NCBI GenBank assembly: GCA_040218535.1
Contig: JAVJRG010000005.1
Span: 1,488,001-1,552,000 of the forward strand
DNA: 64,000 nt
Source of the DNA: Lacipirellulaceae bacterium
Lineage (GTDB): Bacteria; Planctomycetota; Planctomycetia; Pirellulales; Lacipirellulaceae
Direction of reading: 5' to 3'
The translations under genes were made by a program, and so were the position numbers. Under the pieces are notes generated by a model. The model worked only from the letters and a program-made list of their open reading frames with translations, did not search any database and was not told the DNA's origin. Positions 1 through 64,000 of the stretch are shown here, one piece after another. Within the stretch, counting starts at the first letter, position 1. Each line of letters begins with the position of its first letter.

Positions 1-1304
1 TCCTGGTACAGCCGCTACTTGGGTGGCCGCACTGGGCGGGGGTGCTGGTCGTCGGACTGGTGGTGATCTTCATTGTCGTCACGGCAGGGATGGTTTCGAC
101 CACCTGGGTGCAGTTTCTCAAGGGCTCGCTCCTGGTTGTGTTTAGTGCCGTGCTGACCGTGATGATTCTCCAGCGAGGTTTCGAGGTCGATCCAGAGATC
201 CCTCAGCCTCAGACCGTGACGAAGAATCCCGACGGAAGCGAACTGATGAACGGTTTACCCTTCGGTAAGGAGTCGGGACAAGGTTCGCTGGCGCCGGTCG
301 GTTCGATCTCCAAACTGCCAGAAGGTAAAGAAAGAACAGGGCCGCTCGGTCCTTTGGAGTTCTTTAGCACCCTGCAAGAAAGTGAAGTGATTCTGTGGAG
401 CAAGGAAACGACCAAGGCGGAGGACGGAACGGAGACGACCGTCTACACGCCCAAGCCAACCGCGGGCAGCAAAGTCTTGCGACCCGGTGAACATCCCAAG
501 TTTGCAGGGATTCGCGGTGAGGAATTCAGCGACAAGCTGAATTTTCTTTCGTTGATGCTCGCTCTCTTTTGCGGAACGGCGTCGTTGCCGCACATTTTGA
601 TCCGATACTACACGGTCAAAGACGGAGCAGCGGCTCGCAAGAGTACGATCGTCGGTATTGGCTGCATCGGTTTCTTCTATGTGTTGACGCTCTATCTTGG
701 CTTGGGGGCGATGACCAGTGGCGCGATGGATGTCACCGATAGCAATATGGCTGCGCCACTGTTGGCGAAAAGTATGAGTGAAATGTTGTTCGCGATTATT
801 TCGGCCATTGCTTTTACGACCGTGCTGGGCACTGTGAGTGGCTTGATCCTGGCGTCTGCCGGAGCCGTTGCTCATGATCTTGTCGGCTGCCTCTCTAGCA
901 GAACGCTGAGTGGAACCGAGCAAGTTCGGATCGCGAAGTTCGCTTCGATCCTTGTTGGTGTGATTGCAATCGTCCTGGGCATGCTTTTTCAAAAACTGAA
1001 TGTCAGCTATCTCGTTGGCTGGGCGTTCAGCGTCGCGGCTTCCGCGAACTTGCCGTCGCTGGTGATGCTGCTTTTTTGGAAAGGGACTACCAAGGAGGGT
1101 GTCATCGCCGCGGTTGTGGTCGGCATGACAAGTTCCCTCGCTTGGATTCTCCTCAGCGCAGACACGTACTCAGCCGTTTACGGCTTAGCCCCCGAAGACG
1201 CCCTAGCCCCATTCAGCCAACCGGGGATTGTGACGATACCGCTTGGTTTCCTTACGCTTTTCGTGGTTTCGCTGCTCACACAGCCGAAGAGAGCGGGTAA
1301 TTAG
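1..1304 (+). CDS. ActP-like sodium:solute (cation/acetate) symporter, 5' truncated by the window
   Basis: The frame is already open from base 3, so the N-terminus lies before the window; about 433 residues are visible. It resembles solute:sodium symporters of the ActP type, which import acetate or similar small carboxylates with a cation across the inner membrane. Recognisable stretches are GMVSTTWVQFLKG, TASLPHILIRYYTV and TTVLGTVSGLILASAG, each inside or beside hydrophobic helices. About 95 hydrophilic residues rich in Pro, Gly and Glu are inserted between two membrane segments (roughly residues 60-165 of the visible part), which seems long for ActP. Substrate is inferred from family resemblance only. 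It ends about 195 bases before the next gene and is probably not co-transcribed with it. Confidence 0.85.
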   Translation, partial: LVQPLLGWPHWAGVLVVGLVVIFIVVTAGMVSTTWVQFLKGSLLVVFSAVLTVMILQRGFEVDPEIPQPQTVTKNPDGSELMNGLPFGKESGQGSLAPVGSISKLPEGKERTGPLGPLEFFSTLQESEVILWSKETTKAEDGTETTVYTPKPTAGSKVLRPGEHPKFAGIRGEEFSDKLNFLSLMLALFCGTASLPHILIRYYTVKDGAAARKSTIVGIGCIGFFYVLTLYLGLGAMTSGAMDVTDSNMAAPLLAKSMSEMLFAIISAIAFTTVLGTVSGLILASAGAVAHDLVGCLSSRTLSGTEQVRIAKFASILVGVIAIVLGMLFQKLNVSYLVGWAFSVAASANLPSLVMLLFWKGTTKEGVIAAVVVGMTSSLAWILLSADTYSAVYGLAPEDALAPFSQPGIVTIPLGFLTLFVVSLLTQPKRAGN

Positions 1305-1498
1305 TGTTCTCGAAAATAGGACACGGCGGGAATCCGCGGGTAACACGCCGGTAACACCGCATTTCTAAGATACTTACATGTCGCCCAGGACGCAGGCCGA
1401 CACTTGCGACTTGTTTGGCGACCGCTCGGTGAGTGCACCCCGAGCAGTTGCTAGCTTCCTGGTGGCGATCAAATCAAACTGACAATAGGAGACCAATT

Positions 1499-2962
1499 AT
1501 GTTACCGCACACCATAATGAAAAGTTTTGCTTCAGAAAGGCGCCCCCTAGGGATGATCCTGCTGACCTTTTTCTCGATCGTTCTGATCTCGCTGCCGACC
1601 AACGGGGCGGTTGCGACAGAGTTACTTGAAAAGGCGATCTATACTGAAGAAACGGTTGGCGACTTGGAAAAAGCGATCGCCATCTATCAGAAAGTTCTTG
1701 CCGAAGGAAAGAAGTCCGCCGAAGCCGCAGCCGAAGCCCAGTATCGAATTGGCGTCTGTTATGAAAAGCAAGGCAAGAGCGAAGAAGCGGCCAAGGCCTT
1801 TCAGGCTGTCATTGATGACTTTCCAAGTGCCAAGGCGTGGGTCGCTAAGGCGAAGAGTCATCAGCCTGGCCAAATTGAATTGGTTCCCGTCCCGTGGGGC
1901 AATGGGGATGAGATGATCTACGAGATGAAGCTCCCCACGGGAATGGGCGTCGGGCACCAAGTATTCCGTGTTGCTGAGACCGAGCGAGAGGGAAAGACGT
2001 ATTGGAAATGCTCCGCCTGGCAGACCGTGACGATAAACGGCATGTCCGGCAAGAGCCATGTCTTAGCAGATTACGCAACCTTTGCTCCTATCGAAAGCCG
2101 ATGGAAACATACCTTGCTTGGAGACTCCAAAGCAAAGTACAGCGAAGGCAAAGTCGAGATCGATCTGATCAATAAAGAAGAGCCCGTAACGCTCGAGTTC
2201 GATGAGCCCGTCTACGATAACGAGCAAGCAGCTTTGGCATTCCGACGTTTGCCCCTTAAAGAGGGATATAAGACGACGATGGAGATTAGTGCCATCCTGA
2301 CCGCTACGAGAATTCCGCTCGGTATGGAAGTCACTAAGGTGGAAACGATCAAGACACCTATGGGCGAGTTCGAATGCTTCAAATTGGAGCTGGATATTGC
2401 TCAAAATTTCTGGATCTCGAACGATGAGCATCGCTATATCGTTCGCTTCGAAGCTGGTGGTGTCGTTGCAGATTTGACAGAGGTTCGGCCCTATAAGCCG
2501 AATCAGGCGACCGAAGTGAAGCGACCTTACTTTTCAGTAACACTGCCGCCAGATTGGTATGCCTACACGCCTGAACAGCCAGACGATGATAGTCCTGAGA
2601 CGACGCTGATTGATCCCACAGCTTCACTAAACTCGCGCATCGAAGCAGGGCCGTTGAACAATGTGAAAGACGATCATGATTCGACGGAAGCATGGCTTGA
2701 AGAATCGATCGAGAACTACCGAAAGCGGACGAAGGACTTCGCGGTCAGCAGCGAGGGAATCCAAAGTATCAAGGTCGGTGATCGCGAGGCGGTCTCGGCT
2801 GTTTTCGAGTACTCTGACGGGAGCAAGGCGAAGAAAGCTCGTCGTGTATGCCTATTCGGCGAGACCTCGGCGGTGAACTTGAGATTCACAAGCAATGCTG
2901 AGGACTTCGACCGCCTGCAGCCTGAGATCGAGAAGATACTTGCAAGTCTCAGGATCAAGTAA
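1499..2962 (+). CDS. Exported TPR protein with DUF3108-like region
   Basis: The start is the ATG at 1499, preceded by AGGAG at 1487-1491. An upstream in-frame start at 1433 has no such site and would precede the signal peptide. A hydrophobic signal segment follows (MILLTFFSIVLISLPTNGAVA). Next comes a TPR-like pair of helices (GDLEKAIAIYQKVLAE, then YRIGVCYEKQGKSEEAAKAF). The middle resembles DUF3108 (TIKTPMGEFECFKLEL), and the C-terminus resembles a small lipoprotein-type domain (PYFSVTLPPDWYAYTP). The gene ends 9 bases before a sensor kinase, and the kinase's ribosome site overlaps this stop codon. An envelope or periplasmic role connected with signal input is plausible but not shown. Confidence 0.75.
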   Translation: MLPHTIMKSFASERRPLGMILLTFFSIVLISLPTNGAVATELLEKAIYTEETVGDLEKAIAIYQKVLAEGKKSAEAAAEAQYRIGVCYEKQGKSEEAAKAFQAVIDDFPSAKAWVAKAKSHQPGQIELVPVPWGNGDEMIYEMKLPTGMGVGHQVFRVAETEREGKTYWKCSAWQTVTINGMSGKSHVLADYATFAPIESRWKHTLLGDSKAKYSEGKVEIDLINKEEPVTLEFDEPVYDNEQAALAFRRLPLKEGYKTTMEISAILTATRIPLGMEVTKVETIKTPMGEFECFKLELDIAQNFWISNDEHRYIVRFEAGGVVADLTEVRPYKPNQATEVKRPYFSVTLPPDWYAYTPEQPDDDSPETTLIDPTASLNSRIEAGPLNNVKDDHDSTEAWLEESIENYRKRTKDFAVSSEGIQSIKVGDREAVSAVFEYSDGSKAKKARRVCLFGETSAVNLRFTSNAEDFDRLQPEIEKILASLRIK

Positions 2963-2971
2963 GGAATAAAT

Positions 2972-4930
2972 ATGTCCAACGACCGCCTCGCGTGGCCAAT
3001 CCTGCTAATCCTATTGACGGTTCTCGTCCCGTCGCTGGGAGTGGTGTGGATGATGCGCGAGGCGGTTTCGAATGAAAGGCTCGCCGCAAGTCAAAGACTT
3101 CGGGAAGCGTACCAAGTGCAACTCGAGTCTGTCGTCAAAAATGTCGAGCAGGATTGGAGTGAACGACTCGCCGAAATCTCCAAGCTTGCGAGCAAAGGAT
3201 CTCCCAGCTACGCGTTCAAAGAGATTGTCGAGAAGAAGTTCTGCGACAGCGTTCTGATTCGGGATCAAGAGGGCGTGCTGCTTTACCCTGATGAAAACCC
3301 GAGAGTCAACGAATCACCGAATGACTCCGATCCGCGTTGGTACCGTGCCCAACGCTTCGAGTATGTTGACAAAAACTACCGGGCGGCTCGGCAGGTGTAT
3401 GCCGAGATCAGTCGAGATCACGAAGAGGTCCTGCAGCGCGTTACTGCCCAACTGGCTGAGGTTCGCTGTCTCCTGAAACTCAACGAGCGGGATGAGGCCG
3501 CTATAGTTCTAAAGTCGATTCGACAGCAAGAAAATGCGTTTGACCGACAAGGTCGGTCATTGGCCGCGGTCTCTGAATTGCGATTGCTGCAAATTCTTAA
3601 TCGAGAGTCGGCAAGCTGGAAAGAGATTGCCAAGAAGCTTGAGCAGCGTCTCGGCAATTATCGAACGGTCTCGATGCCATCCTCGCAGAGACGCTTCCTG
3701 ATGGCGGAGTTGCAGGCCCTTACTGACGAGCCGATCTACTGGCCAACCCAAGCTGCCGAAAAGTTGGCCGCAGAAGTCGCCGAGACACTCGGTGCCTCTC
3801 CTGGGGGCTCAAGATCTCTAAGCAAAACGAACCTTCCAGAGATTTGGAGTCAAACGTCGCAGGATAAACGCCTTGTACTGCTGATGAGTGAGGAGACCAT
3901 TAGGCGAGAACTCGCCACATTCGCGAAGGGGCAATCGTTACCCGAGGGAGTTGAGTTCGTCGTTACCTCAGCCAAGGAACCTGATCAAGCTTTAGTGAGT
4001 ATGCCCATTGGACAACGATTGGGTCCTTGGAGGGTGAGTCTCGTAGCGACTGAGGGTGATCTCTTCGAAAGGAATTCTCAGCAGCAGAAAGCTTTTCACG
4101 CATGGATCGCCCTGATTGTCATTGGGACGACCTGCGTCCTTGGGTGGCTACTGGCGGCAACCATTCGGCGTCGTCTGCAATTGGCACAATTAAAGAATGA
4201 TTTGGTTGCAACCGTTTCCCACGAGTTGAAGACTCCACTGGCAGCCATTCGGCTGTTGGTTGATACGCTCTTGGAAGCGGAAGATCAGCCAGATCGAAGC
4301 ACCGGGGACACGCGAACGCGCGAGTATCTGGAGTTGATCTCTAAAGAGAATTCCAGACTCACACGACTGATTGAGAATTTCCTCACGTTCAGCCGGATGG
4401 AACGCAACAAGCAGCGTTTCGATTTTCAGCCGATTGACCTGAGTGAAGCAACCAGAAAATCAGCCGAGGTCTTTGAAGAACATATCGGCGAGCTGTCATC
4501 TCCGTTGACGCTTCGGTTGGCTGGTCCGTTGATGGTCTCAGCAGATTTCGACGCGCTGGTGACGGTCGTCGTGAATCTGCTGGAGAACGCCTGGAAGTAT
4601 AGCGAAGACGACAAAGAGATCGTCCTGGCAACCTCGACGGACGGGTCCAACGCAGTTGTCGCCGTTCGCGATCATGGAATTGGCCTCTCCGCACGCGACC
4701 AACGACGTATTTTCGACCGCTTTTATCAAGTTGATCAAAAAGTTTCGCGAACTCGCGAAGGCTGTGGCCTAGGCCTGAGCATTGTCCATGCGATCGTCGA
4801 AGCACATGGTGGCGAGGTTTCCGTCGAGAGTCAACTTGGCGAAGGCAGCACCTTTGAGGTTCGGCTGCCGCTGGTTGAAGTTAAGCAACAACAGGATGTC
4901 GCTAGCGAAGTAGCGGGGGCCATAACATGA
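2972..4930 (+). CDS. Transmembrane sensor histidine kinase
   Basis: A 652-residue kinase. A first membrane helix at about residues 8-28 and a second at about 376-397 bracket a ~345-residue extracytoplasmic sensor region rich in helices. The cytoplasmic part has a HisKA domain with the H-box SHELKTPL (phospho-accepting His417) and a HATPase domain with N-box NLLENAWKY, DHGIGL and GCGLGLSI. AAGGAA at 2961-2966 overlaps the upstream stop codon and gives good spacing to ATG 2972. The stop overlaps the start of the response regulator by four bases (ATGA), so the pair is translationally coupled. The signal is unknown; no PAS or HAMP domain was recognised. Confidence 0.92.
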   Translation: MSNDRLAWPILLILLTVLVPSLGVVWMMREAVSNERLAASQRLREAYQVQLESVVKNVEQDWSERLAEISKLASKGSPSYAFKEIVEKKFCDSVLIRDQEGVLLYPDENPRVNESPNDSDPRWYRAQRFEYVDKNYRAARQVYAEISRDHEEVLQRVTAQLAEVRCLLKLNERDEAAIVLKSIRQQENAFDRQGRSLAAVSELRLLQILNRESASWKEIAKKLEQRLGNYRTVSMPSSQRRFLMAELQALTDEPIYWPTQAAEKLAAEVAETLGASPGGSRSLSKTNLPEIWSQTSQDKRLVLLMSEETIRRELATFAKGQSLPEGVEFVVTSAKEPDQALVSMPIGQRLGPWRVSLVATEGDLFERNSQQQKAFHAWIALIVIGTTCVLGWLLAATIRRRLQLAQLKNDLVATVSHELKTPLAAIRLLVDTLLEAEDQPDRSTGDTRTREYLELISKENSRLTRLIENFLTFSRMERNKQRFDFQPIDLSEATRKSAEVFEEHIGELSSPLTLRLAGPLMVSADFDALVTVVVNLLENAWKYSEDDKEIVLATSTDGSNAVVAVRDHGIGLSARDQRRIFDRFYQVDQKVSRTREGCGLGLSIVHAIVEAHGGEVSVESQLGEGSTFEVRLPLVEVKQQQDVASEVAGAIT

Positions 4931-5613
4931 GCACGACACAGCGGATCATGATTATCGAAGACGACGCGACCTTGCTGCGAGGGCTCACTGATAACTTCAC
5001 CGATGCCGGCTTCGACGTTGACAGCGCGTCGGACGGAGCTGTCGGTCTCGCTCAGACGCTCGCCCAACCTCCTGACGTGATGTTGCTGGATATCATGCTC
5101 CCGAAGCTCAACGGCTACGAGATCTGTCAACGCGTTCGCAAAGAGAAACTCGACTTCCCGATCATCATGCTGACCGCCAAGGGCCAAGAGGAGGAGATCG
5201 TCCGCGGCTTGGAATTGGGTGCCGATGACTACGTCACGAAGCCGTTCGGAATCCGCGAATTACTAGCACGCGTAAACCGATTGGTTCGCCGCCAAGAAAG
5301 CGAGATGCCTGAGGGCGTAGAAATCGGTGACGCGGTTTTCAACCGAACTTCTCAGAAACTGACGCGAGAAGGCGTAGAAGTCCCTTTGACTCGCAAAGAA
5401 TACTTGCTGCTGGAGTACTTCGTCTCTCAGAGTCATCGCGCGCTGACACGGCGCGACATCATGGACCGTGTTTGGGGCAGGGCAGTGATTGTCAGCGGGC
5501 GCAGCGTCGACCGCTGCGTTGCTACATTGCGCAGCAAGATCGAGCCGGAACCCAGTCGACCGCAATTCATCCACACGATTCGCGATGTTGGCTATCGGTT
5601 CGAGCTTGGTTGA
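4927..5613 (+). CDS. OmpR/PhoB-family response regulator
   Basis: A 228-residue two-domain regulator and the partner of the overlapping kinase. The receiver domain (about 1-120) has the acidic pair EDD (11-13), phospho-acceptor Asp55 in VMLLDIMLP, the LTAK segment and Lys105 in YVTKPF. The C-terminal winged helix (about 130-228) shows LTRKEYLLLEYF and a recognition helix near SGRSVDRCVATLRSKI, ending with the usual DVGYRFEL. It probably binds DNA as a dimer when phosphorylated. Its targets cannot be told from the window, although the exported glycosidases downstream are candidates by position only. Confidence 0.94.
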   Translation: MSTTQRIMIIEDDATLLRGLTDNFTDAGFDVDSASDGAVGLAQTLAQPPDVMLLDIMLPKLNGYEICQRVRKEKLDFPIIMLTAKGQEEEIVRGLELGADDYVTKPFGIRELLARVNRLVRRQESEMPEGVEIGDAVFNRTSQKLTREGVEVPLTRKEYLLLEYFVSQSHRALTRRDIMDRVWGRAVIVSGRSVDRCVATLRSKIEPEPSRPQFIHTIRDVGYRFELG

Positions 5614-5644
5614 AGAGTGAGTCGAAAAGATGGTAGGCGGCGTT

Positions 5645-5688
5645 GCTCGGTTGGGCATCGAGTAAAGTCTTTTACTCTTCTGCCGAGC
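5645..5688 (+). terminator. Two-tier inverted repeat after the two-component operon
   Basis: The inner stem GAGTAAA / TTTACTC (5660-5666 and 5671-5677, loop GTCT) is enclosed by GCTCGG (5645-5650) and CCGAGC (5683-5688). It begins 31 bases after the response regulator stop. No clear T-run follows, so intrinsic termination is uncertain; it could also protect the mRNA 3' end. Confidence 0.45.
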
Positions 5689-5804
5689 ATTCTGCCGAAT
5701 CGGTTCCCTTATCGCCGCCGCCAGTGTATTTTGTATGCAATTGAGGCTCGTCTTTCGTAGAAGCCCGCCTCAACTCGCTCTCATCCGCGGCAGGGGATCA
5801 CGTC

Positions 5805-7112
5805 ATGAAGTTTGTCTCGTTTTTGTTCTTTGTTTCCCTGGCTCACTTCCTGTGGCAACCAGTCGAAGCTGTCGGTGAAGACCACTCGCAAGAAACTGCA
5901 GAAGCCTTTCCCTACGGTCTGGTTCCTGAGCAAAAACCAGACATCCCGTTGAGCAGGGCGATGAACCGTGTATACGAAGGTAGCTATGGCGGGCTGGACT
6001 GCGCCCGTAATGAGTTCTTCACGCGATTCAAGTACACTCCGCTGCAAGGTTTTGACTACCACGGCCATGATGGAACCGTCTCGAGGCGCGATGCCACGAA
6101 AGTAATTCGTGTGAACGGCAAGTACTACGTCTGGTACACGCATCGCCAAACGCCCACTCCGCCGGACTACGAGGGCGGTGCTGGGGAGACGATCCCTTCC
6201 CGCGATTGGGACCTGGCTGAGATATGGTATGCCACCAGCAAGGATGGATTCGTCTGGGAAGAGCAGGGCGTTGCCGTCGAGCGGATGGAGAAGCCCAATG
6301 CCGGCTGGCGATCGGTTTCGACTCCTGACATTCTTGTCTGGAAGGGGAAGTACTACTTGTATTATCAGGCCTATTTGATGATGCCCGGCAGTCGGACGTC
6401 GAGCGCTACTAACGGCGACGACTGCCCGGTTTCGGTTTCCGTGGCCGACTCGCCAGACGGACCTTGGACACCCTCGAACAAGATTGTCGTCCCCAACGGT
6501 CCGCCCGGTTCATGGGACCAGTACGTGATTCATGACCCTTATCCGTTGGTTTACAACGGAAAAATCTACCTCTACTACAAAGGCGAAATGGGGGGCCAGC
6601 CCCCGGTGCGAGCCCAAGGATTGGCAATCGCGGACGATCCTCTCGGGCCGTTCAAGAAGCATCCGTTGAACCCGGTTATCAACTCGGGACATGAAACCTC
6701 GCTCTTTCCATGGGGCAAGGGCTTGGCCGCGATCGTCAGCCGGCACGGGCTCGAACACAACACGATTCAATACGCACCAGACGGCGTGAACTTCGAGGTG
6801 AAGGCCATTACGGGCCTGATGCCGATCGCACCGGGTGCCCACGTGCCCGATGCCTTCACGAACACGGACGACGGTCGTGGCATCACTTGGGGATTGTGCC
6901 ACTTTCGCAATCTTGGTCGTGAAGATGGCCGCAGCCACAGTATGCTCGCACGGTTTGATTGCGATCTGAGTCTCGACGTTCACGACCCAGAAATGAAAGA
7001 GAGCGATATCTTCGTCCAGCCGAAGATCTATTTCAATTTCGGACTGAGCGAGGAGCAAAGAAAACGTCTCGGGGCGCCGGCGGCGGATCCGAACTTCGTC
7101 ATCCCCGAGTAG
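5805..7112 (+). CDS. GH117-like exported glycoside hydrolase (first of tandem pair)
   Basis: A 435-residue protein with an N-terminal signal peptide (about 1-22) and a five-bladed beta-propeller-type body. It resembles GH117, the exo-alpha-1,3-(3,6-anhydro)-L-galactosidases that act on neoagaro-oligosaccharides. Supporting motifs are HDGTVSRRDATKVI (Asp89/Asp96), IHDPYPLVY (Asp244) and NSGHETSLF (His296-Glu297). GH117 is known to use Asp, Asp and Glu with a neighbouring His, and the spacing here is close, but the exact residue match is tentative. A GGGGA element about 8 bases before ATG 5805 supports the start. An alternative reading is a GH43-clan enzyme of another substrate. No agarase or SusC/D genes are adjacent. 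Confidence 0.72.
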   Translation: MKFVSFLFFVSLAHFLWQPVEAVGEDHSQETAEAFPYGLVPEQKPDIPLSRAMNRVYEGSYGGLDCARNEFFTRFKYTPLQGFDYHGHDGTVSRRDATKVIRVNGKYYVWYTHRQTPTPPDYEGGAGETIPSRDWDLAEIWYATSKDGFVWEEQGVAVERMEKPNAGWRSVSTPDILVWKGKYYLYYQAYLMMPGSRTSSATNGDDCPVSVSVADSPDGPWTPSNKIVVPNGPPGSWDQYVIHDPYPLVYNGKIYLYYKGEMGGQPPVRAQGLAIADDPLGPFKKHPLNPVINSGHETSLFPWGKGLAAIVSRHGLEHNTIQYAPDGVNFEVKAITGLMPIAPGAHVPDAFTNTDDGRGITWGLCHFRNLGREDGRSHSMLARFDCDLSLDVHDPEMKESDIFVQPKIYFNFGLSEEQRKRLGAPAADPNFVIPE

Positions 7113-7187
7113 CAAACGTTTTGAGCTGACATCTATTCGTCGCTAGCCTGGCCGCTCAATTCTCAAAAAACCTTACTGGTATCCACT

Positions 7188-8450
7188 ATGAAATTCTTCG
7201 CCAAGTATCTGGCCCTTTTATTCATCTTGCAGATGCAACTTACGTCAGCAGAAGAAGAGCCTTCAAGCGGTTTTCCGTTCGTCCTACCGAAAGAAAAACC
7301 TAACCGCCCCCTCAGCGCTGCAATGGAACGGAACTACACTGCCTACTCCGCTCCCCGGCCCGAGGACAACGAGTTGTACTCGCTCTTCAAATACACGCAA
7401 CTCAAGGGTTTTGACTACAACAATCACGATGGCACCATCTCTCGGCGTGATCCTTCCAAGGTGATCTTCGCAAATGGCAGGTACTACGTTTGGTACACGC
7501 ACCGCGAGACGCCAACTTCTCCCAAAGGTGCGAGGAACTCCACCGAAACGATTCCCTCTAGCGATTGGGATTTGGCGGATATCTGGTATGCGACAAGCAA
7601 GGACGGGTTTACGTGGGAAGAGCAAGGCGTCGCCGTGCCGCGTCCGCCGAAACCACAACCCGGTTGGCGTTCGGTTACAACAACCGACATCTTGGTTTGG
7701 AAAGGTAAGTACTATCTCTATTACCAAGCCTTCATGGAGGCCAGCGGCACTCGTGGCGACGATTGTCCGGTGGCCGTTTCGGTAGCTGGTTCACCCGACG
7801 GCCCTTGGACGCCGACCCACAAGATAGTGATCCCCAATGGGGCGGAGGGCGAATGGGATCAGTACTCGATCCACGACCCTTACCCGTTGGTTTACAAAGA
7901 CAAGATCTACCTCTATTACAAGTCGGATTGCGATGGCGATCCGCGGCTCGTGCGGATGCAGGGGCTAGCGATCGCCGACGACCCGCTAGGCCCTTTCGAA
8001 AAACATCCGCTAAACCCCGTGATCAACTCTGGCCACGAAACGACCCTTTTTCCATTCAAGGAAGGCATCGCTGCCTTGGTGATCGGTGATGGCAACGAAC
8101 ACAACACGATTCAGTATGCAAAGAACGGCGTGAACTTCGAGATCGCCTCGATCGTGCAAATGATGCCTGGCGCCGCGGGGCCATTTGTCCCCGATGCCTT
8201 TACCAACACCAAAGATGGCCGTGGAATTACCTGGGGAATCTCACACTTTACCAATTACACAAATTGGAACCAAAACCACGCCATCCTCGCCCGCTTCGAC
8301 TGCGACCTGAGCCTCGACCTAAACGACCCGGCGATGAAGCATCACCGGGCGTATCTCCGGCCTGAGCAGTATTTCAAGCAAGGGTTGAATCGAAAGCAGC
8401 GTGAGCGGATTGGCGGGGCGAATCGACTTTTGCAGAATTCGAAACCGTAA
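7188..8450 (+). CDS. GH117-like exported glycoside hydrolase (second of tandem pair)
   Basis: A 420-residue paralogue of the gene just upstream. It is clearly similar throughout and has the same layout: signal peptide (about 1-21), HDGTISRRDPSKVI (Asp81/Asp88), IHDPYPLVY (Asp230) and NSGHETTLF (His283-Glu284). The main differences are a shorter loop after the WYTHRETPTSP segment and a different C-terminal tail. The 75-base gap suggests co-transcription or simple tandem duplication; no strong ribosome site is visible. Two diverged copies imply slightly different oligosaccharide preferences, which is inference. It converges on queD 42 bases downstream. Confidence 0.72.
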   Translation: MKFFAKYLALLFILQMQLTSAEEEPSSGFPFVLPKEKPNRPLSAAMERNYTAYSAPRPEDNELYSLFKYTQLKGFDYNNHDGTISRRDPSKVIFANGRYYVWYTHRETPTSPKGARNSTETIPSSDWDLADIWYATSKDGFTWEEQGVAVPRPPKPQPGWRSVTTTDILVWKGKYYLYYQAFMEASGTRGDDCPVAVSVAGSPDGPWTPTHKIVIPNGAEGEWDQYSIHDPYPLVYKDKIYLYYKSDCDGDPRLVRMQGLAIADDPLGPFEKHPLNPVINSGHETTLFPFKEGIAALVIGDGNEHNTIQYAKNGVNFEIASIVQMMPGAAGPFVPDAFTNTKDGRGITWGISHFTNYTNWNQNHAILARFDCDLSLDLNDPAMKHHRAYLRPEQYFKQGLNRKQRERIGGANRLLQNSKP

Positions 8451-8492
8451 AGCATATGCGAGTTTAGCCCTATTGCCAATTCGTTGGGATGA

Positions 8493-8966
8493 TCATTCAG
8501 TTGCAGCAGTTGCTACTTTCATGTTGGCAAAGTAGCGACTGTCGTTCACCCAATCGTCACGCGTGTAGGTTATCGTCGAGCTATCGGTCTCTTTGACTTC
8601 CAACTTTTGCAGACGGAAACCCATATCCGTGATCTCCGTAAATAGGAGGTGAGCAAGATTTTCGACAGTCGTCGGGTGCGAAAATCGCTTGAGCTTGAGC
8701 TTCTCGCCCGTCCTTAGCATATGTTGGGTCAATGTCTCATACAGCGGATCGTTAACGTGGATCATCATCCCGTGATCGTATTCACGCTTCAAGAAGGGCT
8801 CGATCTTCGCGTCGAAATCGCCGAACAGTGTTGTGAGTGCACCTGTCCGCTCGACCTCGAAATGGCAAGTTAATCCATAGCGGTGACCGTGCAAGTTGCT
8901 GCATTTGTCTTGTAGCTCTTCATTGCGATGCGCTGCATAAAATTTGTAACTTTTTTCGATGATCAT
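8493..8966 (-). CDS. queD: 6-carboxytetrahydropterin synthase / PTPS-family enzyme
   Basis: A 157-residue enzyme of normal length for the 6-pyruvoyl-tetrahydropterin synthase family. QueD converts 7,8-dihydroneopterin triphosphate to 6-carboxytetrahydropterin on the way to queuosine. Zinc ligands His13 (in AAH) and His26/His28 (LHGH), catalytic Cys22, Asp64-His65 (EYDH) and the pterin-anchoring Glu126 (KETDSS) are visible. It lies 39 bases downstream of folE, whose product makes its substrate, so the two form an operon. No queC or queE is in the window, so a biopterin or other reduced pterin role cannot be excluded. Presence of the Cys argues against the PTPS-III folate variant. Confidence 0.9.
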   Translation of the reverse strand: MIIEKSYKFYAAHRNEELQDKCSNLHGHRYGLTCHFEVERTGALTTLFGDFDAKIEPFLKREYDHGMMIHVNDPLYETLTQHMLRTGEKLKLKRFSHPTTVENLAHLLFTEITDMGFRLQKLEVKETDSSTITYTRDDWVNDSRYFANMKVATAATE

Positions 8967-9005
8967 CAGAGCGACCTCAGTAGTTGAGCAGAATGTGTGA
9001 GCGTG

Positions 9006-9683
9006 TTAGCCGAGAGACTTTCCGTTGATGAAGGACAGAAACTCGCTCCGACTTGATAGATTCGTCTTGAAAGTGCCACGCAATGCACTGGTTACCGTTG
9101 AGCTACCATGCTTCTTGATGCCGCGAATTGACATGCAGGAATGCTCTGCCTGCACCACGACACCTACGGCAGTGGTCTTGAGTTCCGACTCGATCATTTC
9201 GGCAATCGTTTGTGTCATTCTTTCTTGAACTTGGGGGCGGCGGGCGACCTCCTCGACAACGCGGGCTAATTTGCTGAGGCCTGTCACTTTACCTTCAGGA
9301 ATGTATCCAACATGGGCGACGCCGGTGAAAGGCAACAGGTGATGCTCGCACATGCTCGTGAACGGGATGTCCCTCACGAGGACGAGCTCGTTATACTCCT
9401 CAGGAAACGTGACCTGAAGATGACGCGTGGGATCGAGGCGTAAGCCTTCAAACATCTCAGCATACATCTTGGCGACACGACGGGGAGTTTCTTCAAGTCC
9501 TGGTCGGTCGGGATCTTCGCCTACGGCTTTAAGAATTGTTCGAACGGCTGTCTTAATGGCGGCCAGGTCGACTGAATCCTTACGCGTAGTGTTTTGAGTC
9601 TTTCGAGAATGAGTGACTGGAACCGCGGTTCGGCTTGAGACAGACTGATCGGAATGGTCGTCGACGTCAATTAACTGGTTCAT
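9006..9683 (-). CDS. folE: GTP cyclohydrolase I (FolE type IA)
   Basis: A 225-residue enzyme that converts GTP to 7,8-dihydroneopterin triphosphate, feeding folate, biopterin and queuosine synthesis. The first ~40 residues are a poorly conserved Ser/Thr-rich tail, and the catalytic domain follows. Zinc ligands appear in [12 protein letters not shown] and [10 protein letters not shown], and the segment [14 protein letters not shown] is characteristic. This is the zinc-dependent FolE1 type with the Cys ligands present. It is followed after 39 bases by queD. The only SD-like element before its ATG (AAGG) falls in the 3' arm of a small hairpin (see 9689-9704), so initiation may be structure-controlled. 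Confidence 0.95.
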
Positions 9684-9688
9684 GTTTG

Positions 9689-9751
9689 CCTTGGGTTTGC
9701 AAGGGAGCAGTAGGGATGAGGAGGCAGAGTCCTCCTTGGACGAGGCCCTAC
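9689..9751 (-). promoter_or_regulatory. Structured 5' leader of folE-queD
   Basis: Two inverted repeats lie directly upstream of the folE start. The proximal one, CCTTG / CAAGG (9689-9693 and 9700-9704), contains the SD-like AAGG in one arm. The distal one is nested: GTAGGG / CCCTAC (9710-9715 and 9746-9751) around AGGAGG / CCTCCT (9719-9724 and 9731-9736). The structure could regulate translation or attenuate transcription. It does not match the preQ1-I riboswitch pattern known to me. The rest of the gap, up to 9996, shows no gene. Confidence 0.45.
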
Positions 9752-9996
9752 CCGTATTGCAAGACGTTTGGTAACCCTTGGCGATTCGATTCTATTCGGA
9801 CCCCATTAAGCCAGTAGCTGGCGATGACTGTAATAAAGATGTTATTTTGAGGATCGCCCTTTACCCGCCGACGATGTGGTTGCAGGTGGCCGATTTTCGA
9901 TTTTCTGAGAAATTCCAACGATCTTGGTGTTTATCTGCCTATTTCTTCGGTTTCAACGCAGTTCAGAACCCTCAGATGGTCGGAAAGGAGAAGCCC

Positions 9997-10179
9997 ATGT
10001 TTGGACTATTGAGCAGCAAAAAGAAACGACTGGAAAAGAAATACGCTCTTCTCTTAGATGAATCCTACAAACTTAGCCATAGGGATCGAAAAGCAAGTGA
10101 TCTGAAAATGGCCGAAGCGAATCGAGTCTTGGAGCAGATCAAGGGTTTAGAAATGAGCTCGAATCAGAGCGACACGTAG
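9997..10179 (+). CDS. Small charged Lacal_2735-type protein
   Basis: A 60-residue, strongly charged, probably helical protein beginning MFGLLSSKKKRLEKKY. It resembles the short Lacal_2735 family of marine bacteria, which also start MFGL followed by Lys-rich helix and have a LSxxDRKxSDxKxAEA core. ATG 9997 was chosen because AAAGGAG lies at 9984-9990; longer in-frame starts upstream have no ribosome site and encode unrelated sequence. Function is unknown. No membrane segment or signal is present, so it is probably cytoplasmic. Confidence 0.72.
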   Translation: MFGLLSSKKKRLEKKYALLLDESYKLSHRDRKASDLKMAEANRVLEQIKGLEMSSNQSDT

Positions 10180-10415
10180 CGCAATGCATCGGTTCGCGAT
10201 GTTCTCTACAGGGTCGCAACCTTCGAGTCAGGGCGAAGAACCTCCCAGTAATGGGTGTTGCTTTTCTTCTATCATAGTCGCTGAAGCGTTACACATCGGT
10301 TATCCTCATGGCAAGATGTCTGTGTTGAGCTTTGGAAAGTCACCGACGCTGCACAAGATCTCCTACCGCATTGCATATTGCTTAACGAAACGCGTAATGT
10401 GCTCAGGGGCCTGCC

Positions 10416-12062
10416 ATGAAGTTGAAAGATTGGTTTTCTAGGTACCAAGCATCCTTCTCCTACATTGGGCTGGTTTTTGCAGTCCTGTTTTTTGCTGCTT
10501 CGCTCTCGCCCTCGCTGTTGCCACGTAACTATATCGTGCAAGGCCTGCTTTCTGGTATTGAATTGGCAGTTGGCTACGGTGTTGGCTGTCTGTTCGTTTG
10601 GGTCTGGAAGTATCTGGAGCTTCCTGAGTTCGGAGGCAAAGCGACACTTGTCGGAAAGCGAGCTATCACAATTTTTGCGGCGGTTTTGGCGTCTGTTTCT
10701 CTCTGGCGGGCGACCATCTGGCAGAACTCGATTCGTACCCGGATGGAAATGGAACCACTCGAAAGTGCCTACCCGTTTACGGTGTTACTGATCGCTCTCG
10801 TCTTTGGGGCGCTGTTGGTTGGAGGCGCGCGCCTTTTCGGAAAGAGCTGTGCGTACGTTATCGAGAAGATCAACCGTGTCTTCCCACGCCGAGTGTCGAA
10901 CGTTTTAGGCATTTCGCTTGTCTCGGCACTCGGGCTTTTATTTGTGAACGGAGTCTTGGCCAAGTCCGCGTTGAGCGTTGCTGATTCGGTTTTCTCTCGG
11001 ATTGATGCGAAAGTCGATGCAGGCATTGAGCAGCCTGAACGCAACGTTCTATCAGGAAGCACCGATTCACTCATTCTTTGGAACACTATCGGCCGTCAAG
11101 GCAAGGATTTTATCTCGAAGGGGCCGACGCAGGAGCAGTTGAGCGATTTTTTGGGAAAGCCGGCTAAGCAACCTGTGCGGGTTTATGTTGGTCTCAGGTC
11201 GCGAGACACGCCCGAGGAACGCGCAGAGCTTGCCTTGGAAGAGTTAAAACGGGTCGGCGCTTTTGAGCGCTCTTTACTTGTTGTTGCGACCCCCACGGGA
11301 ACGGGCTGGCTAGACCCTGGTGCCACAGACACGATCGAATATTTGCACGCGGGCGATACAGCCATCGTAAGTATGCAGTACTCCTATTTGCCGAGTTGGA
11401 TCACGATCATGGTCGATCCGAATCGTTCACGGGTAGCTGCGCAAGTGCTGTTTGAAGAAGTGTACGAGCACTGGAAGAACCTACCCAAGGAGGCCCGCCC
11501 CAAGTTGTACCTGCATGGACTCAGCCTTGGTTCTCTCGGTTCAGAGACGTCAGGAGATTTGCTCACGACATTCGAAGACCCGATCCAAGGGGCACTTTGG
11601 AGCGGTCCACCATTCCCGAGCCGTGTGTGGTCTCAATTGACACGAGCTCGAGAGCCAAATTCTCCTGCATGGCTGCCCGTGTTCAGAGATGCTTCGGTTG
11701 TGAGATTCATAAATCAGAAGTCCAAGCCGGACCCGTCGAGTGAGTCTTGGAGTTCCATTCGCTGCATCTATATTCAGCACGCAAGTGACCCGATGATCTT
11801 CTTCTCGCCATCCTTGCTGTATCAGAAACCAGAATGGCTTGTGGGGGAACGAGGAGCGGACGTCTCACCCTATTTGGATTGGTACCCGATCATCACTTTC
11901 CTGCAAGTCGCCTGCGATCTTCCCATGGCGACCAGTGTGCCGATTGGCTACGGACACAACTACTCACCAAGCGAATATCTCGACGCTTGGATAGCCATTA
12001 CTAATCCAAAAGATTGGGATGATGCGGATAGCGTACGCCTGAAGCAATTGCTTACGCCATAG
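10416..12062 (+). CDS. Membrane-anchored alpha/beta-hydrolase (Abhydrolase_9 type)
   Basis: A 548-residue protein with about five N-terminal hydrophobic helices (first ~190 residues) followed by an alpha/beta-hydrolase domain. The layout matches proteins with Abhydrolase_9_N plus Abhydrolase_9, often seen in actinobacteria. The nucleophile elbow GLSLGS (Ser370) is followed by GSETSGD. The late acid/His region is visible as QHASDPMIFFSPSLL and PIGYGHNYSP. The family is a putative esterase or lipase acting at the membrane; the substrate is unknown. AGGGG six bases before ATG 10416 supports the start. The 236 bases before it show no other feature. Confidence 0.8.
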   Translation: MKLKDWFSRYQASFSYIGLVFAVLFFAASLSPSLLPRNYIVQGLLSGIELAVGYGVGCLFVWVWKYLELPEFGGKATLVGKRAITIFAAVLASVSLWRATIWQNSIRTRMEMEPLESAYPFTVLLIALVFGALLVGGARLFGKSCAYVIEKINRVFPRRVSNVLGISLVSALGLLFVNGVLAKSALSVADSVFSRIDAKVDAGIEQPERNVLSGSTDSLILWNTIGRQGKDFISKGPTQEQLSDFLGKPAKQPVRVYVGLRSRDTPEERAELALEELKRVGAFERSLLVVATPTGTGWLDPGATDTIEYLHAGDTAIVSMQYSYLPSWITIMVDPNRSRVAAQVLFEEVYEHWKNLPKEARPKLYLHGLSLGSLGSETSGDLLTTFEDPIQGALWSGPPFPSRVWSQLTRAREPNSPAWLPVFRDASVVRFINQKSKPDPSSESWSSIRCIYIQHASDPMIFFSPSLLYQKPEWLVGERGADVSPYLDWYPIITFLQVACDLPMATSVPIGYGHNYSPSEYLDAWIAITNPKDWDDADSVRLKQLLTP

Positions 12063-12232
12063 TTTGTTGGGGCGTCTCGAATGCCTAGTCGCCTTGCAAG
12101 CCGGGTCTCAGCACTCGCACCACTGGTGTTTGATCCACTGCGATAATAGACTGAGCAATCCTCACACGAACTGTTAGTAGCGATGATTTTCGTTGCTAGC
12201 CTACCCTGACTTTCAGCTCGCTTACCCCATTT

Positions 12233-13408
12233 ATGAGCAACTTCACGATTGAAAGCGAAGCTGGAATACTTGCGACGCTTGCTGGAATATGTGCTTTTTT
12301 CTTTTGGCTGGAACGAAGTACCAGGTGGCGGCTATTCAACTACTTGCCGCCATTGATTTTCATTTACTTGATTCCAGTCATCTTCTCTGCCACAAACGTT
12401 CTGCCGAACGACGCGCCAGTCTACGATGCCTTTAGTCGGTTGGTGCTGCCGATGATGCTGGTGCTTCTGATGCTGAAAGTCGATATTCGTGGAGCCGTTG
12501 AGACGCTGGGGCGTGGAGTCGCCGTGATGTTGTTCGGCACGTTGGGCGTCATGGTAGGGGCTCCGATAGGGCTGCTGGTCGTAAAGGGGTGGCTTGGGCC
12601 GGATGCTTGGAAAGCGTTTGGCGTTCTGTCAGGTAGTTGGATTGGTGGAACCGGAAATATGGCTGCGGTCAGCGAGATGATCGAGGCTGAGGGAGCTGCC
12701 GTCGGTCTCGCGGTGATTGGCGACTCCGTGATCTATCTCTTTTGGCTGCCGATCTTGCTCGCTTCAAAGAACTGGGCGAGCGTTTTCTCCCGTTGGGTCG
12801 GCGTCTCTGAAGAGTCGATGAATTCACTCCCGATGGCCAACGAGGTGGACGAGCATGCGGCGAGTCAAGCAACGCCCTCAACACCTGATTTCCTCACAAT
12901 GCTGGCGGTCGCGTTTGCTGCCACATGGCTCGCTGACGTGATTTCTGGCGTGCTACCTACGGTCGAGCCATACTTGACGGCCTCGTCCTGGCGGGTGCTG
13001 CTGATAACAGCCATTGGGATTAGCCTTTCGCTGACCAACCTGCGGGACTTGCCAGCGAGTCATGAGTTGGCAATGGCCCTGGTTTATCTGTTTGTTGCTC
13101 GAATGGGTGCAAAGACCGATCTTTCAGCGGCTGCCGAGCAGGCGTTACCCTTTTTGCTGGGAGCGGCCATTTGGATTCTCATCCACGGGGGTTTCTGCCT
13201 GCTGGGGGCGAAACTCATGAAGGTCGACATTCACACGGCCGCCATCGCCAGTGCCGCGAATATCGGTGGGGCTGCGTCTGCGACGATCGTTGCATCACAC
13301 CACGACGAGCGACTCGTGCCGACCAGTATTCTCATGGCACTGTTAGGCTATGCCGTTGGTAACTTCGCGGCCTACGGGACAGCGCTGATTTGCTCGTGGG
13401 TTGCGTGA
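12233..13408 (+). CDS. DUF819 family membrane protein (YjcL-like)
   Basis: A 391-residue integral membrane protein with ten or more hydrophobic segments. It matches DUF819 in length and in the stretches LSGSWIGGTGNMAAV and IGDSVIYLFWLP. The pattern of two related halves with Gly-rich discontinuities (also ASAANIGGAASATIVA near the end) is reminiscent of sodium-dependent carboxylate or amino-acid transporters. That relation is inference; the family's substrate is not established. No clear ribosome site precedes ATG 12233. It converges with the NlpC/P60 gene, only three bases apart. Confidence 0.82.
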   Translation: MSNFTIESEAGILATLAGICAFFFWLERSTRWRLFNYLPPLIFIYLIPVIFSATNVLPNDAPVYDAFSRLVLPMMLVLLMLKVDIRGAVETLGRGVAVMLFGTLGVMVGAPIGLLVVKGWLGPDAWKAFGVLSGSWIGGTGNMAAVSEMIEAEGAAVGLAVIGDSVIYLFWLPILLASKNWASVFSRWVGVSEESMNSLPMANEVDEHAASQATPSTPDFLTMLAVAFAATWLADVISGVLPTVEPYLTASSWRVLLITAIGISLSLTNLRDLPASHELAMALVYLFVARMGAKTDLSAAAEQALPFLLGAAIWILIHGGFCLLGAKLMKVDIHTAAIASAANIGGAASATIVASHHDERLVPTSILMALLGYAVGNFAAYGTALICSWVA

Positions 13409-13411
13409 GAG

Positions 13412-14584
13412 CTACCAAAGCCGCTTAGCGAATGCGAAGTTCTTGTCACGTACGGGTGCGTAATTGTCGTCTTCGGGATTAAAGCTGCTGATGGTGACGA
13501 TTGGTACTTCGGCTTGCAGAAACTGATCGTCACCCAGGTAGATAGCTGTATGGCGAATTCGGCCGAGGGGCCCAAGAAAATAGAGCAGATCACCGCGCTG
13601 CAAACGCGAACGGTGCCAACGCGTAGCGACTAGTCGGCCTACGTAACACTGTTGATTCGAGTCGCGCGGCAGGTTGATTCCGATGGTTGCGTAGCAAATC
13701 TGTACGAGCCCTGAACAATCGATGCCCGCGGCCGTTTTGCCACCCCAATAGTATTTGACACCGAGCAGCTTTTCCCCGTTTTCGATTGCCCGGTCGATCT
13801 CTTCACGAGGTGGCTCATCAGTTTTGCAGATATTTTTGGGGAGCGTTACGGTCTTCCCATCAGGCAATTCGCATTCGACGCCTTCGTTCGTTTCACCTGT
13901 TCGCTTAAGTCTCGTGCCTGCGGAAAGTTCGAGCCCCGCGTCGACCGTGTAGTTTGAAGTGAGGATCACTCCAGGAGCCTGGACATAAGACTCGAATTGC
14001 GCTTGCGTCAGTTGCGTTACGGCAGTCTTGGGAATGTAGCCCAAATAGCCTTCAACGCTGTGTGCCAAGTAGTAGTCTCCCACGATTCGCAACAGATAGA
14101 GTGGCTCGCCGAGCAAGCAGGTCGTTCCAGCAGATTGATTCCTTTCGGGGCTGTCGTAGCTAATCGTGGAGGCGATCTTCACAAGGCCATAGTGCTTGCT
14201 GGCCAGATTCTCAGAGGGAAGAACTTCGACGCGGTTATCAATCTCGCCAAAGCCGAGCGTTTCGAGAAAAGACTGCAGCCCTTCGCGCGATTCCGCGAAC
14301 TCGACGAAGCCGTCGAGGACTAAGCTACCCTCGTCCTGTATTTCCCCCGTTACCTCGAAAGCACAAACTCGCGAATCGTTGGCAAGTCGCGAACGATAAA
14401 AATCGATGTACTGAGCGACACGGCTGGCGTCCCCCTTGAGTGAAGGCTCGATCTCTTTAGCGAGTCGGACGACCCTGCCTGACGAAGCCGGCGGGGCCCC
14501 ATCAGGCACGGTTTGGGCCGTTGCGGTGGCGTCGAGGGTTGTGGCGAGGAGGGCGTAGGAAAGCAGTGTTATCGAAGAACGCAT
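13412..14584 (-). CDS. Exported NlpC/P60 cysteine peptidase with SH3-like domains
   Basis: A 390-residue exported protein, probably a peptidoglycan peptidase cutting D-glutamyl-meso-diaminopimelate or similar bonds. The C-terminal ~130 residues are NlpC/P60: the catalytic Cys is in AAGIDCSGLVQICYA and the His in RIRHTAIYLGDDQFLQA. The preceding ~200 residues look like SH3-type wall-binding domains (VVGDYYLAHSVEGYLGYIP), an architecture seen in YkfC-like dipeptidyl peptidases. The start at 14584 begins a clean signal peptide (MRSSITLLSYALLATTLDA). A further in-frame start at 14665 would put 27 hydrophilic residues before it. Confidence 0.85.
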   Translation of the reverse strand: MRSSITLLSYALLATTLDATATAQTVPDGAPPASSGRVVRLAKEIEPSLKGDASRVAQYIDFYRSRLANDSRVCAFEVTGEIQDEGSLVLDGFVEFAESREGLQSFLETLGFGEIDNRVEVLPSENLASKHYGLVKIASTISYDSPERNQSAGTTCLLGEPLYLLRIVGDYYLAHSVEGYLGYIPKTAVTQLTQAQFESYVQAPGVILTSNYTVDAGLELSAGTRLKRTGETNEGVECELPDGKTVTLPKNICKTDEPPREEIDRAIENGEKLLGVKYYWGGKTAAGIDCSGLVQICYATIGINLPRDSNQQCYVGRLVATRWHRSRLQRGDLLYFLGPLGRIRHTAIYLGDDQFLQAEVPIVTISSFNPEDDNYAPVRDKNFAFAKRLW

Positions 14585-14833
14585 TGTATTGACTAGTTTA
14601 GAACGATGGGATGCTTGTGTGGCCTTATTGTAGACTTTATTTGAGGGTGTTCCACACTCAATCACTGGCTTATCAGCTAGTGGCGGTCAACGATATGCCT
14701 ATTCTCTAAAGTTGCACCAAGCAGTGGCACAAGAGTTTGACCTGCCGCTGCAACAGAGCTCACGTTCTGGCTCTTTACAAGGTCACGTACAACAAGAAGC
14801 TGCCAAACTGATCACATCTCAGTTCTCAGACTG

Positions 14834-16198
14834 TCAGGACAAACTTAAGGGTCTGTTGGCTGTTCCGAATCTCCTGGCATTGATCCCTGTGCTTTGGAGC
14901 ATTGTTAGATGCAGGCTTGCCATGTCGACAGGGCGACGAGAGCGGATTTGGCTTCCTGCCTCAATTGTTCCTCCGCCACGCCCCGCAATAAGGGTTGGCA
15001 GGTCTTCATTGCCGTGGGTGTCGCCGTCACCGAGGCTGCTTCCGTAGACGATCAGACTATTGTCTAGCAATGTCCGTCCATCTGGTTCTTGGATCGACTT
15101 CAGTTTGGCTAGTAGGTAAGCGAGCTGACGGTGGTGCCAGCGATTCACCTTGGCATACATGGCACGTTTCTCTTTCGTTGAACGCCACCGTGTTTTGCCA
15201 TCGTCGTCATCGGTTCGGCCTGAAGCGTCGCGGTAGTGAGAGAGTGCGTGCCACGTACCCTTCACGCCGTCGATGAAATTGAAGTAACGGTTAGATTGTC
15301 CATGGTCGAGCATAAACGTCACCACCCTTGTTGCGTCAGACTGCAGCGCCAAAACGATGAGGTCGAGCATCTGTCGGACGTATTCCTCGTGCTCCGCTGG
15401 AATTCCAGGGGCTGGCGGAGTAAACATGTCGGTAAGAGTTTGGTCAGCGGACATTTCGTGCGATCTGCGATTCGCGAATTCGATCCGCTTTTCGAGCGCA
15501 CGAATTGATTGGAAGTACTCGTCAATTCGGTGCTGGTCTTGTCGACTCACCTGCTTGCGTAGTCGCCGTGCCTGATCGCGTACCTCATCAAGCACCCCGG
15601 CTGTGGTTGCTCCACCCGATGGTGGGCGGAACATGCGATCAAAAACCGCACGCGGCTCGACTTCGCGAGGGAGTGGTACCCCTTGTCGATTCCATGAAAT
15701 CGCATTGCGAGGCAAGGAGTTGGAGAAGAAGCCTTGGCCTTGTAACGACAGTTCCAATGAAGGTAGTAGCGTCTGATCGCCGATCGCTTCCGCGGCGACT
15801 TGATCAACGGAGACCCCAGCGGCACGTGAGTGTTCCCCCACATATCCCTTGCCCGTTAGCCAGTTCGGCGGACCTTCCACGTGACCATCACCCTCAGGCA
15901 TCCAGAGATTGGTGGGAATGGTCAAATCGTCCTTAAATGGCTCGAGTGGGCTCATCCAGCTGTTAAGTTCAAGCAACTTTCCATCGTGTCCCACTTTTTT
16001 GGGATGCCATGTCCCTTCGGCAACTCCGTTGGGAAAGTACAAATAAATCAACCGTCGTGGTGACGCTGAGACAGTGGGCTTGGCGAATGCAGGTGACAGT
16101 AGTTGATCAAGAAGAGGAAGGGACACCGCAGCACTGGCGGTCTTCAATATGAATCGACGACTGATCTCGACTTGGTTTCTCAAGGATTCGTTTGTCAT
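14834..16198 (-). CDS. DUF1552 protein with Tat-like leader
   Basis: A 454-residue DUF1552 protein, a family found almost always beside DUF1592-type cytochromes in planctomycetes and verrucomicrobia. An N-terminal leader with ISRRFILKTASAAVSLPLL suggests twin-arginine export. Typical segments are IYLYFPNGVAEGTWHP, DHGQSNRYFNF and NSLIVYGSSLGDGDTHGNEDLP. It is distantly related to DUF1501 and alkaline-phosphatase-like folds. Its start overlaps the stop of the cytochrome gene by four bases (ATGA), so the two are translationally coupled. Enzymatic activity is unknown. Confidence 0.88.
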   Translation of the reverse strand: MTNESLRNQVEISRRFILKTASAAVSLPLLDQLLSPAFAKPTVSASPRRLIYLYFPNGVAEGTWHPKKVGHDGKLLELNSWMSPLEPFKDDLTIPTNLWMPEGDGHVEGPPNWLTGKGYVGEHSRAAGVSVDQVAAEAIGDQTLLPSLELSLQGQGFFSNSLPRNAISWNRQGVPLPREVEPRAVFDRMFRPPSGGATTAGVLDEVRDQARRLRKQVSRQDQHRIDEYFQSIRALEKRIEFANRRSHEMSADQTLTDMFTPPAPGIPAEHEEYVRQMLDLIVLALQSDATRVVTFMLDHGQSNRYFNFIDGVKGTWHALSHYRDASGRTDDDDGKTRWRSTKEKRAMYAKVNRWHHRQLAYLLAKLKSIQEPDGRTLLDNSLIVYGSSLGDGDTHGNEDLPTLIAGRGGGTIEAGSQIRSRRPVDMASLHLTMLQSTGINARRFGTANRPLSLS

Positions 16199-18156
16199 GG
16201 CTTCGCTCTTTCTGTTTGTTGGTAGCGAAAGGGATAGCTGGTAACGACGCCTTCCAATAGCGACTGCATTCTCAAATCGTTCTCTTTGACATGCTCAATG
16301 ATCTTGCGAATGGCCGGCTCGTCGTAGTACTCCACCGGTCGGCAGAGCGCGTATTCCAGCGTTCTGACGACCAAATTGCGGATTAGATCCTCGCGACGTT
16401 GGGTGAGCAAATACTCGTTCAATCCTTGGAGACCAGATACCTCATAGCCGTCGGCAAGCGTTGCGCGCGTCAAGCTCTCGCCATGCTCTCCACGATGTCG
16501 GCCAAAGGCACCATAGTCTTCAAGTGCTATTCCTAGAGGATCAATCGTCTGATGGCAGGTCGCACAACGCCGATCGTCAGCATGGCGGCGTAGTTTCTGA
16601 GCGAAAGTCAGTCGATCGTCTTCTTCGAGTTCTTCATCCAGTTCGGCGACTTCGAGTGGGGGAGGTGGGGGCGGAGTGCCGAGTAGGTTCTCGAGAATGT
16701 AAGCACCACGCTTGATGGGGCTTGTCTCGTCGTAATTTGAGGTGACGGCCAGCACACCCGCGTGACCTAGGATTCCACGGCGATCCTGATGAGCAAGACT
16801 TACGCGACGCAGGTCCTTCCCTTGAACGCCTTCGATCTCGTAGAGAGTATTCGCCAGTTCTTCGTTGACGAAAGTGTAATCGGCGTCGAGTAGCTCAGTC
16901 AGAGGCTGATTCTCACGGACGATCGACATGAACAGCATCATGGTCTCTTGCCGCATCGCATCCATGAGTGTATCAGTACACCAAGGCTCATCGATCGGGT
17001 CACGACGGATTTCGCGACCTACGAGCTGCGTTGACAACCATTGGCCAGTGAAAGACTCAAAGAAAGCTTCGACCTTCTTGTCCTGGATCATCCGCTGGAG
17101 TTGCTTCCGAACGTTATTCGACTCGCCAAGACGATTGCTGGCTGCGAGTTGAAGCAGCTCCTCGTCAGGCATGGAAGACCACAGAAAGTACGACAGACGA
17201 CATGCCAACTCCCAGTCGGTGATCGGCGTCGCCTCTTGATGTTTCGTAGTCTTTTCGATTCGCATTAGAAAATTCGGGGAAATTAGAATGCTCGGCAATC
17301 CTTCTTTAACGGCAGCAAGAGGAGACAGTCCACCTGCTCTCGACTGCTCGTATTCGTCATGCAGGCGACGTAGGTCCAACTCGTCTGGCGGTCTTCGGAA
17401 GGCTCGCGTCATGAAACGCGTTAGAGCCTCTTTGGCTCGTGAATCCTCGAGAGTCGTTATGTCGCCTCCGCTGAAGAGTGCCTTCCGAGCTTTCGCATCA
17501 ATCATCCGATCCTTCCTTAGCGGGATTGCAGCATCAACCACACGTTCTGCTGTGGCGATGTACCTCTCCATCAGTGACGTCTGCAAAGAGAGGTTGGCTG
17601 CAGCGTTGTCGAATCCGGTTTCCCCCTTCAACTCCCGTGGAAAAAGATCGGCAGGACGCAGGTCGACCCCAAGCAGATCGCGGAGTGTGTTGTTGTATTC
17701 CCGATGAGTAAGCCTGCGAACTGGCTCATAGCCTGGATGACGGACTTTGGAGTAATCAAACTGGTCGAGCTCTTGCGACACGAGTTCGACAAACCGTTTA
17801 CGGTGGTGGCTGGTCGGCTGATCCGCTTCCTCGGGAGACATCGACCGTAACTCGACCAACTGGGAGATTCGTCGCCAAGTCTTGCCGTGGACAACGAGCG
17901 GATGCTGAGCAAGCAAGAGTTCCAGGTCAACATTTCCCTCAGCGTGATCGCTCGAGTGGCACTCCCAACAATAACGCTCAATAAAGGGACGCAACTTGTC
18001 TCCCGCAGAAGCAGCTTCGGTGGAAGCTACCGCGCAGGAAATTCCCGCCAGAGATGCAAGTAGAATTCGTGATCTTGCACGGAATCGTGAGGTGATATTC
18101 ACAGTGACACCGGAATTATTGCGGAGAGTTTCTATGGCTAATGCAGAGCATCGCAA
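16195..18156 (-). CDS. Exported c-type cytochrome with DUF1587/1595/1592/1588/1585
   Basis: A 653-residue planctomycete-type cytochrome. After a signal region (about 20-50) comes the first haem site CWECH (Cys63, Cys66, His67). Then in order: DUF1587 (VRRLTHREYNNTLRDLLGVD), DUF1595 (ALTRFMTRAFRRPP), DUF1592 (CRLSYFLWSSMPDEELL), DUF1588 with a second CxxCH (CATCHQTIDPLGIALEDYG) and DUF1585 at the end. It is probably periplasmic and forms a unit with the overlapping DUF1552 gene. No function has been established for this pair; participation in degradation of sulfated or unusual polysaccharides is often suggested from context. A strong hairpin lies directly before the start. Confidence 0.9.
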   Translation of the reverse strand: MRCSALAIETLRNNSGVTVNITSRFRARSRILLASLAGISCAVASTEAASAGDKLRPFIERYCWECHSSDHAEGNVDLELLLAQHPLVVHGKTWRRISQLVELRSMSPEEADQPTSHHRKRFVELVSQELDQFDYSKVRHPGYEPVRRLTHREYNNTLRDLLGVDLRPADLFPRELKGETGFDNAAANLSLQTSLMERYIATAERVVDAAIPLRKDRMIDAKARKALFSGGDITTLEDSRAKEALTRFMTRAFRRPPDELDLRRLHDEYEQSRAGGLSPLAAVKEGLPSILISPNFLMRIEKTTKHQEATPITDWELACRLSYFLWSSMPDEELLQLAASNRLGESNNVRKQLQRMIQDKKVEAFFESFTGQWLSTQLVGREIRRDPIDEPWCTDTLMDAMRQETMMLFMSIVRENQPLTELLDADYTFVNEELANTLYEIEGVQGKDLRRVSLAHQDRRGILGHAGVLAVTSNYDETSPIKRGAYILENLLGTPPPPPPLEVAELDEELEEDDRLTFAQKLRRHADDRRCATCHQTIDPLGIALEDYGAFGRHRGEHGESLTRATLADGYEVSGLQGLNEYLLTQRREDLIRNLVVRTLEYALCRPVEYYDEPAIRKIIEHVKENDLRMQSLLEGVVTSYPFRYQQTERAKP

Positions 18157-18164
18157 GGCGGAAG

Positions 18165-18195
18165 GGGGTGGCTACCTTGTGTGCGTAGCCACCCC
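18165..18195 (-). terminator. GC-rich 10-bp hairpin between G8 gene and cytochrome operon
   Basis: A perfect inverted repeat, GGGGTGGCTA at 18165-18174 and TAGCCACCCC at 18186-18195, with an 11-base loop. It lies downstream of the G8-domain gene and only 9 bases before the cytochrome start, both on the minus strand. No T-run follows. It could act as a weak terminator, as an mRNA end, or as a leader structure for the cytochrome gene. Confidence 0.4.
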
Positions 18196-18239
18196 TCCCC
18201 CCTCAGCGGCACATTACGACGTGCCAGAGTTCTGGCCAG

Positions 18240-21200
18240 CTAGATTGAGGCGAATGCCGAATCAAGTGCCGCCAGGCCGCCAATTCCCTCGGTAAATTCC
18301 CTCAGAGTATCTCCATCCCCTTCGACTAACTCGAACGGCAGCGGGTGCGCCGCTAAATCGTGGGCTTCGCTCTCCCCAACCGTGCCGTCACTGAGGGTAA
18401 CAGTTGTGGTGGCGAAATGCGTGAAAGCTAATGGAGGGATTGAGTCGTCACCAAGACCGAAGAACACGTTGTCAGAGGTCAACGCGTCAATGGTCACCCC
18501 GATCAGCGAAGTCGTCGACTCGCCTGAGGCTCCGTCAACATCAATCACCAGAGCCGATTGGCCATCAATGGTCGTCTCTATGGAATTCGCGGCAAGGTCC
18601 TCCAGCGAGGTTAAGGTTGCGAATCCGTCGGATTCACGTGCGAAGTCGCCAACGTCGAGAAGGTCTTCAAACGGATTGAAATCAGTGATGACATCATTGC
18701 CAGTGGTCAGCGGGAAGAGATCGGCTCCGCCGCCGCCGGTCACTGTGTCGTCGGATTCAAACCCTTGCAGTTTTTCCGACTCGTCGGTTCCAACCAGAGT
18801 AGCCTCGACGGGGACGACCTCATCCGAACCGTCATCATCGCTTTCCTCGGTTTCGTCTTCTTCAGTATCCTCGCTCAAATCCTCTTCATCGTCGGCCTCA
18901 TTCTCATCCGTGTCATCGCAGAGGTGCTCTTCCTCTTCGGATTCATCCGTTTCATCGTCGGAGCTTAGCTCCTCCGGGTCCTCATCTTCATCGATTTCTT
19001 CATCATCTTGAGTGTCACTTTCTAAGTCATCTTCCTCACAGATGTCCTCGTCGTCGCAGATGCGTTCAGGATCGTCGAGATCCATCTCCGCGTCGAACTG
19101 GCCGTCTGAGTCCATGTCGTCCTCGGGATCAGCGAATTCTGGATCCGAGGTATCGTGAGCAGCGTCGTCAGGATCCGTCTCAAGAACTTTTGACGCATCG
19201 ACCTCATCGGCTTCGTTTTGTGGTTCCTCTTCGTCTGAATCTGAATCGGACGCCGGTGCTTCCAGTGTGGATGATCCGCTCGACACTTCGCCACTGTTCA
19301 AAGCCTGTGAGCTTTCTGCTTCGCCGGAAGAATTGCTTGTTGCCCCATCAAAGTTGGTGAGTGTGCCAGGATCAACCAAGATGCCGTCGCCCCCCTCGTT
19401 TGTCATGTCGTAAAGCGGTGGAGTTGTGGGCGTTGTTGCCGGTGCACTGCCAACCACTCCGCCGTCAATGAAACTTACCGGCATTGCGTCACTCGGTAGG
19501 ATCGCTCCGCCAAACGAGGTTCCGTAGGTATCCCAGAGCTGTTGATTCGTCAGTCCCACGAACTCTTGCGGGATGGGCACGACACTCTCTGGATCGGACG
19601 ACTCGACCGGTACATGGTCATCCGCCTGCTGGTCGAAGTACAACGACTGTCCATTGAGTTGGATCCGATCAGACATCAAGAAGAAATACGGCTGGTAACC
19701 GTCGCCTCCTGTATCCGCTTCCATGACGACATTCCTCCGTTGACCAGCCGTGTTTTGAACAGCCGTGCCATCGAGGCTCTCGAAGGTGACGTTGTTCATG
19801 TTCAACTTGCGTGCCGACTGGCGGGCCTCGGTGATCACCAGGTCAGTCGTATTGGCGAGCTGCAGATTGCTGACCGTCCAATCATCTTGACGTGGAGCAA
19901 GTAGGCCAACGCCGTAGCCTTCGATGCTGACATTTTCGATCACGCCTGGGCCGCGGCTTACTTCGTTGTACATGTCGATTCCGACACCCGTGTCTGCCGT
20001 ACCTCCGTTTTGTACCCACGGGTCGCCGATACCGATCAGTCGTGCATTCTTAAGCGACATTCGTTCGTTGTAATTCATCAGCACGCCGTCGCGCGATCCC
20101 CACACCGTCAGGCCATCGACCACCGGGTTAAGCGTGTCGATGTAGGCCTGGTTTGGTTTCGCGTGGAAGGGGCTACCGATCTCGCCGAGGTAGACCGATG
20201 AGTGGACATATCGCGAGCGGAAGCCAACGGTCGCTCCATAGGATTCGTTGTTGCTGATCTCTGCCAAGGGTGCCCACCAAGTCGGAATCGTCTCACGGCC
20301 AGTGATCAGATGTCCGTTCGCGATGTTTGCAGTTTTCACTGTCGCGCGGCCACGATCTTCCTCCACGAGGCCATCGCTCCAGATAATGATTCCGTGACCT
20401 GAAGCACCTGCAGACACGTTATCTCGCATGCTTACCAAGTGGCCGGAGAGCCAATAGCTGTCCCCATCCACCCCGAAGCTTTGCACATGAGCCTCCAGGT
20501 CGGGATCGATAGCGCCTCCGTCATCTAGTGTGAATGTTGGGCTCACCGTGCGGATGGCGATGTTACCAACCATCGAGCCGATTTCGTCTCCCGCTTCGGT
20601 GTAGAACGCGGCTCCCTTTACACCGTAGGAAACGTTGTTGACCATGTTCACGTGCCCGGAGTGGTTCACGAATCCCCAGCCGGGACTACCGTTCACCACG
20701 CTGCACTCGATCAGGGCCGGCTGACTACTCGGGTCGTTCCCACCACGGTGGAAGTGCACTGCGTAGCGACCACGCATATTGGTTCTTTCACCTGCTTCTG
20801 TGGTGAACACCACGCCTGCACTGGTTTCGTTGCCAACGACATCTTCAGCGAATTCGAAGAAGAGGTCGTCGAGCTCGCGTGACTTATCAGTGCGCCCCAA
20901 TTCGTTAAAGCTGGTGTTCTTTACGTTCACATTCAATTGATGCATGAACATGATGTGGCCGCGACGACGGATCTCCGAGTTCTCTGAGACGAACTCAACG
21001 TTGCGTGTCGTATTGGCAACATACACGTTGAGATCCGTCTTCGGTGGAATGTGATCAAGTTGCAAAGCCTCGTTGAGCTGCACGATCGTGCCATCGATGG
21101 ACTGAATCGTGCGCACTTCGTCACTCGTCGAGCCTTGCGTCCCCGTGATCACAATCTGGTCGCCGACGTTCCAACCCGTTGGAACAGATTTTAACTGAAT

Positions 21201-21986
21201 CGAGGTCGCACCAGCGGCGGGGTGGCTCGCCAGGGTGACCCGGTGCGTCGTCTCAGCACCGTGAATGTCGACCGGTCCCTGCAGCAACGCACCGCGACTG
21301 AGTTGTTGGGGATCCCATTTCTGATCAATGGCTCCGTCATCAGTGAAGACAACGCGAGCCGTGACGTTGGCAGCAATCGGATTCGTCGAGGTTCCCATGA
21401 CGAAGCAGCCCGTCGGTGAACTGACGATCGTATCGACACGCAACTCGGTGTTCGTATTCGTGGCGAACTGTAGAGTTCCGTCAATGCGAATGGTTTTGAA
21501 TTCTTCAGCGATCTGTCCATCGACGGTCAGAGTCATCCCTTCAGGAATGACAATCCTTGCCCCGGCGGTAGGCAGTGTCCCGTTCTGCCAAACACTCGGA
21601 TCCGACCAGTTGCCCGAGGCGACGACGGTATTAGTCGCTTGATCGAGCGATACGAGAGCCATCGCCGCCGGATTCGCGGGATGGCCTGTGTGGCCATGAT
21701 TCCCACCGCCATGGTTTGCTCCATAATTGGCGTCCCAGGCTGCTAGTTCCGTCTGCGCAGTCGAAGTATTTTCCGTCGTGCTGGTCTGCTGCCATTGAAG
21801 AAAGTCAGCGCCACTGATATTTCCATCGCCGTTGTGATCTCCATCGTGCATCGTGTCGCCCGCAAGCATCATTCGGGCTTCTAGATTCTCAAAGCGAAAA
21901 GGCTTTTGCACGAACTTTGGTATTTTGCGGGGCTGTCGGCGAAAGAAAGGCAACGAATCAAAGTCATTCCGTGTGTTCCTACACAT
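18240..21986 (-). CDS. Giant surface protein: LEPR-xLL motif, dockerin-like, G8 domain, beta-helix, acidic region, RTX-like end
   Basis: A 1248-residue protein starting at ATG 21986, preceded by AAAGAGG; an upstream in-frame start (22055) lacks this. The N-terminus carries the planctomycete export motif FENLEARMMLAGD (residues 32-44) and a dockerin-like calcium loop (DHNGDGNISGADFLQWQQ, about 50-67). Next is a G8 domain (SGNWSDPSVWQNGTLPTAGA onward, about 107-230), then a long right-handed beta-helix-like part up to about 780. A very acidic Asp/Glu/Ser stretch (about 860-1060) follows, then an RTX-like end (TGNDVITDFNPFEDLLDVGDF). G8/beta-helix proteins such as CEMIP bind or process polysaccharide; here only surface adhesion or glycan processing can be suggested. 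Confidence 0.85.
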   Translation of the reverse strand: MCRNTRNDFDSLPFFRRQPRKIPKFVQKPFRFENLEARMMLAGDTMHDGDHNGDGNISGADFLQWQQTSTTENTSTAQTELAAWDANYGANHGGGNHGHTGHPANPAAMALVSLDQATNTVVASGNWSDPSVWQNGTLPTAGARIVIPEGMTLTVDGQIAEEFKTIRIDGTLQFATNTNTELRVDTIVSSPTGCFVMGTSTNPIAANVTARVVFTDDGAIDQKWDPQQLSRGALLQGPVDIHGAETTHRVTLASHPAAGATSIQLKSVPTGWNVGDQIVITGTQGSTSDEVRTIQSIDGTIVQLNEALQLDHIPPKTDLNVYVANTTRNVEFVSENSEIRRRGHIMFMHQLNVNVKNTSFNELGRTDKSRELDDLFFEFAEDVVGNETSAGVVFTTEAGERTNMRGRYAVHFHRGGNDPSSQPALIECSVVNGSPGWGFVNHSGHVNMVNNVSYGVKGAAFYTEAGDEIGSMVGNIAIRTVSPTFTLDDGGAIDPDLEAHVQSFGVDGDSYWLSGHLVSMRDNVSAGASGHGIIIWSDGLVEEDRGRATVKTANIANGHLITGRETIPTWWAPLAEISNNESYGATVGFRSRYVHSSVYLGEIGSPFHAKPNQAYIDTLNPVVDGLTVWGSRDGVLMNYNERMSLKNARLIGIGDPWVQNGGTADTGVGIDMYNEVSRGPGVIENVSIEGYGVGLLAPRQDDWTVSNLQLANTTDLVITEARQSARKLNMNNVTFESLDGTAVQNTAGQRRNVVMEADTGGDGYQPYFFLMSDRIQLNGQSLYFDQQADDHVPVESSDPESVVPIPQEFVGLTNQQLWDTYGTSFGGAILPSDAMPVSFIDGGVVGSAPATTPTTPPLYDMTNEGGDGILVDPGTLTNFDGATSNSSGEAESSQALNSGEVSSGSSTLEAPASDSDSDEEEPQNEADEVDASKVLETDPDDAAHDTSDPEFADPEDDMDSDGQFDAEMDLDDPERICDDEDICEEDDLESDTQDDEEIDEDEDPEELSSDDETDESEEEEHLCDDTDENEADDEEDLSEDTEEDETEESDDDGSDEVVPVEATLVGTDESEKLQGFESDDTVTGGGGADLFPLTTGNDVITDFNPFEDLLDVGDFARESDGFATLTSLEDLAANSIETTIDGQSALVIDVDGASGESTTSLIGVTIDALTSDNVFFGLGDDSIPPLAFTHFATTTVTLSDGTVGESEAHDLAAHPLPFELVEGDGDTLREFTEGIGGLAALDSAFASI

Positions 21987-22275
21987 GCTTTTGCCTCTTT
22001 CTGTTCTCGGTGAAAAGTAGTTGGCCCAAGTCTTAATTCCTGTTAGGCGATCCAAGGTGAGGGACTCTCCCAGCGATCTTGATCAGAACGGGTATTCAGC
22101 CTTCCGCTAGAAACAGAGCCAATCATGGCAATTTGTTTCCCAACTGTGGCGGGCTATACTTAGTTGCACACGAGTTGCGGCTTTCTAACACGATTTTTCA
22201 AGAAATCTTCAATCGGCTTTCGCGAGTGCCACAGGCCCGTGAAGCGGCAATTAGAGCAAGCTAAGGAATTCGCTT

Positions 22276-22866
22276 TTGCTGACGACCAAGCAGAGCTTGA
22301 TTTTCCGCGTCCGTGATGCGGACGACCTTGAGGCTTGGACTGCGTTCGTCGATATCTACGGTCCGCTGGTCTGTCAATACGGCCGCCGACGAGGACTTCA
22401 AGACGCCGACGCCGCTGATCTCGCACAAGATGTGCTGCGGGAGGTAGCGTGCAGTATCAAGCGTTTCGATTACGACTCGGAACTAGGCCGATTCCGCAAC
22501 TGGTTACTGGTCATCGCGCGATACAAGCTCAGCCATCTCGTACGCAAGAAAGGTAAGGCTCGAGGAACCGGTGACACAGCCAATCTGCGAGTCTTAGAGC
22601 AACAAACAGCACCCGACGAACTTGCCGACCAATGGGAAAGCGAGTACCGTAGCCACATGTTTCGATGGGCGGCTGAGTTGGTTCGTGCCGAGGTCAACGA
22701 GCAATCTTGGGAGGCTTTTTGGGCGACAGCCGTTGAAGGCCGAACCCCCACGACCGTCGCTGCTGCCTTGGGTATGAAAGTTGGTGCTGTTTATGTCGCC
22801 AAGAGCCGCGTGTTGTTGCGTATTCGTGAAAAGATTGCCTCCGTAGATGACTCGATCGGCGGGTAG
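22276..22866 (+). CDS. ECF-type sigma-70 family factor paired with Ser/Thr kinase
   Basis: A 196-residue sigma factor with region 2 (DADAADLAQDVLREVACSIKRF, then RFRNWLLVIARYKL) and a region 4 helix-turn-helix (RTPTTVAAALGMKVGAVYVAKSRVLLRI). It starts at TTG 22276, with AAGGAA eight bases upstream. It is followed after 6 bases by a kinase with an N-terminal zinc-binding segment. This matches planctomycete ECF groups genetically linked to Ser/Thr kinases, where phosphorylation is thought to control the sigma factor. A separate anti-sigma gene is absent, and the kinase N-terminus may serve that role (inference). Confidence 0.87.
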   Translation: MLTTKQSLIFRVRDADDLEAWTAFVDIYGPLVCQYGRRRGLQDADAADLAQDVLREVACSIKRFDYDSELGRFRNWLLVIARYKLSHLVRKKGKARGTGDTANLRVLEQQTAPDELADQWESEYRSHMFRWAAELVRAEVNEQSWEAFWATAVEGRTPTTVAAALGMKVGAVYVAKSRVLLRIREKIASVDDSIGG

Positions 22867-22872
22867 CTGTTT

Positions 22873-24957
22873 ATGGAATGTCCTACGGAAGAAACGCTCC
22901 GCCAACTCTGTCGTGGTCAGCAATCAGAAGAGCATGAAGCGCTCCTCTTCACCCATGTCGATCGCTGTACCAAGTGCCAAACGCTAATCGAGCAACTCGG
23001 TGGTGGGTCTCTCGAAGCGGCCCAATCGCTGCAAGACAAAGTCTCCGACGAAGAGTCCGTGGTTCTTCAAGAGCGCCTTCGCAAGCTTAAGAAAGAGCGG
23101 CCTTCCTCTGCTGGGACGCCGAGCGCGGTACGCTTCGAAGACCTTAGCCCTTGGATCGACGTTGGTGACGAAAGCCTGGGGCGCGTTGACGAGTATGATC
23201 TTGTGAGATGCGTTGGGCGTGGCGGAATGGGAGTTGTGTTTGAAGCTTACGATCGCAAACTGCAACGTTCCGTTGCCTTGAAACTGATGTCGCCCGCATT
23301 GCTAGCCGGTGAATCGAACGGCGAGCGATTCCTACGTGAGGCGCGTACAGCCGCGTCGATTAACCACCCCAACGTCGTCTCGATTCACGCGGTTTCTAAG
23401 ATTCGGGAATTGCCCTACTTGGTCATGGAACTCGTCGATGGCGATTCCCTGCAGCAAAAACTTGAGACTGAGCCACCTCGCGACATCGATGAGATTGGTG
23501 CATTGGCTGCGCAGATCGCTGACGGACTTTCCGCGGCCCACGCCCAAGGGGTTGTCCACCGTGACGTCAAGCCTGCCAACATTCTCATCGAGCGGGGAAC
23601 GGGCCGCGTGAAGCTGACTGATTTCGGACTCGCTCGTCGAAACTCGGATGACATTCTTACGCAGACCGGCAGCCTGCTCGGAACTCCCGAGTACCTTGCT
23701 CCTGAACAGATCGATGGCGGTGAGGTAGACTTTCGGGCAGATTTATTTAGCCTGGGCAGCGTGATCTATCACATGTGCGTGGGTGCACCACCGTACGCGA
23801 GTAACTCGATTGCCTCCACGCTTCATGCCGTTGCGACAACACCGCCCACGCCGATCCGAATCGCTAGGTCTGAAGTTCCCGCTTGGTTGTCTGGGTTAGT
23901 CGAGTGCTTACACGCCAGGAATCCCGCGCAACGACCAGCCGATGCAGCGTCGGTAGCGAGAATGCTCAGAGATCGGCAGAGGCCTGCTGTAGTTCCTGGG
24001 GCAGGAAGGTCGCTTGCGAACGACCGCTCTCGGGCGCTGATTAGCATCGCTGCTATCGCTGGAGCCTTGCTTCTCGGTTTGGTTCTAGTCATGGTCAGTG
24101 GGCGCTCCACTTCCTCTGCTTATAGGGCGGAGAACGCTACTGAGCTAATGGACCATATCGAGCAGCGCGAAGGCGACCTGGAAATCATGCTCGTTTCCAA
24201 CGAAGAATACCGCCTTGAGGCCATCCACCTCGAAGGGCGTTCCATGAAGATTGCTGCTGGGGAAGGTTTCGAGCCAACTTTGATTTTCGGAGGCCAACCC
24301 GACGAGACGGCTTTTCATTGCGAAGAGGGTGAGCTCGTATTGGCGGGCCTGCGCATTGAGACTGATGATGACATCGGCCCAGCTGACGAAGACTCGCTGG
24401 AAGTAATGGAGCCAATTCTGTCTTGCGCCTTTGGTAGTATCACGCTCCAAGATTGCGAGATTGATGCGGGCCATCGCCGCTGTTTAAGCCTGGCCGAGTC
24501 GCATTGCACCATCAGTCAGTGTCGACTCGATTCCGAGGATACGGCATTCTATGTTGAGTCGGCGGACTCGATCCTCCTAGAGCTCGACGAAACGACTATC
24601 CAAAGCCAGATTGGTTTCGAGATTACCGCACCGATGGAAGGTCGACTGCTACTAGACACATGCACTTTTGAGGGCGAGGTCGCATTTGAGCTCATCTACT
24701 CGGATGACAGGTCTCGCCTCGATATAACCTCAAACGATAGCCAATTCGATTGCGGCACCGCCCTTTTCAGTTTATACGACGTTCCTTCTGATGCCTTGAT
24801 GAACAAAGATACCTTTCGTCTAACCCACTTGCCTATCGTGAGCGGAACTGAAAACCAATTCTCAGAATTCTGGATGCACTTATTCAACGACGAAGGCGAG
24901 TTGGTGCGAGCTATATCTACCGAAGAGTGGCAAACAAACAATGATGGAGTGGACTGA
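22873..24957 (+). CDS. Membrane Ser/Thr protein kinase with N-terminal anti-sigma-like zinc finger
   Basis: A 694-residue protein. Residues 1-45 carry His28, Cys32 and Cys35 in a HxxxCxxC arrangement like zinc-binding anti-sigma domains. The PknB-type kinase domain (about 107-370) has the glycine loop GRGGMGVVFEA, Lys137, catalytic HRDVKPANIL (Asp231) and DFG (Asp250). A membrane helix spans about 388-409. The ~285-residue extracytoplasmic part resembles right-handed parallel beta-helix repeats. The model is that external sensing by the beta-helix controls the kinase and the neighbouring ECF factor through the zinc-finger segment. Confidence 0.9.
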   Translation: MECPTEETLRQLCRGQQSEEHEALLFTHVDRCTKCQTLIEQLGGGSLEAAQSLQDKVSDEESVVLQERLRKLKKERPSSAGTPSAVRFEDLSPWIDVGDESLGRVDEYDLVRCVGRGGMGVVFEAYDRKLQRSVALKLMSPALLAGESNGERFLREARTAASINHPNVVSIHAVSKIRELPYLVMELVDGDSLQQKLETEPPRDIDEIGALAAQIADGLSAAHAQGVVHRDVKPANILIERGTGRVKLTDFGLARRNSDDILTQTGSLLGTPEYLAPEQIDGGEVDFRADLFSLGSVIYHMCVGAPPYASNSIASTLHAVATTPPTPIRIARSEVPAWLSGLVECLHARNPAQRPADAASVARMLRDRQRPAVVPGAGRSLANDRSRALISIAAIAGALLLGLVLVMVSGRSTSSAYRAENATELMDHIEQREGDLEIMLVSNEEYRLEAIHLEGRSMKIAAGEGFEPTLIFGGQPDETAFHCEEGELVLAGLRIETDDDIGPADEDSLEVMEPILSCAFGSITLQDCEIDAGHRRCLSLAESHCTISQCRLDSEDTAFYVESADSILLELDETTIQSQIGFEITAPMEGRLLLDTCTFEGEVAFELIYSDDRSRLDITSNDSQFDCGTALFSLYDVPSDALMNKDTFRLTHLPIVSGTENQFSEFWMHLFNDEGELVRAISTEEWQTNNDGVD

Positions 24958-25841
24958 GAGCTACCAACATGGGCAAGGACCGACAGCCTCGAGGTTATGA
25001 GGCAATGCGAACGAATCCAGTACCAAGTTATTGTTTTCAAAACGCTATTCAAGGTTCAATACCCTCTTCTCTCCAGCCAACACTTGTAATCTCGATGTAT
25101 GCAGCAAGAAATCACTGCATTTTGTTATTGCAAAGGAGTAGTGTGGATCGAGCATCGTCACTTGCGCAACACAGTGAATGAGGTAAATAGTAAACATTCA
25201 AGTGAGCTCCTGCTGCCTAGCTACCGACCGCTTGGCATTAGCCCGACTGTGGATTTCTAGTAGGGTATTGGGTATGCATGGACACGTAATTGTTCTGGGC
25301 GAACTACTTGAATCAGCCCATTGTCGTTAGAGTGACGTGATTGATATCAGGATCTGAAAGTAAAGCCAATGAGTCACGCTATTTGGCTGGAATCTCTGTC
25401 CATTTCTACGCAATCGTGGCGTTATGATAGGTGGCCCTCAGGTTTCATTGGATAGTGAATCCACTGGGGCTCCTCGGATTTCCAACTGCTAGGTTCGGGT
25501 TCGTCCATTGCCTACAGTCTGTGGAATGATTTCTGACGCTATACGAAATTGATTCAATCGCACAGCCAAAAGGTCGTTGGGAGGGAACTCTACGACTATC
25601 AGGGCGCCCAGTTGCTACAAAGGAACCTTGCCGACGATGCCGAGCAAGTGGATCTGGCTGCCTAACTTACTAAGCGATTGAACGTGGCCCCAAAAGTTGC
25701 ATCCGGCAACGTGTACAAGAAAGAGTAAGGAAGTGAAGTGTTTGTCGATCTGTTTGAACTCGTGCACGACTGCTGGCGCGGTGGAGCGGTGTAGTTCGGT
25801 GAGTGCGGAGGTTGCTTGAATGGGATTGATGGTGCTGCAGA
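24958..25841 (+). other. 884-base region without a recognisable gene
   Basis: Stop codons interrupt every frame, and the few short open stretches (24969-25181 on plus; 25615-25851 on minus, 78 residues) show no recognisable family, good ribosome site or planctomycete-like composition. A decayed gene or remnant of a mobile element is possible but cannot be supported. No tRNA-like or CRISPR-like pattern was seen. Confidence 0.5.
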
Positions 25842-27788
25842 ATGATTTCACTAGTGATTAAGAACACGTTGCTAACAGGGATATTCATCATTTCCCTGCT
25901 CAGGTGTGTCATCGCTGCGGAAGTCTACAACGAATCCGATGGGGTGGTCATCTTTGAGATTGAAAGCACCAATTCGCCCTACGGACTCTGGAAGCAGAAG
26001 ACAACTCTTGCTGGCTTCTCCGGTAGTGGCTACATGGAGTTCACCGGTAATGATTACAGTCTTGGGGCGGCAGTCTCTCCATTGTTTTATCATTTCAAGA
26101 TCAACAAGGGGGGGACGTACCTGTTCGATCTTCACTGCGCAAAGATGGCAGTCAAAGGGCACACAGACTGGGCAAATGATTGTTACATTCGCGTAGTTGG
26201 GGATTACACCGCGGCCCCAGGACCACACGACGTCCCCAAAGGCAATGCCTCTCTCAGTTTGCTGAAAAGTGACACAAAGTATTTTGGGGGCAAAAGCGAT
26301 GCCTGGGAGTGGGCTTCAGGGGACTATCATTTCACTGGCGGCCGCCTCGATCCCGGTGGAAAAAAGAATAAACGCACCGCGCTCTATAAGTTCAAATCTG
26401 GCGAAATCTACACCCTGGTCATTTCTGGTCGCTCCAAGTCCTTTCGAATCAACCGGGCTATGTTCCGCCATACGTCGGCATCTAAGCGAGCCGCCCAGAC
26501 CTTGAGCAGCGAGGAATCGAGCAAAACGGACGGCATACCTCCGATTCCCGACGATCTTGATAAGAAAATCAACGCTGCCAGTTTCGATAGGGAATCCCAC
26601 GCCAGCAACGACACGATTATTAAGAGTAACAAATCTCACATCAGTAATACTAAAGATGAATCTTGGATCTGTTTCCAAAGTTTTGATTTTGGAACCGGCC
26701 TGGGCCGGAGCATTGAAGTGCAGTCGGCCAGCGCGAGTCCTGAGGGAGGCACTATTGAAGTACGCACTGGTTCAGCGACCGGCACACTATTGGGTACCAT
26801 TGACATCCACAAGACTCAAACCTGGAATGACTATGAGCTTTCTAGCGCGAACCTGGCTGGTGCAAGCGGCAAGAAGGATCTGTTCTTGGTCTTTCGGGGC
26901 GGCAATAGAAACCTGTTCAACCTTAGAGACTTCATTATCAGGTCCGGTGTCTCTGTTGACGAGAGATTGCCCACAACCCCCGTACGCCCACCTGCAGGTC
27001 GAGTCGCTTACTTGGCAGACGGCAACTCACCTGACCCAGATGATCTCGGAGGGTCGGCAGCTGCCCTTGCTATGTTGCGTGCTGCTAACCTCGCTGACCG
27101 ACTCGCCTACTTTGCCCACAGCTGCGACCTGGTGAGAGCAAGCAATATCTCTGCAAAAGATGAACTGAACAGACAAAAACTGTTGCAAGCCACGTGCGAA
27201 GATACTGCGACCAGATGGGGCGGATTCGAGCACATTACTTTTTGGAATTGCAGAACCCAGCAATCAGAGGCCATTTACAGACTCGTCGACCAAATAAACG
27301 CCTCGTCCGAGCAAGACCCACTTTGGATTCTTGAAGCGGGTGAACCCGACATCATTGGCTATGCGTTGAAGAAAGCCAATCCTGCAAAAGTCCCCTTTGT
27401 CAAACTTCTAACTCACCATCTGGCAAACGACGATAGCGGTGACTATTTCAAATGGAGACAGATTCTCGAGTTTGGAACCGAAGTGGTGCGCATTCCTGAC
27501 CAAAACGGATACGACGCGCATCTCGGCAGGGGGCTCCAAAGACCGCTCTGGGCCTTCCACTGGGCTAGGGATCACGAAGACAGCCGCATTCGAGAGCTGT
27601 GGCGACATGGAAAGATTGCCGAAGAAGATTCGGTGGTCGGCTTTCAAGATGGCAAGTTCGATATTTCGGACGCTGGGATGATGTTCTACTGGATCACTGG
27701 CGGTAATTCAGCAACTCCTGGATATCGACAAGCTACTGTCCATGATGTGCGAAAACTGCTCGAAGACTATGTCGCAAAAGTTAAATAG
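25842..27788 (+). CDS. Exported protein with CBM6-like module and nucleoside-hydrolase-like domain
   Basis: A 648-residue protein with signal peptide (about 1-25). The N-terminal ~200 residues form a beta-rich region. A CBM6-like sugar-binding module covers about 285-370 (GGTIEVRTGSATGTLLGTID and LFLVFRGG). The C-terminal third opens with YLADGNSPDPDDLGGSAAAL, resembling the Asp-rich metal site of inosine/uridine nucleoside hydrolases and DUF1593-type proteins. It continues with conserved-looking THHLANDDSGDYFKW. It is likely secreted and active on carbohydrate, but the reaction is unknown. It lies directly upstream of a decayed GH106-like gene, so it may be a surviving part of a sugar-use locus. 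Confidence 0.7.
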   Translation: MISLVIKNTLLTGIFIISLLRCVIAAEVYNESDGVVIFEIESTNSPYGLWKQKTTLAGFSGSGYMEFTGNDYSLGAAVSPLFYHFKINKGGTYLFDLHCAKMAVKGHTDWANDCYIRVVGDYTAAPGPHDVPKGNASLSLLKSDTKYFGGKSDAWEWASGDYHFTGGRLDPGGKKNKRTALYKFKSGEIYTLVISGRSKSFRINRAMFRHTSASKRAAQTLSSEESSKTDGIPPIPDDLDKKINAASFDRESHASNDTIIKSNKSHISNTKDESWICFQSFDFGTGLGRSIEVQSASASPEGGTIEVRTGSATGTLLGTIDIHKTQTWNDYELSSANLAGASGKKDLFLVFRGGNRNLFNLRDFIIRSGVSVDERLPTTPVRPPAGRVAYLADGNSPDPDDLGGSAAALAMLRAANLADRLAYFAHSCDLVRASNISAKDELNRQKLLQATCEDTATRWGGFEHITFWNCRTQQSEAIYRLVDQINASSEQDPLWILEAGEPDIIGYALKKANPAKVPFVKLLTHHLANDDSGDYFKWRQILEFGTEVVRIPDQNGYDAHLGRGLQRPLWAFHWARDHEDSRIRELWRHGKIAEEDSVVGFQDGKFDISDAGMMFYWITGGNSATPGYRQATVHDVRKLLEDYVAKVK

Positions 27789-27891
27789 AACGTCTCCGTC
27801 TTGTTCAAGGAAGCACTCGATTTACAACCGCAGCCCCACATCTACCTGTCCCGGCCTGGAAGACGTCATGACTGCAACGCTTAGAAACTGA

Positions 27892-28600
27892 TTGCCTAGC
27901 AGCGGTATTGTCAAACTATTTGTGACATTATTGGTTCTACTTGGAGCCACCGTATCCAACCTGACCGCCAGGGAATCTTTAGGAGAGGGATTCCAATCAT
28001 CGCCTAATTCTGCGAAACCGCATTACATGGTGACATTGGATGAACGGATACGTTTCAGCGGAAGGCATTACAGCCGACCTGGAAGCGATGAAGCGTGCAG
28101 GCATTGGGGGCTTTCAAGCTTTCCATATCTAATGGCGAATGTCTGAGGGCCCCGTAACGTATATGGGTAAGGAGTGGCGCAAGCTAATGAGGCACACAAT
28201 TAGCGAGGCCGAACGTATGGGCCCGGAAATGTGCTTCCACAACTGCACCGGCTGGTCCAGTAGCGGAAGGCCATGGATTACTCCTGAAGACTCCATGATG
28301 AAAGTAGTTAGGTCTGAACAACAAGTAGTGGGGGTGGGCGTTGCCGAGGGACTCAAGCTGAAAAGCTTGACAAAAGAGTCACCTCTCCCGCGGAGAATCC
28401 TATGCCTCGGGAATCTCTTGTGGAGAAACGAATTCCAGATATGCCTTTGGCCTCTCGAAGACTAAAAGCCGGCCGCTCGGAGCACGCATTCCTCAACCTG
28501 AAGGATTGGAATCTGCGGCAACTCCCACTACATTACGGGTACATCACACGAGACGCAGGGGTGCATGAAAGAGGGATTCTCACTTCTTTATCTATTCTCG
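27892..28600 (+). pseudogene. Remnant of GH106-like alpha-L-rhamnosidase
   Basis: A signal-peptide-like start (LFVTLLVLLGATVSNLTA) leads into recognisable GH106-type sequence spread over frames. These are WMNGYVSAEGITADLEAMKR and GIGGFQAFHI, ending at a TAA (28130-28132), then in the same frame EGPVTYMGKEWRKLMRH and MCFHNCTGWSSSGRPWITPE. A further shift precedes RIPDMPLASRRL and LRQLPLHYGY. There are at least two frameshifts and one in-frame stop, and the gene is cut off after about 230 codons of a family that normally exceeds 800 residues. It is clearly non-functional. It ends about 50 bases before the ubiquitin-like gene cluster. Confidence 0.8.
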
Positions 28601-28650
28601 CATCGATTCAACAACCGCCGAATCCTATTTAGGGGATTGCTCTCACAGAC

Positions 28651-28974
28651 ATGGGTGATATCAAAATCGAAGTTTGGGACGCAACAGGTAACAAACGCCA
28701 GCTGGTTGAAGTGCCCTCGAATGCCGAGGTCAATCGTTTGATTGCTGTACTGATCGAACGCATGAACTTGCCTCGACATAGTCCCGACGGGCAGGCCATG
28801 AGCTATAAGTTTCATCACAAAAGTTCGGGGAGACAGTTATTGGATACTGAGACCCTCGAGTCTGCGTCGGTTCAGGATGGCGACATCCTTCGGCTGCAAC
28901 CTGAGATCACTGCCGGAGTAGGCAAGTTGGATGCCTCTTCTTCTACCAGCCTGAAGAAGGGCAGGGCGGTGTGA
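28651..28974 (+). CDS. YukD-like ubiquitin-like protein (Ubl)
   Basis: A 107-residue protein with a beta-grasp pattern like YukD/EsaB and ubiquitin: IKIEVWDATG (strand), a helix around VNRLIAVLIERM, SYKFHHKSSGRQLL, then LESASVQDGDILRLQPE (the usual GD-L-L end strand). After the fold come TAGVG (88-91 includes Gly89 and Gly91) and a 16-residue tail to the stop with no C-terminal Gly-Gly. Its stop overlaps the E1 start (GTGA). The context of E1, JAMM peptidase, RING and E2 makes it the probable conjugated modifier. If it is conjugated, the tail would have to be removed, perhaps by the JAMM protein. Confidence 0.82.
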   Translation: MGDIKIEVWDATGNKRQLVEVPSNAEVNRLIAVLIERMNLPRHSPDGQAMSYKFHHKSSGRQLLDTETLESASVQDGDILRLQPEITAGVGKLDASSSTSLKKGRAV

Positions 28975-30194
28975 GCGAAGTCCTCCGATTAGTCGATCTT
29001 AACGCGGACGGTGGCGGCAATCCTGGTGACGGTCGTTTCGCACGTTTTGAATTGATCGGCTGGTGGGACCAGCGGCGGCTGAAGGAGGCGAAAGCCTTAG
29101 TCATTGGCGCGGGAGCTCTGGGTAACGAAATCATCAAGAATCTGGCTCTACTTGGTGTGGGTCAGGTGTTGATTGCCGACCTCGACCAGATTGAGCACTC
29201 CAACCTTTCCCGTTCCGTCCTCTATCGAGCTGAAGATTGCGGTCGCAGCAAGGCGGAAGTTGCTGCTGAGCGTGCCCGCGATATCTATCCTGATATCAGA
29301 ACGCATTCGTTCCACGGGAACATCGTCTACGACCTTGGTCTGGGCCTGTACCGCTGGGCTGACGTGATTCTCGGTGGCCTCGACAATCGCGAAGCGCGCG
29401 TCGCCATTAATCAGTCCGCTGCGCGAACTGGGAAACCTTGGATTGATGGAGCGATAGAAAGGCTCGATGGCGTCGCACGCGTTTTTGATCCAGCTGTGGG
29501 TCCTTGCTACGAATGTACAATGAGTGAGGTCGATTGGAAGATGCTCGAAGCACGTCGCAGTTGTGCATTACTCACTCGCGATGAGATGGAGCAGGGCAAA
29601 GTACCAACCACCCCCACAACCTCTTCAGTCGTCGCTGGCATTCAAGTCCAGGAAGCTGTGAAAATGCTGCACGGACTCGATTCGCTCTCAGGCCAGGGAT
29701 TCGTATTTGATGGCACGAACCACCAGAGCTATACCGTTAGCTACAGTCAGTTGCCGGACTGCCCCAGCCACGATGCTTTCGAGCCCATCGAAGTTCTAGA
29801 CGCTTCGACGGAGATGACAGGGGGAGAGTTTCTCGATCTCATAAGATCGCAGATTGGGCCATCCGCGGTCATCGAAGTGAACCACGATCTGCTCTCGGGA
29901 CTTGAGTGCCCAGAGTGTACCGAGACTGAGCCTTACTATGGTTCCCTGGGAAGAGTAACAGAGTCCATGGGCAAGTGTCCAGGTTGCGGTGCAGCACGGA
30001 CTCCTAAGATTTACCATACGATTGACGAGAATTTCTCCAATCTTGAAGCCACGCTCGGGGAACTGGGCGTGCCTTTGTGGGATGTGATAGGAGGCCGCGA
30101 AGGCGTGAACGCGAAGTACTATGAGTTTGCTGCCGACCGCTCAAGAGTTCTAGGGAGTCTTGCCCAGCCAGTGAATAGGGAGTTCGCCGAATGA
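28971..30194 (+). CDS. E1-like ThiF-family adenylyltransferase with zinc-ribbon C-terminal domain
   Basis: A 407-residue E1-type enzyme that would adenylate the Ubl C-terminus. The Rossmann ATP site is VIGAGALGNE (Gly46-Gly51), followed by IADLDQIEHSNLSRSVLY and GRSKAEVAAERA. Zinc pairs are CYEC (179, 182) and CPEC (313, 316) or CPGC (336, 339). Cys198 in RRSCALLTRDE sits in the crossover-loop position and is a candidate thioester Cys. The C-terminal ~130 residues contain a zinc ribbon inside what could be a UFD-like E2-presenting domain (inference). It starts with GTG 28971 and overlaps both neighbours by four bases. Confidence 0.88.
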   Translation: MSEVLRLVDLNADGGGNPGDGRFARFELIGWWDQRRLKEAKALVIGAGALGNEIIKNLALLGVGQVLIADLDQIEHSNLSRSVLYRAEDCGRSKAEVAAERARDIYPDIRTHSFHGNIVYDLGLGLYRWADVILGGLDNREARVAINQSAARTGKPWIDGAIERLDGVARVFDPAVGPCYECTMSEVDWKMLEARRSCALLTRDEMEQGKVPTTPTTSSVVAGIQVQEAVKMLHGLDSLSGQGFVFDGTNHQSYTVSYSQLPDCPSHDAFEPIEVLDASTEMTGGEFLDLIRSQIGPSAVIEVNHDLLSGLECPECTETEPYYGSLGRVTESMGKCPGCGAARTPKIYHTIDENFSNLEATLGELGVPLWDVIGGREGVNAKYYEFAADRSRVLGSLAQPVNREFAE

Positions 30195-31465
30195 GCACTT
30201 CACAGGACAGAATTGACGTTACTCATCTCGCCCGTGAGCCCCTCGAGGACGCGACATTCCCAGTCGGTACTGAAGCTGATTTCCGGCTTCACATGACCCC
30301 CTCCGTACGAGGCGGAATCGAAGAACATGCCAAGGCCGATACTTCAGTTGAAATTTGTGGCGTTTTGGTTGGCAAGTGGGGCAAGGACGAGAACGGCCCC
30401 TTTGTCTCCGTGACGGACTATATCCGTTGCGATAACGCCGACAGCAAGTTTGCTGAGGTCACCTTCACTCACGACTCTTGGGCGAAAATCAATGCGGAAA
30501 TGGACAAGAAGCCCGACGATTCAAGAATCGTCGGCTGGTATCACTCCCATCCTGATTTCGGGATCTTTCTCTCCGATCGCGACTGTTTCATTCAAGAGAA
30601 TTTCTTCTCAGGACCGGGACAGGTGGCCTTCGTTGTGGATCCCATCAGGGACCTGGAGGGAATGTTTGCCTGGCGTGGCGGGAAACCGACCCCGATGTCA
30701 CACTTTTGGATCGGTGACCAAATCCGCACGGTCAGCGCAAGCGAGCGCAACCCGGAAGCGGAGGCGAAGCAAGCCGCCCCGGCTGCCAGTTACCAACCCG
30801 TAACAGGACAGGCAACGGGCGATTCGTTGTTGTCTATGCCACTCTTGCTTGCCCTTGGCAGTGTAATGTTGATGACCTTGGGATACTTTCTAGGCAACAT
30901 GAAGAGCCGCTGGGAGCAGCAGAAGATTGTCCAAGGGGCGGTCGCCCATTATGGTCTTACGAAGGTGATGAAGTTTGGGCTGAAAGACGACCTGGCTATT
31001 GTCCTTGCGTATATCAATCGAGCAGAAAAACTTCGCCGGGCGATACCGAAGGATCAATCGGATATCGACGAGGAACTCAGAAAGGAAATTGAGAAAGCAG
31101 ATCAGGAAGTGTCTCTTCTCCTAGGAAAGGCATTCGTCGCCCTTGCTTCGATTCAGCAACACTATGGCCTTGATCGCCTGGAACAGTCCGCCATCGAGGA
31201 GATTCTCAAAAAGCAAGACGAACTGAATCGGGTTCCGCCACCGAAAGAGAAAGCCAAACCTAAGGCCAAGCCGAACCCCTCAGCCAATGAGGAAAGGTCA
31301 GCGAAGAATAGCGGCGAACAGAGCAAGCCAGCGTCAGAATCTCAAGAAGATACGAGGCTGGTTCCCGACGATCCGCCAAGCGCACCACAAGCCCCGGTGA
31401 AGCCTAAGAATAACAAACCGCCCGAAGATACTGAGAAACCGAGCACTGAGCCAACTGAAAACTGA
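30191..31465 (+). CDS. Membrane-anchored JAB/MPN (JAMM) metallopeptidase
   Basis: A 424-residue protein with a complete JAMM zinc site: Glu54 in TSVEICGVLVG, then HSHPDFGIFLSDRD giving His118, His120, Ser128 and Asp131 in exact H-x-H-x7-S-x2-D spacing. It is thus predicted to be an active isopeptidase, trimming the Ubl precursor or removing it from targets. A membrane helix lies at about 213-236. The remaining part is helical and ends in a Pro/Lys/Glu-rich low-complexity tail (about 345-424). It begins by overlapping the E1 stop by four bases. Soluble JAMM enzymes are usual in bacterial Ubl systems, so the membrane anchor is notable. Confidence 0.9.
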   Translation: MSTSQDRIDVTHLAREPLEDATFPVGTEADFRLHMTPSVRGGIEEHAKADTSVEICGVLVGKWGKDENGPFVSVTDYIRCDNADSKFAEVTFTHDSWAKINAEMDKKPDDSRIVGWYHSHPDFGIFLSDRDCFIQENFFSGPGQVAFVVDPIRDLEGMFAWRGGKPTPMSHFWIGDQIRTVSASERNPEAEAKQAAPAASYQPVTGQATGDSLLSMPLLLALGSVMLMTLGYFLGNMKSRWEQQKIVQGAVAHYGLTKVMKFGLKDDLAIVLAYINRAEKLRRAIPKDQSDIDEELRKEIEKADQEVSLLLGKAFVALASIQQHYGLDRLEQSAIEEILKKQDELNRVPPPKEKAKPKAKPNPSANEERSAKNSGEQSKPASESQEDTRLVPDDPPSAPQAPVKPKNNKPPEDTEKPSTEPTEN

Positions 31466-31492
31466 ACAATTCAAACTGAAAACTCAAATCTC

Positions 31493-32557
31493 TTGTCCGA
31501 CCCCATCCGAATAAGCACGACCGACCTGCGATCACCTGAGGTTGACGAGTACGTTGAGATGCAACAGTATCTCACGCGTGATTTCGATGCCGGCGCGTCA
31601 CGGCCGTGGGTCATTCGCATGATTTATGCGAACTGGTTCTATCTTTCAATCGCTGCGATGCTGGGCGGACTTGTTGGATGGGGAATTTTGGAACCTTTTT
31701 ATGACGATAACGCGCCAGAAGACAAGCGAACTCTAGTCGGGATACTGGTGTTCCCAACCGTCGCTGCAACGATCGGACTTTTCCTTGGCGCTGCTGAAGG
31801 CATCATGTGTCGCAACTACGTTCGCGCGCTCATCAATGGAGCCGTGGGGCTCGGCGTCGGTTTCCTTGGAGGGTTAATATTCTTAATCCCTACGGGCATT
31901 GTCTTTTTTGCGATGCGCGAGCTCGCCCTCTCGCTATGGGAGAATCCAGCCCCCGGGAAAATGCCAACGGGTCTTGCGTTGATTGTCTTCATGATGGGGC
32001 GGGCGGCAGCATGGGCAATTGTTGCCATCCCCGCAGGGCTGGGCCAAGGCATCGCGATTCGCGAAAAGAAAGTGATTATCAACGGGCTCGTTGGCGGCTT
32101 GCTAGGAGGGCTGATCGGAGGCTTGCTCTTCGATCCTATCAGCATGGTACTCATTACTGACGATGGCCAAGCCACCTATAGCCGTGCTGTCGGTTTCGGC
32201 ACCATTGGGCTTTTTGTCGGCCTCTTTGTTGGTCTCGTCGAGGGCTGGACCAAAACTGCTTGGCTGCTGATGCGCAAAGGGCCGTTGGCTGGAAAACAGT
32301 TTATTATGTTCAAGGATACCACCGTGCTGGGTAGCTCTCCTAAGGCAGACATCTATCTGTTCAAGGACGACGCCATTGAGCCCCAACACGCCCTGATCAT
32401 CAATCGCGGCGGTCGTTTTGAGATCGAAGACTGCAACACCCCCGATGGAACGTATGTAAATGGCATCCCCACGAAACGACACTTGCTTTCCGACGGAGAC
32501 CAGATTGTACTTGGCAAAACCGTCCTGGAATTCTCAGTGAAGGAAAACACCACCTAG
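31493..32557 (+). CDS. Multi-pass membrane protein with C-terminal FHA domain
   Basis: A 354-residue protein starting at TTG 31493, 27 bases after the JAMM gene. About six membrane helices span residues 45-260, many Gly-rich (VGGLLGGLIGGLLF). The C-terminal ~90 residues form an FHA phosphothreonine-binding domain with VLGSSPKADIYL, PQHALIINRGG and NTPDGTYVNGIP. It probably faces the cytoplasm and recruits phosphorylated partners to the membrane, possibly linking Ser/Thr kinase signalling to Ubl conjugation (inference from operon position). No close characterised homologue is known to me. Confidence 0.82.
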   Translation: MSDPIRISTTDLRSPEVDEYVEMQQYLTRDFDAGASRPWVIRMIYANWFYLSIAAMLGGLVGWGILEPFYDDNAPEDKRTLVGILVFPTVAATIGLFLGAAEGIMCRNYVRALINGAVGLGVGFLGGLIFLIPTGIVFFAMRELALSLWENPAPGKMPTGLALIVFMMGRAAAWAIVAIPAGLGQGIAIREKKVIINGLVGGLLGGLIGGLLFDPISMVLITDDGQATYSRAVGFGTIGLFVGLFVGLVEGWTKTAWLLMRKGPLAGKQFIMFKDTTVLGSSPKADIYLFKDDAIEPQHALIINRGGRFEIEDCNTPDGTYVNGIPTKRHLLSDGDQIVLGKTVLEFSVKENTT

Positions 32558-32677
32558 AGCTACAAACAATCTGCAACCCATCTTTAAGATGTTTCGTACT
32601 ACCAGCGTCTTAGCAATCCACAAAAACATTGATATCTCATCCCCCGGTAAACAAGAGTTCTTTTCCTGGAGTCAAAC

Positions 32678-33661
32678 GTGGCTATCGAAGTAACATGTGA
32701 AAGCTGCGCGGCGAAGTTTCGCGCTGGTGATTCTGCCGCCGGTAAGCAGACAAAGTGCCCCAAGTGTGGTGGGGTTATACGAATCCCCGTACCGAACGCC
32801 GAACCGGAGATCTACGAAGCGGAAGAAGCTGACTTTGGTGGTTTTTCTGATGAGGAATTGGCCGGCCCTCCATCTCCACCAGACGTGTCTGGCGATGGCC
32901 GTAAGCCTTGTCCGGCTTGCGGTGAATCGATCATGCAAGAAGCTGTGAAATGCCGTTACTGCGGTGAGATTTTCGATCGCTCGCTCAAGGGAGTCCTCGG
33001 TAACACAGGTCAGGTTGATCCCGAAGCCTGGTCGAAGGTCCGAGGTGGACTGAACACGATTTACATTTGTACGGGGATCATTTTTGGTACCGCCATCCTG
33101 ATGGGAATTCTTGGTGCCCTGACCGCAGCGATGGGCGGTGGTCAAGCTGGGGGTCCTGGGAGAGGCGCTGCGATCCTGATAATCTTGGGAGGGCTTGCGA
33201 TTCTCGGTGCCGCAATTGGAATTCTCGTTGGCTATGTTCGCTGCACGAATGTTCCCCAAGAAAGCGGTGCGAAGGGCTTTGTTACTTGGGCGGTGATTTG
33301 CATGGTTGGCAACATCATCCTCAATATTGCGGGACGAGGGGCAGAATCAGAAGCGATAACAGGTATCGGATCGCTAGTCTCTCTCGTCGGCAATGTCTTG
33401 TTCATTTTGTTTATTCGACGCGCCGCCACTTACCTCAACGACTACGAATTAGCTTCTAGCGCTGGCAAGTTTCTCATCTTCTGCGCGGCATTTATTGCTG
33501 GTTGTTTCGTGCTGGGATTCGCATTTGCTGCTGCAGCTGGTGGGGCGGCAGTCGCGATCGTTGGCCTTGTGTTCGTCGTTTCAGCGATTGTTTTTCTTCT
33601 TTGGTTCCTGCGTTTGATTCGAGGACTCAGGGATACGATCGACCAACGCATCGGATTCTAG
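32678..33661 (+). CDS. Membrane protein with MJ0042-type and second zinc ribbon
   Basis: A 327-residue protein starting at GTG 32678. It has an N-terminal MJ0042-type zinc finger (Cys7, Cys10, Cys27, Cys30) and a second ribbon CPACGESIMQEAVKCRYCG (Cys78, 81, 92, 95). Five or six membrane helices rich in Gly and Ala then run to the end (from about residue 125). No enzymatic motif is visible. The same two zinc modules recur in the next gene, and the MJ0042 finger recurs at the end of the E2, suggesting a shared binding theme within the cluster. A 120-base gap upstream may hold an internal promoter. Confidence 0.78.
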   Translation: MAIEVTCESCAAKFRAGDSAAGKQTKCPKCGGVIRIPVPNAEPEIYEAEEADFGGFSDEELAGPPSPPDVSGDGRKPCPACGESIMQEAVKCRYCGEIFDRSLKGVLGNTGQVDPEAWSKVRGGLNTIYICTGIIFGTAILMGILGALTAAMGGGQAGGPGRGAAILIILGGLAILGAAIGILVGYVRCTNVPQESGAKGFVTWAVICMVGNIILNIAGRGAESEAITGIGSLVSLVGNVLFILFIRRAATYLNDYELASSAGKFLIFCAAFIAGCFVLGFAFAAAAGGAAVAIVGLVFVVSAIVFLLWFLRLIRGLRDTIDQRIGF

Positions 33662-33692
33662 TTCTCGGGTGAGGGGAGTAACAAAGTAAGCA

Positions 33693-34400
33693 TTGTCCAA
33701 TTCCGTCATTACATGTGACTGTGGCGTTCAGCTTCGCGTGCCTGAGGGGCCCGCGGGGCGGGCGCTGCGCTGTCCCAAGTGTAAGGCGGGAATTGCCGTA
33801 TCCGCGGAGGCGACGGTGCTCGAAAGCACCCTTTTGTCCGGTGGTCGGATGACCATGTGCCCGATTTGCCAGACGCAGATTCAGCCCAACGAAAACTGCG
33901 TTACCTGCCCCGGTTGCGATCAAATCCACCATCAGGAGTGCTGGGCGGAAATCGGAGGTTGTGGAACCTACGGCTGCCAGCAGGCCCCCAACCTGGAAAA
34001 GCCTGACGCCACAGATGTGGCAACGACCACGGGATGGGGCGACACGAAGAACTGCCCTGCGTGTGGTGAAGAGATTAAGTCGATCGCTTTACGATGCCGG
34101 TACTGCAATACGGATTTCGACTCCGTTGACCCGATGACAAGTACCGACCTCAGACATCGCGCGAAGTTAGAAAGCAAGATATCAGGGGTCAAAAAAAATA
34201 TAGCTATCTTGTTCGCACTGTCACTGTTGGGCTGCACAGGGCCGTTTGTCGCGATTGGCACGCCAATTTACTTCCTTCCCCGTCGTGGAGAAGCTGCACG
34301 AGCAGGGCCTTTATTCGTTATGATGGGATGGGCGGCCATTGCTATCTCTTGGTTGTTCTCGCTGTTGCTAGTCGCAGGTCTAGTTAGCGGCAGCTTTTAA
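33693..34400 (+). CDS. Prokaryotic RING-finger membrane protein (candidate E3)
   Basis: A 235-residue protein starting at TTG 33693. It has an N-terminal MJ0042-like finger (Cys8, Cys10, Cys27, Cys30), then a RING-type binuclear treble clef of the Prok-RING_1 kind: CPICQTQIQPNENCVTCPGC and HHQECW, ligands Cys56, 59, 72, 75, His79/80, Cys83, 90 and 95. A further zinc ribbon (Cys121, 124, 135, 138) and two membrane helices (about 169-190 and 207-232) follow. Prokaryotic RINGs of this type have been proposed as E3 ligases where they occur with E1, E2, JAB and Ubl genes, exactly this setting. E3 activity itself is inferred. Confidence 0.85.
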   Translation: MSNSVITCDCGVQLRVPEGPAGRALRCPKCKAGIAVSAEATVLESTLLSGGRMTMCPICQTQIQPNENCVTCPGCDQIHHQECWAEIGGCGTYGCQQAPNLEKPDATDVATTTGWGDTKNCPACGEEIKSIALRCRYCNTDFDSVDPMTSTDLRHRAKLESKISGVKKNIAILFALSLLGCTGPFVAIGTPIYFLPRRGEAARAGPLFVMMGWAAIAISWLFSLLLVAGLVSGSF

Positions 34401-34442
34401 ATTGCCCGAAGCCCGCTCACGTTAACGCCTGAGATTTCCGAA

Positions 34443-35729
34443 GTGTCTGCATCCTCACCCCGACTGACGACAGCTGGCGAACGAGAAACTGGGACCGTCT
34501 GCGCCGCTTGCTCCGCGGACATCAACCTCGGCGATGCGGTAGCGCTTTGTGGAGATTGCGGATCGATCCATCACGCATCCTGCTGGAATGAGTCAAATAG
34601 CTGCCGGGCTTATCAGTGCTCGCCCGGGAAGCTGACGGGTAATAATTCGGGCCAAGTACCGATAACTGTCACGCCCCTTGATCTGAGTGAAGCCACTCCG
34701 TTGCCGACGGCTCCCAAGCGCGTCTCAACCCAAGAGCTACTCAAACAACTCGACGAGCAACCCAAGGCGTGGAATCGTCTCGCGATTTGGGCTTTCGGAA
34801 TCGCTCTGGCCGGAATTCCCCTGTTTGGGATTATTACTGGCGTCATCGCGATGATCATCGCTTGTGTTGCCTTAGTTTCGCATTCACAACGCAAGCGAGG
34901 ACTGGGGCTGGCCGTAGCTGCCATGTTGCTTGGGCTAGTTGACGTCGTAGGTTGGTCGTTTGGGCTGGCTTACTTCTATGGCGACAAAGCGGCGCATGTC
35001 TCGCTCGATGAATTGGTAATTGATCCCGAGTCACTCGATGAGCTTCCCCAGCATCTGGCGCGAGCCATGCGTGCCAATGTCTTGATCTCCTCTGATCGTG
35101 GATTTGGTCGGGGTGGATTTGGGTCGGGCGTTATCTTGAAAATTGACGACGGAAAAGCACTCATCGTGACGAATCGCCACGTAATTGATGCCAACTACTC
35201 CGATAGCACTCAGAACGCCCCCGAAGACCTCAGCGATCTGGCCGAGGTGGCCATTACGGTTGTATCACAAACCACGATTCCCGCAGTCGTTGAGTGGGTC
35301 GCGCCCCACGGAGTAGACCTAGCGATCTTGTCCGCTCGTGTGAGCTCTCCTGAAGTGCGAGCTGCGCGATGGCTTGATCATGCAAAACCGAAAATTGGCG
35401 ACATGATCTTTGCGGTAGGTAACCCTCACGGCCTCGGTTGGACGCACTCTGAAGGAAGCGTTTCACAAGTCCGCCGGCAAAGAAAAGGTGCTTTCGACTA
35501 CCGGATCTTGCAATCAACTGCGGCCATCAACCCAGGCAACAGCGGCGGAGGCTTATACAACGAGCAGGGTCAACTTATAGGTATTAATACCATGACTGGC
35601 GACAAAAGGGTCGCCGAAGGTCTCGGGTTCTCAATCGACTTTCAAACCCTCTTAGATCTAGTACCTAGGTGGCTCGCCTTACCCGAACAGGAAGAAAACA
35701 ATGACGTCCTCAGCGATAGCGACTCTTAG
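34443..35729 (+). CDS. RING finger fused through membrane helices to trypsin-like serine protease
   Basis: A 428-residue protein starting at GTG 34443. The RING part has Cys20, 23, 36, 39, His43/44, Cys47, 54 and 59 (CAACSADINLGDAVALCGDC, then HHASCW). Two or three membrane helices follow (about 112-180). An S1/HtrA-like protease domain (about 205-412) has a complete triad: His246 in TNRHVID, Asp292 in VDLAIL and Ser367 in GNSGGG. No PDZ domain is present. With an even number of helices the protease would stay on the same side as the RING, and with three it would be periplasmic, so topology decides whether this couples Ubl tagging directly to proteolysis. Confidence 0.86.
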   Translation: MSASSPRLTTAGERETGTVCAACSADINLGDAVALCGDCGSIHHASCWNESNSCRAYQCSPGKLTGNNSGQVPITVTPLDLSEATPLPTAPKRVSTQELLKQLDEQPKAWNRLAIWAFGIALAGIPLFGIITGVIAMIIACVALVSHSQRKRGLGLAVAAMLLGLVDVVGWSFGLAYFYGDKAAHVSLDELVIDPESLDELPQHLARAMRANVLISSDRGFGRGGFGSGVILKIDDGKALIVTNRHVIDANYSDSTQNAPEDLSDLAEVAITVVSQTTIPAVVEWVAPHGVDLAILSARVSSPEVRAARWLDHAKPKIGDMIFAVGNPHGLGWTHSEGSVSQVRRQRKGAFDYRILQSTAAINPGNSGGGLYNEQGQLIGINTMTGDKRVAEGLGFSIDFQTLLDLVPRWLALPEQEENNDVLSDSDS

Positions 35730-35790
35730 GAGCCAAACTTCTTTGAACTCGTGATGCCGCCACTTAGATTAAGCCCTTGTCCATATACAA

Positions 35791-36477
35791 ATGTCCAACG
35801 TTCGCCTCCGTCGCCTAACTGCTGATCATGAAAAGCTGCGTGAGTATGTGCGGCTGCACCCACGAGTCCGCTTGATTCAAGCAGACGGCACACCTCCAGA
35901 ACGGTATCAGCTTGAGTATCGCATTAAGAGCGTGCGGATGCGTGATGGTGAATTACAAGAGACACTCAGCCACATGGTCGAGATTCACCTTCCGCGCAAC
36001 TACCCAAGAACTCCGCCACAGTGTCGGATGCTCTCTCCAGTGTTTCACCCCAACATAGCCCCTCATGCCATCTGTGTGGGGGATCATTGGGGTTCTGGAG
36101 AACCACTTCAATCGATCGTGACGCGAATTGGCGAAATGATCGCCTACCAAAGTTACAACGTGAAAAGCCCGCTCAACGGTGAAGCGGCTCGCTGGGTTGA
36201 GGATAACAAAGATCGCCTCCCACTTGATCCAGTCAGCCTCTTACCTGAAGAGGGGACATCGGAAGTAACGGCAGCGAGCAAACAATCAGACGCCCCACCC
36301 ACGCCAGCCGCTAAGACATTCCCATCAGAGCCACCAGGAGATGTCGAAGCGACCCCGAAGCTTCTATCAATTGCCTGCCCTCATTGCCAAGCTTCGTATC
36401 GAGTGAAGGAGAAGTTTCATGGCCGCAAATTGCGTTGTAAGAAATGCCGCGAAGTATTTACCGTCGAAGCTGAATGA
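35791..36477 (+). CDS. E2 ubiquitin-conjugating-enzyme-like protein with C-terminal MJ0042 zinc finger
   Basis: A 228-residue protein. The UBC fold covers about residues 1-145, with YRIKSVRM-type strands, the LPRNYPRTPPQCRML turn and HPNI (86-89) followed by the catalytic Cys95 in AICVGDHW. This His-Pro-Asn plus Cys layout is like eukaryotic E2s, and the protein should carry the Ubl as a thioester. A Pro/Ala-rich linker (about 155-190) leads to an MJ0042-type zinc finger (Cys196, 199, 216, 219). It closes the cluster, 61 bases after the RING-protease gene. Planctomycete E2-like genes have been predicted before; the added zinc finger is less common. Confidence 0.9.
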   Translation: MSNVRLRRLTADHEKLREYVRLHPRVRLIQADGTPPERYQLEYRIKSVRMRDGELQETLSHMVEIHLPRNYPRTPPQCRMLSPVFHPNIAPHAICVGDHWGSGEPLQSIVTRIGEMIAYQSYNVKSPLNGEAARWVEDNKDRLPLDPVSLLPEEGTSEVTAASKQSDAPPTPAAKTFPSEPPGDVEATPKLLSIACPHCQASYRVKEKFHGRKLRCKKCREVFTVEAE

Positions 36478-36625
36478 TGGATTTGCGCGGCCTTGCAAGT
36501 GCCGCATCTTGACGCCATTGCTCGAACGCTAAGTCCAAATAAGCAACATGATCAGGCTTGCGACTCGACTACAACGAACACCGACCCCATAGCGTCTTTG
36601 GCAACCTGGCCCCGAAGGAATTTGT

Positions 36626-36657
36626 TTCAATTGGCCAGGATAGCCTGGCCAATTGAA
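36626..36657 (+). terminator. Perfect 14-bp hairpin downstream of the E2 gene
   Basis: TTCAATTGGCCAGG (36626-36639) and its exact complement CCTGGCCAATTGAA (36644-36657) with a four-base ATAG loop. It begins 149 bases after the E2 stop and has no T-run. It may end transcription of the Ubl cluster or be a leftover of a mobile element end. The stretch 36478-36625 shows nothing else. Confidence 0.5.
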
Positions 36658-36749
36658 GCTTCGGCTTTCACACTGCTGCCGGATCAGTAAATTGTAGCAG
36701 GTCAACCCCCGCAACACTTTCACTTAGGCCGGTACTGAAAACGGGGGAA

Positions 36750-37231
36750 GGTCAGGGTGCCACCAGCATTTGAGAAGGATAGAACGGAAGGACGCCAGAA
36801 CGAGGATTTATTGATCCTAGCATGAACTCCTTCTCCCACTATTCCTTCGGGGCCGTCTTTCAGTGGATGGTCGAGAACATCGGCGGAATTCGCAGGCGTT
36901 TGCCAGGTCATCACCATTTCCCATCACCCCACAAGTCGGCGGCTATCTTACTTGGGCCAATACTTCCTGCAAAAGTATCTTTGGTTTAATCGAATCGCGG
37001 TGGCGAAAACCTAATGGTCGTTATCAACTCAAGCTGACCGTCCCATGCACCACCGCTAGAGTCCATAGTCCCACAACCGATCAAGCAAAGATTCGCGAAA
37101 GTGGACAGCCGATTACCTCAGTCGAAGGGGTGCACGAAATCTGTACATAGGGCAATGAAACGATCTTGCTTGTTGGCTCGGGCGTATATGAGTTCGAGGT
37201 TGAACTTTCCAAGCCGAGCAAAGACAAGTGA
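36750..37231 (+). pseudogene. C-terminal remnant of GH78-like alpha-L-rhamnosidase
   Basis: Fragments of the GH78 C-terminus are spread over two frames. First come ATSI, a TGA, EG, a TAG and NG, then after a shift TPERGFIDPSMNSFSHYSFG and AVFQWMVENIGGI. A further shift is followed by ITPQVGGYLTWANTSCKSIF and RWRKPNGRYQLKLTVP, then a TAG at 37148-37150 and the tail ILLVGSGVYEFEVEL to TGA 37229-37231. Family members typically end in just this way (NHYAFGAV..., TPQVGG-LTWA, GSG-Y-F). Multiple lesions make it non-functional, and about 80% of the gene is missing upstream, where the Ubl cluster now sits. Confidence 0.8.
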
Positions 37232-37263
37232 GCGGCAAGCTAAGGTTTGCTACTTAGTTAGCA

Positions 37264-38910
37264 TTATTCAGGGGCGGTGTTGAGCGACTTGCGCACATAC
37301 GGCAAGGTGTGGTCCGCCCACATTTCGCCATGGGCTTTTAGACCTTTGGGGCTGAGGTGGATTCCTTTGCCATCGAGATCGCGGTGATCTCCCGTCAGTA
37401 CATCGGTATCTGGGCCCTGTAGTGCGATTCCTTTTTCCCACAATTGTCGTTGGGCGGAACGAACGTTTTCGAAAGACGGCTCCTTGGCATTGTGATAGGA
37501 GGCTTGGGCTACGAACCAAGGAAACTCCCATCCGGCCTGTTGAGTGGAAGCGAGAATTGTGTTCTTAAGCTTTTCGTAATACTCAGCCGACGGCATGCCG
37601 ACGTCCGATTCACCCTGATGCCAGAGCACAGCGCGAAAGCCCTGCGGCCCAAGTTGGTTGATTCGCTTAAGCATCCATCCTTGGAAGAGATCCCCATCGG
37701 GCTGCCAGTTATTGACGCTCGTCCCTCCGAAACCGGTCGTTGCCACGCCGATGGGAACGCCGAGTTCCTGGTACATCTTGTCGCCGAATGCTGGCCAAAA
37801 GCTCCCTCCTTGCGTGCGATCCGCCACCCCAGGTTGTGGATCGTCGGCGATTTGCCAGTGTGTGCCGCTGAATGAAGAAACCATGCCGGTCGTTTGTTGC
37901 GTTTTGAATTGCCCACTGTTGGTCGAGTTGGATTGGCCCGCCCCGACGAATACCTCGCCAACGCCAAAGTGGTCGACTTTGCCGCTCGCTAATGGCATCC
38001 TTTGTCTGTCGATTGCACGCGCTTCAAGCGTGTACCAGCCGCCTGCGGGAACATTCATCCATTGGCTGAATTGATGGGTCTGGGCGCTATACTCGACGCG
38101 TTGCCATTCCTGTTGCTGCGGTGAGAGTTCGTCGCCAATGAGCCTTATCTCAAGCCCCGTGGCATCAACCTCGGTGCGACCGCTGATGAGTACACGACCA
38201 CGCTGCGCTGTTTCCCGCTGGATAACTTGGTACTCTCGCGGCGAGGTGATGGTCAGGTCTTGGGGCGGCGGTACGGCGTTGAGCTTCAATATCTGTAACC
38301 GCTCTTGTTCGTTGGTAGAACCTGCCTTGAAAGTCACCGTTTTCTTCGCCCCTGGCGGCAGTGTGGTTTGCACCACTTGATGCGGTCCCTGCCAGGGGCC
38401 CCAGAGTTTGTCAAAGCCATCGATCTTTAACTTCTGTTTGCCCATGAAGAAGCTTGCCTCAGAGAACTCGCCTGTGAGCGCGGTTTTCTGCAAAGGGCCT
38501 TCATTGATCGAAACCTCTCCGACGTAGCCATTGAAGACTACGAAGAATACCATCTCTGCTTCCGATTTGTTCGCGAGCCGCATCGTGAGCGACTTTTCTG
38601 CAAACTCGTAGCGTACCGTCGCTAAATCGCCGCTCGCGACGATGACACTTTCCTCTGGTCGTTCGAAGTTTGGCAGGTTCAGCGTTTTTCCTTGAAAAAA
38701 GTAAGCTCCCCGAGAGACGCTCACCCCAGGTGCCAGAAAGTTCATTCCCCCGGGGGCGAATTTCGTGAGGCATCCGTCTCGTTCGACGCGTGCCGAATAG
38801 CTGGACGTTTCAATGGCAAATGGTTGTTCTTCGAGCTTGATGTTGACTTTCGCGAGCACACACTCGCAACTTATTAAGCAGGCGAGGGTGGTCATCACCA
38901 AACGATCCAT
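37264..38910 (-). CDS. Exported sialate O-acetylesterase-like SGNH hydrolase
   Basis: A 548-residue protein with signal peptide (MDRLVMTTLACLISCECVLA). After a ~260-residue beta-sandwich region, the SGNH domain has the nucleophile in VGAGQSNSTNS, GFGGTSVNNW, WHQGESD and a His near GKGIHLSPKG. It would remove acetyl or similar esters from sugars, helping glycosidases of this locus. A TTG at 38916 lies five bases after the AGGAG core and is an alternative start to ATG 38910. It is the last gene of a minus-strand operon with DUF1501, PSD1 and CBM9-like genes. Confidence 0.84.
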   Translation of the reverse strand: MDRLVMTTLACLISCECVLAKVNIKLEEQPFAIETSSYSARVERDGCLTKFAPGGMNFLAPGVSVSRGAYFFQGKTLNLPNFERPEESVIVASGDLATVRYEFAEKSLTMRLANKSEAEMVFFVVFNGYVGEVSINEGPLQKTALTGEFSEASFFMGKQKLKIDGFDKLWGPWQGPHQVVQTTLPPGAKKTVTFKAGSTNEQERLQILKLNAVPPPQDLTITSPREYQVIQRETAQRGRVLISGRTEVDATGLEIRLIGDELSPQQQEWQRVEYSAQTHQFSQWMNVPAGGWYTLEARAIDRQRMPLASGKVDHFGVGEVFVGAGQSNSTNSGQFKTQQTTGMVSSFSGTHWQIADDPQPGVADRTQGGSFWPAFGDKMYQELGVPIGVATTGFGGTSVNNWQPDGDLFQGWMLKRINQLGPQGFRAVLWHQGESDVGMPSAEYYEKLKNTILASTQQAGWEFPWFVAQASYHNAKEPSFENVRSAQRQLWEKGIALQGPDTDVLTGDHRDLDGKGIHLSPKGLKAHGEMWADHTLPYVRKSLNTAPE

Positions 38911-38939
38911 GTGCAATCTTTCTCCTGAGTTGCTGCAAC

Positions 38940-40415
38940 TCAGGCAATAAGTTCGTGAACGACGCGGGCTGGTTCCACGCCCGTCAACCTTTGGTCAAGA
39001 CCTTGGTAGGGGAAAACGAATCGCTCGTGATCGATGCCTAGTAGGTGCAAAATGGTCGCGTTCAGGTCGCGAATGTGAACAGGGTCTTTGACGATGTTGT
39101 AGCAGAAATGATCTGTCTGGCCATGTTCGTACCCACGTTTCATGCCTCCACCAGCCATCCAGGCAGTAAAACATCGTCCATGATGATCGCGTCCGTGATT
39201 GGTCGCTGTCAGTGTCCCTTGGGAGTAAATAGTGCGGCCAAACTCTCCTCCCCAGATCACGAGTGTGTCATCGAACATCCCCCGCTGTTTCAGGTCAGCG
39301 ACCAGCGCGGCAGAAGCACGATCGGTATCAGCAGATTGCTCGCGAATCTCTTTCGGCAAATGAAAATGCTGATCCCAACCGCGATGGAAGAGCTGGATGA
39401 ATCGGACGCCACGCTCCGCCATGCGACGAGCCAACAGGCAATTGGCAGCGAAAGAACCAGGGCGATGAACGTCTTCGCCATAAAGTTCTAAGGTACTAGC
39501 CGACTCGTCGGAGAAGTCGACCACCTCAGGCACCGAAGTCTGCATGCGGTAGGCCATTTCGTACTGCGCGATGCGCGTATTGATCTCAGGGTCCAGCATC
39601 TCTTGCTGATGGAGCCGGTTCAATTCGGCCAAACCATCGAGTTGATTCCTTCGACGATTTGCCGTGATTCCCGGTGGATTATTCAAGTACAGGACCGGAT
39701 CCCTGCCAGCACGAAACTGAACTCCCTGATGATCTGACGGCAGAAAGCCGCTCCCCCAGAGGCGGGCGAACAGGGGCTGCATGGCTTGCCGCTTGCCGCG
39801 TGACGTTAGCACGACATAAGCCGGCAAGTCTTCCGTTTCGCAACCCAAACCATAGCTGAGCCATGCTCCGAGACTTGGTTTGCCAAGTTGCTGCGTGCCG
39901 GTGTTGATGAAGGTGATGGCCGGGTCGTGATTGATGGCATCAGTATGGAGCGACTTAATGATGCTGATCTCGTCGACCATTTTGGCAGTTTGTGGCAGCA
40001 GCTCGCTGACCCAAGTGCCCAGCGCTCCATGACGTTCAAACTGAAACATCGGGGCGACGACTGAGAAACTACTTTGCCCGCTAGTCATCCCCGTGATGCG
40101 CTGTCCACCACGAACCGAGTCTGGCAATTCCGTGCCATGCAATTCTCGGAGTTCGGGATGGTAATCAAACAGATCAATGTGCGACGGCCCGCCCGACTGG
40201 AAAAGATAAATAACACGCTTGGCACGCGCTGGGAAATGCGGCAGCGACGGGAGCCCAATCGCTTGAGACTGCTGCGTTGTTGCGGCAGCTTTTCGCGACC
40301 CCAGCAACCCGGCTAGAGCGGCAGCCCCGAGGTACCCGGCTGTTCGGCCGAGCAAATACCGCCGAGTCATTTGTAGCGCCAGATCGTTGCTAAGTTTTTC
40401 AATTGCAGGGAGCAT
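38940..40415 (-). CDS. DUF1501 protein with Tat-like leader
   Basis: A 491-residue DUF1501 protein, related to the alkaline-phosphatase/sulfatase superfamily. The leader [20 protein letters not shown] suggests Tat export. Family signatures include [52 protein letters not shown] and [19 protein letters not shown]. It lies 7 bases after the PSCyt1/PSD1 gene, the normal partner of DUF1501 in planctomycetes. GGAG about nine bases before the start supports ATG 40415. Catalytic role is unknown; a second copy is at 51512. Confidence 0.9.
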
Positions 40416-40422
40416 GTCTCGA

Positions 40423-43400
40423 TCACTCCTTGGTCATCGTTTCGTCAAGGTTGAGCAGCATCGAAGCAATGCAAGTCCAAGCGGCATGTTCGGCCAAATC
40501 CAGTTCACCATCACGTGGTGAATCGCCGACCTGAAGTAGCTTTTCTGCGGCTGCAGTATCATCCTGAAACTCAGCGAGGTGCCATTCGTACCTATCCGCT
40601 ATGATTTGCAATTCCCGGTCGGTCGGCTCACGCGAAGTCGCCAGCAGAAATCCCAGCTTGGCCCTCTCTTCCACGACGTCACTGGTTTCCTTCATCATTC
40701 GTTCCGCCAAGCCGCGGGCAGTTTCGACGAATGTCGGGTCATTCAGCAGTACGAGAGCCTGCAAAGGGGTGTTGGTGATCTCTCGTTGCACGACGCACGT
40801 TTCCCGGTTGGGAGCATCCAGCGCAACCAAGTTTGGCGGTGGCACGGACCGTTTCCAAAACGTGTAGAGCCCTCGACGATAGAGTGCCTCGCCGCTCGCT
40901 TGTTGAAACTGCTGAGCCGTAAACTTGCTGTTGTCTTTCTGGTGGGCCAGTTCCAACCAGAGGCCCGCTGGTTGGTAGTTCTTTTCGCTCGGTCCGCCGA
41001 TCTTCTCGTTCAAGAGGCCACTAGCGTGCAGAGCCAGATCTCGAATCAACTCAGCCTGCAACCGGAAACGCGGGCCGCGGGAGAGCAAACGGTTGTCAGG
41101 GTCTTGTTCATTCTTATGTACCGTGGAGGCAGAAGATTGACGATAAGTTGAAGAGAGCACCATCAGTCGCAGCATATGCTTCACGTCCCAGCCGCTCTCT
41201 ACGAACTCCACTGCCAGCCAGTCCAACAGTTCGGGATGGCTTGGCCAGGCACCCTGGGTGCCAAAGTCTCCTGAAGTGGAAACGAGCCCATCGCCAAACA
41301 ACATTTGCCACATCCGATTCACGGTAACTCGTGCTGTGAGCGGATGCTTCGGCGAGGTGAGCCAACGTGCTAATGCCAGGCGATCCTTAGCACCTGACTC
41401 AGGCAAAGCGGGTAGAACCGTGGGAGTCGCTGGCGAAACTTCTTCTTGAGGGCTATCGTATTGCCCGCGTTCAAGCCGGAAGGTCTTTCGAGGCCGCTGT
41501 AATTCTCGCATCACCATCGTGGTGGTGATTTCCTGATTCAGCACCTCAAGCTGTCGGCGAGCTGCCAGCAACCGACTACGTAGATCCTGATAATCCTTTT
41601 CTGGGAAGATGTTCTCGCGGTAGTAATCCTTAAGCTTGTTAACATCTGACTCACTTCGTTCTTCGCGAGCCGTTCTAAGAATCTTATGAATTGCCGGCGG
41701 TATGCGATCATCTTTCGTCCTTAACGCGAAGTAGAACTCGCACTCCCAACTGATGTTGACCACTTTGGCAAGCAGGTGGTTTTCTCCCGGTAGTAACTCA
41801 ACCTCAAATTCCCGTTGCCGTTGCGGTACCGGTAGAGAACGCCGACGGTCGATGAGCTGCCGGCCATTCAGCCAGAGTTGAATCGCGTCGGTGCATCCGA
41901 CTGAGATGAGGGCGGAGCGCGCTTCTTTAACGGTGATCGTGCGATGCAGGTAAGTCGCTGAGCGTTCGAAGGGGAAGCTATGAGCGTGTCCATCAGTGAG
42001 TGATGCTGCCGCGGTCCAGGTTTTCTCTTCTTCTCGAACTGAAACAGGTTTGCTTAGGTCGATTTTGTCCTTAGGAGTTAGATAACTGGAGTTGAGAACT
42101 TCCGCTGCCGTCTCTTCAACAATCGGGGGCAGCGTATACCACTGCGAATCTTTGAGAGCGGGGCGCAAATCCTCGCCCACTGTTGAGGGGGCCGCCATCT
42201 CCCACTTTTGCTGAGCAAGGTCCAGGCGTTCTTCCCATGGTTTCAGCTCGTTCTCTAATCGCTTGATGGTCTGTGAGAGTTGTATCTGTTGCGTCTTCTG
42301 TTCGTCGTTGGGCAGCTGTAGCAAGGGAGTCGCATTCCCACGCTGCCCGTCGAGACCTTTCTCGTCAATTGTGTTGAAGAAAGCGAAGAGCCTAAAATAC
42401 TCTTCTTGGCTGATCGGATCGTACTTGTGATCGTGGCAGCGTGCGCAACCCAGGGTGAGCCCCATCCAAACCACCCCGGTCGTGTTCACACGATCAACGA
42501 CATACTCAACGTGGTACTCCTCAGGGATCGCTCCGCCCTCGAAATTAATGCCGTGGTTGCGGTTAAACCCTGAGGCGATCAACTGATCTTTCGTCGGCTC
42601 GGGGAGCAGATCTCCTGCAAGCTGCCACGTCGTGAAGTCATCGAACTTGAGATTCTTGTTGTAAGCCTGAATTACCCAATCACGCCACGGCCACATCTCA
42701 CGATGGCTATCAATGTGATAGCCGTGGGTGTCGGCATATCGCGCCGCATCGAGCCACACGAGCGCCATGCGTTCACCGTAGTGCGGTGAAGCGAGCAACC
42801 GGTCCACCAATCTCTCATAGGCATCGGGGCGGTCATCCGCTAAAAACTCGTCGATCTCTGGCAGCGTCGGAGGTAATCCAGTGAGGTCGAGTGACAGCCG
42901 GCGAATTAGGGCACGTTTCCCCGCTGGCGGCGCCGGCTGTAGTCCTTCTTGAGCGAGACGACTCAAGACAAAAGCATCAACCGCGTTGGCAATTCTGAAT
43001 CCCTCAGAAGGCGCATTCACGTCTGGGGGTTCGACTCTCTGTGGCCTAATCATCGACCAATGCTTCTGATAGGCCGCACCCTGTTGGATCCAGTTCGCGA
43101 GCAACTTTTTCTGATTGCGGGTGAGCTTCTGGTGGCTCTCCGGTGGTGGCATGAGCAAGTCGGGATCGTGACTATTGATTCGGGCAACGACTTCGCTCTC
43201 GCCAACTTCCCACGGTACGATTGCCCGTGTACCCGAGTCGAGCTGCGCGGTGGCGGAAGCTTGCTCGTCGAGTCGCAAGCCTGCTTCACGACTTTGTTCA
43301 TCAGGCCCATGGCAGGCAAAGCAGTTCTTCGCCAAGATCGGGCGAATATCGCGATTGTAGTTGATCGGTTCCTCAGCGAACGACACGTTGGCACTACACG

Positions 43401-43455
43401 TGAATAGAGCCGCCGTGTGAATCGCAAACTTCTGTAGGGCTGTCATCACGATCAA
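40423..43455 (-). CDS. PSCyt1-DUF1549-DUF1553 (PSD1) planctomycete cytochrome
   Basis: A 1010-residue exported protein. After a signal peptide (about 1-27) the cytochrome-like domain has [23 protein letters not shown]1549 follows ([31 protein letters not shown]), with the second CxxCH in [15 protein letters not shown] ~300-residue middle part includes a beta-sandwich-like stretch (about 470-590). DUF1553 ends the protein ([45 protein letters not shown]). It overlaps the CBM9-like gene by four bases. These proteins occur in large numbers in planctomycetes beside DUF1501 and glycan-degrading genes; an electron-transfer role is inferred from the haem motifs. Confidence 0.92.
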
Positions 43456-44546
43456 TACCCCTGTTTCATATTCACACTCACCATTCGTGGCGAGACGCGC
43501 GTCAGTTCCTTGCCTTGCCTATCGTAAGCAATCGCCCGCACTAAGTGACGCCCAGGGGGGGCTTCCGACGTTGGCCATTGAGCGACTCTGCGGACAAAAA
43601 TGCCGTGCGAATCAAATCGTTCTTCGTCAGTGGCTGGGTGTTCCGAGATGACTTGGCCCTGTAAGTCCACAATCTGAAAAACGACTTTTTCGACTGCCGT
43701 GGCACGATTCGGCGGCATGGCAACCATCGCCTTTACATGTGGCAAGGTTTCTTGGCTCCAAGGAGTATCAACGCGAATTGGCATAATAATCGGCCCACTC
43801 ACCTTCCAGTGGGACCGCTCGAACCGCTCGACCAGTTTTACCCGGGCTAGATTCGCCGGTTGCTGGACGCTTAAGGGGCTGCCAAAAAGAAAACTGCGAT
43901 CAGAGCGGGGGCCTCCATCGCTGTAAGACAGCTCGGCATCAATGCCGATCACTTCGCCCACTTTTGCTTGGAACTTAGGGAAATTCTCCCAGGGCAGCTT
44001 AAACTCGACTTCGAGACCAGTTTTCGTTTTCTTCGCAGCGACTTCGATTCCTATCTCTTTGATTGCATCTTCATAGCCCGGCCGAAGACAAAAGCGAGGA
44101 CTTACTTTTTCAAGGTACATGGGAGTAAAGAAGCAGTGGACTGAACCCTGGCCCCACTCTCGGTTGAGGAAGTCGCTGCCCCGACGAGTATCGAAATACC
44201 ACTCAACCGCATCTCCCTCCCACAACGGGTGCTCCTGTGAGTAGCAGTGTTCGTCGAGTGTGCGCAAGCCGACGTAGAAGGCCGCCTCGTCCCAAAGAAA
44301 GAAAAACTGCCCAGGACGGTTCTTGGAATCTGGGTGGAAGTACTCTAATGGGGCGGCAAAGGCGTTCGAGTATTCTTCGAGATTACCATCGATGACGATC
44401 GAACCCTCAGCACGGGGCACGACTGCCCGTACTTGGTCATGCAGCTTCTGCTCTTCAGCCTGGGCTTGGTGCACGAGAAATGCTCCGCCAAGAATGCAAA
44501 GTAATGTGAGTAAAGCTTTTTCTGAGGAGATCGCCATAAGTTTCAT
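43452..44546 (-). CDS. Exported CBM9/DOMON-like sugar-binding protein
   Basis: A 364-residue protein with signal peptide (about 1-30). The main part (about 40-235) resembles the family 9 carbohydrate-binding-like domain: IVIDGNLEEYSNAF, FFLWDEAAFYVGLRTLD, WEGDAVEWYFDTRRG and VEFKLPWENF. The last ~110 residues look like a separate beta domain. AGGAG six bases before ATG 44546 marks the start. It lies 26 bases after the regulator and overlaps the PSD1 gene, so it is part of the minus operon. It probably binds or presents glycans; no catalytic residues are recognised. Confidence 0.8.
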   Translation of the reverse strand: MKLMAISSEKALLTLLCILGGAFLVHQAQAEEQKLHDQVRAVVPRAEGSIVIDGNLEEYSNAFAAPLEYFHPDSKNRPGQFFFLWDEAAFYVGLRTLDEHCYSQEHPLWEGDAVEWYFDTRRGSDFLNREWGQGSVHCFFTPMYLEKVSPRFCLRPGYEDAIKEIGIEVAAKKTKTGLEVEFKLPWENFPKFQAKVGEVIGIDAELSYSDGGPRSDRSFLFGSPLSVQQPANLARVKLVERFERSHWKVSGPIIMPIRVDTPWSQETLPHVKAMVAMPPNRATAVEKVVFQIVDLQGQVISEHPATDEERFDSHGIFVRRVAQWPTSEAPPGRHLVRAIAYDRQGKELTRVSPRMVSVNMKQGY

Positions 44547-44572
44547 CTCAACTCCTCGTAGGCAAGATCGTA

Positions 44573-45763
44573 TTAAGGATTAGGAACCGACTCAGCGGAG
44601 TGTTCGCGTCGGTCCGTGGCGATTGTTGAGTCGCGAATGACGAGTTCCGTATCAATGATCACCTGACGGCTCGTAAAGTCTTCTTCATCGATGCGCTGCA
44701 AAATGGCCGTGAACGCAGCATGTGCGAACGGATCGACGGGCAGACGAATCGTTGTTAACGGCATGTGTAGCAATTCAGAGATCGGATCGTCGTCGAACCC
44801 AGCCAGCTTCAAGTCGGTCCCGATTTCAACACCTAAGAAACTAAGGTGACGTCCAAGAATCGCTGCAAATCGATCCATCTTTGCGATGACCGCGTCAGGT
44901 TGTATTTGCTTCATCAGGTGGCGGCAGAAATCGAGATCGAGATCAACTTCGTGAACAGCACAAACCAGTTGCGGATCCACTTCCAATCCATGCTGGTAAT
45001 GGGCTTCGTAAAAGCCTCGGAGCCGATCGTTGACTGCGGTTGAGTCCTCAGGGATACCGAGAAACGCAATGCGTTTCGCACCTTGGTTGATCATGTGATC
45101 GGTTAGCAGCATGCCCCCTCTACGATTATCGAAACCGACGCGAATAAACTCGCTGCGTTCCGGGTAGGTGGTGATGTCGCGATCGACGAGAACAACTTCT
45201 ATCCCAGCTTGGGTAAGTTGGTCAACAATCTCTCGATTGATTCGCATTTTGTCGCTAGGCAACTCAGCCGGATAGTACAAGACGCCGTTGACGCCGTCAT
45301 CAATTACTTTCTGAGCTGCGTTGAGCATGCCGGTTCTGAGATCGTGGCAACTCGAATCGAAACAGTGCAGAGCGATCGAGATTCCCGCCTCGCCGGCGAG
45401 GCGAGCTATGCGTTGGTAGATGAGTCCTTCCACGTAAGGCAGACGATCATCTGAATCCACCCAGGGCACCAAGAACGAGAGACGTGTCACTGGCGAGTTG
45501 CCGTCGCGATGCTTGACGTAGGTCCCTGAGCCACGGCAACGATCCACGAGCCCCATCTGTTCCAAATCGCGCATCGCACGCGAGACAGTGGTCCTCGAAA
45601 CTTCAAAATGCTGCATCAATTCGGCTTCAGTTGGCAGCTTTTGACCGGGCGGATACACCCCTTGCCAAATCTGTGATCTGAGCAGTTCGAAGATACGACG
45701 ATACCTTGGCTGATCGCCATTCGAGCCGTTTGCTTCAGGAGTGATACCGTTGCGATTTGGCAT
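44573..45763 (-). CDS. GntR-HTH / LacI-type sugar-binding repressor (AraR-like)
   Basis: A 396-residue regulator. The N-terminal GntR winged helix (about 20-90) has GVYPPGQKLPTEAELMQHFEVSRTTVSRAM. A periplasmic-binding-protein-like effector domain of the LacI family follows (about 105-375), with NGVLYYPAE, GGMLLTDHMINQGAKRIAFLG and LAGFDDDPISELLHMPLTTI. This layout is that of AraR, which represses sugar genes until the sugar binds. It is transcribed first in the minus operon and diverges from the GH92 operon, so it probably controls both arms. A palindrome between the two arms is a candidate operator. Confidence 0.9.
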   Translation of the reverse strand: MPNRNGITPEANGSNGDQPRYRRIFELLRSQIWQGVYPPGQKLPTEAELMQHFEVSRTTVSRAMRDLEQMGLVDRCRGSGTYVKHRDGNSPVTRLSFLVPWVDSDDRLPYVEGLIYQRIARLAGEAGISIALHCFDSSCHDLRTGMLNAAQKVIDDGVNGVLYYPAELPSDKMRINREIVDQLTQAGIEVVLVDRDITTYPERSEFIRVGFDNRRGGMLLTDHMINQGAKRIAFLGIPEDSTAVNDRLRGFYEAHYQHGLEVDPQLVCAVHEVDLDLDFCRHLMKQIQPDAVIAKMDRFAAILGRHLSFLGVEIGTDLKLAGFDDDPISELLHMPLTTIRLPVDPFAHAAFTAILQRIDEEDFTSRQVIIDTELVIRDSTIATDRREHSAESVPNP

Positions 45764-45884
45764 TTTTGAAGAGGTTACACGAAGTTTCTTGACGGAATCT
45801 TCGCATGCCAGAAAAGAGAAGGAGTGTAGCTGCTACTGCTCATGCTAACTGTTTTGCCGCGGCATGCAAGCGAAACGTGCGATC

Positions 45885-45900
45885 AAATGATGTGTCATTT
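45885..45900. promoter_or_regulatory. Candidate operator palindrome in the divergent region
   Basis: AAATGA-TGTG-TCATTT, six-base perfect arms with a four-base spacer, lies 122 bases upstream of the regulator start and about 50 bases before the -10 element of the GH92 operon. Position and symmetry suit a GntR/LacI-type dimer. The assignment is inference from a single site. Confidence 0.4.
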
Positions 45901-45948
45901 CAATCGATGAAACTCCGTATTTGACTGCATCGGAGCGGTCTCAAACGC

Positions 45949-45957
45949 TGTTATAAT
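45949..45957 (+). promoter_or_regulatory. Extended -10 promoter for the GH92 operon
   Basis: TGTTATAAT gives a perfect TATAAT at 45952-45957 preceded by TGn. No -35 box is at the proper distance (a TTGACT at 45921 is 25 bases away), which fits an extended -10 promoter. Transcription would start near 45964, leaving about 95 untranslated bases. Confidence 0.5.
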
Positions 45958-46058
45958 GCGGCTAGGCAGAGCACCCTGCAATGCAACCTCCGCGTTCATT
46001 GACTCGCAGGCGTCCCGTGTTGCATCCGACATGCTCGCTCCCAATGCAAAAATATACG

Positions 46059-48338
46059 ATGAAGTCTTCTCAAGCCCATCTCTTTCTTCGCACGCTGGCA
46101 TTAGCCATAACCTTGGCGTCGTCGTCGCCAGCCCGAGAGCACGCGGTAGTTTCTGGAGCCGTCTACGAGATTGATCCGATGATCGGGACAATCTCGAAGC
46201 GGAGTGACGACGACTTCTATGGACTGGGTAAGACCTTTCCAGGAGCCGTGGTTCCGTTTGGGATGGTGCAGTTTAGTCCCGACACAATCACTGGAGGCGA
46301 TAATGCCTCCGGTTATAACTACCTTCACGATTCGATCGAGGGCTTCAGCCTGTGCCACTTAAGTGGGACCGGTTGGTATGGCGAGTGGGGTAATTTTCAG
46401 ATCATGCCCACCACTGGCGAATTAGAAGTCGACCGCGACAAGGCACGTTCGCCGTTTCGTCATGAGGCGGAAAGTGCCTCAGCGGGTTACTACTCCGTAC
46501 ATCTCGACCGCTATAACATCCAGGCGGAGCTCTCCGCAACACAACATGCTGGAATCATGCGTTTAACTTCTCCTGGGAAAGAGAGCATGCGCATTCAGGT
46601 TGATCTCGCCCGCCGCATCGGGATGAAGCAGCGCTGGATAGAACATGGCCATCAAGTGATTGAATTTCTTGACGACCAGACCGTCCAGGGTTGGATGGAG
46701 TGCCCGCATACCGACGGAGGATGGGGCAAGGGGGCAGGGGGGGTTTCCTATCGGCTTTACTTCTTTGCTCAATTCAGCCAGCCTTTCGCGAAGCATGGCG
46801 TTTGGGACAAGCTTCAGCCGATGCCCAATAAGTCAAAGTACAAAGGTTCAAATGTCGGTTTCTATGCGGAGTTTGAAACCGATGCAGAGGAACAGGTCCT
46901 CATGAAGGTGGGCATCTCGCTCGTCGATCTTGAAGGGGCGAAGAACAACTCGGCCGTCGAGATCCCGGGCTGGGATTTTGACGCAACCCGCCAAGCCGCT
47001 CGCCAGCGCTGGGCAGAGATTCTTGACCTCGTTGAGTTCAAGGGCGGATCGCAAAAAGACCGCACGATCATGGCGACGGCCCTCTACCACTGCTTTATGG
47101 ACCCGCGCAGCATCGTGGACGTTGATGGGCGGTATCGGGGTGCCGACGGGGAAATCCGCCAGTCACAGGGCTTCACCTACCGCACAGTGTTTAGCGGCTG
47201 GGATGCTTTTCGCAGCCATTTTCCACTACTGACCCTCATCCGACCGGACGTGATCCATGACGAAATCAACTCTTGGGTTGAACTGGCCCAGGCGACCGGA
47301 CGTGACTACCTTCCCCGTTGGGAAATGATGCACTCCTACTCAGGTTGCATGCTGGGAAACCCGGCCGTTTCAGTGGTGCTGGACGCTTACCAGAAAGGCA
47401 TACGCACCTACGATATCGACCGCGTCTATGAGTTGTGCAAGAACAGCGTCGAACGATTCGGCAATCACCCCCGCGGCTTCACGCCCAACAGCCTTTCCCA
47501 CACAGTCGAGTATGCCTATTCCGATTGGTGCGTGGGACGCCTCGCTGAAACATTGAACAAACCGGCACATGCCAGAAAGTATTACCATCGCTCTCTCGCT
47601 TATCGAAACCTGTGGGACACCGAAGTCCGCTGGCTACGTGGCAAAGACGACGACGGCAATTGGTTGAAGTGGTCGAAGAAGACGGACTACGGCCAAGGAT
47701 GCACGGAGAGCAATCCCTACCAGCAAGCATGGTTCGTCCCCCATGATGTCAGTGGCTTAATCGAGTTGATGGGACACGAGTATTTCGAGGAAGAGCTGAT
47801 CGCTTTTTTCGAGAAGGCTCCCGACGACTTGCAGTGGAGTGACTACTACAATCATCCGAACGAGCCATGCCACCACGTCGCCTTTCTTTTCAACTACATC
47901 AATAAGCCGTGGCTAACGCAAAAATGGACGCGGGCACTCTGCAGCACGGCCTACGGGCTCGGCCCCTACGGCTTGGGAGGTAACGAAGATCTTGGACAGA
48001 TGTCAGCGTGGTATGTGTTGGCCGCCGCAGGATTACATCCAGTTTGCCCCGGAGATGGCATGTATCAACTTACCAGCCCCGTTTTCGACGAAGTAACGCT
48101 TCGACTTGATCCAGATTTCTACTCGGGGAGTACGTTAAGAATCGTGGCGAAGAAGAATTCGCCGGAGAACATTTACATTCAATCGGTAGAACTCAACGGC
48201 AAGGACTTGTCTCGGTGCTGGATTAGTCATGACGAGGTCGTCGCAGGAGGGACGCTTATCTTTGAAATGGGACCCTCTCCGAATCATCAGTGGGGAACCG
48301 CTCCTCCCGGATCAAACCTGCCGGAAACCCTTCGATGA
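46059..48338 (+). CDS. GH92 exo-alpha-mannosidase
   Basis: A 759-residue exported enzyme of glycoside hydrolase family 92, calcium-dependent exo-alpha-mannosidases that trim N-glycans and mannans. Signal peptide is about residues 1-25 from ATG 46059; ATG 46044 is an alternative. Signatures are GAVVPFGMVQFSPDT, CHLSGTGWYGEWG, GWDAFRSHFPLL, and GLGGNEDLGQMSAWYV, whose acidic pair Glu643-Asp644 matches the family's general-base site. Length is normal for the family. The stop overlaps the PSD1 start (ATGA). Together with the esterase and CBM9-like protein of the divergent operon it suggests use of an acetylated, mannose-containing glycan (inference). Confidence 0.93.
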   Translation: MKSSQAHLFLRTLALAITLASSSPAREHAVVSGAVYEIDPMIGTISKRSDDDFYGLGKTFPGAVVPFGMVQFSPDTITGGDNASGYNYLHDSIEGFSLCHLSGTGWYGEWGNFQIMPTTGELEVDRDKARSPFRHEAESASAGYYSVHLDRYNIQAELSATQHAGIMRLTSPGKESMRIQVDLARRIGMKQRWIEHGHQVIEFLDDQTVQGWMECPHTDGGWGKGAGGVSYRLYFFAQFSQPFAKHGVWDKLQPMPNKSKYKGSNVGFYAEFETDAEEQVLMKVGISLVDLEGAKNNSAVEIPGWDFDATRQAARQRWAEILDLVEFKGGSQKDRTIMATALYHCFMDPRSIVDVDGRYRGADGEIRQSQGFTYRTVFSGWDAFRSHFPLLTLIRPDVIHDEINSWVELAQATGRDYLPRWEMMHSYSGCMLGNPAVSVVLDAYQKGIRTYDIDRVYELCKNSVERFGNHPRGFTPNSLSHTVEYAYSDWCVGRLAETLNKPAHARKYYHRSLAYRNLWDTEVRWLRGKDDDGNWLKWSKKTDYGQGCTESNPYQQAWFVPHDVSGLIELMGHEYFEEELIAFFEKAPDDLQWSDYYNHPNEPCHHVAFLFNYINKPWLTQKWTRALCSTAYGLGPYGLGGNEDLGQMSAWYVLAAAGLHPVCPGDGMYQLTSPVFDEVTLRLDPDFYSGSTLRIVAKKNSPENIYIQSVELNGKDLSRCWISHDEVVAGGTLIFEMGPSPNHQWGTAPPGSNLPETLR

Positions 48339-51300
48339 TCTTCCCGAAATTGAAATACCGCCTTCGATTTGGCCTAATTATTTTGGCTGAAGCTGTGATG
48401 CTCGTGGCTTGTACGAAGTCCTGGGCGGTTGATTTCTCCCGTGAGATTCGCCCCATTCTCATGGACCACTGCGTGCAGTGTCATGGCCCTGATGAGCAGC
48501 AACGGCAGACGGACTTGAGGCTCGATACTGAGGAGGGCATTGGAGTCGCGTTTGCCTCTGGAGTGTTTGAGGAAAGCGAAGCGTGGCGACGCATCCATTC
48601 CGTCGATCCTGAGGAACAGATGCCACCCCCAGAGTTTCGTAAGCCTCTCTCGGGCGATCAACGGGAGGTACTGAAACAGTGGATGGTTGAGAAAGCCCCT
48701 TGGTCGCGTCACTGGGCCTTTGTCGCTCCTCAGAGAATTGAGCCTCCAGGGATTGCCGGCGTCGCGCATCCGATCGATCGTTTTGTGGTGACCAAACTCA
48801 AGGAAGAGGGGCTTGAACCTTCTGAGGGGGCAACCCGCGAAACGATGATTCGTCGCTTGAAGTTAGATTTGCTAGGCCTACCGCCGACCCCCGAAGAAGT
48901 CGACAGGTTTGTCTCCGATGAATCGTCCGATGCTTATGAAAAGCTTGTCGACCGGTTTCTCGCTTCCCCTCACTACGGTGAACGAATGGCCGTTGAGTGG
49001 CTTGACGGAGCGCGCTACGCGGACACCAACGGATATCAGAACGATTTCAAACGGAGTATGTGGTTATGGCGTGATTGGGTGATTGAGGCTTTCAACGAGA
49101 ACCTGCCCTTCGACCAATTCACGCGAGACCAGATCGCGGGCGATTTATTACCTTCGCCTACCCTCGATCAACGGATTGCCACTGGCTTCAACCGAAATCA
49201 TCGGACGGTTACTGAAGCCGGGTCGATCTCGCAGGAGTGGCTCGTTGAGAATGTCATTGATCGAGTCGAAACCACCGCGACCGTCTTCCTAGGACTCACC
49301 ATGGGCTGCGCGCGTTGCCACGACCATAAATACGACCCCATTAGTCAGCGTGACTTCTATCAATTCTTCTCGTTTTTCAACAACTTGAGAGAGCAGGGCG
49401 TCTATCAGGAAACTCGCGGCAATGTCATGCCAGTACAGCCGGTGCTGCCAAAAGAGGGGTTGCAACGCTTGGTCGATTTGAAAGAGAGGCTCGCGGCAGC
49501 CGAAGCGGAGGTCGACCGACTACGGCCTCAAGTCACTGAAGAGGCGAAGACATGGACAATCGAGGATTCGGCTTTCAAATCGCAGGAAGCTGCACCGAAG
49601 AGCAAGCTTCACGTGCGCTTGGCCGGCGACGCTGTGGCAATAAGCGAGAATGGAGAAACCCTGCAGCCCTCAGAAATGTCCGGGAAGATCACCTGGACGG
49701 AGAGCCTGCTTGGGCAAGTCGCAAAGTTTACAGGTCTGCACACACTCGCCTACGGACAAGCAATTGCGCCGGAAAGAGAGAAGCCTTTTGCGATCTCATT
49801 CTGGGTGAAGCCAGATAAAATCGGTTCGATCCTCGACAAGATCGACCTCAAGCAAGGCTCCCGCGGTTTCGACATCTACTGGCAGCAGGACGGTCGACTC
49901 GAGCTGCACTTCATCCACAGTTGGCCTGGGGATGCGATGAAAGTTTCGACCAAAGCCAAGGAGTCCGTTCCCAGGAATCAATGGTCACACGTCATGGTGA
50001 ACTATGATGGCACGGGCAAGGCTGCGGGTGTCACCGTCCATGTGAACGGTAAGCCGGTGCCGCTCAAAGTTGAGCATGACAAGCTGCGGAGTTCATTCAC
50101 GGTCGACGAACCGATTCGTATTGGTCGAACGTCCCGGGGCTGGATGTTTTTTGGCTACCTGTCTGACGTTCGATACTTCGAAAAGAACCTCAGCGAGAAC
50201 GAAATAACTGCGATCGCACGCTCCGGACTGCAGGGAATCTTTCGAGAGAAGGCAGCAGGAGTGACAGCCGAAATCAAGGACGCAAAGTTTCAAACTGAAC
50301 GAGCTGCGCTCTTTGCTGACTTTTCTGATCATCCCATAGCAGTTGAGCTTCGCAAGGCTGAAGCCAGCGTTATTGGACTGCAGAAAGAGATCACTGATCT
50401 TGAAGCATCCGCACCGACCGTCATGGTCATGGAAGAGCTTTCCAAACCACGACAGACCTTCGTCCTGATACGCGGTGAGTACGATAAGCCTGACAAGTCG
50501 CAAGCCGTCACTGCCGACACGCCAGCGTTCTTGGGTAAACTCCCCGACGATGTCAAGAAAGACCGTCTTGCGCTCGCAAATTGGATGACAGCCGAGGAGA
50601 ATCCGTTGACTGCCCGGGTGAGGGTGAATCGGCTTTGGCAGATGCTCTTCGGGGTGGGCCTGGTCAAGACTTCAGAGAACTTCGGTGTGCAAGCTGAGCC
50701 CGCGTCTCACCCTGAACTGCTTGATTGGCTAGCAGTGGAATACATTCGCCTGGGCTGGGACACCAAAAAGCTACTGAAGTTGATCGTCACCAGCGGTACG
50801 TATCGTCAATCTTCAAGGGTCTCGCCAGAGCTGCTTGATCGTGATCCAAACAACCGCTTGCTAGCCCGCGGTCCGCGCTTCCGCATGCCCGCTGAAACCA
50901 TTCGTGACAACGCGTTGGCAATCAGTGGTTTGTTGACGAGGAAAATCGGCGGCGAATCGATCCGGCCCTATCAGCCCGAGAAACTTTGGGACGAGTTGGC
51001 GGGCGGCGCTGGCGAAGGCAAGTATGTCCAAAGTCGCGGCGAGAATCTGTACCGTCGCAGTCTCTACATTTATCGAAAACGGACGGTCCCTCACCCGGTC
51101 ACCAGTACCTTCGACGCCCCAAGTTTTGAAATCTGCCAAGTTTACCGTGCTCGCACGAATACCCCTCTCCAAGCACTGGCACTTCTCAATGATGTGACCT
51201 ACGTCGAAGCGGGGCGGAAGCTTGGCGAGAGGATGTCCACTTATGAAGCCAAGAGTCCTAGCGATAAACTCGCCTACGGCTTTCGGCTCGCAACGGGGCG

Positions 51301-51505
51301 TAAACCGTCGCCCGAAGAACTAGCCACACTTGAGGCGAGCTATCGTAGCAAGCAAGATTTCTTCCGCGAAAGTCCCGAGGAGATCGAGCGATACCTCCAG
51401 CATGGCGAGTCAGAGACAGGCGTCGAAAAGTCCGAGGACCTTGCTGCTTATGCTGCCATTGGAAGCGTCTTGCTCAACTTGGATGAGACGATCACGAAAG
51501 AGTAA
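48335..51505 (+). CDS. PSCyt1-PSD1 cytochrome with LamG-like insert
   Basis: A 1056-residue paralogue of the protein at 40423. The start at ATG 48335 overlaps the GH92 stop; a longer in-frame start at 48290 would overlap the GH92 coding end by 49 bases. A hydrophobic leader precedes the haem site CVQCHGPDEQQRQTDLRLD. DUF1549 and [14 protein letters not shown] follow. In the middle (about 420-600) lies a concanavalin/LamG-like domain (PFAISFWVKPDKIGSILDKI, RNQWSHVMVNYDGTGKAAGV, IRIGRTSRGWMFFGYLSDVR). DUF1553 ends it. The LamG-like insert, absent from the other copy, may bind glycan. Confidence 0.91.
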   Translation: MIFPKLKYRLRFGLIILAEAVMLVACTKSWAVDFSREIRPILMDHCVQCHGPDEQQRQTDLRLDTEEGIGVAFASGVFEESEAWRRIHSVDPEEQMPPPEFRKPLSGDQREVLKQWMVEKAPWSRHWAFVAPQRIEPPGIAGVAHPIDRFVVTKLKEEGLEPSEGATRETMIRRLKLDLLGLPPTPEEVDRFVSDESSDAYEKLVDRFLASPHYGERMAVEWLDGARYADTNGYQNDFKRSMWLWRDWVIEAFNENLPFDQFTRDQIAGDLLPSPTLDQRIATGFNRNHRTVTEAGSISQEWLVENVIDRVETTATVFLGLTMGCARCHDHKYDPISQRDFYQFFSFFNNLREQGVYQETRGNVMPVQPVLPKEGLQRLVDLKERLAAAEAEVDRLRPQVTEEAKTWTIEDSAFKSQEAAPKSKLHVRLAGDAVAISENGETLQPSEMSGKITWTESLLGQVAKFTGLHTLAYGQAIAPEREKPFAISFWVKPDKIGSILDKIDLKQGSRGFDIYWQQDGRLELHFIHSWPGDAMKVSTKAKESVPRNQWSHVMVNYDGTGKAAGVTVHVNGKPVPLKVEHDKLRSSFTVDEPIRIGRTSRGWMFFGYLSDVRYFEKNLSENEITAIARSGLQGIFREKAAGVTAEIKDAKFQTERAALFADFSDHPIAVELRKAEASVIGLQKEITDLEASAPTVMVMEELSKPRQTFVLIRGEYDKPDKSQAVTADTPAFLGKLPDDVKKDRLALANWMTAEENPLTARVRVNRLWQMLFGVGLVKTSENFGVQAEPASHPELLDWLAVEYIRLGWDTKKLLKLIVTSGTYRQSSRVSPELLDRDPNNRLLARGPRFRMPAETIRDNALAISGLLTRKIGGESIRPYQPEKLWDELAGGAGEGKYVQSRGENLYRRSLYIYRKRTVPHPVTSTFDAPSFEICQVYRARTNTPLQALALLNDVTYVEAGRKLGERMSTYEAKSPSDKLAYGFRLATGRKPSPEELATLEASYRSKQDFFRESPEEIERYLQHGESETGVEKSEDLAAYAAIGSVLLNLDETITKE

Positions 51506-51511
51506 CCGAAA

Positions 51512-52960
51512 ATGACCGGCCTTGATTCCCTAGCGTTTGCCCAGCAATTCAATCGCCGGCACTTTCTAAGCTTCGGTGGCGCTGCGCTAGGAGCGACTGC
51601 TTTTCAAGCGTTGTCGCACAGTAGCTCATCGGCTTCGGAACAGCACACAGGCTTAGCCTCTGTTCCGCCTCCTCGCGCGAAACGGGTGATTTACCTCTTT
51701 CAGTCAGGCGCTCCTTCACAGTTCGAAACCTTCGACTACAAACCGAAGCTTCAGGAAATGACCGGCCAGGACCTGCCTGCTTCCATCCGCCAAGGGCAAC
51801 GGCTCACGACGATGACCTCCGGCCAGGCTTCGTTTCCCGTTGCACCATCGATTTTCAACTTTGCCCAACACGGCCAGAGTGGGGCCTGGGTGAGTGACGT
51901 GCTGCCCTACACGGCAGGGGTGGCCGACGATCTGTGTTTCGTGAAATCGCTGAAGACCGACGCCATCAATCACGATCCGGCGATTACCTTTTGTCAGACC
52001 GGTTTTCAATTGGCCGGCCGTCCCAGCTTGGGGGCTTGGGTCGCCTACGGCTTGGGAACGATCAACCAGGACCTCCCCTCATTCATTGTCATGGTCTCAC
52101 GAGGCACCGGACGGCAAGCGGGGCAACCACTCTACGAACGACTTTGGGGATCCGGTTTCCTCCCAGGCAAATACCAGGGCGTCAAACTCCGCCCCGGCAA
52201 CGACCCGGTTCTGTATCTTGCCAATCCGGCCGGCTGCCCGCCGCAACTTCGACGCGACATGCTTGACGATTTGCAGTCGCTCAACAAGCAAAAGTATGAG
52301 GCCGTGGGCGACCCCGAAATCATGACGCGCGTTTCACAATATGAAATGGCTTTTCGAATGCAGACGTCGGTTCCTGAGATGACTGACATCTCCGACGAAC
52401 CGCAGCATCTTCTTGACATGTACGGCCCCGATGTCCATAAGCCGGGGACCTATGCGCGCAACTGCCTGCTGGCACGTAGGCTGGCAGAACGAGACGTTCG
52501 TTTTATCCAACTCTATCACATGGGCTGGGACCAGCATAATGCGTTGCCTGACCACCTGAGCAAACAGTGCAAGGATACCGACCAACCCTCGGCAGCACTG
52601 GTCAGCGATCTCAAGCAGCGCGGACTACTCGACGATACGCTGATTATTTGGGGCGGGGAGTTCGGTCGCACGGTCTACTGCCAAGGCGAGTTGACGGCAA
52701 CTGACTACGGGCGCGATCACCATCCCCGCTGCTTCACCATGTGGCTCGCCGGCGGAGGGATCAAGCCGGGCATGACCTACGGTGCGACAGACGATTTCTC
52801 CTACAACATCACGGAGAAGCCCACCGAGGTCTACGACCTCAACGCCACGATCCTGCATCAACTCGGGATCGATCACACGCAGCTGACCTACCGATTCCAG
52901 GGTCGCGACTTCCGGCTGACGGATGTCCATGGCAAGGTCATTCACGACATTCTTGCCTAG
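51512..52960 (+). CDS. DUF1501 protein (second copy)
   Basis: A 482-residue DUF1501 protein and the partner of the PSD1 gene 6 bases upstream. Leader [19 protein letters not shown] is Tat-like. Signatures are [51 protein letters not shown] and [19 protein letters not shown]. It is strongly similar to the copy at 38940, so the two divergent operons share duplicated PSD1-DUF1501 pairs. It ends the plus-strand GH92 operon and converges with a TPR gene 9 bases away. Confidence 0.91.
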
Positions 52961-52969
52961 CCGCTCAGA

Positions 52970-53680
52970 TTAGTTGCTTTGGGGTTGGTTGCTTTGCTGC
53001 TCGCGCTCTAAGCGGATTGCTTCATTCCGATAGCGATAGGCCTCCTGCAGTTGCCCCGTCTGCTTTAAAGCAACGGCCAGATTGTTGTGAGCTCGTGCGT
53101 GTTTCGGATTGATCGCAATCACACGGCGGAATTGCTTCTCAGCCGCTTCCACTTGGCCATCGGAAAACAGAGCATTGCCGAGGTTGAAGTTCGCTTTCTC
53201 ATTGTTTGGCTCGATTTCAAGGGCGAGCCGAAAATGCGTGATTGCGTCTTCTGTTTTGCCTTGAGCGGCAAGAGCAGCCGCCAGATTATTGTGGTAGTCG
53301 TAATTGTTCTTAGATACGGAGAGAGCACGTCGATAGTGGGAAACGGCTTCGTCAAGCTTCCCTTGCCGGTGTAGGATTAGCCCCAAATTGTAATGCGCTT
53401 TGTCATTGGTGGGATTGCGAGCAAGTGCCACACGGTACTGCTCCGCCGGAGTCGCAATGCTTTTTTCCGTCGATTGCTCAGATGAGAGAGTGAGATCTTC
53501 CGCTGTTTTTTTCTGATCCCAATTGCCGGCGACGAGCGCAACCAGGCTCACGATGGCAATCCCGAGCAGCCACTTCATCCCCAAGGCTGATCGAGAAGTG
53601 TCCGACGCGACACTCTCACCGGCTGCCTCCCGACGTCTTTGCGAACGGGATCCTTTCGATCGGGACTTCTTCTTTGGCAT
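52970..53680 (-). CDS. Membrane-anchored TPR protein
   Basis: A 236-residue protein. A Lys/Arg/Ser-rich N-terminus (MPKKKSRSKGSRSQRRR) and a single membrane helix (about 35-53) are followed by four TPR units of 34 residues (AHYNLGLILHRQGKLDEAVS, YHNNLAAALAAQGKTEDAI, ANFNLGNALFSDGQVEAAE, AHNNLAVALKQTGQLQEAY). ATG 53680 was chosen because the longer in-frame start at 53764 would translate through a terminator hairpin. No good ribosome site is visible. It probably acts as a protein-interaction scaffold at the envelope. Confidence 0.75.
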   Translation of the reverse strand: MPKKKSRSKGSRSQRRREAAGESVASDTSRSALGMKWLLGIAIVSLVALVAGNWDQKKTAEDLTLSSEQSTEKSIATPAEQYRVALARNPTNDKAHYNLGLILHRQGKLDEAVSHYRRALSVSKNNYDYHNNLAAALAAQGKTEDAITHFRLALEIEPNNEKANFNLGNALFSDGQVEAAEKQFRRVIAINPKHARAHNNLAVALKQTGQLQEAYRYRNEAIRLEREQQSNQPQSN

Positions 53681-53700
53681 GGGATGCGTGGCAAGGAAAT

Positions 53701-53738
53701 AAGAAAAAAGGCACGGCCAGATAAGTTTGACCGTGCCT
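53701..53738 (-). terminator. Rho-independent terminator after PEP-CTERM gene
   Basis: On the minus strand, stem AGGCACGG / CCGTGCCT (arms at 53731-53738 and 53709-53716) with a 14-base loop is followed by a six-base T-run (A-run 53704-53709 on plus). It stands 40 bases after the PEP-CTERM stop and ends only 20 bases before the TPR start. Confidence 0.8.
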
Positions 53739-53778
53739 CGATTTAAGCAGTTATCGCTACTCACTAGTAGCAGAGACG

Positions 53779-54438
53779 CTAACGTCTGCGTCTTCCGCCG
53801 TTTGCCAATGCAAGTAAGCCGATGGCACCCAGCGCGAACGACGCGGGCTCGGGGATGAGCCTCCCTTCGAAGCGAACTTCCGAGAGCCCATTGATGGTAT
53901 CACCTCCGGGGATCTGAGAAGACAAAATGGTTAGCTTCACACGCTGCGCGATATTTCCGGAGCCGAGAGCAAATGTCTGTGCGGGCTCGTTGAACGCGAT
54001 TACTGTCTGGTCCTGAGCGGCGGCAAGTGTCAGAGTGCCAATCGAGACGAACGGATCTACCAAGTTGGGTGAGATGGCGATATCAAGCGATCCAACTTCT
54101 CGGTCGGGCTCAGGCAATCCCATGGTACCGCCACTAGGGCCATTGTACTGCCAGATATAGGCATCGCTTAGATCGTAAGTGCCCGCGAGGGTGAACTCAA
54201 CGGATTCACCGATGGGAGTAGCGCTGAAGGTCTGCCACATCCCGTTTTCGTCGTTGTTGTGAAGTTGGCCGGGAACAGGACCTACCCCATCAAGGCCTGA
54301 TCCGTTGATAAGATTGACTGCAGCGGCGAATTCGCTTGAAGCGGAAACCGCCGTCGGCGTCACCAGATCCGCCTGTGCTTGCTGAGCAAACAAGGCAACC
54401 ACGCATGCGCAGCCGACAAGATTTCTCAATCTGCTCAT
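53779..54438 (-). CDS. PEP-CTERM sorted exported protein
   Basis: A 219-residue protein with signal peptide (about 1-23) and a classic PEP-CTERM tail: IPEPASFALGAIGLLALANG followed by RRRR. The tail would be cut by an exosortase for surface delivery. The middle is a beta-sandwich of the kind seen in planctomycete exported proteins (FTLAGTYDLSDAYIWQYNGP, GLSEVRFEGRLI), similar in pattern to the protein at 57764. No catalytic motif is recognised. A terminator follows the gene. The 208 bases upstream of it, to the next gene, show nothing recognisable. Confidence 0.85.
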   Translation of the reverse strand: MSRLRNLVGCACVVALFAQQAQADLVTPTAVSASSEFAAAVNLINGSGLDGVGPVPGQLHNNDENGMWQTFSATPIGESVEFTLAGTYDLSDAYIWQYNGPSGGTMGLPEPDREVGSLDIAISPNLVDPFVSIGTLTLAAAQDQTVIAFNEPAQTFALGSGNIAQRVKLTILSSQIPGGDTINGLSEVRFEGRLIPEPASFALGAIGLLALANGGRRRR

Positions 54439-54646
54439 TAGGTACCCTCCAAAGAAAGATTTTAGACAAGTGAAGCAACAACTCAGGAGGACCTTCAGAG
54501 GACCTCAATTGGCGTTTCGCGGTCTACGATAATCCCTCAAACACCATCCTTTAGGCTAGTAGAGCCGGTTACGACAGTCAATTAAGTTGCCCCTAAAGTT
54601 GTAATACATTGGATCGGTCATCTTTAAGGGGGTCGCCCAACAGCGG

Positions 54647-56509
54647 TCAGAAAACCCTGTTTTCAGCAGCTAACAACGCACTGAACACCAATGTCAGAAG
54701 TACAACGCTTCGTGGTTCGGGAATACTGACTGCCGAAGGTGGAACGAAAGGAGTGGGTATCTGACCGAATTGCTGCTGCCACAAGAGGAAGTCGATGCCG
54801 TTGGTTTGGCCGTCCTCCGAGGCATCACCCAGATTACCGGTGCCAAAGTCTTGTCGCCAGCGCTGGAAGTCGTACTCATCAACTAGCGCGTCCGCATTGA
54901 AGTCTGCCGACAGCAAATCAGAGGCGAGCTGAGGAATGGTATCGAGGTCTAACCGATAAGCAATCTGGTTGTATTCGTAGTCAGGTGTCGGTGGAGCCGA
55001 ATCGAAAAAGTTCGTCGAGTAGGTTCCGTGGAAGTGGATAAATCGTCCTCCCTGCTCATCAAGAAAAGGAAGGTGAGCCGGATTATAGAACGAGTAAGAG
55101 CCCCCCAGTTCACCCGTCGGATCGCCGTGCGTAGCAATCTTCACGGCCTGCTTCCAAGGCCCTTCGGGAGTTGGAGCTTCCGCGTACCAAACCTCGCCCA
55201 AGAAGCTGCCGTTACCCGCGGATTCGTTGCCAACCATGATCCACTTCTTGCGGTGCTCATTCCAGTTTACCGAAGACCGGTGAAGTTTCACGTCTGTGCC
55301 CGTCTCAAAGTCGACCAAGCCAAAAGGTGCTTCACTGCGCGACAAGTGGCCGCCCGCAACCATCTCCTCAAAGATCTCTGTTCCCAGCGGATCTGTGTTT
55401 TGCTTCCAGCCGTAGACCGGCTTTCCCTGACTATCAAGTTCTAGCGGAGGGTTGTTGGCGTCATAGCGCGAGTTGGCTCGTAGTGGCGTATAGGCCTCCC
55501 ACTGCGTGATATCGTTGACCGCATTCCAATTGTCTTTGACGCGGATGTTTGGGTAGTTTTCGCCAAAGTAGATGTAATCCTCGCCGCCGGTTGAGTGACG
55601 AAAGGAATGTCCTGCAGGAACAATCGGCGGTCCCGTGCCCCATTCCTGCTGTGGAGCAACGCCGTAGTCTTGCGATTTGATAAACCTCCCAGCAGGATCG
55701 CTAAACACGGCCAGCCCTTGCTCAAGCAGCACGAATTGCGGGAAGAGTGATTCCACATTAACAAAGTGAGCCAGCAGTTTTTCCTGCCCTTGATTATCTT
55801 TCACGGTGAACAACCCATCCACCCACACAGGTTTACCGGTTGACTGATATTGGGGAAACATCGGACGGCTCTGGCCCTGGGCATCCTCGAAGTAGGCGTA
55901 ATCAATCCCCTGGCTTGAATTGAGCCCACCTTGGCCGGGTAACTGAGAGATGGCCCCCGAAGTGTAGTAATTGCCCCCTATTCCGCCTCCGTCCTCGTAA
56001 AGCGTGTCTCCCCAAAACCAGCTTACTTGATTCTTGTAAATGACCGCTTGCACGGAGTCTTGTCCAAGAATGTTTGCGTTGCTCACCGGGTGGCTGATAG
56101 GAACGCTCCGGCCCAGGGCTACGCTGTCCCTGTAGATATTCGCACCAGTTGCCCGATAAAGACGTTCGGCCCGATTGTTGCGAGTGAGCTGAACCTGGCT
56201 CACGTTTTCAAAAACGGTGTTCAACTGCTGACTTGTGCTGGCGTAGCCGTAGCTGGCGAAATCGAAAACTAAAGATTGGTTCATCATGCCAGCTTCATCG
56301 AACGCAACCAAACCGTTGCTATCGGTGATAAATGACTGCCCACCGACAGACACTTGCACCAACGGCACGCCTCTCCCTGTCACCGCATCGAGCACTTCGA
56401 TGGTGTGGTAATTCTCTTGCTGTGCAAGCGCAGGGCTAGCCAATAGCAAAAGCAGTAGCACGCCACTGCAGATTTTGGATTTACTTGCCGAAGTACAAAT
56501 CATCTTCAT
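54647..56509 (-). CDS. Exported DUF4185-like propeller protein with dockerin-like and PEP-CTERM ends
   Basis: A 620-residue protein. ATG 56509 begins a signal peptide (SGVLLLLLLASPALA); an upstream in-frame start at 56737 would overlap the neighbouring TPR gene. A short carboxypeptidase-regulatory-like domain (about 30-100) precedes a propeller-like region resembling DUF4185 (VSWFWGDTLYEDGG, HRSSVNWNEHRKKWIMVGNE, EVWYAEAPTPEGPWKQAVKI). Dockerin-like repeats (DFNADALVDEYDFQRWRQDF) and a PEP-CTERM segment (SIPEPRSVVLLTLVFSALL) end it. The Arg cluster normally closing the sorting tail is replaced by AAENRVF. Probably a surface protein recognising or cleaving polysaccharide; enzyme activity is unproven. 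Confidence 0.75.
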   Translation of the reverse strand: MKMICTSASKSKICSGVLLLLLLASPALAQQENYHTIEVLDAVTGRGVPLVQVSVGGQSFITDSNGLVAFDEAGMMNQSLVFDFASYGYASTSQQLNTVFENVSQVQLTRNNRAERLYRATGANIYRDSVALGRSVPISHPVSNANILGQDSVQAVIYKNQVSWFWGDTLYEDGGGIGGNYYTSGAISQLPGQGGLNSSQGIDYAYFEDAQGQSRPMFPQYQSTGKPVWVDGLFTVKDNQGQEKLLAHFVNVESLFPQFVLLEQGLAVFSDPAGRFIKSQDYGVAPQQEWGTGPPIVPAGHSFRHSTGGEDYIYFGENYPNIRVKDNWNAVNDITQWEAYTPLRANSRYDANNPPLELDSQGKPVYGWKQNTDPLGTEIFEEMVAGGHLSRSEAPFGLVDFETGTDVKLHRSSVNWNEHRKKWIMVGNESAGNGSFLGEVWYAEAPTPEGPWKQAVKIATHGDPTGELGGSYSFYNPAHLPFLDEQGGRFIHFHGTYSTNFFDSAPPTPDYEYNQIAYRLDLDTIPQLASDLLSADFNADALVDEYDFQRWRQDFGTGNLGDASEDGQTNGIDFLLWQQQFGQIPTPFVPPSAVSIPEPRSVVLLTLVFSALLAAENRVF

Positions 56510-56567
56510 GCTGTTGCTCGGGCGAATAATGGCAATGTTATGCTTGGGCAAGCACCGACGGTCGCTG

Positions 56568-57662
56568 CTAATTTCGATCAGGGAAGCCCATGCTTTTTTC
56601 CAGTCGCTTGAAGCGTGGATCGTCACGTAACGGGTCGAACCAAGGCTCGACTCTGAGGAACACCAATTCCCAAGAGTTCTCATGAAAGGCTCGATCGAGG
56701 TACCGGAACGCCTCGTCAGTTTCTCCCAGCCCGACAAGGACGTAGGCGATCTGCACCGGCGGGACGTACCACTTCTCGTCCATCAACTGGAGTTTTGCAA
56801 GCACCTCTCTTGCCTTCTCTGTTTCCCCAGCAAGTGCATAAGCGTGTCCAAGCCCGGCTAAGATCTCTGCCAGGCCCCCCGATAGTTCCACCGCCTTTTC
56901 ATAGGTCGTAAGGGCTTTGTCGTATTGTTTTTCTTGGACGTAAGCCATGCCCAGCCAATCGAGCCCGGGAGCGAAATCGGCCGAATTCTTGAGAGTTGAC
57001 TCCATGTGGGTGATCTGTTGTTTCCAGTCGTGACCGAAATACAACACGGCGCCCAGACCCGTTTGCATACCAGGCGAAGGGTCGAGCGAGACTGCCCGCC
57101 TGGAATACTTGATCGCCTCCTCATGACGATCGCTTGCCGCTAGGAAAAGGGCGTACCAATGATGGGCAGTGGCCAACTTCGGATTGATTTCGGTCGCTGC
57201 GTGGAGATGTTGCTCGGCAGCAAGCCAATCCCAGGCGCTCAGTTTCGCAACCCCCATAGCAGTTTGAGCCCGCGCATCACGTTCATCGATGGCGATGGCC
57301 GTCTCCGCTGCCGTTAATACTTTTGAGAGCACTTCCTCCCGGGGAACAAAGCCGAAGCACCAAAGCATCGAATAGGCGTCGACGACTCCTACATGGCCTT
57401 CCAGAGAATGAGGCTTATTCAAGGTTTCTTTCTCATGCGCATCGGCTAGCTTCAGGATTCCCGCTTTTAGCGCAGCGCCGGGATATTCCAGAGCTGAGTT
57501 CTTGCCGCCTTTAGCATGAGGTGCGGGCACGGAAGGCGGATTTGTTTCCGCCGCACGCAAATGACCTTTCCTAGCGAGGGGCCTGTCCACAAAGAGGACA
57601 GTACAAATCAATCCTATCCAGCAAGCTACGGCTGCCGATCTCCTTGAAACAACAATCTCCAT
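56568..57662 (-). CDS. Exported TPR protein
   Basis: A 364-residue protein with an N-terminal membrane or signal segment (AVACWIGLICTVLFV). Most of the rest is TPR: WLAAEQHLHAATEINPKLAT, HEEAIKYSRRAVSLDPSPGM, KQYDKALTTYEKAVELSGGL and AYALAGETEKAREVLAKLQ. The closing segment (WYVPPVQIAYVLVGLGETDE, then FDPLRDDPRFKRLEKSMGFP) resembles TPR ends of planctomycete and acidobacterial adenylate-cyclase or kinase-type proteins, but no such catalytic domain is here. It lies 35 bases after a strong hairpin and 58 bases before the next gene. Confidence 0.8.
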   Translation of the reverse strand: MEIVVSRRSAAVACWIGLICTVLFVDRPLARKGHLRAAETNPPSVPAPHAKGGKNSALEYPGAALKAGILKLADAHEKETLNKPHSLEGHVGVVDAYSMLWCFGFVPREEVLSKVLTAAETAIAIDERDARAQTAMGVAKLSAWDWLAAEQHLHAATEINPKLATAHHWYALFLAASDRHEEAIKYSRRAVSLDPSPGMQTGLGAVLYFGHDWKQQITHMESTLKNSADFAPGLDWLGMAYVQEKQYDKALTTYEKAVELSGGLAEILAGLGHAYALAGETEKAREVLAKLQLMDEKWYVPPVQIAYVLVGLGETDEAFRYLDRAFHENSWELVFLRVEPWFDPLRDDPRFKRLEKSMGFPDRN

Positions 57663-57696
57663 AATTGCCTTAGAGCATTTGAGGATTCAAGTAACA

Positions 57697-57732
57697 CCAG
57701 AGGGAACCCCAGCATCCTGAGGTTCCCTCTGG
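57697..57732 (-). terminator. 12-bp hairpin after the dockerin/PEP-CTERM gene
   Basis: A perfect inverted repeat CCAGAGGGAACC (57697-57708) and GGTTCCCTCTGG (57721-57732) with a 12-base loop, 31 bases after the stop of the upstream minus-strand gene. Only a weak T-rich stretch follows. Likely a transcription terminator or processing signal. Confidence 0.6.
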
Positions 57733-57763
57733 GTAAGTTCAATCAAGGCAGCTCATTGCTGGT

Positions 57764-58774
57764 TCATTCGTTGTCGCGATTAGTGATCCGACGGCCGTCC
57801 ATAGCGCCCAGAGCAGCAAGGATCGCTATGGCAACCGCGTTAGGCTCAGGCACTGCTGCAATGCTGGAAGTTGAGGACGGCGGCCCGCCGTACTCTCCCT
57901 GCCACACACTCAAGTCGTCGGGGTTGACGACGTTATTGTTGTCGTAATCCCCTTCCGACTGGGTGGCTGAGAGGGTGCTGTTAAAGGTCGTTTCGACCTC
58001 ACCAAGCCCCATGCCTGTTAATGCGGTTTTCAGTCCACGCTGCACGATCAAAAAGTCACCACCGTCAGCAGAACCATTCTTGTCTCCATCGGAGGCGTGA
58101 TCCTGGGTGACGAGTGTGCCTTCAAAGCGAACTTCGGCTAACCCAACATAGTCCTCCGATGGGCCACCGTGTCGGGAGTTTACCAAGAGACGAACGCGAC
58201 GAATGCCGTTCCCGCTAAGGTTAATCACTTGAGCAAAGTTGTTCGAAAAACCATCATCGGCAAGCAAATTAAAGGTTCCGACCGAAGTAAACGTCCCCCC
58301 AGTGCGGTCGGGATTAGTCTGTAATTCGAATTCATCGACCCCCCGGTCAGGAGCAAAGGTCTCGTCGTTCTCGTTCCAGATGTGCATGGCTGTTAGGTCG
58401 TAAGCACCGTCGAATTCAAATTCAACGATCTGTTCTTCTTCTGGATTGACAGCGAAAGGATTGGAAGCGCAATCGACGCCTGGATCCCCACCAGCAATGC
58501 CTGCATCACCGCACCCCGAAATCCATCCGCGAGGGACGCTGTTAGTGCTTAGCACATGGCTGTCATCTAAGACACCGGCGCCACCAGCAGCGACCAATCC
58601 GAAGCCACCAGAGATGCCCACCTCAGCGCCTTGATCGCCATTGACGAGATTCTCAACATTCAATCCAACGCCAAACTGGCTCGTCGCACGGACGTCATTC
58701 GGCTTGATGACGTCGGCAGAACTCGTGGCAGCAAGCGTCAACACTAAGCTTGCCGATAGAGCGAAACGGTTCAT
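57764..58774 (-). CDS. Exported dockerin-like / PEP-CTERM protein
   Basis: A 336-residue protein. ATG 58774 follows a GGAG element and begins a signal peptide (MNRFALSASLVLTLAATSSA); a longer in-frame start at 58939 lacks both. The N-terminal beta-sandwich (EFDGAYDLTAMHIWNEND, GLAEVRFEGTLV) resembles that of the protein at 53779. Two dockerin-like calcium loops follow (GDKNGSADGGDFLIVQRGL, then GDYDNNNVVNPDDLSVWQGE). A PEP-CTERM tail (VPEPNAVAIAILAALGAMDG, then RR) ends it. Likely surface-exposed; function unknown. Confidence 0.82.
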   Translation of the reverse strand: MNRFALSASLVLTLAATSSADVIKPNDVRATSQFGVGLNVENLVNGDQGAEVGISGGFGLVAAGGAGVLDDSHVLSTNSVPRGWISGCGDAGIAGGDPGVDCASNPFAVNPEEEQIVEFEFDGAYDLTAMHIWNENDETFAPDRGVDEFELQTNPDRTGGTFTSVGTFNLLADDGFSNNFAQVINLSGNGIRRVRLLVNSRHGGPSEDYVGLAEVRFEGTLVTQDHASDGDKNGSADGGDFLIVQRGLKTALTGMGLGEVETTFNSTLSATQSEGDYDNNNVVNPDDLSVWQGEYGGPPSSTSSIAAVPEPNAVAIAILAALGAMDGRRITNRDNE

Positions 58775-59294
58775 TTGTGACTCTCCAAAAAGTAAAGCCG
58801 CAAGCATGCCGAACTCCGCGGATAACGAAGCGTGAACAAGCACCGACCTGAATGAAAAGATTTGAACAAAAGTCAACTGACGCGCCGTAGCTCGCCAAGC
58901 TGCAAAATGCATCTTCGCACGAGTTGAACCTCGTTTCAAGAAATATGCTGCTATGCTAGTAAATTACATGTGAACCAGGGTAAATTGATATGGCTTTTCT
59001 GAGCTGTTAAAGTGGCTTTCTGGGGAGGGTAGCCTGCAGTTCCGAAACCAATGGATCGACGTGTGGTTTCGTATAGTTTCGGGATTTTGAGAACTGTTGC
59101 AGTTTCCAGGGACAATCTGAGAGTCTGTTCTGACCTTTCGACAAGGCAAGAAGTCTGGCTGAAGATTTCACATTCGCCCATTCTCTCTACTAGACTAACA
59201 TACTGAAGTAGACACTGGCGGCGGCCTGATCTTGTGCTACCAGTGTCAGCTTGTATTGACCCGTTAACCACACCTCGGTGCGTTTCGTTCGCAG
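58775..59294 (+). other. 520-base divergent intergenic region with one inverted repeat
   Basis: This separates the minus-strand PEP-CTERM gene from the plus-strand FG-GAP gene. GACACTGG (59211-59218) and CCAGTGTC (59240-59247) form an eight-base inverted repeat with a 21-base spacer, ending 47 bases before the plus-strand start. It could be a regulator site or leader hairpin. No gene or clear promoter boxes were recognised in the rest. Confidence 0.4.
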
Positions 59295-61277
59295 ATGTCT
59301 CAATCAAGGAAAAAGCGAGGGGCGAAGTCGCGCGAAGAATCGAGTCATGCGGTCAAGAAGCAACGCCACACGCCCGACGCTACGACATCACCATCGTGGC
59401 CTAATCTAAGAGGTAAAGCCTTCCTCGGCGTTGCCCTTGCTCTAGTCGTCGGATGCTTTCTCATTTGGTTTTTGCAGGCCGAAGAACCTGAGGGTGAACG
59501 GGCTGGGCAACCAGAGAGTTCACCCCAAACAAACAACGGCAAGTCGCAGATAATCGCAGAGATCGCCAGTCTCACGACTTCAGCAGATCAGCAACAGAGC
59601 CAACTCACCCGAGCGCGGCTCGACCCGAGCCGCGATGGCTGGGAGACGGAAGTTGTGGCCGAATTGGCGAAGTCCTACTTAAAGAAGATTGCGAAGTTGC
59701 CCGTACAAGGATCAGAAGACTCTTCTATCGCTGAGGACATTAGGTTCAACTCGCTACGCCCTGAGGATCTTCTTGAAGCTGACAGCCAAGCTTCAGCTTC
59801 AGATCAGATCGTCGTCCTGAGGTCGGCGAAAGATGACGATAAGGAATTGAATTATCAGGGTAGGGCAGCATTCTTGAGATCGCTCGCTGCACTCGCAGAC
59901 GTTTACTCAAAGCCTGCCAAGAGACACCTTCATATCAAGGTCATTCGTGTCTCTTTAGAGGGCGATTCGGCCTCTACTGTGGCGTACTTTGAGGCAGATG
60001 GCCACTCGAATGTTGGGCGAATTCAACAACGAGCCACTTGGCACTGCGACTGGAAACGCCTCTCAGGCAAGAGTTTGCAGCTCACGTCACTGCGGGCTGC
60101 CGATTACGAAGAGGTCCTCACGAGTGGTACCTGGATGGTCGACAGTACCGAGGAGGTTTTGGCGAGCAATGTATCCTATCAAAAGCAACTGCGACACGGG
60201 CTCAACCATTGGCTAACTCGACTTGAACGCATCAGGGGCATGCATGTGTTCGCACGTAACGGGCTTGCCCTCGGGGATGTCAACGGGGATGGCCTCGACG
60301 ATGTCTACGTCTGTCAGCCGGGCGGTCTGCCCAATCGGCTTTATATTCATCAAGCGGACGGAACGGCTCTCGATCGGTCCCGCGAAGCGGGTGTGGACTG
60401 GCTGGAGCAGACCAGTAGCGCACTGTTTCTCGATCTGGATAACGATGGCGATCAGGACCTAGCCGCAGCAACCGTAGCGGGAGTGCTCCTGATGGAAAAC
60501 GACGGCACGGGCAAGTTTCAATTGCGCAAGACGCTCGCCACGAACGACACGGATACGCAGTCTTTCTCTGCCGCTGACTATGACAATGACGGCGATCTCG
60601 ATCTCTACGTGTGCATCGAATTCGCTCGTCAACTGACATTGCAGTATCAATCTGACGAATCCTTCGTTTATCACGATGCTAATGACGGGGCAGCGAACAT
60701 TCTCTTTCGTAACGACGTCACAGCCGGAGAGTGGCAATTCACTGACGTTACCAAGCAAGTTGGGCTCGACGTCGACAATCGTCGCCATAGCCTTGCTTGC
60801 GCTTGGGAAGACTTTGACAACGACGGCGATCAAGACCTCTATGTTGCGAACGACTACGGCAAGAATTGCCTCTACCGCAATACTGAGGGCCAATTTGAGA
60901 ATATCGCCGCGGCCGCCAACGCCGTCGATTCTGCTTCAGGCATGTCGGTAAGTTGGGGGGACTACAACCGCGATGGATTCATGGATCTGTATGTCGCCAA
61001 CATGTTCTCCTCGGCGGGGAACCGGATCACAACTCAAGAACAATTTCGCTCCGGTGGCAATCCTAGCTTGCGAAATGTTTACTCCCGCTTCTCAAAGGGG
61101 AACACGCTTCTGCAAAACATGGGCGAGGGCACATTCGAAGATGTTGGCGCAACCGCCGGTGTTGAGATGGGGCGTTGGGCTTGGAGCAGCGTTTTTGCTG
61201 ACCTGAATAACGATGCGTGGGACGATTTGCTGGTCGCCAACGGCTACATTACCACCGAGGACACGGGAGACTTGTGA
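59295..61277 (+). CDS. FG-GAP/VCBS repeat protein, N-terminal part of a TGA-interrupted gene (candidate selenoprotein)
   Basis: This is the first 660 residues of what reads as one 1243-residue protein continuing, in the same frame, to 63026. A basic N-terminus and one membrane helix (about 44-64) anchor it. The body has calcium-binding FG-GAP/VCBS repeats (LALGDVNGDGLDDVYVCQP, LFLDLDNDGDQDLAAATVAG, AADYDNDGDLDLYVCIEF, WEDFDNDGDQDLYVANDYG, WGDYNRDGFMDLYVANMF), as in CRTAC1/UnbV-like planctomycete proteins. The frame meets a TGA at 61275-61277 in the middle of a conserved-looking stretch, DTGDL-TGA-SFFWRQVV. As far as I recall, relatives carry Cys at that place. Read through as selenocysteine it would be residue 661. 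Otherwise the gene is broken or the product truncated. Confidence 0.8.
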   Translation: MSQSRKKRGAKSREESSHAVKKQRHTPDATTSPSWPNLRGKAFLGVALALVVGCFLIWFLQAEEPEGERAGQPESSPQTNNGKSQIIAEIASLTTSADQQQSQLTRARLDPSRDGWETEVVAELAKSYLKKIAKLPVQGSEDSSIAEDIRFNSLRPEDLLEADSQASASDQIVVLRSAKDDDKELNYQGRAAFLRSLAALADVYSKPAKRHLHIKVIRVSLEGDSASTVAYFEADGHSNVGRIQQRATWHCDWKRLSGKSLQLTSLRAADYEEVLTSGTWMVDSTEEVLASNVSYQKQLRHGLNHWLTRLERIRGMHVFARNGLALGDVNGDGLDDVYVCQPGGLPNRLYIHQADGTALDRSREAGVDWLEQTSSALFLDLDNDGDQDLAAATVAGVLLMENDGTGKFQLRKTLATNDTDTQSFSAADYDNDGDLDLYVCIEFARQLTLQYQSDESFVYHDANDGAANILFRNDVTAGEWQFTDVTKQVGLDVDNRRHSLACAWEDFDNDGDQDLYVANDYGKNCLYRNTEGQFENIAAAANAVDSASGMSVSWGDYNRDGFMDLYVANMFSSAGNRITTQEQFRSGGNPSLRNVYSRFSKGNTLLQNMGEGTFEDVGATAGVEMGRWAWSSVFADLNNDAWDDLLVANGYITTEDTGDL

Positions 61278-61305
61278 AGTTTCTTTTGGCGGCAGGTCGT
61301 GTCGC
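61275..61305 (+). other. In-frame TGA with SECIS-like hairpin (candidate selenocysteine site)
   Basis: TGA at 61275-61277 is in frame with both flanking coding parts. Starting 11 bases after it, GCGGC / GTCGC (61289-61293 and 61301-61305, one G-U pair) closes a seven-base loop AGGTCGT (61294-61300). The loop starts 16 bases after the TGA and has a G in its second position. Bacterial SECIS elements have a short upper stem, a small loop with G in the first two positions, and this distance. E. coli fdhF also shows CAGGUC at the tip. A weak lower stem (UUUC with GGGA) is possible. Confidence 0.6.
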
Positions 61306-63026
61306 ATGGTGGGAGTCCTGTGAGCAACGCTTCAGCAACAAGCGCTGCGAGCGATCAGCGTACGTCGATGGGGAGCGTTCTGCACGACATGGTCCGTCGC
61401 GGGCGATCGTTTAGCGGACGGGAACGCAACTGTGCTTTCTTGAATCTCGGCGCCGGGAAATTTGCTGACGTCTCGTCGGTTAGCGGGTTTGATTTCCCTG
61501 ATGATGGACGCGCCGTTGCTCGCTGCGATTGGGATGGGGACGGCGATCTCGATTTCTGGCTAGCCAATCGCAGTGGTCCACAAGTCCGCTTTCTGCAGAA
61601 TCGCCTCGCCACGGACAACCATTTTTTATCCCTGAAGCTTCGAGGCGAAACCTGTAATCGCGACGCGATCGGCGCGCGGGTGGAAATTCAGTTGGGTGAC
61701 GAGGTAGCGACGACGCTGATCAAGACGCTCCGCGCGGGCGAAGGTTTCCTCACCCAATCAAGCAAGCAGGTTCACTTCGGGCTGGGTGCCAATCAAGCGA
61801 AGGTTAAGGTAACTGTGCACTGGCCAGGTGGCGAACGAGAAGAGTTTGGTGACTTGAATGTCGACCAGCACTACCTGATTGTTGAAGGAACTGGCAAGCC
61901 AGAGATCGCCCCAATCCAGAAAGTAGAGATTGCACCATCGAAACCAGAATCGCCAGCAGCGAATGAAACTCGTACGGGGAGTGTTGTCTCGGGGGCACAA
62001 CTTCCGGTACCTCAGCTTTCTTATGTAACAGTCGACGGCCACGAGAAAACACTGAATGCTAGCGGCGATAAGCGGTACCTCTTAGTCAACTTGTGGGCCA
62101 GTTGGTGCCGTCCTTGTTTGGTCGAACTCAAGGAGTTCGAAAGACACGCCGACGAACTTCGTGCTGCCCAAATTGAAGTCGCAGCCCTGTCGGTTGATCA
62201 GTTAGATTCAAAAGGTACTTCGTCTGCGAAAGCGGCGAGCAATCTACTCCGCACGCTCAAGCTTCCAGGTGTCTCCGGTTGGGCGACATCCGAGACGGCT
62301 GAAACGCTACGCCTTGTGCAAGAGAACCTGTTCGACTTTCATCAGCCGATGTCTCTGCCGACGAACATCCTGATCGATCCGCAAGGGCGGCTCGCAATTC
62401 TTTATCGAGGCCCTGTTTCAGTCGAGCAGCTACTTCAAGATGTAGAACGTCTCGAGGGGAGCGAGCCTCATGAGGGGCTGCCGTTCCCAGGTCGTTGGCG
62501 GTCACCCCAAACGCAGCTCAGTCCGTTCGACTTGGTTTGGAATCTTGTCGAGAGTGGCCATCTGAATCAAGCGATCACTTATATCAACGACAATTACCCA
62601 CTGCTGGAAAGCCATTACAATATGCCAAAGTTGCTAACGCTTGTTGGTAATTCCGAGCTTGCGGGCGGGAAAGCAAATGAGGCGGTGCGCTACTATCGTT
62701 CCGCTTTGAAGCTGGATCGCAGTTACTCCGACGCTCAAAACAACCTCGCCTGGATTCTCTCAACGCACCCGGACGACAGCCTACGCAACGGCGAGGAGGC
62801 CCTACGCTATGCTGAAGCTGCGCTTCGACAGGGAAGAGGGAACCTGATTTCAATGCTTGATACCTTAGCTGCGGCATTAGCAGAGAACGGCATGTTCGAC
62901 CAGGCAGTCCGCGCAGCAAGCAAGGCTGTAGAAATGGCCGAGAAAGAGAGATTGCAGGTTCAGGCGAATCAAATCCGTTCGCGGCTGAAAATGTACAAGA
63001 AGAGTCAGCCTTATCGCTCGGAATAG
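61299..63026 (+). CDS. Continuation: FG-GAP end, ASPIC/UnbV, thioredoxin and TPR domains
   Basis: This is the downstream part of the TGA-interrupted gene, in the same frame as 59295-61277. An independent start at GTG 61299 is possible but has no ribosome site and would begin inside a domain. In order it has a last FG-GAP unit (ARCDWDGDGDLDFWLANRSG), ASPIC/UnbV (VEIQLGDEVATTLIKTL, VHWPGGEREEFGDLNVDQHY), and a thioredoxin/TlpA-like domain with the redox motif WCRPC (Cys938 and Cys941 of the full protein) and cis-Pro segment PMSLPTNILIDPQG. A TPR end follows (AQNNLAWILSTHPDDSLRNG). A redox-active Cys pair in the same chain as a candidate selenocysteine is notable. It is probably envelope-exposed. 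Confidence 0.8.
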   Translation: MSHGGSPVSNASATSAASDQRTSMGSVLHDMVRRGRSFSGRERNCAFLNLGAGKFADVSSVSGFDFPDDGRAVARCDWDGDGDLDFWLANRSGPQVRFLQNRLATDNHFLSLKLRGETCNRDAIGARVEIQLGDEVATTLIKTLRAGEGFLTQSSKQVHFGLGANQAKVKVTVHWPGGEREEFGDLNVDQHYLIVEGTGKPEIAPIQKVEIAPSKPESPAANETRTGSVVSGAQLPVPQLSYVTVDGHEKTLNASGDKRYLLVNLWASWCRPCLVELKEFERHADELRAAQIEVAALSVDQLDSKGTSSAKAASNLLRTLKLPGVSGWATSETAETLRLVQENLFDFHQPMSLPTNILIDPQGRLAILYRGPVSVEQLLQDVERLEGSEPHEGLPFPGRWRSPQTQLSPFDLVWNLVESGHLNQAITYINDNYPLLESHYNMPKLLTLVGNSELAGGKANEAVRYYRSALKLDRSYSDAQNNLAWILSTHPDDSLRNGEEALRYAEAALRQGRGNLISMLDTLAAALAENGMFDQAVRAASKAVEMAEKERLQVQANQIRSRLKMYKKSQPYRSE

Positions 63027-63076
63027 TAGGATTGCAACCCACGAACGCTTCCAGTCGGTCAAAAACGTAGAAGCTC

Positions 63077-64000
63077 ATGAAACACGCGAGCCTCCTCCGC
63101 CGTGATTTTTTTCGTCGCATGGGCCTCGGAGCCTGTTCGCTCAGCCCCGCTTGCGGACTGTTAGCAAGCAGGGTATTCGGGGCCGACCAGGCGAAAAGCG
63201 AACTCGTTGAATCGGTGCGGGACCTCGGCCCACAGTTCCTAGACAACCCGCTAAACATCACGGGGCAAGATGGGGCAACCTCTTGTGAATTGCCTTCGGG
63301 AGACAGCCTGTGGCTTTTTGGTGATACCATCGAGGGCCCCTTTAAAAGCATCCGCGGTCATGACCTGACCGATGTGCTTTCCAACACGGCCTCGATTATT
63401 CCAAAGCAAGATTTCTCAGAGGGCATCAAGAAGTTTCGCTACCTGACCGCAGACGGCGATTCGAGAGCCCGCCAAGTTATCGCGTTCGACAAAACGGAAG
63501 ATCGCGCTAAGCACCGCCTTTGGCCGATCCATAGCACCTGCGTTGGAGATTCGATCTATGCGTTTTATCACAAGATTACGATGGATGCCGAGCGTGATGT
63601 TTTTGAGACTTTCGAGCTCAATGGAATGGGAATCGCTCGGGCGAATGTTGGCGAGTTTTGCTTTGAACGGCTACAAGCTCCCGATGGGACGAAAGAGTTT
63701 TGGAAAGGCGACCAGCCTGGGTTTGGCGTGTTTCTCGAACAACTTCCAGATGGATACTTGTATCTGTGGGGCTGTTTTTGGACCGGGATGTTCCTGGTGA
63801 GGACGCGTCCCAATTCGCTTGAGAACCTCGACAGTTATGAATACTTGATTGAGGCCCCCACGCTCGCTCAACCGAATCGGAAGGCACGTTGGTCCCCAAA
63901 GTTCGAGAACGCCGCTGTCCTCTTCGATAATGTTCCCAATGAGCTTTCCGTATCGTACAACCCTTACCTCAAACAGCATGTCGCAATTCACGTATTGGGG
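63077..64000 (+). CDS. DUF4185-like exported protein with Tat-type leader, 3' truncated by the window
   Basis: The frame opens at ATG 63077 and stays open for 308 codons to the window end. The leader LLRRDFFRRMGLGACSLSP has twin arginines and a hydrophobic stretch, suggesting Tat export. The body resembles DUF4185-like propellers: GDSLWLFGDTIEG, DVLSNTASIIP, PIHSTCVGDSIYAFYHKI, PDGYLYLWGCFWTGMFLVRT and ELSVSYNPYLKQHVAIHVLG. A more distant propeller of the same kind is at 54647. Substrate and activity are unknown. It starts 50 bases after the TPR end of the preceding gene and may be co-transcribed with it. Confidence 0.78.
   Translation, partial: MKHASLLRRDFFRRMGLGACSLSPACGLLASRVFGADQAKSELVESVRDLGPQFLDNPLNITGQDGATSCELPSGDSLWLFGDTIEGPFKSIRGHDLTDVLSNTASIIPKQDFSEGIKKFRYLTADGDSRARQVIAFDKTEDRAKHRLWPIHSTCVGDSIYAFYHKITMDAERDVFETFELNGMGIARANVGEFCFERLQAPDGTKEFWKGDQPGFGVFLEQLPDGYLYLWGCFWTGMFLVRTRPNSLENLDSYEYLIEAPTLAQPNRKARWSPKFENAAVLFDNVPNELSVSYNPYLKQHVAIHVLG

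Follow-up and report, generated by a model that had tools for sequence, protein, structure and literature searches.

Does the run of eight genes between positions 28651 and 36477 of the 64,000-nucleotide stretch analysed here (the window) encode a complete ubiquitin-like tagging pathway, and if so, what would such a pathway do in a planctomycete? Judging from its genes, we consider it very probable that the cluster is a self-contained ubiquitin-like conjugation cascade, while its role can be proposed with much less confidence.

Gene content and active sites

The ORF check of the window found eight intact ORFs on a single strand (+), in the order Ubl, E1, JAMM, TM-FHA, TM-zinc ribbon, TM-RING, RING-TM-HtrA and E2. 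According to their coordinates, two 4-nt overlaps are followed by gaps of 27, 120, 31, 42 and 61 nt. The original prediction had described such a co-directional run, with intact key residues, four or five membrane proteins, and candidates for activation, conjugation, ligation and removal; the domains and active sites described below agree with it on each point, and by hydrophobicity, five of the products have transmembrane (TM) segments (JAMM 1, FHA 6, zinc ribbon 6, RING 2 and RING-HtrA 2). A decayed remnant was set aside, the active sites being intact. Promoter and terminator scans gave no clear excess over shuffles.

The first gene (28651..28974, +) encodes a YukD-like Ubl precursor of 107 aa (Pfam YukD 5e-9), whose nearest PDB relatives by sequence are ubiquitin-like chains, at weak E values of 0.015-0.04. 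The predicted mature Ubl consists of residues 1-89 (28651-28917) and ends in PEITAG, an 18-residue tail being cut off; the window protein reads ITAG-V at this point and carries no di-glycine. Among 74 Ubls from nonredundant loci, Ala-Gly stands at the domain end in 72, AA in 1 and GG in 1. Sixteen of the 72 stop straight after AG and 56 have tails of varying length, which is what a precursor trimmed back to a C-terminal glycine should show; L220, a duplicate of L128, was left out of the tail count. Of the 56 tailed Ubls, 31 continue after AG with Ala or Gly, and therefore the cut possibly falls one residue further on in the 12 of the 72 that read AGG.

The second gene (28971..30194, +) encodes a single-domain ThiF/UBA-type E1 of 407 aa (Pfam ThiF 4e-54), with Cys198 of the crossover loop as the predicted catalytic residue, a predicted Zn site (C179/C182/C264/H267) and a C-terminal UFD-like domain that bears a second CxxC pair (C313/C316/C336/C339). 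Cys198 is kept in 64 of 66 E1s, the remaining two being truncated there. The structure model (pLDDT 89.5) matches the MoeB/ThiF/UBA3/UBA5 fold and aligns with SUMO E1 over residues 23-389 (Z 28.1, rmsd 3.5, 305 aligned). At the other end of the run, the E2 (UBC) gene (35791..36477, +; UQ_con 5e-11, Zn_ribbon_4 2.5e-8) has HPN86-88, Cys95 and a C-terminal zinc ribbon; the HPN Asn is found in 112 of 113 E2s and the catalytic Cys in 107. The model of its residues 1-158 (pLDDT 92.8) matches Rad6/UbcH5-type E2s in the PDB. Two features count against the cascade reading, namely the moderate level of these fold matches (TM 0.57-0.67, normalised by query length) and, by alignment, a motif-to-Cys spacing that in E2s of the window subgroup falls one residue short of the eukaryotic one. 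Both fold searches (VIA-align and Foldseek) list Foldseek-ranked structures only, and no absence is drawn from either. The ThiF fold of the E1, together with scores against ThiF/MoeB models below their cut-offs, would also suit a sulfur carrier or cofactor system of ThiS/MoaD type; this is very improbable, given a full E2 with HPN and Cys, RING proteins, membrane parts and Ubl ends that are AG and not GG in 72/74, and no sulfur-metabolism gene was seen among nine identified flanking proteins.

The third gene (30191..31465, +) encodes a JAMM/Rpn11-like peptidase (Pfam JAB 9e-12) with intact E54/H118/H120/S128/D131, one TM segment (213-231) and a long C-terminal tail. Its best PDB relative by sequence is the N11-like protein 6fju (2.5e-10); this chain and the ubiquitin-like chains nearest to the Ubl are presumably Caldiarchaeum proteins. 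Positive charges lie after the TM segment, which under the positive-inside rule would place the JAMM domain outside, contrary to the cascade model.

The fourth gene (31493..32557, +, TTG start) encodes a polytopic membrane protein with 6 hydrophobic segments and a C-terminal FHA fold (Pfam FHA 5e-13). The phosphopeptide-contact Arg, Ser and Asn of Rad53 FHA1 are kept in only 0, 2 and 1 of 53 TM-FHA proteins; a phospho-reader role is thus doubtful, and phospho-signalling through this gene was dropped as the default. It is followed by a zinc-ribbon membrane protein (32678..33661, +; 6 hydrophobic segments), recognised from sub-threshold Pfam zinc ribbons and same-position orthologues, and by a membrane RING protein (33693..34400, +) with Prok-RING_1 at 54-96 (5.8e-8), then a zinc ribbon, and 2 hydrophobic segments. 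The seventh gene (34443..35729, +) fuses Prok-RING_1 (16-61; 6e-8), a DUF4190-like TM region and a trypsin-like protease (Trypsin_2 2e-23), with the HtrA triad His246, Asp292 and Ser367 at positions kept in 56, 56 and 57 of 57 proteins and no PDZ match. Its first TM segment lies inside a 34-residue uncharged run and might span the membrane twice.

Prok-RING_1 in both proteins bears out the two RINGs of the original prediction, as far as the domain is concerned. Their ligands follow C-x2-C ... C-x2-C ... H-x2-C ... C-x(2-5)-C, one 8-ligand, C4HC3-like pattern that recurs in 127 of 144 domains and looks closer to C4HC3 than to the canonical C3HC4, so that E3 activity is something we infer for them. 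Three RING-type proteins (L089, L186 and L194) carry another FHA in-frame (Pfam 1e-17 to 3e-15), with GR and SRxH motifs in all and NG in two of three; phospho-recognition may enter there. The RING of these three was seen by a custom model, Pfam Prok-RING_1 being below cut-off in two (0.007 and 7e-5) and unlisted in L186.

Linkage and coupled loss

Loci were recruited by E2 alone, and 17 with an E2 identical to that of another locus were removed (129 to 112). Linkage was counted in the 62 nonredundant loci whose upstream DNA extends over 7 kb or more, the 50 of 112 with less being excluded; the models used for counting came from a rebuild on first-round matches of 49 of the same loci, and the counts therefore lean towards the family. 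Ubl, E1 and JAMM lie beside E2 in 51 of the 62, so that the homologues are linked, as the original prediction had it, and not scattered. Within these 51 core loci FHA occurs in 39, RING in 45 and HtrA in 28, all three together in 27, with record titles from several phyla; over the 112 loci, 413 of 414 family ORFs are on the E2 strand. The same genes, in the same direction, beside E2 across many genera and phyla put the cluster beyond chance. Eleven of the 62 loci are without the full core; L087, L094, L096, L120, L124 and L129 are accounted for, the others being L078, L086, L109, L147 and L173. The cluster is not unique to the window organism, whole and shortened versions occurring in many bacteria. 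A survey scoring at most nine candidates per genome gave a count of at least 39 of 392. Among isolates, Lacipirellula limnantheis carries the entire run on a single stretch and Aeoliella straminimaris has it split over two contigs.

Presence and loss are coupled as well. Within the host family, Ubl was found in 9 of 43 genomes and E2 in 9, with 8 in common; the two discordant genomes are 77% and 83% complete, and none of 28 high-quality genomes is discordant. An intact E2 lies apart from E1 in six genomes, all of which keep Ubl and family E1; in four of them the 3-10 kb upstream of E2 are free of family genes, and in the other two E2 lies at the end of a contig. Two genomes, G454 and G456, have the Ubl-to-RING-HtrA run without E2. 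In one genus (G082, G194 and G250) a lone E2 has lost its catalytic Cys, and the genomes have neither Ubl nor family E1, the best E of the E1 search being 2e-37 as against 2e-166 or better in seven others. Gene distances correlate (Mantel r 0.62-0.93, reached by 0 of 999 permutations, L101 and L109 left out), a result that stands without species-tree control. In G095 a Cys-less E2 sits on a 4.6-kb contig, and this genome is left out of the lone-E2 group; the Ubl profile A1 was made from close relatives, and Ubl absence is weak evidence where the E2 is divergent, as in that genome.

No insertion boundary was drawn from the same-genus genome G001, where the right-flank esterase lacks a close orthologue (best E 1e-8). 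The window E2 has no match on plasmids, and the plasmid relatives of the window E1 all stay below 60% identity and 80% coverage; one belongs to a cyanobacterial E1-x-Ubl-E2-JAB cluster whose Ubl is a weak match (2e-4).

The patchy distribution within the host family, and the fact that related E1-E2-JAB modules serve defence, would speak for a Bil- or CBASS Cap2/3-like anti-phage role, which we hold to be improbable. The neighbourhood does not support it: for the operon proteins, PADLOC hits were confined to cross-matches with E1-E2, BilD, JAB and protease-type models and a few weak others, and among 10 flanking proteins PADLOC matched only a Ser/Thr kinase, to kinase models. Of the 22 largest flanking clusters from 70 loci, a single one, represented by DUF2752, recurs in more than 4 loci, the rest being judged by eye. 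In addition, a search of 50,697 phage records found nothing matching the window E2, nor did viral contigs yield a relative in two pattern scans.

Relation to known ubiquitin-like systems

In 2011, Burroughs, Iyer and Aravind (Mol Biosyst 7:2261) reportedly proposed conjugation of YukD-like Ubls. The E1-E2-JAB-RING-Ubl operons of Planctomycetes, Actinobacteria and Acidobacteria that Burroughs 2011 predicted are cited in PMC4197634, a 2014 review that in its passage on them calls such operons uncharacterised. The window encodes the same five components together, in a planctomycete, and the original prediction was right that the class is not wholly new. Literature searches found no biochemistry of the extended operon form, which, with its FHA, RING-HtrA and membrane setting, seems to be a variant of these earlier predicted operons; the part of PMC10936438 covered here contains nothing on bacterial operons.

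UFM1-UBA5 has a single-glycine end and an E1 catalytic Cys within the adenylation domain. The window system resembles it in both respects, but its E2 has a canonical HPN, and UBA5 is no closer to the E1 model fold than MoeB. The operon of the archaeon Caldiarchaeum subterraneum (ubiquitin, E1, E2, srfp RING and Rpn11), whose cascade works in vitro (PMC5654768), combines the same five functions as the window; its tailed pro-modifier is cut by the JAMM, its E1 has a C-terminal ubiquitin-like domain and its E3 is a RING. In contrast, its modifier has a di-glycine end where the window has AG, and the operon description in PMC5654768 mentions no membrane, FHA or HtrA partner.

Likeness to BilABCD lies in Ubl, E1, E2 and JAB in one operon. 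According to the descriptions in PMC11354881, BilA is built of two Ubl domains, BilD pairs an inactive with an active adenylation domain and BilB carries a CEHH motif, whereas the window Ubl is a single YukD stretch in 107 aa, the E1 has one ThiF stretch (25-264) in 407 aa, and the E2 reads VGDHWGSGEPLQS after Cys95, with HPN present, no Glu at +6 and no His at +8/+13. The PADLOC BilD match of the E1 (8e-8) covers residues 41-148 only. CBASS type II Cap2/Cap3 have ThiF, E2 and JAB folds, with E2 fused to E1. The same folds and fusion are described for Iyer 6a-6c operons in PMC1779556; the window E1 and E2 are separate genes, with their own Ubl and RINGs. No CD-NTase model is among the PADLOC matches listed for the 8 operon and 10 flanking proteins. 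The predicted distinctness from Bil and CBASS Cap2/Cap3 thus holds, and identity with either was set aside, their defining features being absent. Bub operons, some of which adjoin CapW, CapH+CapP or CapK+CapS regulators as described in PMC13373217, are bacterial Ubl pathways studied biochemically.

The YukD fold of the Ubl also recalls ESX/T7SS; participation in a type VII-like secretion apparatus is hardly credible, since a scan of the 8 operon proteins and 9 flanking ones found no WXG100 or FtsK/EccC match, and Bacillus YukD is reported as not conjugated in the relevant passage of Iyer 2006. A Pup/UBact system was set aside, as the PafA-type ligase model PF03136 had no match in the organism's own genome (95.8% complete), with a positive Corynebacterium control.

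A possible role at the membrane

How might these parts act together? The membrane JAMM would cut the Ubl precursor after Ala88-Gly89, the ThiF-type E1 would adenylate Gly89 and then hold the Ubl on Cys198, and the C-terminal UFD-like domain would pass it on to the E2 at Cys95. The RING proteins in the membrane would position the charged E2 there and transfer Ubl to lysine residues of proteins lying in the membrane or associated with it, from which the JAMM could take it off again, while RING-HtrA may couple the tag to proteolysis or sense envelope stress. Sequence and comparison show the intact active sites, an Ala-Gly end, gene linkage and gene order that are conserved, and the coupled loss; the reaction order, E3 activity, substrates and envelope-control role in this scheme are those that we infer from the gene products. 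For this membrane-tethered Ubl conjugation system we propose tentatively, and with somewhat less than even confidence, a role in envelope protein control or proteolysis; non-proteolytic regulation takes a distinctly smaller part of our expectation and defence a small one, the rest falling to other roles.

Of 57 HtrA frames, 13 show no same-frame RING (two of these being contig fragments), and the other 44, in which a RING is encoded in one open frame with the protease, have one, two or three hydrophobic runs in 15, 19 and 10 cases; both the missing RINGs and this varied topology count against the cascade reading. The 44 shared frames, for their part, suggest a direct link of the tag machinery to proteolysis and weigh against conjugation for regulation, in which membrane proteins would be marked reversibly and RING-HtrA would be a sensor or regulatory protease. 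That reading, unlikely in our view, draws on the JAMM in all 51 core loci (by definition) as against HtrA in 28, and on shorter protease-less operons. Within the proposal of envelope protein control, a more speculative and rather doubtful extension is a bacterial counterpart of ubiquitin-dependent degradation of membrane proteins, with a single-glycine Ubl, membrane RINGs, a RING-HtrA that recognises or tags and destroys without a proteasome, and a non-phospho FHA scaffold. The genome of the organism has a single PF00227 match, whose adjoining gene was read as HslU.

If the cascade works as proposed, one 8-kb cassette would give bacteria a full pathway for tagging proteins reversibly at the membrane, from activation and transfer through candidate ligation to removal, along with a protease tied to the tag. 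Its use would apparently lie outside defence. The extended operon form could reveal how bacteria mark envelope proteins, and the isolates that carry it offer a tractable set for asking what bacterial ubiquitin-like tagging does beyond immunity. It would also raise the questions of whether an E3-protease fusion can substitute for a proteasome and of how bacterial, archaeal and eukaryotic E1-E2-RING systems are related.

Gene content and conserved linkage of the operon

Eight intact ORFs lie on a single strand at 28651–36477 of the window (Ubl, E1, JAMM, TM-FHA, TM-zinc ribbon, TM-RING, RING-TM-HtrA and E2), and YukD, ThiF, JAB, FHA, Prok-RING_1 (twice), Trypsin_2 and UQ_con domains were assigned within them above the Pfam cut-off, bearing out the eight co-directional genes of the original prediction. 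The host genome (5.36 Mb, 95.8% complete) carries one E2 and one Ubl; a second match of the E2 profile covers a zinc ribbon only. With this profile, E2 relatives were detected in 9 of 43 genomes of the Lacipirellulaceae, a family with genomes matched through identical E2 domains (L036=L117 and L038=L139) to the isolates Lacipirellula limnantheis and Aeoliella straminimaris, and in no fewer than 39 of 392 genomes sampled from the phylum. A named genome collection gave 124 matching stretches, the best 80 of which were taken on. The records, many of them MAGs in which single assignments may be wrong, place E2 relatives in Planctomycetota, Riflebacteria, Sumerlaeota, Myxococcales, Kofleriaceae, Acidobacteria, Holophagaceae, Victivallales, Kiritimatiellae, Prosthecobacter, Bacteroidales, Fibrobacter, Aminicenantes and Bacillota.

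Annotation of 129 E2-containing loci with profiles of the operon proteins, followed by removal of 17 with identical E2, left 112 loci, 62 of which extended 7 kb or more upstream of E2. The comparison of homologous neighbourhoods proposed with the original prediction was run on these E2-recruited loci and found the linkage kept, as Ubl, E1 and JAMM lay beside E2 in 51/62. The 51 core loci further held FHA (39), RING (45), HtrA (28) or all three (27), and across the 112 loci 413 of 414 family ORFs were on the E2 strand. Judged by eye, the window has the commonest arrangement, Ubl-E1-JAMM-FHA-(ZnR)-RING-RING/HtrA-E2, and the shortened ones run Ubl-E1-JAMM-FHA-RING-E2 (e.g. L088, L091, L180), Ubl-E2-E1-JAMM-RING (L039) and E1-Ubl-E2-JAMM (e.g. 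L092, L098). A zinc-ribbon-like match lies between Ubl and E1 in five loci of the family (L032, L034–L037), the L034 gene at this place being a DUF4190/zinc-ribbon gene. One gene cluster recurs near the operon (median 4 bases) in 17 of 70 loci, represented by a DUF2752 membrane protein gene that immediately follows E2 in L034 (3702–4172), with cluster mates in 16 other loci. Neither a gene of this cluster nor the intervening zinc-ribbon gene was seen in the window's ORF list. On a Crinalium epipsammum plasmid (L195, 8995–12472), a cyanobacterial cluster of E1, an unknown gene, Ubl, E2 and JAB adjoins a conjugation gene; the Ubl there is a weak match and ends in GGY.

Iyer 2006 predicted bacterial E1-E2-JAB-Ubl operons and reported Bacillus YukD as not conjugated (PMC1779556). 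A 2014 review citing Burroughs 2011 mentions related uncharacterised operons in Actinobacteria, Planctomycetes and Acidobacteria, sporadic and often missing from close relatives (PMC4197634), a spread like that of the present operon family. The complete toolkit was absent from the bacterial genomes examined by Grau-Bove 2015 (PMC4327156), an archaeal cascade has been reconstituted, with mention of complete operons in some bacteria (PMC5654768), and the Bil and Bub systems are described in PMC11354881 and PMC13373217, respectively. The literature searched, which mostly excludes subscription journals, yielded no experiments on planctomycete operons of this kind.

Active sites, Ubl terminus and loss of the E2 cysteine

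The E1 model (pLDDT 89.5) matches MoeB, ThiF, UBA3 and UBA5 across approximately residues 18–270 (Z 26–31), while its match to the SUMO E1 9dqb_B runs over residues 23–389 (Z 28.1, rmsd 3.5, 305 aligned), from which we infer that residues 270–389 may form a UFD-like, E2-recruiting domain. The E2 model (pLDDT 92.8) matches UbcH5c, Rad6 and Ubc13-type E2s with TM of 0.57–0.67 (query length) and an rmsd of 4–6 in most. By sequence, the JAMM protein comes closest to the N11-like PDB entry 6fju (2.5e-10), which we take to be a Caldiarchaeum protein, and the Ubl profile weakly reaches four ubiquitin-like PDB chains (0.015–0.04), presumably from Caldiarchaeum as well.

Active-site residues are widely kept: the HPN motif of E2 (His 113/113, Pro 112/113, Asn 112/113) and its catalytic Cys (107/113), C198 of E1 (64/66, the remaining two being truncated at that place), H120 (67/67) and S128 and D131 (64/67, with gaps in three divergent sequences) of JAMM, and the HtrA triad (His 56/57, Asp 56/57, Ser 57/57). 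Of 74 Ubls taken from nonredundant loci, 72 have a domain ending in Ala-Gly; the exceptions are L105 (AA) and the cyanobacterial plasmid locus L195 (GG plus one residue). After Ala-Gly, 16/72 stop at once, and the tails of the other 56/72 range from 1 residue to 30 or more; the following position takes 13 states including stop, and is Ala or Gly in 31 of these 56. Such a pattern is expected if the modifier is matured to a C-terminal glycine.

In G082, G194 and G250, three genomes belonging to a single genus, the retained E2 lacks the catalytic Cys and has more than 9 kb on either side devoid of other core genes; searches of these genomes found neither Ubl nor the family E1. Where an intact E2 lies away from E1, in six genomes, Ubl and E1 were found elsewhere in 6/6; four of these E2s have 3 to 10 kb upstream free of family genes and two are at a contig end. 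G458 combines a Cys-less E2 at a contig end with a complete operon elsewhere, and G095 gave no Ubl match, its divergent Cys-less E2 lying on a 4.6-kb contig. By locus, the Cys-less relatives (UEV-like pseudo-E2s) are those of L087, L094, L096, L188 and L110 and the second E2 of L101, which adjoins an intact one. Pairwise distances, uncorrected for species history, correlate among six families (r 0.62–0.93).

FHA, RING and protease components at the membrane

The predicted FHA gene stands as a domain above the Pfam cut-off, but not its phospho-contacts: Arg, Ser and Asn are kept in 0, 2 and 1 of 53 TM-FHA proteins, with His in 53/53. Given the loss of these contacts in nearly all copies, the operon FHA is probably a non-phospho scaffold. 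The two predicted RINGs are likewise retained, both being Prok-RING_1 matches above cut-off, with the correction that the one eight-ligand pattern fitting 127 of 144 domains has a C4HC3-like order. Single frames at L089:8155–9540, L186:8559–9839 and L194:5337–6761 each combine a RING-type domain, weak or unlisted in Pfam, with a zinc-ribbon-like stretch and an FHA other than that of the operon.

Of 57 HtrA frames, 44 also encode a RING, and these 44 have one hydrophobic run in 15 cases, two in 19 and three in 10. Among the 29 with at least two runs, positive charge marks the loop after the first run in 22 and the N-flank in 23; at the C-flank, 14 are negative and 13 positive. These charges mildly favour a RING inside and a protease outside in proteins whose first run (median 33) spans the membrane twice. 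In the window's JAMM (30191–31465), basic residues follow the single TM, and the positive-inside rule would place the JAMM domain outside, in conflict with its expected cytosolic role.

Flanking genes and possible role

The host genome has a single PF00227 match, adjoining an ORF read as HslU, and PafA was not found in this 95.8% complete assembly. Truncated rhamnosidase pieces lie upstream (alpha-L-rhamnosidase GH106 N-part, 28139–28462, PF17132 2e-16) and downstream (bacterial rhamnosidase C-domain, 36863–37147, PF17390 3e-11) of the operon; they are probably not one split gene, because these are different Pfam families. The flanks otherwise hold carbohydrate-type and planctomycete-cytochrome-type genes and one Ser/Thr protein kinase gene (22873–24957, on the operon's strand, two genes upstream of it). 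Judged by eye, the flanking clusters that recur around other operon copies showed no kinase, and among 10 flanking proteins PADLOC gave no match except this kinase. On these observations, control of envelope proteins is favoured over defence as the inferred role of the operon.
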